Origin: an uncultured Actinomycetes bacterium
GTDB taxonomy: Bacteria; Actinomycetota; Acidimicrobiia; Acidimicrobiales; RAAP-2
Assembly: GCA_903874965.1 (NCBI GenBank)
Contig: CAIQUD010000107.1
Coordinates: 1 to 36,426, forward strand
Direction: 5' to 3'
Length of the DNA stretch: 36,426 nt
In this document: piece by piece, positions 1 to 36,426 of the stretch
Numbering within the stretch: position 1 is the stretch's first letter
How the letters are laid out: every line of letters starts with the position of its first letter
Translations under genes and position numbers: made by a program
The notes under the pieces: generated by a model
Told to the model about the DNA's origin: nothing
Database searches by the model: none
The model's input: the letters and a program-made list of their open reading frames with translations, nothing else

Positions 1-1
1 C

Positions 2-847
2 ACCCTCACCGAGTTCAACGCCACAACTGGAGCGCTCGTTCGTGTTCTCTCCGACCCGACCTACGGCTTCAACCAGCCCCAAGCGATTGCCGTCAGCGGC
101 ACGAATGTTTTCGTGACGAATCAGGGAGGCGCTTCGGTCACTGAGTTCAACGCCACAACTGGAGCGCTCGTTCGTGTTCTCTCCGACCCGACCTACGACT
201 TCAGCGGTCCCTTAGGTATCGCCGTCAGCGGCACGAACGTCTTCGTTGTAAACGTTGCTGATGGCACGGTCACTGAGTTCAACGCCACAACTGGAGCGCT
301 CGTTCGTGTTCTCTCCGACCCGACATACCGTTTCCGTGCTCCCCTGGCGATAGCCGTCATCGGCACGAACGTGTTCGTTACCAATTCGGTCGGGACGCTC
401 ACCGAGTTTGACGCCACAACTGGAAAACTCGTTCGTATCCTCTCCGGCCCGTCTTATGGTTTCAGCGGTCCCTCGGCGATAGCCATCAGCGGCACGAACG
501 CTTTCGTGACGAACGCGCATTCGGTTACCGAGTTCAGCGCCACAACTGGCAAACTCGTCCGGAAGATCCAGGGCACGCCCTACGGCTTCAACCATCCCCA
601 TGGGATTGTCGTCAGCGGCACGAACGTGTTCGTGACGAACGAGCTTGGCGATTCGGTCACCGAATTCAGCGCCACAACTGGCAAACTCGTCCGGAAGATC
701 CTGGGTTCGTCCTACGGCTTCAGCTCTCCCACTGGTATTGCCGTCAGTGGAACGAACGTGTTCGTGACGAACTCGAATAACAACTCGGTCACCGAATTCA
801 GCGCCACAACTGGCAAACTCGTCCAGAAGATTCTGGGGTCGCCTTAA
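2..847 (+). CDS. Secreted/surface beta-propeller protein with YVTN/NHL-like repeats, 5' truncated by window edge
   Basis: The reading frame is open from the left edge of the window, so the true start lies upstream; an internal GTG near 113 is not a credible start. It encodes six full repeats and part of a seventh, each 42-44 residues, with the pattern TEFxATTGxLVRxL, then GFxxP, then IAVSGTNVFVTN. This pattern resembles YVTN/NHL propeller blades, which usually mediate binding at the cell surface; no catalytic residues are visible. Early repeats use NATTGALVRVLSDPTY and later ones SATTGKLVRKILG, so the array contains two sequence subfamilies. The frame ends at a TAA that falls where other copies have a tyrosine codon, and homologous coding sequence continues beyond it. 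A near-copy follows at 1126. Signal peptide and blade number cannot be judged because the 5' end is missing. Confidence 0.75.
   Translation, partial: TLTEFNATTGALVRVLSDPTYGFNQPQAIAVSGTNVFVTNQGGASVTEFNATTGALVRVLSDPTYDFSGPLGIAVSGTNVFVVNVADGTVTEFNATTGALVRVLSDPTYRFRAPLAIAVIGTNVFVTNSVGTLTEFDATTGKLVRILSGPSYGFSGPSAIAISGTNAFVTNAHSVTEFSATTGKLVRKIQGTPYGFNHPHGIVVSGTNVFVTNELGDSVTEFSATTGKLVRKILGSSYGFSSPTGIAVSGTNVFVTNSNNNSVTEFSATTGKLVQKILGSP
18..131 (+). repeat. Copy 1 of a 114-bp identical direct repeat
   Basis: By eye, bases 18-131 are identical to 1364-1477 and encode one complete propeller blade in the same reading phase. The identity includes synonymous positions, which points to recent duplication or gene conversion between the two tandem genes rather than to protein-level selection alone. 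Confidence 0.85.
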
Positions 848-940
848 AGCTTCAACAGTCCCTCGGCAGTAGTTGTCAGAGGCAGGAACGTGTTCGTTGC
901 CAACTAGCGAGCCTTTTCAGTCACTGAGTTTCAAAGTTAA
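848..940 (+). pseudogene. Decayed C-terminal tail of the upstream propeller gene
   Basis: In the same frame as the preceding gene, this stretch still reads SFNSPSAVVVRGRNVFVAN, then a TAG (905-907), then RAFSVTEFQS and a final TAA (938-940). The intact tandem copy ends GFNYPQAIAFSGTNVFVAN-Y-RAFSVTQFQS. Both premature stops (TAA at 845 and TAG at 905) therefore sit exactly where the copy has a TAC tyrosine codon. This looks like the original C-terminus, lost by two point mutations. Stop-codon read-through is a less likely alternative. Confidence 0.7.
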
Positions 941-1125
941 GCCAATTCCAGTTGGGTTCATATCTTCGGATGGAAATCCCCAATATGTACTTGACCTTGA
1001 CCCCCCTGAAAGACGTCCAACTCCGATGGACATTCAACCCCGGCTACAGCCAATTCATCGCTTATGCTTTTTGAGAGTCGATGCGTGGTCATAAGTCAAC
1101 AAAAGCAACGACAAGGAGCTGTCGT

Positions 1126-1635
1126 ATGAGGGTAGCGAAACGAAGTCTGATAGCAGCAATTGCAGCGATCACGCTTGTACCGGTTTGCTCCACCTTGGCA
1201 TCTGCTTCAAGCGGCGCAAGATCATCCTTGGCTTCAAAAGCGCCAGCAACGAGCGCTGTTCGTGTCTTGGGTGGATGGGGTTTCAGCACTCCCACTGGGA
1301 TCGCCATCAGCGGCACAAACGTGTTCGCCGCAAGCTCCGTTGGCGATTCGGTCACCAAGTTCGACGCCACAACTGGAGCGCTCGTTCGTGTTCTCTCCGA
1401 CCCGACCTACGGCTTCAACCAGCCCCAAGCGATTGCCGTCAGCGGCACGAATGTTTTCGTGACGAATCAGGGAGGCGATTCGGTCACCGAGTTCGACGCC
1501 ACAACTGGTGCGCTCGTTCGTGTTCTCTCCGACCCGTCCTACGGTTTCAACTATCCCCAAGCGATTGCCTTCAGCGGCACGAACGTCTTCGTTGCCAACT
1601 ACCGAGCCTTTTCGGTCACGCAGTTTCAAAGTTGA
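1126..1635 (+). CDS. Short secreted YVTN/NHL-like beta-propeller-repeat protein
   Basis: This 169-residue protein starts at ATG 1126, seven bases after an AAGGAG. An upstream in-frame ATG at 1081 would put a polar stretch ahead of the signal peptide and is less likely. Residues 1-29 form a classical signal peptide (MRVAKRSLIAAIAAI, hydrophobic core, then ASA). The rest holds about three propeller-type repeats almost identical to those of the preceding gene, ending ANYRAFSVTQFQS. Three blades cannot close a propeller alone, so the protein may oligomerise, or it may be the residue of a longer gene shortened by recombination between repeats. Its 3' flank also matches the preceding gene's 3' flank, which shows that a whole gene end was duplicated. 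The role is unknown; surface binding is a guess from the fold. Confidence 0.75.
   Translation: MRVAKRSLIAAIAAITLVPVCSTLASASSGARSSLASKAPATSAVRVLGGWGFSTPTGIAISGTNVFAASSVGDSVTKFDATTGALVRVLSDPTYGFNQPQAIAVSGTNVFVTNQGGDSVTEFDATTGALVRVLSDPSYGFNYPQAIAFSGTNVFVANYRAFSVTQFQS
1364..1477 (+). repeat. Copy 2 of a 114-bp identical direct repeat
   Basis: Identical to 18-131 and in the same coding phase inside the second propeller gene. Homologous recombination between the two copies would delete or duplicate about 1.35 kb and leave a single in-frame propeller gene. Confidence 0.85.
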
Positions 1636-1747
1636 GGCAATTCTGGTTGAGTTCATATCCTCGTATGGAAATCACCATTATTTACTGATGTGTAGAAGTG
1701 AGCTGTCTCACTGAATCGCGTTCCATGTTCTCTCGTATGCCCAGTGC

Positions 1748-2130
1748 GTGCCGACCGCAGGCACTGGTTCAACAAGTCAGCTGGCAATACGTGGTCAGAA
1801 CAAGGTGGGAACGAAGGTTTACCTCGCGCCGTCAGCAAACATTCATGTCGAAAATTTGACGCATTCCGGATCGATGGTGACCGTGCATGTCCCGTCCGAC
1901 GTCCCGGTTGTCGGTGCCATACCGAACTCGACCCTTTCGCTCACCTTGAGTTATGGGTCCACGGTGACCCAAACGTTGGACTCGAATGGGTCGATTCCCA
2001 TCTAAATTTCACCACCAATGTCTGGAACATTCAATGGAGTGGCGTTGGACCAAGCGCCAACTCGATATTTACGATCGGTTCCCTCGTCGATTCGAGTCGG
2101 GTAGGGAGTCCTACAGTTTTCATTGGTTAA
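1748..2130 (+). pseudogene. Frameshifted fragment of a beta-sandwich (Ig-like) secreted protein
   Basis: One frame (GTG 1748 to TAA 2005) reads as a plausible beta-rich domain, including VGTKVYLAPSANIHVENLTH and TLSLTLSYGSTVTQTL, and stops at GSIPI. Directly after, the frame one base earlier reads NFTTNVWNIQWSGVGPSANS, then IFTIGSLVDSSRVGSPTVFIG, and stops at 2130. The join at about 2000-2006 looks like a one-base indel. No signal peptide or good ribosome site precedes 1748, and the frame is open back to about 1715, so the 5' part of the ancestral gene is probably lost too. The 1636-2333 interval holds only this fragment and the hairpin at 2163. Confidence 0.5.
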
Positions 2131-2162
2131 AACGCTTGGTTGAGAAAGAGATTGACTTTGTG

Positions 2163-2200
2163 AAGAATCCTCGTCCTTTAGGGCGGGGATTCTTTCGATT
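2163..2200 (+). terminator. Strong hairpin with T-rich tail, probable intrinsic terminator
   Basis: Bases 2163-2176 pair with 2181-2194 around a TTTA loop: 14 pairs including two G-T wobbles, followed by TTCGATTTT. It would end transcription of the surface-protein region on the + strand. The GC-rich stem with a TTTA loop also resembles hairpins at the ends of IS200/IS605-type elements, but no transposase is nearby. Confidence 0.7.
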
Positions 2201-2333
2201 TTCAATGGCGACCCAATTCAGCAACTGAGAGTTTGGAGGCGGTCCACCAAAGCGGTCCTCCTGATTGGGGCTTTCAGTTCACTTTCCCCTAATTGCCAAA
2301 GGACTCTCGAAACCACGATCTAACGATGCTTTC

Positions 2334-3224
2334 CTACCGGCGACCAGCGTGGCTGGGTGAGCACGTGGAACCTGCTCCGGCTGCAACGCAACTCGGGCAA
2401 AGCAAGAGGAGTGCCCTGCAGGCAAGGTTGCCGCAGTTGACGTAATTCGTCGTTGGCGCCCCGCATGCTTCGCAGTGACTGATGACTCTTGGATGCTCGG
2501 AGAAGGTTTGGATCATTCGTTCGTCAAAAACAACGAGCGAACCTTCCCAAAGTCCGCGGTCGCCAAATGCTTCGCCATATCGAATGATGCCTCCATCCAA
2601 TTGATAGACCTCATTGAAGCCACGGCTCTTCATCAGCGCGCTCAACACCTCGCAGCGAATCCCACCCGTGCAGTAGGTGACGACTGGTTTGTCCTTCAGG
2701 TCGTCGTACTTTCCGCTGTCGATTTCGGACATGAAATCGTGTGAGGTCTTGACGTCGGGAACAACCGCACCTCGAAACTTGCCGACTTCGGCTTCAAACG
2801 AGTTGCGTCCATCAAAGAACACCACTTCCTCGCCACGTGCATCGACGAGTTCATGGAGTTGTTGTGGACTCAGGTGCGTGCCACCACCTTCGACCCCATT
2901 CGTCGTCACCACGAGTTCGTCTTGAACGCCAAAGGCAACGAGTTCGGGCCGGACCTTTACCGATAAGCGGGGAAAGTCATTGCCTTGTCCGACCGACCAC
3001 TTGACATCAATGTTTCGATACGGAAAATAGGACTTGGTCGCTCGAAGGTAACGCTTGACGGCTTTCAGGTCTCCACCAACAGCGGCGTTGATGCCATGGG
3101 GCGAGATGATGATGCGACCCTTGAGATCGAGGCTTTCACAAAGCGTTGTCTGCCAGAGGCGAATTGCTTCAGGGTCGGGCTGGGGAGTGAAGCAGTAGAA
3201 CAGGACAACCTTCGGCTCAGCCAC
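2334..3224 (-). CDS. trhO: tRNA uridine(34) hydroxylase TrhO (rhodanese-like, YceA family)
   Basis: This 296-residue protein matches the TrhO/YceA family along its whole length. The family hydroxylates the wobble uridine 34 of certain tRNAs, the first step to 5-alkoxyuridine modifications. The N-terminal domain has the family hallmarks [14 protein letters not shown] and [12 protein letters not shown] (residues 10-51). The rhodanese domain (about 120-230) carries the active-site loop YCTGGIRCE with Cys185. The C-terminal tail (about 250-285) has CxxC pairs (HCEACG, CPSC) typical of a zinc-binding end. The start is a GTG at 3224 with no Shine-Dalgarno; a TAACAC six bases upstream could be a -10 box for a leaderless transcript. 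It stands alone, with a different orientation or family on each side. The function is secure from family knowledge. Confidence 0.93.
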
Positions 3225-3306
3225 GACAAAGTGTTACACGCGCCCTTGAAGTGCATGGCCAGACCGCAAGGTAGAAGAACTTCAGCTCAAGAAGATCGCT
3301 CGAAAC

Positions 3307-4137
3307 CTACGGGCAGTTTGCACCCGACGTTCCAAAGAAGATGCCATTGGGACAAATGGTGCTCGTTGAGTACGTCGGGTTCGTGATGATGGCGCCCGTG
3401 AAGTTTGCAGACGAGAGGTGAGCTCCAGTGAAGTCGGAGTCGACCGAGATTGCTTTGGTGAAGTCCACACTGACCAAATTCGCATTGGTGAAATCCGTTC
3501 TGGTCAGGTTTGCCTGACCAAAATTTGCACCTTGAAGGTTGGTGTGAGCCAACGAAGCATCGGTGAGATTCGAGCCGAGAAAGTTCGTTGATGCTGCCTG
3601 TGATGACGAGCCATTGAAGAAACTCTGGAGTGATTTGTACGTGATGGTGGCCCCGACAAGTTGGGCATAGGCAAGATTGCTTCCTCCGGCAATGCTCACG
3701 GCAGTGAAGTCAAGGCCATTGAGCACGCAGCCTCCAAGGTTGAGCGGTTGCACATAAGGGCTGGAACCTCCGACGCCTGCAACTGCAGACAGCGAGCACG
3801 CTGAATTTGCCTGTGGTCCTGCTGGACCTTGCGGGCCGGCGTCACCCTTCACACCCTGAATCCCCTGTTCTCCAGGGGCACCTGGCAATCCACGCGGACC
3901 CTGTTGGCCCGTCGCACCAGTTGGTCCAACTTGGTTCCATTGGATGTGGATGGCGCCTGACGGACACGTTTTGATTGGAGCCGTCCCGACAAGAGAAAGC
4001 ACTCCAGTTTTGGCACACGCGTAATAGATGACGGGCGAAGGATTTGGACTCGCCCCTGCGTTCAATGCCGTAGAAATTCCAGCTCCCATCGTTGCTGCAA
4101 CGATGACGGAGGCGAACCACGTTGCCGTCTTCTTCAT
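3307..4137 (-). CDS. Secreted collagen-like and pentapeptide-repeat protein
   Basis: This 276-residue protein starts at ATG 4137, just after an AAGGTGG; an in-frame ATG at 4182 would add 15 polar residues before the signal peptide. Residues 1-29 are a signal peptide (MKKTATWFASVIVAATMGAG). Residues 37-70 form a small domain with IYYAC and a second Cys before IHIQWNQVGPTG, a head often found before bacterial collagen stalks. Residues 71-108 are an uninterrupted run of Gly-X-Y triplets. Residues 185-253 are about thirteen pentapeptides of the A(N/D)Lxx type (TNLQG ANFGQ ANLTR TDFTN), with weaker ones at 141-165. Collagen triplets form a trimeric stalk, whereas pentapeptides form a right-handed quadrilateral helix, so the likely design is a trimeric surface fibre with beta-helical tips. 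Function is unknown; adhesion or coat formation is inferred. Confidence 0.85.
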   Translation of the reverse strand: MKKTATWFASVIVAATMGAGISTALNAGASPNPSPVIYYACAKTGVLSLVGTAPIKTCPSGAIHIQWNQVGPTGATGQQGPRGLPGAPGEQGIQGVKGDAGPQGPAGPQANSACSLSAVAGVGGSSPYVQPLNLGGCVLNGLDFTAVSIAGGSNLAYAQLVGATITYKSLQSFFNGSSSQAASTNFLGSNLTDASLAHTNLQGANFGQANLTRTDFTNANLVSVDFTKAISVDSDFTGAHLSSANFTGAIITNPTYSTSTICPNGIFFGTSGANCP

Positions 4138-4231
4138 ATGCCCACCTTCAGCTCCGGCAGATTTGCCTTCTGGTGGCTGCACCGTACCCTCAGCGAGTGG
4201 CGTTTGCAGGGAATGGTTGTCATGCGAAGGA

Positions 4232-7200
4232 CTAGCGGATCGTCAGCATGAAGGTTGCCTGCACCGCTGAGGTGGTCACCTTGAGTACTCCACCTACGCG
4301 GGTCTTCATCGTTTCAATTGCTTTGACCTTGACGGCACGAGTTCCTGGTGCAAGGTGGACGTTGACGACCCCCGAGAGCACTCCCGACGGAGAAATCTTG
4401 AGTCCAAGCGGCAGCGCCACCGGCATCCAGGAGATCGTGACTTTCGAGGCAGAGGTCGATGGCACAATTCCGGTCGCGTGGAGCGCTACCGGTCCGAATG
4501 TTCGACCTCGAGTGGCTCGTGGGAGTGTCACGGGCACGATGGAGAAACCTTGGACGGTGAGCGACTGAGGCACACCATTCGTGGCGGTGAACCTCGTTCC
4601 TTGACCAACATGGGCAATGAGCGTGCACGTGCCAGGGGCGAGGTAGCTGACGTTCAGGCCAGCAACACTGCAGACAACCGGGGTGGAACTCGTGATCGAG
4701 GTCAGGCCATCTCCCGACGTTGCAAAGGTTGAGGCAAACGAAGCACCGACGATTCCGGCTTTGGGCATATTGGAAATGAAGACCGTGGCGGTGATCTTTT
4801 CAATAACATTGCCGTCAGCATCCGCAATGAAGAGATTGCCCGCTGGATCTGCGCCAACACCACTCGGGTAGCTCAACTTTGATGCGGTGGCGATCCCAGA
4901 AGTCGGAGCTCCATAACTCCCTGTCCCCGCGTAGATGGACAGCACACCGGATGGGCTCACCTTCTCAACAACATGGTTGTCCGAATCGGCAATGTAGAGA
5001 TTGCTCAACGCGTCAGTCGCCACACCGTTTGGAACGCTCAATTTTGAATTCGTTGCCGTTCCGGGTGTTGGCGCGCCTGTGGCGCCAGTGCCTGCGACGA
5101 CAGAGAGCACCCCACTGGGCGTCACCTTCTCAATCACATGCGCGTCAGCATCCGCAATGAAGAGATTGCCCCATCCATCAATCGCAACCCCTGTGGGGTA
5201 ACAGAGCGTTGAACTTGTTGCGGCTCCTGCTGTTGGGGCTCCATAGGAACCAGTCCCCGCGTAGATGGACAGCACACCAGTTGGGCTCACCTTCTCAATC
5301 ACATGGGCGTCGGCGTCGGCAATGTAGAGATTCCCCGAAGTGTCGAGGGCGATACCACTCGGATCGTTCAACTTCGAACTCGTTGCCGCTCCTGGAGTTG
5401 GGGCGCCAGCTGTGCCCGTTCCAGCAACGACGGAGAGCACGCCACTGGGCGTCACTCGTTCAACCAGTGCATTGCCGGAGTCGGCGATGTAGAGATTGCC
5501 GGCTGTATCGATGGCGACACCGTTTGGTCCATTCAACTTTGAGGCAGTAGCAGGTCCAGGAACGGGTGAACCAGCTGTTCCTGTTCCTGCGACGACAGAG
5601 AGCACCCCACTGGGCGTCGCCTTCTCAATCACATTGTTGTCAGTGTCGGCAATGTAGAGGTTGCCCGAACCATCGGCCACAACACCTCGTGGGTTCTTCA
5701 ACTTCGAACTTGTGGCTGTTCCTTGGGTCGGCGCACCGGCAGCACCATTGCCGACAACAACCGAAAGGAGAAGCGGCGGCATGCCCCTTGCAATCGTGAA
5801 GGACTGGTTCGAGCCTTCAGCACTCGTGTAGTTCGTTCCTGACGCCACTCTGGCGATGAGTGTGCAAGTTCCAACCGATACGTAGTTCACGGTTGTTCCC
5901 GTGACCGAGCAGGTGCCAGAAGTTGTACTGACGACCGAAGTTGCGCCGTCACCGGTCGTTGCGATGGCTGGAGTGAAGCTGTCGCCCACAGAACCGGTCA
6001 TCGGGAGATTTCGGATTGACACCGCGGGGGTGATCTTTTCGACCACGGCATTGTCATAGTCAGCAATGTAGAGATTCCCCGTTGCGTCAACGGCCAGACC
6101 ATTCGGTCCACTAAGCATCGAGTTGCCGACAGGTCCCGGTGTTGGTGGTCCTTCGGTACCTGTGCCGGCAATGATCGACAAGGAGCCTGACAACGTGACC
6201 TTCTCGATGACGTGGTTGAAGAAGTCGGCAATGTAGAGGTTCCCCGACGCATCAACGGTCACGGCCTCGGGATAGCCCAAACTTGAGCCAATTGCCACGC
6301 CTTGGCTCGGTGCTCCAGAAGTTCCGTTTCCAGCCACGATCGACAACACGCCACCAGGATTGACCTTTTCCACAAGTGCATTGCCCGAGTCGGCAATGTA
6401 GAGATTTCCTGAGGCATCAACGGCAACGCCCGAAGGACCATTCAAGCGTGAACTCGTCGCGGCTCCAGGTGTTGGGGCCCCATAGTTTCCAGTTCCAGCA
6501 ACGATCGACAAATCCCCAGCGGGTGTGACCTTCTCAATGACATAGTTGCTGTAGTCGGCAATGTAGAGATTCCCCGCCGAATCAACGGTGACATCGGCGG
6601 GATACCGCAACATCGAACGAGTTGCACTCCCAGCGGTCGGTGTGCCAGGAGAACCGGTGCCTGCAACGATCGAGAGCACTCCGCCGGGCGTCACCTTTTC
6701 GATCACTGCATTGTCCGCGTCGGCAATGTAGAGATTTCCTGAGGCATCGACGGCAATGCTCTGCGAGTTGCTCAGCATTGAACTCGTGGCAGGACCCGGA
6801 GTTGGCGCGCCCTGTGTTCCATTGCCAGCCACAATCGAGAGCAGTCCCGAAGGGGTGACTTTTTGCACGATGTGGTTGGAGAAGTCAGCAATGTAGAGGT
6901 TGCCAGAGGCGTCAACGGCGACCCCATTCGGTCCTCCCAGCGTTGCACTCGTTGCAGGTCCTGGGGTCGTGGTGCCTTTCGTTCCGGTCCCAGCGATGAT
7001 GGACAGCAACACCGATGGAGTGCCTCGAGCAATGGTGAAGGACTGCATTGCGCCGTCGGCGCCGGCGTAGTTTGGGCCGCTGGCAACATGCGAGACGAGA
7101 TTGCAGGTTCCGGCGGCGATGAAGTTCACCGTCGACCCCGCCACTGAGCAAATTCCAGGCGTCGCACTGGTAACGCTGGTCGTGCCGTCACCAGTTGATG

Positions 7201-8422
7201 CGACGGAAGGAGAGAACGAACCGCCAACTGATCCACTTTGTGGAAGGTTGCCAATCAGCACTCCAGAGAGTGTGATGTTCGCAACCACGGCACTGTCATA
7301 GTCGGCAATGAAGAGATTGCCTGAAGCATCAAGAGCTAGGCCATTTGGGCTAGCAAACCTTGAACCGGTGGCAGTTCCTGGAGTTGGTGTGCCGTAGATC
7401 CCGGTACCGGCGAAGATCGACAAGGTTCCGCCAGTTGAGACCTCTTCAATCACGTGATTATCGGAATCAGCAATGTAGAGATTCCCTTGAGCGTCCGTGG
7501 TGAGCGCGTAGGGGTTGTTGAGTTTTGAGTTGGTAGCGATTCCGGGAGTCGGTGTCCCTCGAATCCCCGTTCCAGCAATGACCGACAAGGTCCCTCCAGG
7601 GGTCACCTTCTCAACGACGCCGTAGCCAGAATCCGCGATGAAGAGGTTGCCGGAACCATCAAGGGCGATACCTCGTGGATTCCCCAACGGCGTCGTCGTT
7701 GCCGGCCCTGCTACGGGAGTGCCGAATGCTCCATTTCCTGCAACGACTGACAGCATCCCAAGAGGAGTGACTTTTGCAACGACGACATTCAGGTAGTCCG
7801 CAATGTAGAGATTTCCCGTGCCATCAACTGCAACGCCAGTAGGAACGCCTAATGGAGAACTCGTAGCAGGTCCTGGAACCTCTGCCCCTCTCGTTCCAGT
7901 CCCGGCAACAATGGAGAGCACGCCATCAGGGGTGATCTTCTCAATCGCGCTGTATCCAGTGTCGGCAATGTAGAGATTGCCCGATGCGTCAGTCGCCATC
8001 CCGGCTGGGTGACCCAACGGGGAACTTGCTGCAGGCCCAGGTACGGGGGTTCCCGAGATTCCTGTTCCGGCAATGATCGACAGCACGCCGGTTGGGGTGA
8101 CCTTTTCAATGACGCTGTCACCAGTGTCGGCAATGTAGAGATTTCCCAAGGAATCAATGGCAATACCGCGCGGGTTACTCAATTTCGAATTCGTCGCTGG
8201 CCCCGGTGTTGGAACACCAGAAGTGCCAGTACCGGCGTAGAGCGTGAGGAGTGGCGCAGGATTGACGGCAGCTCCAGCAGTGAAGGTTGGCCCCAACACC
8301 GTCAGACCACTGAGAATGGTTACAAAGGCCGTGCTGAAGAGGGCGAGCCGCTTCAGCAAACCATCCATGAACCCATCATGAGGCGCAACTGAGTGCGCTT
8401 CTAGGGGTTCAATCTCCTGCAT
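4232..8422 (-). CDS. Giant secreted protein with three six-bladed NHL propellers separated by Ig-like domains
   Basis: This protein has 1396 residues from ATG 8422, which follows AAGGAA; the frame is open to 8533, and an internal ATG at 8371 is another possible start. A hydrophobic segment at about residues 24-50 is the signal peptide. I count 18 NHL-type repeats of about 55 residues, each with LSIVAGTG and a GNLYIAD-x(5-7)-IEKVTP core, in three blocks of six (about 58-395, 470-800 and 880-1215). Each block is followed by an Ig-like module of about 75 residues with two cysteines (TCSV...GTCTL). The last 100 residues are a further beta-sandwich ending TFMLTIR, with no sortase motif or membrane anchor. 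NHL propellers bind protein, glycan or RNA, but no enzyme active site is evident. Blades within and between propellers are very similar, so the array grew by duplication of whole propellers. The protein is likely a large surface or secreted binding protein. Confidence 0.85.
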   Translation of the reverse strand: MQEIEPLEAHSVAPHDGFMDGLLKRLALFSTAFVTILSGLTVLGPTFTAGAAVNPAPLLTLYAGTGTSGVPTPGPATNSKLSNPRGIAIDSLGNLYIADTGDSVIEKVTPTGVLSIIAGTGISGTPVPGPAASSPLGHPAGMATDASGNLYIADTGYSAIEKITPDGVLSIVAGTGTRGAEVPGPATSSPLGVPTGVAVDGTGNLYIADYLNVVVAKVTPLGMLSVVAGNGAFGTPVAGPATTTPLGNPRGIALDGSGNLFIADSGYGVVEKVTPGGTLSVIAGTGIRGTPTPGIATNSKLNNPYALTTDAQGNLYIADSDNHVIEEVSTGGTLSIFAGTGIYGTPTPGTATGSRFASPNGLALDASGNLFIADYDSAVVANITLSGVLIGNLPQSGSVGGSFSPSVASTGDGTTSVTSATPGICSVAGSTVNFIAAGTCNLVSHVASGPNYAGADGAMQSFTIARGTPSVLLSIIAGTGTKGTTTPGPATSATLGGPNGVAVDASGNLYIADFSNHIVQKVTPSGLLSIVAGNGTQGAPTPGPATSSMLSNSQSIAVDASGNLYIADADNAVIEKVTPGGVLSIVAGTGSPGTPTAGSATRSMLRYPADVTVDSAGNLYIADYSNYVIEKVTPAGDLSIVAGTGNYGAPTPGAATSSRLNGPSGVAVDASGNLYIADSGNALVEKVNPGGVLSIVAGNGTSGAPSQGVAIGSSLGYPEAVTVDASGNLYIADFFNHVIEKVTLSGSLSIIAGTGTEGPPTPGPVGNSMLSGPNGLAVDATGNLYIADYDNAVVEKITPAVSIRNLPMTGSVGDSFTPAIATTGDGATSVVSTTSGTCSVTGTTVNYVSVGTCTLIARVASGTNYTSAEGSNQSFTIARGMPPLLLSVVVGNGAAGAPTQGTATSSKLKNPRGVVADGSGNLYIADTDNNVIEKATPSGVLSVVAGTGTAGSPVPGPATASKLNGPNGVAIDTAGNLYIADSGNALVERVTPSGVLSVVAGTGTAGAPTPGAATSSKLNDPSGIALDTSGNLYIADADAHVIEKVSPTGVLSIYAGTGSYGAPTAGAATSSTLCYPTGVAIDGWGNLFIADADAHVIEKVTPSGVLSVVAGTGATGAPTPGTATNSKLSVPNGVATDALSNLYIADSDNHVVEKVSPSGVLSIYAGTGSYGAPTSGIATASKLSYPSGVGADPAGNLFIADADGNVIEKITATVFISNMPKAGIVGASFASTFATSGDGLTSITSSTPVVCSVAGLNVSYLAPGTCTLIAHVGQGTRFTATNGVPQSLTVQGFSIVPVTLPRATRGRTFGPVALHATGIVPSTSASKVTISWMPVALPLGLKISPSGVLSGVVNVHLAPGTRAVKVKAIETMKTRVGGVLKVTTSAVQATFMLTIR

Positions 8423-8564
8423 GGCGTTCCTTGATCTTGGCGGTTCCATCGAACTCGTCGGTCGATGTTGGGTTATTCCCACTTGCAAAGTTACTGACGA
8501 ATTCGAGTTCGCGCTCCGCGGGCGAGAAATCAAAAGCCTATGACCAGTTGGGACTACCTACCTC

Positions 8565-8578
8565 GGCGGCCAGCCGCC
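8565..8578. terminator. GC-rich perfect hairpin between two convergently read surface genes
   Basis: GGCGG-CCAG-CCGCC forms a short perfect hairpin 95 bases downstream of the secreted hydrolase gene (minus strand) and 140 bases upstream of the NHL-protein start. It lacks a T-run on either strand, so it is only a weak terminator candidate. Nothing else stands out in 8423-8672. Confidence 0.25.
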
Positions 8579-8672
8579 AACGATGAGCGGGCAACGGTGA
8601 CTCAATTGAAACGCTCGACGAGTCGATGCGGCTCGCATCTTGTACAGCCAGCCAACTGCCGTGTTGCTGCAA

Positions 8673-9914
8673 TCAGGAAGAACTCACCACGAGGCCAGGG
8701 AAGGCAGCGGTAAGGCCAGTCATGGTTCCCTTGCCAACGTCTTGGCCATTGAATGCTCGTGATGCGGCGACCGTGATTTGTCCAATGAGACCAAGATCGT
8801 CGAGAACCGGTCGATTGGGCGACTTGCATCCATCAGTCGCCAAGGCGGCGAGATTGTCGGGGACCGTCACGTTCAATGCCTTGGCGATTGCGAGGATCCC
8901 GCCACTTCCCGCACCAATGACACAAATGTCGCTGAACACGTTGTGCCCCGCATCGCTGAGCACCGTCATGTGACTTGGTGCAGTGAGGCCAGCGAACTGT
9001 GTCACGAGTGTCGAGGTTGGCACCGTCATGTCGTTCGACCCGGAAAGCACGTAGCCAGGCTGGCTTGGAACTTGGTCATAGGGAGCGACAAGTTGGTTCG
9101 AGCTGAGCTTGGACATGCCAGCCATACCAATCCAACCCTTCAGCCAAGTACCGCTGGCTTGAAGGGTCGTCGCATAGGAAGCGAGGCGTTCTGACGCCGA
9201 GCCTCCAGCACTGTGGCCGAGCGCAATAACTCTCGTAGCGTCGACATGGTTCTTCAGCAAGGCGACCTTGTTGCCCAAGAGATAGGTGCGAAGCGCGATG
9301 AGATCATTGACGTCGGCATTCGGATCGGTCGTTGGGGGAGTCAGGCTGACCGTTGGGTCGAGCTGCGCCGTCAAGTTTCGACCGAGATGATCAGGCGCAC
9401 ACACGGCAAAACCCCAACTAGCGAGGTGTGAGGTGATGCCTGCTGACTGATCCCGGAAGCCGCCATAGCCATGACTGAACAGAACGAGCGGGAACTTTCC
9501 AGAGGCAACAGGTGCCTTGGCGATGCCGCCAGTTGGATAGGTGGCGATGGTCTTTGCCGCTGGGTTGCTGTTCACGATGAAGGCAATGGGAGCAGGGAGC
9601 CACTGGGACATGTTGTAGATCGATGAGGTTCCAATCGCCAGAGTTGGATACCAACAATCGACGTTGGTGGTGTAGCCAGCGGGCGTCAGGGTGGTTGGAG
9701 GAACGGCAAGATCAAAGGTGGTGATGCCGACATGGTAGGGACCGGCACCTTGGAAGGACGTATTCGTCGCTCCAGTCGCCTTAACGAAGGTGGTGCCTTT
9801 CACGACGACGGTTGGAGGGGCTTTGATGGACTTTGCCGCACCGGCGACCGATGGAATTGCGGTGATGCCCAAGAGGGTGAGGGCTGCAATTCCTGTGCTG
9901 AGTGAACGACGCAT
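8673..9914 (-). CDS. Secreted alpha/beta hydrolase (PAF-acetylhydrolase / chlorophyllase-like)
   Basis: This 413-residue protein starts at ATG 9914, six bases after AAGGAG. Residues 1-27 are a signal peptide (MRRSLSTGIAALTLLG...AGAA). The hydrolase core shows FPLVLFSHGYGG (oxyanion-hole region, about 141-152), the nucleophile elbow GHSAGG with Ser235, an acid candidate Asp295 in SGSNDMTVP, and His324 in DAGHNVF. This forms a complete Ser-Asp-His triad in the expected order. The lid-type insertion and the HGYGG and GHSAGG motifs match the platelet-activating-factor acetylhydrolase, chlorophyllase and cutinase-like group, which cleaves esters. The substrate cannot be named from sequence. It is divergent from the operon starting at 10130, with about 215 bases between them, and forms a single-gene unit. 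Confidence 0.85.
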   Translation of the reverse strand: MRRSLSTGIAALTLLGITAIPSVAGAAKSIKAPPTVVVKGTTFVKATGATNTSFQGAGPYHVGITTFDLAVPPTTLTPAGYTTNVDCWYPTLAIGTSSIYNMSQWLPAPIAFIVNSNPAAKTIATYPTGGIAKAPVASGKFPLVLFSHGYGGFRDQSAGITSHLASWGFAVCAPDHLGRNLTAQLDPTVSLTPPTTDPNADVNDLIALRTYLLGNKVALLKNHVDATRVIALGHSAGGSASERLASYATTLQASGTWLKGWIGMAGMSKLSSNQLVAPYDQVPSQPGYVLSGSNDMTVPTSTLVTQFAGLTAPSHMTVLSDAGHNVFSDICVIGAGSGGILAIAKALNVTVPDNLAALATDGCKSPNRPVLDDLGLIGQITVAASRAFNGQDVGKGTMTGLTAAFPGLVVSSS

Positions 9915-10129
9915 GAAGACTCCTTATCCCGAGATAGCTGCATGGTACTCAGTCAAAGTTTTTTTTGCTGGAAGTTGCGGAATGTTCCAGCGAGCACTGG
10001 CCACTCGAAATGAGTGCCCCGTTCTTCGTGGGGTGGTGTGTAACCATAGATTGGTGAACCACAAGGTCAATCAGACTCGGGTGGAATGAGCGATCAGTTC
10101 TCCAAATCCGTTGCCAATGGAAGGTGTCG
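9915..10129. promoter_or_regulatory. Divergent intergenic region feeding the hydrolase and the Mau-like operon
   Basis: This 215-base gap must hold both promoters. On the minus strand a TTGACT (complement of 9951-9956) lies upstream of the hydrolase's ribosome site, but no well-spaced -10 box follows. On the plus strand GGAAGG at 10119-10124 is the ribosome site of the operon. I see no clear operator. Confidence 0.35.
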
Positions 10130-10897
10130 ATGTTCGTAGGTGCAGCAGTTGTTCTTGTCCTGATTGCCGCGATTCGTGGCATGTGGTCTCCCTGTGGCCT
10201 CTCGATGTTGTCGACGATCACCCCACTGGCAGAGCGGTTGCGTGGGCACTCGTATGGAGTAACTGCTTCGTGGTTTGTGCTTGGAAGTATGGCCGGGGGT
10301 GCTTCACTTGGAGTGCTCTGCGCACTTGGTGCCGTTCTCGTCCATGCGGTTGGGCTCGGGACCACCTTTGCGCTGTGGAGCTCGGCAACGGTTGGCGTCA
10401 TTGCCTTACTTGCTGACGGAAATGTTCGGGGGTTCAACCTTCCAGCGATTCCCCGTCAGGTAAATGAGCAGTGGGTTGACCGATATCGACCCATTGTTTA
10501 CGGCATTGGATTTGGGTGGCAGATCGGCGCGGGCTTTACGACCTACGTCATGACCGCAGCGAATTACGTGCTCGTGTCGATCGCGATTTCGTCTGGCTCA
10601 CCGCTCACCGCATTCAGTCTGTGCGTGTTGTTTGGCATAGCGCGTGGAGCTGGCATTTTGGTGGGCAGCGGAGTCACTACAACGGCGAAATTGCTTGAGG
10701 TTCACGCCTGGCTGCAACGTCACGAACAAGCGAGCCAAGTGGCCTGTCTTGTAGCCGAGTTGGCGGTCGTCATTGTTGCAGCGGAAGCCCTGCTCGGTCC
10801 GATTGGCGCACTTCTCGGTGTCCTGGTTGGCGTGGGAACCGCATTGCAACTCCGTCGTTCACGAAAGGTCGAGGACCGAGACCTCGTCCAAGCATGA
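10130..10897 (+). CDS. CcdA/DsbD-like integral membrane thiol-transfer protein
   Basis: I use ATG 10130, five bases after GGAAGG, giving 255 residues; a GTG at 10124 overlaps that ribosome site. The protein is almost entirely hydrophobic, with about six membrane helices. The first helix ends in MWSPCGLSMLSTITP, the proline-flanked cysteine (Cys22) and following helix break typical of CcdA/DsbD-type electron carriers. A second cysteine in FSLCVLFGIARGAG lies in a later helix, as needed for a transmembrane Cys pair. Such proteins move reducing equivalents from cytoplasmic thioredoxin to the outside, or keep partner thioredoxins in a working redox state. It is the first gene of six coupled genes; its stop overlaps the next start by four bases. 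Its likely job is redox control of the cysteine-rich protein at 12125. Confidence 0.7.
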   Translation: MFVGAAVVLVLIAAIRGMWSPCGLSMLSTITPLAERLRGHSYGVTASWFVLGSMAGGASLGVLCALGAVLVHAVGLGTTFALWSSATVGVIALLADGNVRGFNLPAIPRQVNEQWVDRYRPIVYGIGFGWQIGAGFTTYVMTAANYVLVSIAISSGSPLTAFSLCVLFGIARGAGILVGSGVTTTAKLLEVHAWLQRHEQASQVACLVAELAVVIVAAEALLGPIGALLGVLVGVGTALQLRRSRKVEDRDLVQA

Positions 10898-11652
10898 CGG
10901 TTGTTGTGGTGATTGAAGCCGTGGTGCTCCTCGTGCTTGGTCTGGTCGTTGCGGGACTCCTTGCCAGCTACTCAGGACTCAATGAGCGCATTCGTCGGGT
11001 CGAAGGTCGGGCTCCGCAACAGCGCCTTCCCCCCGATGACTTTGCACTCACACCGGTTGAGGGACATCGTGAAGATGGAACGACCGTTCTCCAACTCGTC
11101 GGACGGACGCCGCTTGGCGACGAAGTCATTCTGCCGACAGCGGGAGTCGATCACGATCTTCTCGTTGCCTTCCTCTCGAGCGGATGCACGAGTTGTGGGT
11201 CGCTCTGGGCTGATTTACGAGAGGGTCGATTGCCAGTGCTGCCGGCATATCTCCGACTTGTTGTGGTGACGCGAGGCGTGACTGACGAAAGCCCCGCAGC
11301 AATTGCAGACCTCGCGCCCGACGATATTGACGTGCTCATGTCGACTGAAATCTGGGAGGACTTCTCTACCCCCGGATCTCCGTACTTCGCCTATGTCGAA
11401 GGAGCAACGGGACGGGTGGTCGGAGAAGGAACGGCGCTCTCGTGGACGCAAGTTCTCGCTCTCGTCGCGACGTCAAGCGGCGACGCCGCAGTTGTATCGG
11501 AAACCGGTCGTGATCTCGCGAAGCCAAGAAGTGATCGGGATCGAGAGAACGGCGTCGACCTCCTGCTGCTCAATGCAGGAATTTTGCCGGGGGATCCATC
11601 GCTTTACCCAACGCCGGCAATCGAAGTAGCGCTAAACGGAGAAGTCTCGTGA
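10894..11652 (+). CDS. MauD-like membrane-anchored thioredoxin-fold protein
   Basis: This 252-residue protein starts at ATG 10894 and overlaps the previous stop (ATGA). An N-terminal membrane anchor spans residues 1-27 (MTVVVVIEAVVLLVLGLVVAG), leaving the rest outside. The thioredoxin-like region follows, with LLVAFLSSGCTSCGSLWADL; the active-site CTSC is at residues 98-101. In the methylamine utilisation (mau) clusters, MauD has this architecture and is needed to form disulfides in the quinoprotein small subunit. The gene order here (thiol transporter, MauD-like, light-chain-like, MauE-like) supports that role. The C-terminal 60 residues are variable. It could also be a generic TlpA/ResA-type protein, but context favours MauD. 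Confidence 0.75.
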   Translation: MTVVVVIEAVVLLVLGLVVAGLLASYSGLNERIRRVEGRAPQQRLPPDDFALTPVEGHREDGTTVLQLVGRTPLGDEVILPTAGVDHDLLVAFLSSGCTSCGSLWADLREGRLPVLPAYLRLVVVTRGVTDESPAAIADLAPDDIDVLMSTEIWEDFSTPGSPYFAYVEGATGRVVGEGTALSWTQVLALVATSSGDAAVVSETGRDLAKPRSDRDRENGVDLLLLNAGILPGDPSLYPTPAIEVALNGEVS

Positions 11653-12128
11653 CCACTCACCGAGCATTGGGCATAAGCGTTGATGTCCCTCGAGGTTGGG
11701 AGGCACGAATCAGTCGAATGGTGCCGCAGCCTGGAGACCATGTCGAAGAACAGCACCATCCTTATCTTCACTTGGCGTCATTCCCACTTCCGCCAGTTCG
11801 TGCCCACTATGGCGGTGGTGCAGTCGAACGGATGCGGACCGATGATGTCTTCATTGCGGTCTTGGACTTCGGAACTGAGGCAGCGAATACCTCGTTGTTC
11901 GGTCACGCTGGCCTTCCGCGACGACTGGCAAGGTCTGGCTTCTCTGCTCGCCAACTTCAGCGAATGATCCCAGGTCAACTGGGGTCCCAGCACTTCTGCA
12001 CGGTTGCCGGACGAGGAGTTGTCCTGTACGTCGTCCTTGGAGGTGGAACGGCACTCTCGACAAAGGTGCCAATGGTGAACGCGCTCCTGCCGTCGATTTC
12101 GTTTTCGCACGAGGGGATCAAGGCGTGA
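11649..12128 (+). CDS. Unknown protein of the Mau-like operon (possible PsbP/LpqN-like fold)
   Basis: This 159-residue protein starts at GTG 11649, overlapping the previous stop as GTGA; its own stop overlaps the next GTG in the same way. I do not recognise the family. It has no signal peptide or membrane helix. The opening ALGISVDVPRGWEARISR resembles the first strand of PsbP/Mog1/LpqN-type domains, and the remainder alternates strands with basic segments (RRLARSGFSARQLQRM). It contains one cysteine (HFCTVAGRGVVLYVV) near the C-terminal third. Its position between the MauD-like gene and the cysteine-rich substrate suggests a cytoplasmic assembly, chaperone or proofreading role before Tat export. 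That is inference only. Confidence 0.6.
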   Translation: MTTHRALGISVDVPRGWEARISRMVPQPGDHVEEQHHPYLHLASFPLPPVRAHYGGGAVERMRTDDVFIAVLDFGTEAANTSLFGHAGLPRRLARSGFSARQLQRMIPGQLGSQHFCTVAGRGVVLYVVLGGGTALSTKVPMVNALLPSISFSHEGIKA

Positions 12129-13771
12129 GTGCTTCATCGACGATGTCGTCCTTGACCAAGCCGCTCGTTGAGCGCCTTGCCGGACTCCTTGGGAGTCCAG
12201 TGTGGAATAGGCGGAGCTTTCTCGTGCGCACCGCCCTTTTTGGTTCAGCGGTCGCTGTTGCACCGAAGGAGTTCGCTCTCGAGCCGCGAACGGCCTATCA
12301 ATCCATCTGTGGATTCTCGTCAAGCTGTCACGATGGGTACACCGCGTTTTGTTGCACGATCAATGCGGGTGCCAACTTTTGTCCGACAGGCACCTTTATT
12401 GCTGGTTGGTGGAAGGCAGACCGGGCGTCATTCTGCGGCGGAAAGGCTCGGTACTACGTCGACTGCAATGGCCTGCCCAACACGGAATGGCATTGTCACT
12501 GCCCAAGCACGTCGACCTGCGACAAACGACATGTCTCGTGCGTGCAGTTTCGTTATGGAAATTGTCACACGGACATCGCCATTGATGTGAACAAGAGTCC
12601 GGTTGTCTGTCGACTCGTCACCTGCACACCGCCATGGCAATTTGACCCAAAGTGTTTGACGACGTCCTTCACCGATCAGAACACCGAGACGCACTCGGCC
12701 CCTTGTCTTCCTGGTCCAAATCCGAGCGCGATCACCAATAAGTGGTCAGACCTTGGAGGTCAAGGCGGCCTTCTTGGTGCACCTGTCGGAAAACTTCAGA
12801 CACTCCCAGCACCCTCAGGTCACTGGCAGCAATATGCCAAGGGAGCAATCTTTGAGAGTCAGCGGCTCGGTCTCCACGTGGTGACGCCGAAGGTATGGAG
12901 CAATTTTTCCAGCATGATCGCAACTGGATCACTTGGCTACCCGAATGACGATGGCCATCCCGTCGTCGACAAGGTGGGTTGGCGTCAAGGATTCGCCACC
13001 ATTACCAACAACACGTCCACGCCCAGCGCGATTGTGGTTGCCCATCCAATTGCGGGAATCCACGGAGTCCTTGGTTCTGCAATTGGTCCGTGGAGCACCA
13101 GTGGTGCCGAAATCGGCATTGGTTATCCGACCGCGACGACCGCCACAACCGCAGACGGCTTTGGCACCATCACTCCATTCACGAAATACACGGGAACAAC
13201 TCCGGTTGCCTCATCGGCAGTCGTGACAAGTCTCGCCACCGGTGGCTGGGTGATCAAAGGAAACATCTTCTCGACCTGGAACGGAGGTGGAGGTGTCAGC
13301 ACGCTTGGCTACCCCACCGCAAACCTCAAGGCCACGGTTGGCGGCGTTGGTTCATCCCAACAATTCTCCTTGGTCAATGGATCAGGCATCGTCCCGAACT
13401 CATTGAGCATCATTGTGACCTCGACCGCCGCAACGGTCGTGCTGAGCAGCGATGCAGCTCGAGCATTTGTCGCAGATCAACTTGCCGGCGGAAGTACGGG
13501 CTTGCCGACTGGAGCCCCGACCATCGGCACCGCAGGTGCGACGCCCTATACGGAACTTCGTTGCACCAACGGCAGGATCTACGACAGTGCTCTTGGTCGA
13601 ACGTGCAGCATCGGCGGCCCACTTCTCGCTGCGTATCTCACCGCAGGGGGTCCAACGGGATCCCTTGGCCTTCCAACGTCAACGACCATCAACGACGGTG
13701 GTGGTGTCAGCCATGTCAATTTTGAACATGGTGTGCTGACGGGAACACCAACTGGTGTGGTGCAGTCCTAG
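12125..13771 (+). CDS. Tat-exported methylamine dehydrogenase light-chain-like protein fused to LGFP repeats
   Basis: This 548-residue protein starts at GTG 12125. A twin-arginine signal lies at 28-46 (NRRSFLVRTALFGSAVAVA). Residues 58-195 hold 16 cysteines and align by eye with the methylamine dehydrogenase light chain (compared from memory with the Paracoccus protein): CPTGT-x(4)-WW (86-96) for the segment before cofactor Trp57, Asp70-Gly for Asp32, YVDCNG-x(7)-CHC (Asp113) for the Asp76 region, and VVCRLVTCT near the C-terminal end. The second cofactor tryptophan (Trp108) appears to be Val161. Residues about 200-545 carry five or six LGFP-type repeats (LGAPVG, LGYPND, IGYPTA, LGYPTA, LGLPTS), associated with actinobacterial cell-wall binding. 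Neighbours supply disulfide machinery, but no heavy chain or MauG is present. It could be a wall-attached redox protein or a purely structural disulfide-rich domain. Confidence 0.8.
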   Translation: MSASSTMSSLTKPLVERLAGLLGSPVWNRRSFLVRTALFGSAVAVAPKEFALEPRTAYQSICGFSSSCHDGYTAFCCTINAGANFCPTGTFIAGWWKADRASFCGGKARYYVDCNGLPNTEWHCHCPSTSTCDKRHVSCVQFRYGNCHTDIAIDVNKSPVVCRLVTCTPPWQFDPKCLTTSFTDQNTETHSAPCLPGPNPSAITNKWSDLGGQGGLLGAPVGKLQTLPAPSGHWQQYAKGAIFESQRLGLHVVTPKVWSNFSSMIATGSLGYPNDDGHPVVDKVGWRQGFATITNNTSTPSAIVVAHPIAGIHGVLGSAIGPWSTSGAEIGIGYPTATTATTADGFGTITPFTKYTGTTPVASSAVVTSLATGGWVIKGNIFSTWNGGGGVSTLGYPTANLKATVGGVGSSQQFSLVNGSGIVPNSLSIIVTSTAATVVLSSDAARAFVADQLAGGSTGLPTGAPTIGTAGATPYTELRCTNGRIYDSALGRTCSIGGPLLAAYLTAGGPTGSLGLPTSTTINDGGGVSHVNFEHGVLTGTPTGVVQS

Positions 13772-14275
13772 ATGAGCGAGTTCTTCATGGTCTTCCCGGC
13801 AATGGCGGCTCTGCTGCTCGTTGGTGCTGGCTTGGCAAAAGTGCTCCGTCCGACTCCGGCAGTGACTGCAATGCAGGCAATTGGACTGCCTTCGTCGACG
13901 TTCATCGTGCGCATCGGTGCGGCACTCGAGGTACTCCTCGGATGCTGGAGCATCGTCATTGGGTCCGTCTGGGCATTGATGCTTGTCGTCCTGTCGTATC
14001 TGGCCTTCGCACTCTTCTTGGCGGTTGCTCGACGGTCACCAAACGTTGCTTCGTGCGGCTGTTTTGGAGAAAGCGGGTCGCCCCCATCGATTCGACAGAT
14101 CGTGGTTGACTTCCTGGTCGCCGCGGGATGTGGTGTCGCGCTGTTGGTCGAGAGTCCACCACTGCGGACACTGCTCCACCGGTCCTTTTTCTTGGGGATG
14201 GTGTTTTCCGTGATCACGCTTCTCGGAGCTTGGTTCTCGGTACTTGTTCTCGATCCTCCACTTGGGACGGAGTGA
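13772..14275 (+). CDS. MauE/DoxX-like redox-associated membrane protein
   Basis: This 167-residue protein has its ATG directly after the previous TAG. Four membrane helices are visible (about 5-20, 45-80, 105-125 and 135-160). The loop after the second hydrophobic block contains SCGCFGE, with Cys95 and Cys97, the CxCFG hallmark of MauE and related DoxX-fold membrane proteins. In mau clusters MauE works with MauD to form the disulfides of the cysteine-rich small subunit. The same pairing here, with no gap to the light-chain-like gene, argues for one pathway. A general DoxX-type respiratory accessory protein is the alternative. Confidence 0.78.
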   Translation: MSEFFMVFPAMAALLLVGAGLAKVLRPTPAVTAMQAIGLPSSTFIVRIGAALEVLLGCWSIVIGSVWALMLVVLSYLAFALFLAVARRSPNVASCGCFGESGSPPSIRQIVVDFLVAAGCGVALLVESPPLRTLLHRSFFLGMVFSVITLLGAWFSVLVLDPPLGTE

Positions 14276-14276
14276 G

Positions 14277-14462
14277 ATGGAAGCGGTTGCTGGTGCGCTC
14301 CTCGTTGCCACGGTCCTGTTGGCAGTCGTTGCGGTAGACGTGCTTCGGGCTCACGCAGCCCTCGTCAGGAGTCTCGACACCCTCGATCCACTCGACGCAT
14401 CAACAGCAACTCCAATCGAACTCACGAACAAGCCGATCGATGCTGAAGGAACCGACCTCTGA
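14277..14462 (+). CDS. Small single-span membrane protein ending the Mau-like operon
   Basis: ATG 14277 lies one base after the previous stop and gives 61 residues. Residues 3-22 form one membrane helix (VAGALLVATVLLAVVAVDVL), followed by a polar tail. No family is recognised. Position and tight spacing make it the sixth gene of the operon; it may be a small assembly subunit. Confidence 0.6.
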   Translation: MEAVAGALLVATVLLAVVAVDVLRAHAALVRSLDTLDPLDASTATPIELTNKPIDAEGTDL

Positions 14463-14499
14463 GTAGGTGCGGCTAAGACTGAACTTGCCTGATGAAGAG

Positions 14500-14549
14500 A
14501 TCCCCGCCCCTTCGCACGCCTGTTGAACAGGGAACGTTGGGGAGGGGAT
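14500..14549. terminator. Inverted repeat between convergent genes, possible bidirectional terminator
   Basis: Bases 14500-14510 (ATCCCCGCCCC) pair with 14539-14549 apart from one G-A mismatch. The gap encloses a smaller CCTGTT/AACAGG inverted repeat. It lies between the operon end and the convergent CsbD gene. No good T-run follows, so termination is uncertain. Confidence 0.4.
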
Positions 14550-14610
14550 ATCTTGGCTGTGCTTGCTCACTTGAACGGCGTTCAACTCGAACGCTCGAAG
14601 CGATCACTAC

Positions 14611-14835
14611 CTACTTTCGATGCAGGGACTCTTTGACTTTGTCGGCAAGTTTTTCAACTTCGGCCTTCGCACGGCCCATCAACTCTTCAGTCTTGTGTTC
14701 AACCTTGTCGACTTTGGCTTCTGCTTCGCCAACTTGTCGATCATGGCGACCTTCGGTTTCGAGTTGTTCATTGCCAAGAATCGAGCCAACGGCTTCCTTG
14801 CCCTGTCCCTTTACCTGATCTCCTGTTGCACCCAT
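14611..14835 (-). CDS. CsbD family general-stress protein
   Basis: This 74-residue protein starts at ATG 14835 after AAAGGAAG; in-frame codons upstream would add a stretch unlike the family. It opens MGATGDQVKGQGKEAVGS, the CsbD signature (DxxKGxxKExxGxxxxN), followed by a charged, alanine- and glutamate-rich amphipathic helix (KVDKVEHKTEELMGRAKAEV). CsbD-like proteins are small, abundant, general stress-induced proteins of unknown mechanism. An inverted repeat sits 35-53 bases upstream. It is followed upstream by two more small stress-type membrane genes on the same strand. Confidence 0.85.
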   Translation of the reverse strand: MGATGDQVKGQGKEAVGSILGNEQLETEGRHDRQVGEAEAKVDKVEHKTEELMGRAKAEVEKLADKVKESLHRK

Positions 14836-14869
14836 GGTGCTTCCTTTCACTGCCTTGTGTACTTCAACA

Positions 14870-14888
14870 CCACGCATCAAGTGCGTGG
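14870..14888 (-). promoter_or_regulatory. Perfect inverted repeat upstream of the CsbD gene
   Basis: CCACGCA-TCAAG-TGCGTGG has seven-base perfect arms and a five-base spacer. It lies 35-53 bases before the CsbD start, where it could be an operator or a leader hairpin. Confidence 0.4.
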
Positions 14889-14973
14889 AGAACTTGATCA
14901 ACCAAAGGTGGCAGCCAGCGGCTGATCCACCCGTTGGGGTGATGTGGACGCATCCTCTCGAGACGCAACGGCG

Positions 14974-15132
14974 CTAGTAGTAGTGGCGACGTCCGCCGAC
15001 GCCACGGCCCGTTATGCCGAGGATCAAAAGGACCAGGCCAATGACGAGGACGACGAGCCCGATCTGCCAGAGAACGTGGCTTGCAACAACGAAGCCAACT
15101 AGCAAGAGGACGAGGCCAAGAGCAATCACCAT
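14974..15132 (-). CDS. DUF6131-like tiny hydrophobic protein
   Basis: This short 52-residue gene reads MVIALGLVLLLVGFVVASHV, then LWQIGLVVLVIGLVLLILG, then ITGRGVGGRRHYY. Two membrane helices and the ending GRRHYY match the DUF6131 family of small actinobacterial membrane proteins. Its ATG overlaps the stop of the next upstream gene as TAATG, so the two are translationally coupled; GGAG lies three bases from this ATG and six from the following GTG. Function is unknown. Confidence 0.75.
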   Translation of the reverse strand: MVIALGLVLLLVGFVVASHVLWQIGLVVLVIGLVLLILGITGRGVGGRRHYY

Positions 15133-15407
15133 TAACTCCGGCGCTCGTGGACTTCGGTGGTCGCACCAGCTTCATCTTTGGTACTGCGGTCAATGGTTTG
15201 ACTTGGCAGTGATGGTGAGCGTTGTGAGGTTGCGTAGACAATGGCAGAGGTTAAGAACCCAATTCCCCCGGCGACCATGAAAATCACACCAATGGTCGAC
15301 ACTCGAATGCCGTGGGTCTGCGTATAGGTCTGGGTCGCAACTCCCCAGTACATAATTGCTCCGACAACAGCTGCAATGGCACTTAAAGCCATTCCTGGTA
15401 ATCCCAT
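15132..15407 (-). CDS. Small two-helix membrane protein (DUF6458-like)
   Basis: This 91-residue protein starts at ATG 15407 after AAGGAG. It has two hydrophobic helices (residues 5-22 and 38-60: TIGVIFMVAGGIGFLTSAIV) and a polar C-terminal tail with many Ser, Thr and charged residues. The second helix resembles DUF6458 proteins, small actinobacterial membrane proteins of unknown role, but the match is modest. It is the first gene of a two-gene unit with the DUF6131-like gene, and its ribosome site lies within the structured leader described at 15409-15444. A stress-response role is inferred from the neighbours. Confidence 0.65.
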   Translation of the reverse strand: MGLPGMALSAIAAVVGAIMYWGVATQTYTQTHGIRVSTIGVIFMVAGGIGFLTSAIVYATSQRSPSLPSQTIDRSTKDEAGATTEVHERRS

Positions 15408-15408
15408 A

Positions 15409-15444
15409 GGACATCTCCTTGCTCAGTACGGACGAGATGTCCGT
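15409..15444 (-). promoter_or_regulatory. Leader with two mutually exclusive hairpins overlapping the Shine-Dalgarno
   Basis: In + coordinates, 15409-15417 (GGACATCTC) is a perfect nine-base inverted repeat of 15434-15442 (GAGATGTCC). Pairing would bury half of the AAGGAG (complement of 15415-15420) and the spacer just before the ATG at 15407. Bases 15428-15433 (ACGGAC) also pair perfectly with 15439-15444 (GTCCGT), and that hairpin uses the same upstream strand, which would free the ribosome site. It may be an RNA switch or thermometer, or overlapping operator half-sites. Confidence 0.5.
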
Positions 15445-15559
15445 GACGGCAGAGGCGAAGTCTGGGCTTGTCGGTAAGGCCACCGTACCCCTCTTGAGGG
15501 ACTGATGTGTGAGCGCACTTTCAGGAGATCACTGCCGCCGGCATGTTTCGGAGGTGGAC

Positions 15560-15982
15560 TTACAAATACCCAGAGGCAATGGACTCAATCCACCAACCTG
15601 GAGCTGCATTGAGGAGGGTTGAAAGGTCCCAGTAGTCCGTCCACCGAACAATGACGCCGTTGTCGACTTCATGGATGGAGGTGAAGGGAAAAGAGATGGT
15701 TTCTCCAGTACTCCACGTCCAATTCTCAATGTGTTCGGTGACGACTACCTTGCCTTCGGCGATCATGAGCACTGGCGTGTGGCCGTAGTGCTCGAGCTGC
15801 GCAATGCCAAGCTTCAAACGAGCGACGACCTGGTCGGGTCCAACGGCGAGGTCCTCTGGGGGCGTCGCAACATCCGTGTAGGTCGACTCGGGCCCAAAGA
15901 ATGAGGCGACCTTCTCGAAATCCCGTTCGTAGAGCGCTTCCCAGAATGACTCAATCGTTGCCTTTGCCGTTGATGCGGACAT
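15560..15982 (-). CDS. NTF2-fold protein, limonene-epoxide-hydrolase / SnoaL-like
   Basis: This 140-residue protein starts at ATG 15982, seven bases after GAGGAG. It has the NTF2-like layout: an N-terminal helix IESFWEALYERDFEKVASFF, then a curved sheet ending HEVDNGVIVRWTDYWDLSTLL. The last motif matches the WRDYFD segment of limonene-1,2-epoxide hydrolases, which use an Arg-Asp-Asp triad. Here the expected ER-D pair reads EHIEN, so the arginine is not conserved, and hydrolase chemistry is doubtful. It is divergent from the ClC gene. It is likely a soluble small-molecule-binding or hydrolytic protein. Confidence 0.75.
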   Translation of the reverse strand: MSASTAKATIESFWEALYERDFEKVASFFGPESTYTDVATPPEDLAVGPDQVVARLKLGIAQLEHYGHTPVLMIAEGKVVVTEHIENWTWSTGETISFPFTSIHEVDNGVIVRWTDYWDLSTLLNAAPGWWIESIASGYL

Positions 15983-16113
15983 CTGTTCTCCTCAAGATGG
16001 GACTTGCCACCTGACGCTAGCCAACGACGGCTGGCTGCCGGTTGCCCTCCTGCCACACACAATCTCGAGAGAACACCGGGACTACGCTCGACACGTGCGG
16101 GAAGGACCTACCA

Positions 16114-17502
16114 ATGGCGGATGATCCAGTTCCAGAGCGGCTGCGAATCCCACAGCCCGTCATCAAGAAGCGCCTCCCTTCCGGACGTGGCGCAATGGAA
16201 CAGCCGAATGCCACGCACGATGGCGAGGCTGCTCTGACGAGGAACTTCTGGCTCGCACTTCTGTTGACCGCAGTTGGAGCAGGTCTGTTTGCTGACCTTC
16301 TTTTGGGGATTCTCCATTTCGCTGAGCGTGTTGCCTTTGGTTCAGGCCACGCCACCTATCAAGCCGCTGTTGAAGCCTCATCAAGCACGAGACGGGTTGT
16401 GGCCCTGCTCTGTGCAGGGGCGATCGGTGGAGTTGCTTGGTACTCCATTCGACGGTTCCTTCCGAATGAGCACACCGAGGTTGACGAGGCGGTGTGGAAC
16501 GGCGATGGGGATCTTTCCCTTCGGCGAAGCTTTCTGACCTCAATCACTTCGGTGACGGTCGTTGGTCTCGGTGCATCGATTGGACGAGAGGCGGCCCCGA
16601 AGTTGATGGGTGGCGTTTCTGGGACCCTCGTGTCGAACTGGTTCCACCTTTCCTTGGCCCAACGACGACTGATCGTTGCCTGTGGTGCAGGAGCTGGCTT
16701 CGCCGCTGCCTACAACGTCCCGATTGCGGGAGCACTGTTCACCGCTGAGGTGCTCTGCGGGAGCCTTGCGCTTCCGACGGTGCTTCCAGCTATGGCGTGC
16801 TCTATGGTCGCCACTTTTGTTTCCTGGCTCACGCTCCCAAACCATGCGCTCTATGGGGACGTTCCCACGTTCACGGTCAATGGGTCGCTCCTCACCGGCA
16901 GCATCGTGATTGGAATTCTCGTGGGTGTCTTTGCGCTGGGGTTCATTCGACTCATTGGTTGGGTCTCTCACAACCGGGCAAAGGGGGCTCATGTTCTCTG
17001 GGCGATGCCACTGTGTTTTGGGATTCTTGGAGTCGTCGGAATTCGCTATCCACAACTCTTTGGAAACGGGATTGGACTTGCCCACGACGCGTTCCTTGGC
17101 ATTGGCGCACCGAGTCTGCTCTTTGTGCTGTTCTTGTTGAAGCCCCTTGTGACGGCATTGTGTTTAGAAGGAGGAGCTGCGGGTGGCCTCTTTACCCCCG
17201 CTCTCGCCTCAGGTGCCCTGCTTGGTTCAGTGATTGGTTCCGGATGGGACCATGTCTGGGCGGGAGCACCGCTCGGAGCCTTTGCACTCATTGGAGCAGC
17301 AGCGACCATTGGCGCGAGCATGCAAGCACCTTTGGCTGGCATGGTGGTCGTGGCTGAACTCACCCATACGGGATTTGGACTATCGGTTCCACTGCTCTGT
17401 GCAACGGTCATTGCGACCGTCATTGTGCGACATGTTGATGGGTACTCCATCTACACCGCAAGGCTTCAGAGCAAACGTCATGACGTGTCGCTCGAGTCCT
17501 AG
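16114..17502 (+). CDS. ClC family chloride channel / H+:Cl- antiporter
   Basis: This 462-residue protein starts at ATG 16114, after GGAAGGA. Ten or more hydrophobic segments begin at about residue 45. ClC filter motifs are present: GASIGREAAPKLMG (the GREGP motif with its gating Glu kept, Gly to Ala), the following GAGAGFAAAYNVPIAG, and GGAAGGLFTPALASGALLG. These regions line the anion pathway. The family moves Cl- or other anions across the inner membrane and often aids acid resistance or pH balance. There is no CBS domain at the C-terminus. Channel or exchanger mode cannot be decided by eye. It is divergent from the NTF2-fold gene and convergent with the YkgJ gene. Confidence 0.9.
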   Translation: MADDPVPERLRIPQPVIKKRLPSGRGAMEQPNATHDGEAALTRNFWLALLLTAVGAGLFADLLLGILHFAERVAFGSGHATYQAAVEASSSTRRVVALLCAGAIGGVAWYSIRRFLPNEHTEVDEAVWNGDGDLSLRRSFLTSITSVTVVGLGASIGREAAPKLMGGVSGTLVSNWFHLSLAQRRLIVACGAGAGFAAAYNVPIAGALFTAEVLCGSLALPTVLPAMACSMVATFVSWLTLPNHALYGDVPTFTVNGSLLTGSIVIGILVGVFALGFIRLIGWVSHNRAKGAHVLWAMPLCFGILGVVGIRYPQLFGNGIGLAHDAFLGIGAPSLLFVLFLLKPLVTALCLEGGAAGGLFTPALASGALLGSVIGSGWDHVWAGAPLGAFALIGAAATIGASMQAPLAGMVVVAELTHTGFGLSVPLLCATVIATVIVRHVDGYSIYTARLQSKRHDVSLES

Positions 17503-17535
17503 GAAACATCGCTCAGACGTTCGGTGCTGACTGTT

Positions 17536-17552
17536 CCTCGCTTAGCGGGGTT
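17536..17552 (+). terminator. Short hairpin after the ClC gene
   Basis: CCTCGC-TTA-GCGGGG pairs over six bases, including one G-T, and is followed by TTCG. It sits between the convergent ClC and YkgJ genes. The T-run is poor, so this is a weak candidate. Confidence 0.35.
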
Positions 17553-17566
17553 CGAAACTGGTGAAC

Positions 17567-18223
17567 TCAGTCGACTCGGTGCTCAATGTCTGCCCATCGG
17601 CGCATGATGGCGATTGCCTCGGAGATGAGGGCAATCTCGGTCTCTTGGTTCTTCTCTCGTTCCGGCAGAAAGAGTTCATGGATCCGGATCGCCTGTGTTG
17701 CCGTCCAAGAAGGTTCATAGCTAAAACCTCTTGATCGAAACGCTGTTGGGTGGCGGTAGATGAACTCGACAGCATCAAGCACTGCCAATTGTCTTGCCCG
17801 GTCGTCATCGGTTTCGTAGGAGAACACCCACTTGTCGACGCGCTCACCCATGGCGGCGTGCCGGCCTTCTTTGTCGACGAGGTCCGCTGCCGCCATGGTC
17901 CGGCAATCAAAGATCCGACAGGCTCGGGGGCGGACATCATAGATAGAGCACGCACCATCTCGGAGCATCGGACAGACGTGGGTCTCCGACGTCAGCAGCA
18001 AGGTGGTGCCCGTCGCTTGGTTCTCAACACGCTGCAAGAACTCAACGGGAATTGCCGCCAAGGTCGCAGGTTCGTCACGTCCGATTGGAATTGCGTCGAA
18101 GGTCGAGCAGCACGCGGAGCAGTCACCACAGGCCACGACGGCATTCGCCAACGTCGATGGATCGAGCTTGGACTTGAGCCAAGGCCCGAAGTCTCCAGCG
18201 TCGTAGAGGAGTTCGTCTGCCAT
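17567..18223 (-). CDS. YkgJ family cysteine-cluster protein
   Basis: This 218-residue protein starts at ATG 18223 (MADELLYDAGDFG); an in-frame ATG nine codons upstream is possible, and neither has a clear Shine-Dalgarno. The cluster CGDCSACC at about residues 32-39 and the later C-P-x-LRDGACSIYDVRPRAC plus RIFDC give the full YkgJ pattern, thought to bind zinc or an iron-sulfur cluster. The C-terminal part is helical and charged. The biochemical function of the family is unsettled; some members act near flagellar or oxidative functions. It is convergent with the ClC gene and divergent from the sigma factor. Confidence 0.88.
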   Translation of the reverse strand: MADELLYDAGDFGPWLKSKLDPSTLANAVVACGDCSACCSTFDAIPIGRDEPATLAAIPVEFLQRVENQATGTTLLLTSETHVCPMLRDGACSIYDVRPRACRIFDCRTMAAADLVDKEGRHAAMGERVDKWVFSYETDDDRARQLAVLDAVEFIYRHPTAFRSRGFSYEPSWTATQAIRIHELFLPEREKNQETEIALISEAIAIMRRWADIEHRVD

Positions 18224-18356
18224 GCATGGAGCGTACCGTTGCCACCTCATGAGTCGGGAGCGGACGTGCTTGGTAACTGGATTGGAAAGAACTTGAGGCC
18301 TCGAGACATCTACGGTACGAGGGTGCCCATCTGGTGCCGAGAGCGAAAGGTCACCC

Positions 18357-18884
18357 GTGACACGTGAGGAACGCTTCAGCGCCTTAGCCCACGAGCATTC
18401 AAGCAGTCTTCTTCGCTACCTCCGTCGACGTCATGATGGAACAGGAGCAACATCGGCCGATGACGTGCTTTCCGATGTTCTTCTTGTTGCCTGGCGCAGG
18501 TTTGACGACATCCCAGAAGGTCTCGAAGCTCCTTGGTTGTTCAATGTTGCTCACCGTTGTCTTGCCAATGATCGACGCAAGCAAGGTCGTCGCAAGGAGC
18601 TGATCGTCAGACTTCGCGCAAGAGGTGATTCTCCGAGTGCAGAAGAAGAGGCACTGGCGGTTGATGCAATGCGGAGCGGACTCGCAGCCTTGAAAACCCA
18701 AGAACGCGAAGCCCTGTTACTCAGCGCTTGGGAAGGGCTCAGCCCTCAGGAACTCGCGATTGCCCTTGGCATCTCTGAAAATGCTGCGGCAATTCGGTTG
18801 TCGAAGGCGAAGACGAAACTCCAGGCGGAACTCGACGCCAAGAAAGAGGAAAGTTTCAGTCGGCCCAAGACATCTCCTCATTGA
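18357..18884 (+). CDS. ECF-type RNA polymerase sigma factor
   Basis: This 175-residue protein starts at GTG 18357, seven bases after GAAAGG. Region 2 lies at about 8-75 (LLRYLRRRHD, ADDVLSDVLLVAWRRFDDIP, PWLFNVAHRCLANDRRK). Region 4 is at about 105-160 (LKTQEREALLLSAWEGLSPQELAIALGISENAAAIRLSKAK), a helix-turn-helix that reads the -35 element. The length and two-domain build fit the extracytoplasmic function class. The next gene begins 23 bases later, encodes a membrane protein and is probably its regulator or anti-sigma factor. The signal sensed is unknown. Confidence 0.9.
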   Translation: MTREERFSALAHEHSSSLLRYLRRRHDGTGATSADDVLSDVLLVAWRRFDDIPEGLEAPWLFNVAHRCLANDRRKQGRRKELIVRLRARGDSPSAEEEALAVDAMRSGLAALKTQEREALLLSAWEGLSPQELAIALGISENAAAIRLSKAKTKLQAELDAKKEESFSRPKTSPH

Positions 18885-18907
18885 CGAACCAATGAAAGGA
18901 GCCCGTC

Positions 18908-20224
18908 ATGGACGAGCTGCACGAAACGGACCCCCTCTTGAGCAAGGTCCAAGCCTTCGACCCTGAGCCCGACCCAGTTGTGGCGAACTCCTTTGCTGTT
19001 GATCGAATGGTGCGCAATGCGACCTCAATGCCCAATCCCTCAATTTGGACTCGTGGTCGCTATGCAGCCACGGCGTCAGTTGCCTCGCTCGGTTCAGCCG
19101 CTGCAGTGATCGCCTTGATCGTCGGACTTGGTTCGGTTGGACCAGAGCTTCCCGTCCTCGCCATTGGCGGCACGCCGAAGGTTGGAGCTTCTGGCGATGC
19201 AGCGCTTGCACCTGGTGCGTCGACAACGGTTCCGTCAATGGGGATGATGCGGCTCTATCGGTCCTATACCTTCACGACGAGCCCAGACCTCGTGGTCGTC
19301 GGCGGCGGTTCAGGTTCGCACCAACTCACTGCCTCGAGTGATCCAGCTACGTTGCTCGATCACCTTGCCTCGGTCTTTCATGTGACCGGCATGCGAGACG
19401 CAACGAATGGCAACTACATGATTTCCGGAACCAATGGCTCGTACGTGCAGGTTTGGAAGGACGGCGGGATCCTGCGTTGGGACTACCAGCCAGAGAGTTC
19501 AATGGCAACCGATGGCGGAGTCGCTCCCGGTGACGTCGGCGGCGTCGCCTCGGCGCCTGGTGATGTCGTCACCACTCCGGCTACCACTGAGACAACCGTG
19601 CCTCCAGCCCCAACAGCCCCAGTGCTCTCAAGTGATCAGGCAATCAGTGATGCAAGAGCGGTACTTGATCAAGTTGGTGGTTTCGGTGACCTTGGCAACG
19701 CCCAGGTGCAGTCGCTCGACACCGGTGGCGACTACGTCACCTTCTCGCTCATGGTTGATGGTCTTGCGACGGACCTCACGACGTCGGTTGACTACAACCC
19801 AGATGGGTCGTTCTCTGCCTCAGGGTTTGATGCCCAAGTCGGCGGACTGGTGCCCTACCCAACGATCTCCGCCACGGACGCGATTTCCCAATTGAGTACC
19901 ACGCAAGGAGTGAGCGGCGGCCCCATCATGGGTGAACCGGTTGCCCCAATGCCTGGTGCAGTTGGTGGCACAGCGGACACCACGACGACAGCTCCTGAGC
20001 AAACCCCGCCGGCGCTCGAGGTCTCCATCAACAAGGCAACGATGGGACTCCAGACGTACACCCTCGCCAATGGTGAAACATGGCTCTTGCCGGTGTGGCT
20101 CCTCGAAGGACCAATCACGGATCCAAGCGCGACCAATGGTGACAATGCTGGTGACTTCAGCCAAACCGTGATTGGCGTCAGCAGCGAGTACGTGAAAATC
20201 GCCGTCAGCCCTATCGCTTACTGA
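18908..20224 (+). CDS. Membrane-anchored partner of the ECF sigma factor (putative anti-sigma factor)
   Basis: This 438-residue protein starts at ATG 18908, six bases after AAAGGAG. Residues 1-50 are polar and probably cytoplasmic (DELHETDPLLSKVQAFDP, VANSFAVDRMVRN). A single membrane helix follows at about 55-80. The remaining 350 residues lie outside and include linkers rich in Thr, Pro and Gly (TTPATTETTVPPAPTAP). No zinc anti-sigma motif (HxxxCxxC) is present and there are no cysteines at all. The gene order with the sigma gene and the one-helix topology support an anti-sigma role. Two PepSY-like segments (AISDARAVLDQVGG and AISQLSTT) hint at a sensory ectodomain. Its stop overlaps the convergent SDR gene by seven bases. 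Confidence 0.6.
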   Translation: MDELHETDPLLSKVQAFDPEPDPVVANSFAVDRMVRNATSMPNPSIWTRGRYAATASVASLGSAAAVIALIVGLGSVGPELPVLAIGGTPKVGASGDAALAPGASTTVPSMGMMRLYRSYTFTTSPDLVVVGGGSGSHQLTASSDPATLLDHLASVFHVTGMRDATNGNYMISGTNGSYVQVWKDGGILRWDYQPESSMATDGGVAPGDVGGVASAPGDVVTTPATTETTVPPAPTAPVLSSDQAISDARAVLDQVGGFGDLGNAQVQSLDTGGDYVTFSLMVDGLATDLTTSVDYNPDGSFSASGFDAQVGGLVPYPTISATDAISQLSTTQGVSGGPIMGEPVAPMPGAVGGTADTTTTAPEQTPPALEVSINKATMGLQTYTLANGETWLLPVWLLEGPITDPSATNGDNAGDFSQTVIGVSSEYVKIAVSPIAY

Positions 20225-21015
20225 GCACCTGCCGATGGTCCAAGCCTCGGGGCGATGGTGAGTCCGCCATCGACCCTGAGGACTTGGCCGGTAATGAAGC
20301 GGGCAGCGTCGGACAAAAGAAAACCAACGACTTCGGCGATGTCCTCGGGAGTTCCGACTCGACCGAGTGGGTTTTCCTGAGCCAGGCGTTCAAGCGCAGG
20401 GGGACTGATTTGGCTGGCAGCGGTTTCGGTCAAGATCATCCCAGGAGCAACGACATTGCAGCGGATGCCGTCACGACCAAATCGCGCAGCAACGTGCCGG
20501 TTGAGCTGTTCAATGGCGGCCTTCGACACGCCGTAGGCAAGCCGGGCATGTTCGCCGATTGCGGCCGACCCTGACGAGATCAACACGATTGCTCCTCCAC
20601 CACGTGAAGTCATTGACGGGGCGATTGCTTGGATGAGTCGGAGGGCTCCAGTTGCATTGGTGTTGATCACCTGATCCCAAGTCTCAAGGTCAATGTCGAG
20701 AGCATTGGTATCTCGCCTGAAACTCGTCCAACCGGCATTGTGGTCAAGATGGTCGATGCCACCAAAGTGGGACGTGCCTGTCTCGACCATGGCATTGACT
20801 GAATCTGTTGACGCAACATCGCAATGCAGCGCAAGAGCGTTGCCACCTTGCAGCTCAATTGATTCGGCAACGTGTTGGGCACCTTCAAGGTCAATATCGG
20901 TGACGAGCACGGAGGCGCCGAGACTTGCCAAGTGCCGCGCGGTCGCAGCGCCGATTCCTCGGGCTGCGCCGGTGAGAACCGCCACCTTGCCATCGAGATT
21001 GTTTGAGGAGGTCAT
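20218..21015 (-). CDS. Short-chain dehydrogenase/reductase (SDR)
   Basis: This 265-residue protein has the classical SDR features. The nucleotide-binding TGAARGIG is at residues 15-22, Asp40 at the end of the second strand suggests NAD preference, and NAG is at 93-95. The catalytic set is Asn120, Ser148, Tyr161 and Lys165. The C-terminal GQVLRVDGGL is typical of the fold. It oxidises or reduces a hydroxyl or carbonyl group, but the substrate is unknown. Its ATG overlaps the stop of the LLM gene (ATGA), which in turn overlaps the crotonase gene, so three enzymes are made from one transcript. The combination suggests a catabolic route handling acyl-CoA or cyclic compounds. Confidence 0.9.
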   Translation of the reverse strand: MTSSNNLDGKVAVLTGAARGIGAATARHLASLGASVLVTDIDLEGAQHVAESIELQGGNALALHCDVASTDSVNAMVETGTSHFGGIDHLDHNAGWTSFRRDTNALDIDLETWDQVINTNATGALRLIQAIAPSMTSRGGGAIVLISSGSAAIGEHARLAYGVSKAAIEQLNRHVAARFGRDGIRCNVVAPGMILTETAASQISPPALERLAQENPLGRVGTPEDIAEVVGFLLSDAARFITGQVLRVDGGLTIAPRLGPSAGAQ

Positions 21016-22043
21016 GTTGCGCCATCTTTCAGCTGAGCGATCGCATGTTTGAGACCAGCGTCAAGTTCCGGGTCGCTTGGCACGGAGAGCAAAATGCCAT
21101 CGGCCAGGTTCGAAAACCGGTCAAGGAGTACTTCAGCAAGTTCGTCAATTCGCCCAGTTGGAAGGAGCGTGTCCAAGAGGTCATTCGTGACGAGTTGCTC
21201 GAGACGGTCCCAGGCATCTTCTCTCACGACGGTTCGAAGCTCAGTCGTTAGGTGTCCCCATCCATAGAGCTCCAAGGTTGGGGCATAGGCGGGGGTTGAA
21301 TACAAAAAGGCAAAGAGTCGCCTCTGGCGTTCGCGCTCTTGATCAAGGGCGTTGGCGTCATGCCCGGTGATGACCTGCGTGCCAACGACCAACTCGAGAC
21401 TGGAACGTTCTCGACCAGAAGCTGCGAGACCGGTCAAGAGATGGGGGAGGCAAGAGGTCTCGAGGTAGCGCGGCGATGAATTTGTTGGATGGGTCACGAA
21501 GCCGTCGGCAACTTCCCCAGCCAGCTGACAGATCCGAGGATTCACCCCTCCGAGATAGATCGGTGGCAAAGAAACCTCTGGACCAGGTCCAGGGTTGAAA
21601 TACGCCTGGAGCCTCGTCAGTTGATAGTGCGGTCCGACGTGGTCGAGGACCTCGCCGGAAGCAAAACGCGAGAAACACGCCTCCACGGCCGCGACATAGT
21701 CGCGCATGCGGCCAACAGGTTCAGCCCACGGCATGCCATAGCGCTCTTGGATGTTTTGGCGAATTTGGCTACCGAGACCAAGATGGAATCGGCCACCGGA
21801 AATGACCGAGAGGTCCCAGGCGGACAGTGCCGTAAGCATGGGGCTTCGGGTAAAAGCAAGCGCAACTGCTGTTCGGACGGTGAGGGATGTTGTTGCTTGC
21901 ACCGCCAAGAGCGAGACCATGAAAGGGTCATGAATCGTCTCGGCAACATGGAGTCCGTCGTAGCCGAGGGACTCAATTCTTCTCGCATGAGCTGGGACGT
22001 CGGCAAGCGGAAGCCGAGGATCCATGCCGGCGTAGACCTTCAT
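21012..22043 (-). CDS. LLM-class (luciferase-like), probably F420-dependent oxidoreductase
   Basis: This 343-residue protein shows the luciferase-like TIM barrel: MKVYAGMDPRLPLADVPAHA, then ARRIESLGYDGLHVAETIHD at the N-terminus, LAFTRSPMLTALSAWDLSVI and GRFHLGLGSQ in the core, and PPIYLGGVNPRICQLAGEVA later. These match actinobacterial F420-dependent members, which move hydride to or from deazaflavin F420. FMN use cannot be excluded. It overlaps both neighbours by four bases in the crotonase-LLM-SDR operon. The substrate is unknown. Confidence 0.88.
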   Translation of the reverse strand: MKVYAGMDPRLPLADVPAHARRIESLGYDGLHVAETIHDPFMVSLLAVQATTSLTVRTAVALAFTRSPMLTALSAWDLSVISGGRFHLGLGSQIRQNIQERYGMPWAEPVGRMRDYVAAVEACFSRFASGEVLDHVGPHYQLTRLQAYFNPGPGPEVSLPPIYLGGVNPRICQLAGEVADGFVTHPTNSSPRYLETSCLPHLLTGLAASGRERSSLELVVGTQVITGHDANALDQERERQRRLFAFLYSTPAYAPTLELYGWGHLTTELRTVVREDAWDRLEQLVTNDLLDTLLPTGRIDELAEVLLDRFSNLADGILLSVPSDPELDAGLKHAIAQLKDGAT

Positions 22044-22840
22044 GAATGCTCCCGACCTTGTTCAATGATTTGGTCCCGATCCTCGGTGAGTCGAGCTCGA
22101 TTGAATCGCTCGGCCATCCACTTCTTTGCCCATGCCTGTTCTTCAGCAAGTGCTTCGTGACCGGAACGACCATTGAACGCGTCGTACATGGAGCGAAGTT
22201 CGGCAACCGTCGCTGGTTCGAGTTGCGCCATTGCTTCGGCGAGTTCAATCGCTCGTGGCAGCAACTCCTCATGAGGGACAACCTCATCGACGAGACCCCA
22301 GAAGGCTGCCGTGTCGGCGTCGACAAAGGCGCCAGTCAGGCTCATTCTGCGGGCACGTCCTGGCCCGACCCTCGCAGGAAGGAGCATGGTGAGGCCGCCT
22401 CCTGGCATTGCACCAACTTTTGCGTGGGTGTCAGCGAAACGAGCCTTCGAAGAAGCGACGAGGACATCGCAGGAAAGGGCGAGTTCCAAGCCACCAGTCA
22501 CCGCCGCCCCGTTCACCGCAGCGATGATCGGCGTGTCGTGTGGAGGAAGCATCCCAACGAAAGGACTCTCACTCGCAAGGCGGCGTTGACGTTCACCTTC
22601 GTCCTCGTCGCTGAGGCCTCGAAGGTCAAATCCCGCACAGAAGGCTGGGTCCGCGCCAGTGAGGATGATTGCCCGGATTTCCGGGTCCTGATCGAGTTGT
22701 CGGACACCGTCAGCAATCTGTCCCCAAAACTTCGGGCTGAGGGCATTTCGAACTTCCGGACGGTTGAGCGTGAGCACGCCAAGGTGTCCTCGAAGTTCAA
22801 TTAAGAGGTCTTTGGTCATCGCGTTGGCGGTGGGCTCCAT
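22040..22840 (-). CDS. Enoyl-CoA hydratase/isomerase (crotonase) family protein
   Basis: This 266-residue protein starts at ATG 22840; ATG 22819 is also possible and neither has a strong ribosome site. The crotonase oxyanion-hole motifs are present: FCAGFDLRG, and GAAVTGGLELALSCD. The segment FADTHAKVGAMPGGGL resembles the actinobacterial EchA type. The two acid residues of classical hydratases (rat Glu144 and Glu164) fall on His in ADTHAKVG and Arg in ARRMSLTG, so simple water addition is doubtful. Isomerase, hydrolase or decarboxylase activity on an acyl-CoA is possible. It is the first gene of the three-gene operon. Confidence 0.88.
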   Translation of the reverse strand: MEPTANAMTKDLLIELRGHLGVLTLNRPEVRNALSPKFWGQIADGVRQLDQDPEIRAIILTGADPAFCAGFDLRGLSDEDEGERQRRLASESPFVGMLPPHDTPIIAAVNGAAVTGGLELALSCDVLVASSKARFADTHAKVGAMPGGGLTMLLPARVGPGRARRMSLTGAFVDADTAAFWGLVDEVVPHEELLPRAIELAEAMAQLEPATVAELRSMYDAFNGRSGHEALAEEQAWAKKWMAERFNRARLTEDRDQIIEQGREHS

Positions 22841-22915
22841 GGGCTGAGGATAGAGAACATGAGGGCAAGTTGCCATTTTCTCGCGAGCGACTGAAAGAAC
22901 CCTGTTCTCGTCAGT

Positions 22916-22921
22916 TACGAT
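22916..22921 (+). promoter_or_regulatory. Possible -10 box for a leaderless transcript of the YfhO-like gene
   Basis: TACGAT ends five bases before GTG 22927, the spacing expected when transcription begins at the start codon. No Shine-Dalgarno is visible there. A CTGAAA 19 bases upstream is a poor -35. Confidence 0.3.
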
Positions 22922-22926
22922 GCAAC

Positions 22927-25314
22927 GTGACCATCGCGGCGGCCGACGACCACGAGCTCGCCTGGCCAGCGTCAGCATTCGTGGCAATGCGAAGACTTGG
23001 TCTCACTGAGCGTCATCGAACGGTGCTTGGCAGTTTGACCGTGGTTCTTGGCATCTTGCTCGGCAATTTTCTTTATGTCTTCGGGATCGCCACGCCTGAT
23101 CCGATCTACCAGCTCTCCGGTCTCGGAAAGGTCACCGTTCCTGGGTGGCTCAATGGGATCTCGACCATTGACCCGAACATTGGCTTCACGACTCAGGCCT
23201 TAGGCAAATATGCCGCTACACAGCTCCTCCATGGGCACATCCCTTGGTGGAATCCACTCGAAGGATTTGGTCAACCACTCATTGGGGAACTCCAGTCGGC
23301 AGCTCTCCTGCCACTGAACTTGCTGCAGGCACTGCCAAATGGCCTCTTCCTCTTTCATCTTTCGATGGAGTTCATCGCTGGGATCGCGACCTTGCTCGTC
23401 TTGCGAAAGATCGGTCTATCAACCCTTGCCGCAACAGCTGGAGGGATTGCCTTTGGACTGTGTGGGACGTTTGCGTGGTTTGGCAATGCGGTTGTCAACC
23501 CAGTCGCCTTCTTGCCGCTTTCAATTCTCGGCGTTGAGTTGGCTCGAACGGCCGTTGCCAAGCAACGACGCGGGGGATGGCTGCTCATCGCGGTGTCGTT
23601 TACCTTTGCCGTAGCGGCGGGCTTTCCTGAAGTTGCCTTCTACGACGCCATGCTGGTTGGTCTTTGGGCGGCAGTTCGAGCAGCGACGTCGAATCCGGGC
23701 GAACGGTGGGCAGTCCTTCGGCGGGTTGCGCTTGGGATTGTCGTCGGCATCGGCATCGCGTGCCCGATCATCGTGGCGTTCTATGACCTCGTGACCGTTG
23801 GGTCAACGGGTCTGCACACGGGCCAACTCTTCGCGGACGTACATCTCCCACCCCAGTCCCGTCCTCTGCTCCTCATGCCATATTCCTATGGACTCGTGTG
23901 GAATGGAACGTCACCAATGGTTCCGGGCCTCGTCGCCGCTGGAGAACGAATTGGTGGCTACCTCGGCGGACCGCTGTTCTTCCTAGCGATTCTCGGTGCC
24001 TTTGGCGTTCGACTTCGGAGTTTGAGGGTCGCCTTGGCTTCGTGGATTGTTGTTGCGGTCGCGGCAACATGGGGTCTTGGACGCGTCCACGCGGTATTCA
24101 ATCTCATTCCGGGTGAGCACCTCATGCTGCTGTCTCGGTATATTCCGACGTCGTATGAATTCGCCGCGATTGTGCTGGCAGCCCTTGCGCTTGAGGATTT
24201 CCGTCGACGCGTCACCACCAAGGCCGAGATCGTTATTGCCGGCGCCTTGACGGCAAGTGCCTTGCTTTGGTCAGCGCAAGGCGCTGCAACACTACGTGCA
24301 ACCCTTCATGCGGTTCATGCCGAAGATGGTCTGACCCGTGTCGGCGTGCTTTGGCCGCTTCTTATTTCCTTTTGTTGTATTGGCGTTGCGATGCTCCTTC
24401 GAGGCCGGTTGCGTGAAGTGGTTCTCGCCGGACTCCTCGTCACTGATCTCACGGCATGTTTTCTCGTGCCAACGCTCGCCGCACCACAACAGGCGACCAT
24501 GAACCTCGGCTCCATTCACTTCCTCCAAGCACATCTCGGCGAGTACCGCTACTACGGCATTGGAGTGCCGCAGGCGAACTACGGCGCGTACTTCGGTCTG
24601 GCCTCGATCAACGTGAATGATCTTCCGATTCCGAAGGCATTCCTCAAGGCTGTTGAAACTGGACTCGATCCGAATGCCTTCCCGGATGTCTTCAATGGTG
24701 CGAATCGGAAAGATCCACACGGGCAGTCTGCGCTCCATGCGTTTGAGCAACGCTGGCATGCCTATGCGGCGAGTGGCGTTCGGTATGTTCTGACAAGTAA
24801 CGACGGAAATCCAAAACCGCCATTTGCTCATCTTGGATTTCCGATGGTCTACCGCGACGCGTCGGTCATCATTTCGGAACTGCCGAACCCAACCCCGCTT
24901 TACGTTGCGACACCCGGTTGCACCGTCCAAGAACTCGATGTCAACCGCGCCAACGTTGTGTGTGGTGAACCAGGAGTGGTCACCCGTCACGAACTCTCGA
25001 TGCCCGGTTGGTCAGCATCAATTGACGGCGCCAGCACCGATATCCGAACGGTCAATCACACTTTCCAAGCGGTGTCGGTCAGTGCTGGCACCCACGAGAT
25101 CGTGTTTCGGTTCCTTCCGAAACACGTCCCCCTAGCGCTCGTCGCCTCTGGAGTCGCCACGCTCGTGTTTCTCTCGGGAATGGTCCGAAGTTTCACGGAC
25201 TGGAACCAACGTCGCCAAGCTCGAAAGCCCGTCAAGCAGTTCGACGACGACGACGATGACGACGAGTATGAGGAACTGGAACCGGAGAAGGAAGACGAAC
25301 TCGACCACGCGTAA
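22927..25314 (+). CDS. YfhO-like multi-span membrane protein (GT-C type fold)
   Basis: From GTG 22927 it has 795 residues; ATG 22987 (MRRLGLTERHRTVLG) is an alternative that gives 775. About twelve membrane helices are visible. The first outer loop carries GHIPWWNPLEGFGQPLIGEL, followed by LLPLNLLQ, the YfhO family signature (IPxWNPxxxxGxPL). Near the end, ELSMPGWSASIDGAS, then AVSVSAGTHEIVFRFLP, matches the typical YfhO C-terminal beta-domain before the last helix. Family members are thought to glycosylate surface polymers using lipid-linked sugars. The cytoplasmic tail is very acidic (seven Asp in a row, then Glu-rich). It is divergent from the crotonase operon. Confidence 0.8.
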   Translation: MTIAAADDHELAWPASAFVAMRRLGLTERHRTVLGSLTVVLGILLGNFLYVFGIATPDPIYQLSGLGKVTVPGWLNGISTIDPNIGFTTQALGKYAATQLLHGHIPWWNPLEGFGQPLIGELQSAALLPLNLLQALPNGLFLFHLSMEFIAGIATLLVLRKIGLSTLAATAGGIAFGLCGTFAWFGNAVVNPVAFLPLSILGVELARTAVAKQRRGGWLLIAVSFTFAVAAGFPEVAFYDAMLVGLWAAVRAATSNPGERWAVLRRVALGIVVGIGIACPIIVAFYDLVTVGSTGLHTGQLFADVHLPPQSRPLLLMPYSYGLVWNGTSPMVPGLVAAGERIGGYLGGPLFFLAILGAFGVRLRSLRVALASWIVVAVAATWGLGRVHAVFNLIPGEHLMLLSRYIPTSYEFAAIVLAALALEDFRRRVTTKAEIVIAGALTASALLWSAQGAATLRATLHAVHAEDGLTRVGVLWPLLISFCCIGVAMLLRGRLREVVLAGLLVTDLTACFLVPTLAAPQQATMNLGSIHFLQAHLGEYRYYGIGVPQANYGAYFGLASINVNDLPIPKAFLKAVETGLDPNAFPDVFNGANRKDPHGQSALHAFEQRWHAYAASGVRYVLTSNDGNPKPPFAHLGFPMVYRDASVIISELPNPTPLYVATPGCTVQELDVNRANVVCGEPGVVTRHELSMPGWSASIDGASTDIRTVNHTFQAVSVSAGTHEIVFRFLPKHVPLALVASGVATLVFLSGMVRSFTDWNQRRQARKPVKQFDDDDDDDEYEELEPEKEDELDHA

Positions 25315-25370
25315 GGGTCGAAGCAACCACTGAGTTCCTTCGTCAGGTGTTCATCGAGAAAGATGGCTCG

Positions 25371-26147
25371 ATGCAGGCACTCCTCGCAACCACAATCTTT
25401 GGTGAGCCGCTCTGGTTAGCTATGGCGGTCGTCGGAATTATTGGATTGGCTGCGTTCTTGCAATCGCTGGTGGGATTTGGATTTGCCCTCCTGGCGGTTC
25501 CATTGTTGGTCCTCGTGATTCCTCCGAAAACCGCCGTTGTGGTGGTCTTTCTCCTTGGAGCAATCGCGAGTCTCCTGACGGTCCGAAGTGCTCGGGGCTC
25601 CATTGACGGCGCAGAGGCGCGCCGGCTGAGCATCGGTGCGGTACTCGCCATGCCACTTGGCGTGGTCCTGCTGCTCAATGCCTCATCGCTCGTCCTCCGG
25701 CTCATTCTCGGTGTGCTCACGATCGCCGCGGCGATGTGGATGCTCCTTGCCAGCGACGAGGAAAAGCCCGTTGGACCACCTCGACCGTTTGTTGCCTATG
25801 GAACGGGTGCAATCTCGGGTGTGCTCAATACGTCGCTGTCAACGAATGGCCCGCCATTGGTGGTTTACCTGCGAACTCGAGGGCTTGATCAGGCAACGTT
25901 CCGTTCAACGATCTCGGTGGTGTTCTCGATTTCCAATGCCGTTGGTCTCACCATGTTGGCTGCTGGAGGAGCAATTCATCGAGATGCGGTTCGTCTTGCA
26001 GTTCTCGCCATTCCCCTTGATCTGATTGGTTGGGTTCTTGGCAATGCTGCGGCAAAGCGTCTGGCAGCACATCACTTCGATCGTGTGGTTGATGGTTGCT
26101 TACTCGTGAGTGGCGTGGTGGTACTCGCCAAGGCATTGGCGGGGTAG
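25371..26147 (+). CDS. TauE/SafE family permease (DUF81)
   Basis: This 258-residue protein starts at ATG 25371; GTG 25347 would add eight residues. It has about eight membrane helices in two related halves. FLQSLVGFGFALLAVPLLVL in the first half and ISGVLNTSLSTNGPPLVVYL in the second are the paired signature motifs of TauE/SafE permeases. The family exports or imports organic or inorganic sulfur-containing anions such as sulfoacetate or sulfite. The substrate cannot be inferred here. It ends one base before the convergent class II aldolase gene. Confidence 0.88.
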   Translation: MQALLATTIFGEPLWLAMAVVGIIGLAAFLQSLVGFGFALLAVPLLVLVIPPKTAVVVVFLLGAIASLLTVRSARGSIDGAEARRLSIGAVLAMPLGVVLLLNASSLVLRLILGVLTIAAAMWMLLASDEEKPVGPPRPFVAYGTGAISGVLNTSLSTNGPPLVVYLRTRGLDQATFRSTISVVFSISNAVGLTMLAAGGAIHRDAVRLAVLAIPLDLIGWVLGNAAAKRLAAHHFDRVVDGCLLVSGVVVLAKALAG

Positions 26148-26148
26148 G

Positions 26149-26880
26149 TCAGTCGACTAGGAGTTCCGGGTCTGCTCGAAGCTCTGCTCGAAACATGGCT
26201 TCCATAAAGCCAATGAAGCCATTGCCGTCGCTCTGTTCGAAGATGGCAATTGGAGGTCCTGAAAGCGGGTGGCCACCACCAAGCGCGTCGACGTGCCACG
26301 CATGGCGGCAACGCTGTTCCAGGGCAACGGCGCGTTGGTGTGCGGCTCGGATGGTGTTGCCGAGAATGAACACTCCGTGATTGGCAAGGAGCGCAAGATC
26401 AGCGTCACCCATTGCGTCAATTGCGCGGTCGGCGTTCGATCGATCATTCACGGCGCCTGCGTACTCATCAACGAGCACCAAGATTCCGCCACCAAGCGCT
26501 GAACTCTGGTCGTAGATGGGTGGGACTCGATGGGCATCTGCCCAGATGGTGCCGAAACGAGGGTGATGGTGCACGGCGACAACGACATCTGGACGTCGAG
26601 CGTGCAGGGCAAGGTGAAGAGGAATCCCTGGTGGCACGGGCCACTCACCCTCGAGGACGTTTCCTTGGAGATCAATGCGAAGGACATCTCGTGGATGCAC
26701 TTCGGCCCAGGTCAGATGCCAAGGATTGCAAAGCAGGGTCCCGTCACCGAGCGCAACGGTGATGTGCCCGGCAATGTGGTCGTCGTACCCCTCGCGCCAG
26801 AGTGCCCGAGCGAGCAGCACGAGTTCTTGTCGCTGCGTCAGTGGTGGGAGGAGTGTGGTTGGCGTTGGGGAGAAAGTCAT
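26149..26880 (-). CDS. Class II aldolase/adducin family protein
   Basis: This 243-residue protein starts at ATG 26880 after GAGGA. Class II aldolase features are seen: DDHIAGHITVALGDGTLL (N-terminal phosphate-binding region), the metal-ligand stretch VVVAVHHHPRFG, and the third ligand in LLANHGVFILG. The glutamate acting as acid-base in L-fuculose-phosphate aldolase should sit a few residues before HLALHARRPDV; here that stretch is PPGIPLH, so classical aldol cleavage is uncertain. It lies eight bases after the amidohydrolase gene and is probably co-transcribed with it. Confidence 0.85.
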   Translation of the reverse strand: MTFSPTPTTLLPPLTQRQELVLLARALWREGYDDHIAGHITVALGDGTLLCNPWHLTWAEVHPRDVLRIDLQGNVLEGEWPVPPGIPLHLALHARRPDVVVAVHHHPRFGTIWADAHRVPPIYDQSSALGGGILVLVDEYAGAVNDRSNADRAIDAMGDADLALLANHGVFILGNTIRAAHQRAVALEQRCRHAWHVDALGGGHPLSGPPIAIFEQSDGNGFIGFMEAMFRAELRADPELLVD

Positions 26881-26888
26881 CTGAGTCC

Positions 26889-28082
26889 TCAGTCTTCAAT
26901 CGGGAGTACGAGTTGCGGGAGCGGGTGGCGAAACAACGCAGCAGCGTTGAGGGAGCAGATCTGTCGAAGTTCATGCTTTGGAAGGTGACCCCAGGTTTCG
27001 GCGATGACCGCTTGGGTATTGGGCCATGTGCCGTCACCGTGTGGATAGTCGGTCTCCACCATGATGTGCTCGACACCAATTCGGTGACGGGTGTCAATCG
27101 TCGACGGATCATCGAGGGTGCAGAACCAGAAGTTGCGCTGGAGCACTTCTGCAGGTCGGAGCTCCCAGTCCAAGCTGTAGCCAGACCGGTCAACAATGTT
27201 GTCGAGGCGATCGAGGAGCATCGCGACCCATCCAATGCCTCCCTCCGACATCGAGATCTTGAGTTCGGGATACCTTGCCGCCCATCCTGACCAAAGCCAT
27301 TCAGCGCAAGCGGTGAGTGACAGCTGGCCGAAAAGTGTGGCCCCAAGTGCGAGCATTGGTGCTCCAGGAGGGAGATCGGCCATGCCGGTTGAGCCAACGT
27401 GAAGGCTGATGACCGTGTTTGTTTCAACACAGGCCTCAATGACGGGTCGCCAGGCCTCATCAAAGATCGGTGGGAGTCCAATTCGGTGGGGACGTTCAGG
27501 AAGCGCCACCGATCGAAAGCCACGAGACGCGTTCCGTCGAATTTCTGCTGCACCTTCTTCAAGATCGTGAAGCACGGTGATGCCAAGCGGGATGATGCGC
27601 TCAGGGTAAGGGGAGTACCACTCTTCAAAGAGCCAGTCATTCCATGCCCGAGTGACCGCTGCACCAAGCGCCTTGTCAGACGCTCCAGAGAAAATTCGCC
27701 CACAAAATCCTGAGATTTGGGAAGGGAAGTTGAGCGATGCCCAGACGCCATTGAGATCCATGTCCGCGATCCGGGCGTGAATGTCATAGCAGCCAGGGCG
27801 CATCTGGTCGAAGCGAAATGGCTCGAGGGCGACGGTTTCAGGTCGTCGACCAGCGACGGCATTCATACCAACTTGGGAGTAGCGAGCGCCGTCAAATTCC
27901 CAGACTTCATACCCTTCCGGAGTGGTGACCACACGAGGGGCGAGGTCTTGGTACTTGGCCTCCAAGCGGCCTTTAAACATGTCTGGTGGCTCAACCAAGT
28001 GGTCATCGACAGAGATGACGGTCGCGAAGACCGTGGCGGGCTCCGGCTCATCGAGAAACAGTGCTGGGTCAAGACGGGTCAC
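26889..28082 (-). CDS. Amidohydrolase-2 family metal-dependent hydrolase/decarboxylase
   Basis: This 397-residue protein starts at GTG 28082, seven bases after AAGGAGG. The order of motifs fits the amidohydrolase-2 (ACMSD-like) family: SVDDHLVEPPDMF near the N-terminus (metal-ligand position), NTVISLHVGSTG at about 226 (ligand His), SEGGIGWVAMLLDR at about 285, and VETDYPHGDGTWPNT at about 345 (ligand Asp). These enzymes hydrolyse or decarboxylate ring-cleavage products and related acids. With the class II aldolase downstream it suggests a degradation pathway for an aromatic or cyclic compound, which is inference from neighbours. Confidence 0.88.
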   Translation of the reverse strand: MTRLDPALFLDEPEPATVFATVISVDDHLVEPPDMFKGRLEAKYQDLAPRVVTTPEGYEVWEFDGARYSQVGMNAVAGRRPETVALEPFRFDQMRPGCYDIHARIADMDLNGVWASLNFPSQISGFCGRIFSGASDKALGAAVTRAWNDWLFEEWYSPYPERIIPLGITVLHDLEEGAAEIRRNASRGFRSVALPERPHRIGLPPIFDEAWRPVIEACVETNTVISLHVGSTGMADLPPGAPMLALGATLFGQLSLTACAEWLWSGWAARYPELKISMSEGGIGWVAMLLDRLDNIVDRSGYSLDWELRPAEVLQRNFWFCTLDDPSTIDTRHRIGVEHIMVETDYPHGDGTWPNTQAVIAETWGHLPKHELRQICSLNAAALFRHPLPQLVLPIED

Positions 28083-28176
28083 GTTGGACCTCCTTCATCT
28101 CTTTGTTAGCACCCTCACTCCCTTGAAGTCGTCGATGCAATGGCGCGAGATCGCACGCAACTGGAAGACTTCGCGC

Positions 28177-29019
28177 ATGGCAGAACCAACGAGACGGACG
28201 GTCCTCATCACCGGTGCTTCCCGAGGCATTGGCAAGGCGACAGCGCTTGCCTTTGCTGCTGCGGGATATGACGTCGCGATCACGGCTCGAACGCTCCATG
28301 AAGGTGATGGCCGCGACGACTCCGATGCCGGAGAAGGAAGAGTTCTTCCAGGCTCCCTCGAAGCCACCGCTGCAGGTGTTGAGGTATTCGGCGTCAACGC
28401 GTTGTGTCTTCAGGCCGATCTGTTCGATCAGGCATCGCTCGAGCGTGCCGTCGAGGCAACGCTCGAAGCTTTTGGCCACCTTGACGTGCTCGTCAACAAT
28501 GCGGTCGACACTGGACCGGGATCAATGGTGCTCATGGCCGACTTAACCGTCGAGCAGCTTGCATCAAAACTCACGGGCAATGTCGTGAGCCAGTTTGTCT
28601 TCATTCATGCCGTGCTCCCCTCGATGTTGGCTCGAGGAGAAGGCACCATCATCAATGTGACCTCTCATGCAGGAGTCGTCGATCCTCCAGCTCCGGCTGG
28701 AAAGGGGGGTTGGGGACTCGCGTATGCGGCGAGCAAGTCTGCGTTCCATCGGTTTGCGGCGTTTCTCGCCCTTGAGCTTGGCGACCAAGGAATTGTTTCT
28801 TACAACCTCTCGCCCGGATTTGTTGAGACGGAGCGCCAACTCGTGAATGCCAAGAAGACGGGTCTTGGGGACTATCAAGGAGCGCCTCCGTCAGTTCCTG
28901 CCGCAGTCGCGGTCTGGTTAGCAGGACATCCAGACGCGCTTGAAAATGGTGGAACCGCAATGGCGCAGAAGCTTGCCTTGCAGTTCGATCTGCATCCCGA
29001 TTGGCGTATCAAGGACTGA
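28177..29019 (+). CDS. Short-chain dehydrogenase/reductase (SDR)
   Basis: This 280-residue protein starts at ATG 28177, nine bases after GGAAG. Motifs are TGASRGIG (12-19), VNNAV in the NNAG position (106-110), Ser163, Tyr183 and Lys187 (YAASK), and SPGFVET. An Arg after the second strand (ITARTLHEGDGR) suggests NADPH. Residues 42-62 form an extra loop rich in Gly, Asp and Glu, longer than in typical SDRs. It is divergent from the amidohydrolase-aldolase pair with about 95 bases between them. The substrate is unknown. Confidence 0.88.
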   Translation: MAEPTRRTVLITGASRGIGKATALAFAAAGYDVAITARTLHEGDGRDDSDAGEGRVLPGSLEATAAGVEVFGVNALCLQADLFDQASLERAVEATLEAFGHLDVLVNNAVDTGPGSMVLMADLTVEQLASKLTGNVVSQFVFIHAVLPSMLARGEGTIINVTSHAGVVDPPAPAGKGGWGLAYAASKSAFHRFAAFLALELGDQGIVSYNLSPGFVETERQLVNAKKTGLGDYQGAPPSVPAAVAVWLAGHPDALENGGTAMAQKLALQFDLHPDWRIKD

Positions 29020-29168
29020 GGACTTTCCTGAACTGCTCTTCTCAAGGCTGCGAGTGCATCCGCTCGGCTGAAGAAGTTTGCAAGCGAGAGTGACCGCGAT
29101 TTTGAATTGCGTCCCCCTTGGCCATCAGAGGGGCTAGGGTTTTCCTTCCCCGGATGCCAGACCCGCAT

Positions 29169-29183
29169 GTTCGAGGTTCGAAC
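29169..29183 (+). promoter_or_regulatory. Inverted repeat upstream of the diaminobutyrate operon
   Basis: GTTCGA-GGT-TCGAAC has six-base perfect arms and lies 53-67 bases before the aminotransferase start. It is a candidate operator. It looks superficially like a tRNA T-arm, but there is no tRNA around it. Confidence 0.35.
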
Positions 29184-29235
29184 GGATCACACGCATCCCT
29201 CCACCAGCGATACCCCCGGTAGAGAGGAGCACGTC

Positions 29236-30480
29236 ATGCAGCCCTTCGAGGATTTTGAATCCGAAGTTCGGTACTACTGCCGAAGGTGGCCGGCCGTCTT
29301 TTCGACGTCTCGCGGCTCCACACTCACCACCGAAGATGGCGTCGACTATCTCGACTTCTTCGCTGGCGCCGGTGCCCTTTCGTATGGCCACAACAACCCG
29401 CTGTTGGTTGATGTTGCCATTGAGCACCTCCGTGCTGGCAAGGTGCTCCACAGCCTCGACACCTTCACGCCTGAGAAGGCTCGATTCCTGGAAGCAATGG
29501 AATCGCTCATTCTGAAGCCCCGGCAGCTCGACATGGTGGTCCAAACCGTTGGCCCAACAGGAGCGACCGCAGTCGAAGCAGCCCTCACCCTTGCGCAACG
29601 GTTGACCGGCAAGCGGGCCGTTGTTGGCTATGCGGGCGGCTACCACGGCATGACCTATCGAGCAGCGTCGATCTCTGCGTCGATGGCTGGGCGTGAGGTT
29701 GTTGCACATGTCGGAGCATTTCGAACGCTTCCCTTTGTCGCTCACGTCACCGACGACGACTTGGCCCTTCTCGACCAGGCACTGACGACTCCCGTTGATG
29801 GCGAAGCAATTGGTGCGGTCATTTTGGAGCCAACCCAAGGGGAAGGTGGCGCACGTCCATTCGACCCGGCATATCTCGGAGCTATTCGTGAACGCTGCAA
29901 CGAGCTCGGCATCATCGTGATTGCCGATGAGGTGCAAGCAGGCGTTGGTCGAACAGGATCGTTCTTCTCCTTTGAAGGTTCTGCGCTTGACCCGGACATC
30001 ATCTGCCTGTCGAAGTCCATCAGCGGACTTGGACTCCCGATGGCCATCCTGCTCGTTCGCCGTGAGCTCGACACCTGGGCTCCTGGTGAGTTCACTGGCA
30101 CGTTCCGTGGCAACAATCTCGCCTTTGCAACCTCGGCGACCATGCTCGAGCACTACTGGTCGGACGAAGAGACCGAGAAGTCAACCGAAGAGAAGGGTCT
30201 GATTATTCGGACCGCTCTCGATCACGTCGCCGAGACCTATGGCCAAGGAAACTTCTCCGTGGTTGGCAACGGCATGCTTGCCGGGCTCAATGTGACGAGT
30301 GGTCCCCTTGCAACAGCAATTGCTGACGAGGCCTTTACTCGCCGACTGATTGTTGAAACCTGTGGCACTGGTGACGCAACGGTCAAGTTGCTTGCACCGA
30401 TCGTCATTGACGAGGACGAACTTCACCACGGACTCCAATTGTTGGAGGCATCCGTCGCTGCGGCCTGCACTGCTCGGTGA
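29236..30480 (+). CDS. Diaminobutyrate--2-oxoglutarate aminotransferase (class III, EctB/Dat-like)
   Basis: This 414-residue protein starts at ATG 29236 after GAGGAG. The class III PLP fold is shown by VGPTGATAVEAAL (phosphate-binding), YAGGYHGMTYRAASIS, ILEPTQGEGG, IIVIADEVQAGVGRTG, and the Schiff-base lysine Lys260 in CLSKSISGLGLPMA. The sequences SISGLGLPMA and FTGTFRGNNLAFATSA are characteristic of EctB/Dat, which makes L-2,4-diaminobutyrate from aspartate semialdehyde with glutamate as amino donor. EctA and EctC are absent. Its stop overlaps the start of a PLP decarboxylase, which points to diaminopropane rather than ectoine. Confidence 0.88.
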   Translation: MQPFEDFESEVRYYCRRWPAVFSTSRGSTLTTEDGVDYLDFFAGAGALSYGHNNPLLVDVAIEHLRAGKVLHSLDTFTPEKARFLEAMESLILKPRQLDMVVQTVGPTGATAVEAALTLAQRLTGKRAVVGYAGGYHGMTYRAASISASMAGREVVAHVGAFRTLPFVAHVTDDDLALLDQALTTPVDGEAIGAVILEPTQGEGGARPFDPAYLGAIRERCNELGIIVIADEVQAGVGRTGSFFSFEGSALDPDIICLSKSISGLGLPMAILLVRRELDTWAPGEFTGTFRGNNLAFATSATMLEHYWSDEETEKSTEEKGLIIRTALDHVAETYGQGNFSVVGNGMLAGLNVTSGPLATAIADEAFTRRLIVETCGTGDATVKLLAPIVIDEDELHHGLQLLEASVAAACTAR

Positions 30481-31928
30481 GCAACGACGCAACGTGGCAG
30501 CGCTTCTTCACCTCAACTGATCTTGCGGGCTTGGAAGAGCTCAAGACTGCGGCACTTCAAACCATTGACAGCCTCTCGTCCATAGGCGACGCCCCGAGGT
30601 CGTCGCTTCTTCCTGCCGAACTCCATGCGGCGGTTCGCGACCTTGAGGTCTGCCCCGAAGAGGGGATCTCGCTGGCACAGGTCTTGGACGAATTTGGCTC
30701 CGTTGTTTGGGCGAATGGTGTGGTTCCCGGAGATCCACGGTGCGTTGCTCACCTTCACCCACCCACGTTGCTTCCTTCAGTCGTCACTGAGTTGGCAATC
30801 GCTGCAACGAATCAGTCAATGGACTCGTGGGACCAGGCTCCGGTTGCGACAGAAGTCGAACTGCACCTCATGAGTTGGCTGGCGTCAACACTTGGTTTCG
30901 GTGCCAACGGAACCGGGATCATGACGTCAGGTGGGACGGCGTCCAATGTTCTCGGGATGACCCTCGCGAGAGCGGCGGCTGCAAACCGTCTCGGTGTCGA
31001 TGTTGGAAAGTCTGGCCTCCCGCCCGAAGCAAGGACGTGGAGAATCCTCTGCTCCAATCAAGCGCACTTCTCCATTCAACGAGCGGCAGCGCAACTTGGA
31101 CTCGGTCGTGAAGCGGTCGTGACCGTTGCGACAACTCCATCAGGAGCAATGGATCTTGATGCCCTTGATCAAGCTCTGGAGAAGCTCATTCGAGAAGGAC
31201 TCGAACCCATTGCCATGGTGGGGACGGCCGGAACGACCGATCTCGGTGTGATCGACCCGCTGCTTGGTATCGCCGAATGCGCAGAGCGTCACGGAAGTTG
31301 GTTCCATATCGACGCCGCCGTTGCGGGTTCGTTCATCCTGTCGAACACCCTCGCTTCTCGACTCGCAGGAATTGAACGAGCAGACTCCGTCACGATTGAT
31401 TTTCACAAGTTGTGGTGGCAGCCCTTCAATGCAAGCGCGCTCGTTGTTTCGAGCGAAGACGTGTTTGACCTCTTGCGGGTTCGTTCTGCCTACCTCGATC
31501 GGGGCGATGAACTCGAAGGCATGGTGAACCTCGTCGGTCGCTCACTCGATACGTCTCGCAGGTTCGATGCGGCGAAAGTCATGACCTCGCTTCGGACCGT
31601 TGGGAAAAGCAATCTCGCGGCAATGGTTGAGCGATGCGTTGCACTCGCGAGCTATGCCGGCGAATGCATTGAGCGCACCAATGGCCTTGAGTTGGTCGCC
31701 ACGCCGACGAGTGTCATGTGCGTCTTTGACGCACCGGGTCATTCAGCCGACGATCTTCGACGAGTCCAACAACACCTCCTCGCGAGCGGCGAGATGGTGC
31801 TTGGGCGCACGGAAATTCACGGGCGCGCCGCACTCAAGTTCACGTTCATGAACCCCTCGACGAGCGAAGCGCAGATTGATGGTCTTGTCGAGAAAATCCT
31901 AAAGACCCTGCTCGTCCTTTCGGACTAG
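30477..31928 (+). CDS. PLP-dependent group II decarboxylase, likely L-2,4-diaminobutyrate decarboxylase
   Basis: This 483-residue protein starts at GTG 30477 within the previous stop (GTGA). It has the aromatic-L-amino-acid/diaminobutyrate decarboxylase fold: GIMTSGGTASNVLGMTLAR, CSNQAHFSIQRAAAQLGLG, VGTAGTTDLGVIDPL, SWFHIDAAVAGS, and the PLP lysine Lys311 in DFHKLWWQPF. The HK-x-WWQP form is common in diaminobutyrate and related decarboxylases. Coupling to a diaminobutyrate aminotransferase supports production of 1,3-diaminopropane, a norspermidine or siderophore precursor. Other substrates (aspartate, lysine) remain possible. It ends three bases before the convergent CocE-type gene. Confidence 0.82.
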   Translation: MSNDATWQRFFTSTDLAGLEELKTAALQTIDSLSSIGDAPRSSLLPAELHAAVRDLEVCPEEGISLAQVLDEFGSVVWANGVVPGDPRCVAHLHPPTLLPSVVTELAIAATNQSMDSWDQAPVATEVELHLMSWLASTLGFGANGTGIMTSGGTASNVLGMTLARAAAANRLGVDVGKSGLPPEARTWRILCSNQAHFSIQRAAAQLGLGREAVVTVATTPSGAMDLDALDQALEKLIREGLEPIAMVGTAGTTDLGVIDPLLGIAECAERHGSWFHIDAAVAGSFILSNTLASRLAGIERADSVTIDFHKLWWQPFNASALVVSSEDVFDLLRVRSAYLDRGDELEGMVNLVGRSLDTSRRFDAAKVMTSLRTVGKSNLAAMVERCVALASYAGECIERTNGLELVATPTSVMCVFDAPGHSADDLRRVQQHLLASGEMVLGRTEIHGRAALKFTFMNPSTSEAQIDGLVEKILKTLLVLSD

Positions 31929-31931
31929 ACC

Positions 31932-34223
31932 TCAGCCTCCGTTACCAGCAGCGACGTAGGTCCGACAAGGCTGACCACGGTTGGTGCCACAAGCAGGCTG
32001 GCTGTCTGTTGGCGTAATGCCGGCAACGACAGGGAAGACGAAAGCAGACGATCCGAGTTGGATCGTGTTCGTCGCCCCAGCCGCATAGGAGTTCGCAAAT
32101 GCCCACGAAGGCCGGTCACCGCCAGGCGCCGAAATGGTGATCCGCAGTTTCGAGCCCGCTCGGAACGTGTAGGCAATGCCATCAAGGGGCACTCGAAGGG
32201 AGGTAAAGACCCCTGGAACCAGTGCTTTCGTCGCGTTGTAGGAGTAGACCGGCTCGAAGGCGGTCGACGCTGAAGCATTCAGACTTTGCATGTACTTCGC
32301 CCTCAGCCAACCATTCGTGACATACATTTCGGAGCCATTAGGGCGAACCTCAGAAATCGTCACCTGAAGGTCGGTGTCGGTTGCTGTTGACGCGAGCATC
32401 AGGTTGAGGCTGCTCTTGCCAACAATGGTGAGGTTGCTCGCCAAAGGTGCCGTCGTGAATCCGAGGCCAGTTGACCCCGTGACTGGTTGCCAGTTGTAAT
32501 TCGGCTGAGCAGCCCACGCGTCGAAGGATGTGCCGGCACTGGTTGCTGGTCGGGCCGAAGGGTCTGGTTGGTAGGACGTTGTTGACGGCGAAGGTGCGCT
32601 GGCAACGAGCGTGCCACTCGGGCCAAGGTAGAGCGTTGTTGCGGTCGCATTCGATGGCGGATACGCCGTCAGTTTGGCCGAGTACGCCGCTTGCGGGCGA
32701 CCTGCTCCAGCAGCGCCATTGCCATTGTCGAAGTTGACCGTGACGCGTGCTTCGCCCTTGCGGAATGCAGCAAGTGCCAGTGCTGGAGTCTTGAGTCCCG
32801 TATAGGGAACAGGCTGGAGTGCCGCTCCGCCACCAATGGTTCCGGCGAAGCCGCCAAGAATCAGTTTTCCGAGGAGTCCCGGTTCAGTTGGGACTCTCTT
32901 TGCGACGAAGATCGAGTTGAACGCCATCCAGCGGTTGATGACATCAGGGTCGAGCGAGTCAATGTGCGCACCGTTTTGGACAGTTGCATAGACGTCCTTG
33001 TCCTTCGCCAGTGCCTTGATGAGTGAGGTCCACTGCGGACCGGTCTGCTCGTCTTGGAGTGCGGCAACGAGGAACACCGGAACTTTGATCTTCGAAGCCC
33101 AGGCCAATGGTGATCGAAGGTCGTAGAGCGCAGGTACTCGGTCGGTGCTGGAATTCAGAATTCCCTGGACATCTTGTGCTTGGCCGTGGAATTGCTGGTT
33201 TGCCGCACAAACGGTGTCGCCGGCGTTGATTTCAGCCCATGCCCAAGCTTGTCCTGTCGTTGCAGAGGCTGGCTTTGCATCGTGCACCCGCTCAGCAATC
33301 CATCCAGCGGCAAAGCCGGTGTTGGTGACACCACCAGGCGAGCCAGTTGAGTAGAGATCTTCAGTAGGGCTGAGTGGAGCGATTGCGGCAAGCCCTGGAG
33401 GATTGAGGCCAGCCGGACCGAACTCGCTGATACCGGAATACGAGATGCCGACAAGGCCAACCTTGTGGTTGGCAACCCACTTCTGGTTCGCAATCTCGGT
33501 GATCGCGTCGTAGCCGTCGGTTGGTGTGGTTGGTCCAAAGAGGTCAAAGGCGCCACCTGAACATCCAGAACCTCTCATCTGCAGGGACACGACGGCATAG
33601 CCGAGGGACGGCCCAATGAGTGCTCCAACGACCGTTGAGGTATCAGGCAGCAGGGCGCGGTTGCCCGTGTACTTTCCAAGTTCGGCGTCGAGCAGTGATC
33701 CTGGTGCCGCGGTTCCGTATCCCGAGTATTCGACCAAAGTTGGGAAGGGGCCCTTTGCCAGCGACGTGACGCCGGCGGGAAGTCGCAGAGTTGCTGCGAC
33801 GGTGATGCCATCGCGCATCGGGAGGTAGTTGAGGCCGACCTTGAGGGTCACCTTCTTGTAGAACGACGACGCCGCAGGGGTCGTCTGATCGAGCACCGTG
33901 ACCGAAGCTTGAGCGCCGGTTGGCGAACCGTTGGTTCCAGTAACGATGTAGCCCTTACCCGGTGCAACATCGTGGAAGACGAAAGCGCCGAGCGTGTCGG
34001 CAACGCCCGTCGCAACCGTGGTCGTGCCCTTCTTCAGGGTGAGCACCGTCCCACTCGGCGCGGCCACGTACACGGCATCAACTGATCCGGTGACGGTCAT
34101 TACCGGACCGGAAGCCCCTGCCGAACTGAACAGCGCTCCCGGAACGATGCTCGTAGCGACGGCAGCAACCGCACTGGTCAGCGCGAGCAAGCGTCGACGG
34201 GTGGGTGGTTTCACTTGGGACAT
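31932..34223 (-). CDS. Secreted CocE/NonD family hydrolase (X-Pro dipeptidyl-peptidase-like)
   Basis: This 763-residue protein starts at ATG 34223, after AGAGG. A signal lies at 8-37, with a triple arginine (TRRRLLALTSAVAAV) that may allow Tat export. Residues 40-115 form a small beta-domain. The alpha/beta hydrolase core follows, with LPMRDGITVAATLRLP, MRGSGCSGGAFD and the nucleophile GISYSG (Ser261); later the acid in VAALQDEQTGP and the base in NGAHIDSLDP. A C-terminal jelly-roll domain (GSKLRITISAPGGDRP) is typical of the CocE family, which cleaves esters or X-Pro peptides. An extracellular role is clear from the leader; the substrate is unknown. Confidence 0.87.
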   Translation of the reverse strand: MSQVKPPTRRRLLALTSAVAAVATSIVPGALFSSAGASGPVMTVTGSVDAVYVAAPSGTVLTLKKGTTTVATGVADTLGAFVFHDVAPGKGYIVTGTNGSPTGAQASVTVLDQTTPAASSFYKKVTLKVGLNYLPMRDGITVAATLRLPAGVTSLAKGPFPTLVEYSGYGTAAPGSLLDAELGKYTGNRALLPDTSTVVGALIGPSLGYAVVSLQMRGSGCSGGAFDLFGPTTPTDGYDAITEIANQKWVANHKVGLVGISYSGISEFGPAGLNPPGLAAIAPLSPTEDLYSTGSPGGVTNTGFAAGWIAERVHDAKPASATTGQAWAWAEINAGDTVCAANQQFHGQAQDVQGILNSSTDRVPALYDLRSPLAWASKIKVPVFLVAALQDEQTGPQWTSLIKALAKDKDVYATVQNGAHIDSLDPDVINRWMAFNSIFVAKRVPTEPGLLGKLILGGFAGTIGGGAALQPVPYTGLKTPALALAAFRKGEARVTVNFDNGNGAAGAGRPQAAYSAKLTAYPPSNATATTLYLGPSGTLVASAPSPSTTSYQPDPSARPATSAGTSFDAWAAQPNYNWQPVTGSTGLGFTTAPLASNLTIVGKSSLNLMLASTATDTDLQVTISEVRPNGSEMYVTNGWLRAKYMQSLNASASTAFEPVYSYNATKALVPGVFTSLRVPLDGIAYTFRAGSKLRITISAPGGDRPSWAFANSYAAGATNTIQLGSSAFVFPVVAGITPTDSQPACGTNRGQPCRTYVAAGNGG

Positions 34224-34253
34224 AACGGCCTCTGTTCAGATCAGGTAAACGTT

Positions 34254-34278
34254 GTTCGGAGTGTAGGCCTGACCGAAC
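34254..34278. promoter_or_regulatory. Inverted repeat between the SnoaL-like and CocE genes
   Basis: GTTCGG (34254-34259) pairs with CCGAAC (34273-34278) across 13 bases. It lies just after the SnoaL-like gene and 31-55 bases before the CocE start, so it could be an operator or weak terminator. Confidence 0.25.
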
Positions 34279-34291
34279 GAGTACTGCTGCT

Positions 34292-34801
34292 CTAGGACGA
34301 TGCGTCGTCTGAGTGGTGAAACGCCGAGGGAAGCGTTCCCATGCCGACGTTTGATGACGGCCAGTTTGCTGGAGGCAGCGTCCTTGGGTCGATGCCCATT
34401 GGAGCTGAATACCAAAGGAGGTGATGTCGTTTCACGAACTTCCAGCCTCGTGCGGTGTGACGATAGTGGTCTTGATACAGAATCCGTTGACGAAGCCAGA
34501 GTTCGCCCTGTTCAATCTCGGCGCTGCAGTAGACCTCACCGGTGGCATCGGTTGGGCTACTGAAGTCAATGACGTGGTTCGAAACGGAGAGGATCGTCGT
34601 TCCGAGCGGTGCAAGTGACTCCTCAAATGATGCCTTGAGCGCTGGGTGGCCCTTGCCGAACACGCCGACCTCTACATCGTCAATGAAGAGTTCAACGAGT
34701 TCGTCCAGCCGCCGGGCGTCGAGCGCAATCGCGTATTTTGCAACGAGTTGTCGAATCTCTTCATACGCGAGCAACTTGTGCAGTGCCTGATGGTCATCCA
34801 T
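34292..34801 (-). CDS. SnoaL-like NTF2-fold protein
   Basis: This 169-residue protein starts at ATG 34801. The N-terminal YEEIRQLVAKYAIALDARRL-DELVELF segment and the later HYRHTARGWKFVKRHHLLWY match the SnoaL-like 4 group (scytalone dehydratase and ring-hydroxylating dioxygenase small-subunit fold). Members are either small enzymes or ligand-binding proteins. A short tail of about 30 residues rich in Pro and Ser follows. No partner dioxygenase subunit is nearby. It is probably transcribed together with the CocE gene. Confidence 0.8.
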   Translation of the reverse strand: MDDHQALHKLLAYEEIRQLVAKYAIALDARRLDELVELFIDDVEVGVFGKGHPALKASFEESLAPLGTTILSVSNHVIDFSSPTDATGEVYCSAEIEQGELWLRQRILYQDHYRHTARGWKFVKRHHLLWYSAPMGIDPRTLPPANWPSSNVGMGTLPSAFHHSDDASS

Positions 34802-34967
34802 GTCCGAAATCTACGCTTCAGGCATGTTCTCATGCCGCCTGCCCAGTTTCCGAGAGGAGTCCCGGTCTGCGACGTAGATTAGAGAAGGATTTACCGGCAG
34901 TGATGGTCAGCCAAGGCATACGGGCTGATCTGCGGCGGAGTCGAAATCTCGAGGGGGCAGGATCGCG

Positions 34968-36426
34968 ATGAGAGGACTACCTGGCATCCCGCATGGCCGA
35001 CGTGCACTTCTCGGCGCTACGACGGCGCTGGTGGTGTTGGCGGGGAGTGTCTCGAGCGCCCTTGGGACGGGCGGGTCTGCGCCGGTCACCGCACCCGCAG
35101 TCTTCGCCACGCCAGTGTCGGCCGCACTGCCAAATGACGCCCTCGCCGACCCAAACGCCAGCATGGATGGAATTGACTGCGTCAGTCCCCAGAACTGCGT
35201 GGCCGTTGGGCGCTACAACCTCGGTCAAGCAGTCGCCGTGAGTGAGGTGGCAGGCAATTGGGCAGCACCGATCAAGGTCTCGCTTCCTACCGGCTGGACG
35301 TCTGGAAATGCAGCTTCAGGGCTTCACGCTGTTGAGTGTTCGGCACTCACGGCATGTATCGCCGTTGGCCAATTTGACGATGCCTCACATCATCAACAGG
35401 CACTCCTTGCACAGCTCGTCGGTACGCACTGGTCCACCGCAGTTGTTGCACTTCCATCTGGAGCAGCAAGCGGAAACCCACTCGCAAGTTTGAACGCCAT
35501 TGACTGTCCAAGCTCGACCTCTTGTGTTGCGGTCGGGCACTACACCGATAGTTCGGGAGCTCAGCAAGCAATGGAGCTTCCGATTTCGAGTGGGGTTGCT
35601 GGAACGGCGGTTCAGATTGCCTTGCCCTCTGGTGCTTCGTCATTCACTCCAACGGCATCGCTCGTCAGCCTCAGTTGCCCAGCAGTCGGAAATTGCACGT
35701 CGGTCGGAACCGTGGTGGATACCAACGGAAAGATTCGAGCGATAGCGGTTTCAGAGAGTTCAGGGCTTTGGTCAACTGCCGTCATCATGTCGCCACCTTC
35801 AGGAGCGAGCCCCGGAGCAAACGCGCCAACGTCGCTCAATGCCGTGAGTTGTATCTCCTCGGGCAATTGTGTTGCCGGCGGAACCTACGTTGACGGGGCA
35901 AATGAAAACCAGGTCTTCGTCGCGGCGCAGTCGAGTGGCGTCTGGGGAAGCGCGCGCTTTCTTGCTTCATCGAGCAAAGCAAGCACCTCAAACCCCCAAG
36001 GAAGTATCGACGCGCTCTCATGTACAGGAGCAGGTGCCTGCGTTGCCGTCGGCACGTTTGCTAACCCGATTGGGCGGGTCTTGCCAATGGGGTTCATTCA
36101 AACCAATGGGATCTGGGGATCGTCGGTTGATCTGTCACTTCCTGCAAGTGCATCGTTCGGCAATCCAGCAACGGTCATTGGAGCGCTTGATTGTTCGTCG
36201 ACTGGTGAGTGTGCACTCGCTGGTTCATTCAAAGAATCCTCGAGTACGCGCGGATTCGTCGGAGCGTCAGTTGCGAAGCTTGGGCTGACGATCCCTCTGC
36301 CAAGTGGCGCGGTTGCCAGTTCCTATCGTCAGCAAACTGCGGCGGCGACAGGTGGAACGGGATCAGTCTCCTATCAGCTTCTGGCTGGATCCGTTCCAGA
36401 CGGCCTCTCGCTCGATGAAAACACGG
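34968..36426 (+). CDS. Secreted seven-repeat cysteine-paired propeller protein with Ig-like domain, 3' truncated
   Basis: ATG 34968 opens a frame that runs without a stop to the right edge (486 residues seen). GGGGGCAGGA lies upstream as a ribosome site. A signal segment spans about residues 10-60 (RRALLGATTALVVLAGSVSS). Seven repeats of about 55 residues each contain a C-x(5-6)-C pair before an AVG core: DCVSPQNCVAVG, ECSALTACIAVG, DCPSSTSCVAVG, SCPAVGNCTSVG, SCISSGNCVAGG, SCTGAGACVAVG, DCSSTGECALAG. Seven repeats fit one closed propeller with a disulfide per blade. It then enters an He_PIG-type Ig domain (IPLPSGAVASSYRQQ, then SVPDGLSLDEN). The function is likely surface binding; the anchor is beyond the window. 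Confidence 0.82.
   Translation, partial: MRGLPGIPHGRRALLGATTALVVLAGSVSSALGTGGSAPVTAPAVFATPVSAALPNDALADPNASMDGIDCVSPQNCVAVGRYNLGQAVAVSEVAGNWAAPIKVSLPTGWTSGNAASGLHAVECSALTACIAVGQFDDASHHQQALLAQLVGTHWSTAVVALPSGAASGNPLASLNAIDCPSSTSCVAVGHYTDSSGAQQAMELPISSGVAGTAVQIALPSGASSFTPTASLVSLSCPAVGNCTSVGTVVDTNGKIRAIAVSESSGLWSTAVIMSPPSGASPGANAPTSLNAVSCISSGNCVAGGTYVDGANENQVFVAAQSSGVWGSARFLASSSKASTSNPQGSIDALSCTGAGACVAVGTFANPIGRVLPMGFIQTNGIWGSSVDLSLPASASFGNPATVIGALDCSSTGECALAGSFKESSSTRGFVGASVAKLGLTIPLPSGAVASSYRQQTAAATGGTGSVSYQLLAGSVPDGLSLDENT

Follow-up and report, generated by a model that had tools for sequence, protein, structure and literature searches.

A conserved Mau-type gene module beside a Tat-exported cysteine-rich protein in Actinomycetota, with a MauF-like member that appears to be a selenoprotein in most relatives

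The light chain of methylamine dehydrogenase (MADH), a subunit with six disulfides, depends on MauD and MauE, and the locus described here raises the question of which protein such genes serve when they surround a cysteine-rich protein with neither a heavy chain nor MauG beside it. The locus lies in a stretch of 36,426 nucleotides from an uncultured actinobacterium of the Acidimicrobiales, referred to as the window. A sequence-only reading had described in it a tight operon of six genes that would provide a light-chain-like protein with its own disulfide machinery and a wall-binding tail. The operon itself was borne out when coordinates, strand and spacing were re-derived: all six genes are on the + strand, the cysteine-rich protein being encoded by the fourth (12125-13771, divided below into three parts), and they are separated, in order, by overlaps of 4, 4 and 4 bases and by gaps of 0 and 1 base. 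The features are the following.

10124..10897, + strand: MauF-like membrane protein of the DsbD superfamily (67.8 bits to Paracoccus MauF; DsbD_2; codon survey)
10193-10195, + strand: cysteine of WSPCG in the MauF-like gene of the window, codon TGT (position occupied by TGA in most homologues)
10894..11652, + strand: MauD-like membrane-anchored thioredoxin, CTSC (family profile against Paracoccus MauD; CxxC kept)
11649..12128, + strand: conserved cytosolic protein without Pfam or NCBIfam family, with a PsbP/Mog1/LpqN-like predicted fold (115/121 loci; AlphaFold; Foldseek)
12125..12274, + strand: long twin-arginine leader (NRRSFL) of the cysteine-rich protein (RRxF/L in 120/120 homologues)
12275..12715, + strand: cysteine-rich domain with 16 cysteines; GWWK, RYY.DC, FRYG[QN]C and CR.VTC conserved (alignments, invariant columns)
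12716..13771, + strand: LGFP-repeat wall-binding tail, lineage-specific and swappable (PF08310; PS1 match in PDB; tail repertoire)
13772..14275, + strand: MauE-like membrane protein, CGCFG (PF07291, 46.7 bits; family profile against MauE)
14277..14462, + strand: small membrane protein similar to the anchor at the N-terminus of MauD (mauD profile match, 1e-9)

The operon is far beyond chance, because homologues of the MauD-like gene and of gene 3 adjoin the cysteine domain in 40 of 40 independently fetched loci. Five of its six genes, encoding the MauF-like, MauD-like and MauE-like proteins, the cytosolic protein and the Tat-exported cysteine-rich protein, form a conserved and undescribed module in Actinomycetota. 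Over 121 loci these five genes recur almost everywhere, in several gene orders, and no heavy chain was found beside them. The loci in which a gene was not seen numbered 6 for gene 3, 11 for mauD, 20 for mauE and 34 for the MauF-like gene, many of them cases where the contig ends, and no other conserved gene family was found in the neighbourhood. The association with MauF also extends beyond the locus: exactly one copy was present in each of the 18 tested genomes with the cysteine gene, including those in which MauF lies outside the locus, and 27 of the 28 phylum genomes (among 366) with a MauF match above 130 bits were also on the cysteine-family list. The sixth gene was seen only in close relatives (loci L071, L072, L075 and L079).

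Regarding distribution, the cysteine domain was present in 63 of 296 class genomes when its 147 residues served as query, and in 30 of 396 phylum genomes by profile search; among named genomes it extended to Acidimicrobiia, Nitriliruptoria, Nakamurella, Frankiales, Pseudonocardiales and Kineococcus. Cultured hosts of the cysteine-rich protein include Nakamurella endophytica and Aquihabitans sp. G128. Most close relatives of the window genome lack the module. The cluster is common to many soil and freshwater actinobacteria.

The assignment of two of the accessory proteins made by the sequence-only reading was upheld. The product of 10894-11652 contains the C-T-S-C motif and, although the window protein alone had no Pfam match, the profile of its family, with a membrane anchor and a CxxC-containing thioredoxin domain, matches Paracoccus MauD (39.2 bits). 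Likewise, the gene 5 product, recognised as MauE-like by its CxCFG motif (CGCFG), exceeds the PF07291 (MauE) cut-off of 27 bits, and its family profile matches Paracoccus MauE with 42.6 bits. Gene 1 had been called CcdA-like, which is right at the level of the DsbD superfamily, as 15 of 28 family members match DsbD_2 of Pfam, a likeness shared with CcdA/DsbD carriers (PF13386, PF02683); its specific identity, however, is MauF-like, since the family profile match to Paracoccus MauF is colinear over residues 90-270 and the WSPCG motif is common to both. Furthermore, CcdA/DsbD carriers have two cysteines, whereas the MauF-like family has one widely conserved cysteine (or selenocysteine) and is much closer to MauF. 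To the best of our knowledge, a role has never been assigned to MauF.

Gene 3 has no match in Pfam or NCBIfam, nor to anything in the mau cluster. Its AlphaFold model (pLDDT 94.6) gave Tsi3 as the best Foldseek match (E=2e-3), together with PsbP, EagT6 and LpqN, with low TM-scores, a weak fold match. A polymorphic toxin/immunity pair was considered and dropped, as the Tsi3 resemblance is weak and it is the N-terminal domain of the cysteine-rich protein, not its tail, that is invariant.

The cysteine of the WSPCG motif is encoded in an unusual way in the MauF-like genes. Among 83 genes the codon is TGA in 57 and TGC or TGT in 26 (the window, with TGT at 10193, and 25 others), and nothing else was found; neither TAA nor TAG occurs at this position, so that TGA is the sole stop replacing the cysteine. 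If this TGA were a true stop, the protein would start at a downstream methionine, and there is indeed one four codons past the TGA, where gene finders would start; we regard this explanation as very improbable, given the exclusive use of TGA and the evidence that follows. The 20 codons upstream are free of stops in the 57 loci; they encode a hydrophobic segment that is conserved, and their variation is greatest at codon position 3. The lack of stops together with this pattern of variation indicates that the upstream reading frame is real. In addition, tRNA-Sec or SelB was detected in 27 of 27 tested TGA-form genomes (a strong tRNA-Sec in 24, SelB above the cut-off in 3) versus 9 of 20 Cys-form genomes (Fisher p=1e-5), and a SECIS-like hairpin, with a loop starting GG and at least 5 Watson-Crick pairs, is predicted downstream of the TGA in 47 of the 57 TGA genes versus downstream of the cysteine codon in 2 of 26 (p=6e-11), both p-values treating as independent loci from genomes that are related. 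TGA-form folds also exceeded synonymous-codon shuffles in stability (mean z -1.40 vs -0.35), and compensatory pair changes are present in the hairpin. RNAalifold gave no consensus hairpin for all TGA genes together, probably because the stem occurs in two registers, with the loop at +33 or +29. Reading of UGA as tryptophan was also considered and dropped, given that the aligned residue is cysteine and that tRNA-Sec or SelB accompany the TGA form.

Within the accessory trio the exchange was seen in MauF: no TGA was found in MauD or MauE, which keep cysteine in every case where the motif was found, with the MauD CxxC kept in 102 loci. Cultured hosts of the TGA form include Kineococcus vitellinus T13 and Acidiferrimicrobium sp. 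IK. TGA also prevails in another, more distantly related MauF group of the phylum, with 14 of 18 genes against 4 with TGC; this group adjoins MauD, MauE and a different Tat-exported protein with 10 cysteines. The window MauF is of the Cys form, and neither a strong tRNA-Sec nor SelB was found in its genome, a MAG about 85% complete. All these data suggest that the MauF of most relatives appears to carry selenocysteine, and the natural exchange of its single conserved cysteine with selenocysteine points to this site as a redox-active residue. We consider it likely, with good confidence, that MauF is a redox-active carrier, a selenoprotein in most of the actinobacterial lineages having it, and that it defines a thiol-disulfide export pathway, new in its use of selenium, whose Tat-exported cysteine-rich clients are of at least two kinds (probably three) and include the wall-anchored family of the window.

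The predicted protein resembles known prokaryotic selenoprotein families in its Sec/Cys exchange, its SECIS-like hairpin and its co-occurrence with the selenocysteine machinery (PMC13188914). The 2026 inventory of 119 such families, however, has no MauF-type entry and no SP-U-G motif (PMC13188914); the nearest label in it, TsoB, is a rhodanese/DsbD fusion with UxxxxU that belongs to a different NCBIfam family, not matched by the MauF-like proteins. Selenoprotein MauF thus looks absent from the current inventory, its novelty being judged by that inventory and by the absence of any NCBIfam match.

As for the client, the Tat-exported 16-cysteine protein was correctly described: there is a twin-arginine leader, with the RRxF/L motif in all 120 homologues having an intact N-terminus, and 16 of the 18 cysteines of the whole protein lie in residues 53-195. 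Profile searches of Pfam, NCBIfam and PDB gave no match for the cysteine-rich domain, and its AlphaFold model is fair (pLDDT 82, pTM 0.80). Of 121 homologues, 119 have an even number of cysteines in the domain (16, 18, 20, 22, 24, 26 or 28) and two an odd number, so all client cysteines are very probably paired in disulfides. The variable cysteines are gained or lost in pairs (phi 0.92-0.97), for example those at residues 77 and 194 of the window protein (phi 0.92). A domain saturated with disulfides would explain why a dedicated thiol-disulfide machine is needed. Some twenty residues other than cysteine are also nearly invariant (among them GWW, R, Y, D, FRYG and R115), GWW and the Asp before Cys being invariant in 121 homologues with one Phe at the first Trp; this is more than a pure scaffold requires and would allow for catalysis or specific binding.

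The tail of the window protein does consist of LGFP repeats, as the profile check confirmed (PF08310, 63.7 bits, cut-off 22). Its description as a wall-binding tail was therefore right for the window, but it is one of many swappable tails and not the defining part of the family: among 81 tails scanned there were 28 with LGFP, 6 with FG-GAP, 4 with CWB2, 4 with SLH and a few with ricin-type and B-lectin domains, and some homologues have no tail. Most of these interchangeable tails are of wall- or glycan-binding types. The LGFP tail is common to LGFP-repeat envelope proteins such as PS1 of Corynebacterium (PDB match), although PS1 has a mycolyltransferase domain that the window protein lacks and LGFP is only one of several tails in this family.

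We then come to the proposed light-chain identity. The order of motifs CxxxxxC, CPPGT, Trp, YxDC and CxC recalls the MADH light chain, and in a manual alignment a W57-like tryptophan (GWW; W95-W96) and the Asp before Cys77 (D113, like MADH Asp76) are kept. In the same alignment, the W108 position is occupied by Gln/Asn in FRYG[QN]C, and on this basis normal TTQ formation is ruled out. PF02975 matched neither the window protein nor 41 homologues, a phylum search gave no real match, and Foldseek on the cysteine domain returned noise only and no light chain, cysteine-rich folds with little secondary structure being poorly searched in this way. Profile comparison by hhalign of the cysteine family against proteobacterial light chains gave E=0.03, and E=0.002 once the Thermomicrobium light chains were added. 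Scores against this bridged profile averaged -15.1, compared with -22.4 (sd 6.9) for shuffles in which cysteines were fixed, and 26 of 121 exceeded the 99th percentile. Similarity is thus above the shuffles and below usual significance, which is no more than suggestive of homology. The disulfide inferred between C77 and C194 has no MADH counterpart.

In profile comparisons, the light-chain-like proteins of the Thermomicrobium roseum plasmid NC_011961 form the bridge nearest to the window family; they are also cysteine-rich, led by a twin-arginine signal and adjacent to MauE and MauD. They differ, however, in that the PF02975 profile recognises at least one of them (37 bits), both tryptophan positions are kept and they adjoin propeller-like proteins. 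When light chains bridging the two families were sought in Actinomycetota, only short sub-threshold matches appeared. Membership of the light-chain family, as stated from the sequence, is not supported, given the PF02975 and Foldseek results and the replaced second TTQ tryptophan; the other outcome that would speak against that reading, a heavy chain and mauG beside the homologues, was not seen. In fact, the absence of both partners noted in the window is general: MauB, MauG and MauJ had no match in any of the 121 loci, the heavy chain (PF06433) was missing from all 12 whole genomes searched, several of them single-contig and with Paracoccus as positive control, and MauG (PF03150) from 11 of the 12. 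No conserved electron acceptor, cytochrome or other oxidase gene was found in the neighbourhood of the 121 loci.

We favour, as reasonably probable, an oxidative-folding cassette of Mau type whose product is a structural or binding protein, anchored in the wall and saturated with disulfides, and not a quinoprotein or amine dehydrogenase. The earlier idea of a distinct wall-attached redox or structural system is thereby kept in that there is a dedicated Mau-type disulfide operon with a wall tail, with the structural or binding alternative preferred over the redox enzyme. The cytosolic PsbP/Mog1-like product of gene 3, on the strength of its weak fold match, might handle the client precursor, which would then be exported by Tat; MauF, through its redox cysteine (as in the window) or selenocysteine (as in most relatives), and MauE would supply the CxxC of MauD with reducing or oxidising equivalents, electrons flowing in either direction in this proposal, and MauD would form or correct the 8-14 disulfides of the client, which its tail would hold in the wall as a structural or binding module. 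The cassette looks dedicated because its five genes recur in almost all loci and MauF co-occurs genome-wide. Points against this reading are the near-invariant non-cysteine residues, the single widely conserved MauF cysteine, unlike the two of CcdA, the weak fold match of gene 3, and the absence of the module from most close relatives.

The tail repertoire (LGFP, SLH, CWB2, FG-GAP, ricin-type) would also suit an adhesin or surface-layer component lying by chance next to a generic disulfide pathway, but this is unlikely when the same five genes, one of them without known family, keep together in several gene orders and MauF follows them genome-wide. It is quite unlikely, too, that the client acts as a redox enzyme attached to the wall, with a new Trp- or aromatic-derived cofactor, in which the invariant W95-W96 would be modified next to D113 without W108, MauG or heavy chain. 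The Mau-type accessory genes would fit such an enzyme, as would the invariant GWW and Asp, which, assuming homology of the families, align with W57 and Asp76 of MADH; however, that homology is weak, the W108 position is Gln/Asn, and the neighbourhood offers no MauG, cytochrome, other conserved oxidase gene or acceptor. Finally, a true but degenerate MADH light chain, with heavy chain and MauG elsewhere in the genome, would account for the motif order, the long twin-arginine leader and the presence of MauF, MauE and MauD, and yet is largely refuted by the whole-genome absence of PF06433 and, nearly always, of MauG, by the failure of PF02975 and by the loss of W108.

One of the known systems closest to the module is the mau cluster of Paracoccus denitrificans (MauF, MauE, MauD, MauA), where the same accessory trio adjoins a disulfide-rich small subunit led by a twin-arginine signal. 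The module differs from it in lacking MauB, MauG, MauJ and amicyanin, in having an extra conserved cytosolic protein, and in a client with 16-28 cysteines, usually with a tail and without the second TTQ tryptophan. At least one widespread client of the Mau accessory trio would thus be a non-quinoprotein, and annotation of MauE, MauD or MauF should accordingly not imply methylamine use. Of the new elements, the predicted selenoprotein MauF is the strongest; gene finders will truncate its TGA form, and its Sec/Cys exchange makes the question of the role of MauF testable.

The conserved cysteine position of the MauF-like genes (the Cys of WSPCG in the window) is occupied by an in-frame TGA at two of the fetched comparison loci, L092:6647-6649 and L089:6654-6656, and at 55 others; the window counterpart is as follows.

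10193-10195: TGT

A SECIS-like hairpin is present in most of the TGA-form genes, and the tested genomes that carry them possess selenocysteine machinery. From these sequence features, the TGA-form MauF-like genes are predicted to constitute a new selenoprotein family.

We also observed a second Actinomycetota cassette at loci L183-L200 (e.g., L183:4281-6026), in which MauF is mostly in the selenocysteine form.

L183-L200: MauD, Tat-exported 10-Cys protein, MauF, MauE

The 10-Cys protein carries the motif CGHxYTT..CC.GR.R.I.DCC..RINGD, and its domain matched no Pfam family. A third client type (L202:3716-5765), adjoined by a TGA-form MauF, combines a twin-arginine signal, a Cys-rich domain related by hhalign (E=5e-6) to the 10-Cys family and a long tail, which had no Pfam match and by eye looks CWB2-like.

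The Thermomicrobium roseum plasmid NC_011961 possibly harbors an unstudied multi-copy locus similar to that of methylamine dehydrogenase (MADH).

L151:10652-23918: at least four tandem pairs of propeller-like and light-chain-like proteins

Both TTQ tryptophan positions are kept in these light-chain-like proteins, and MauE and a MauD-like gene come after the pairs.

Other genes of the window are listed here, the last being limited to close relatives.

4232-8533 (-): secreted 1433-aa protein with NHL/SBBP beta-propeller repeats
8673-9914 (-): exported alpha/beta hydrolase, adjoining the former
14277-14462: small membrane protein similar to the N-terminal anchor of MauD

Finally, the module is patchily distributed across the family that comprises the window's own genome (G000), G231, G047 and further genomes: it is lacking in a congeneric genome and in the majority of the family, a pattern that suggests loss or horizontal transfer of the module.
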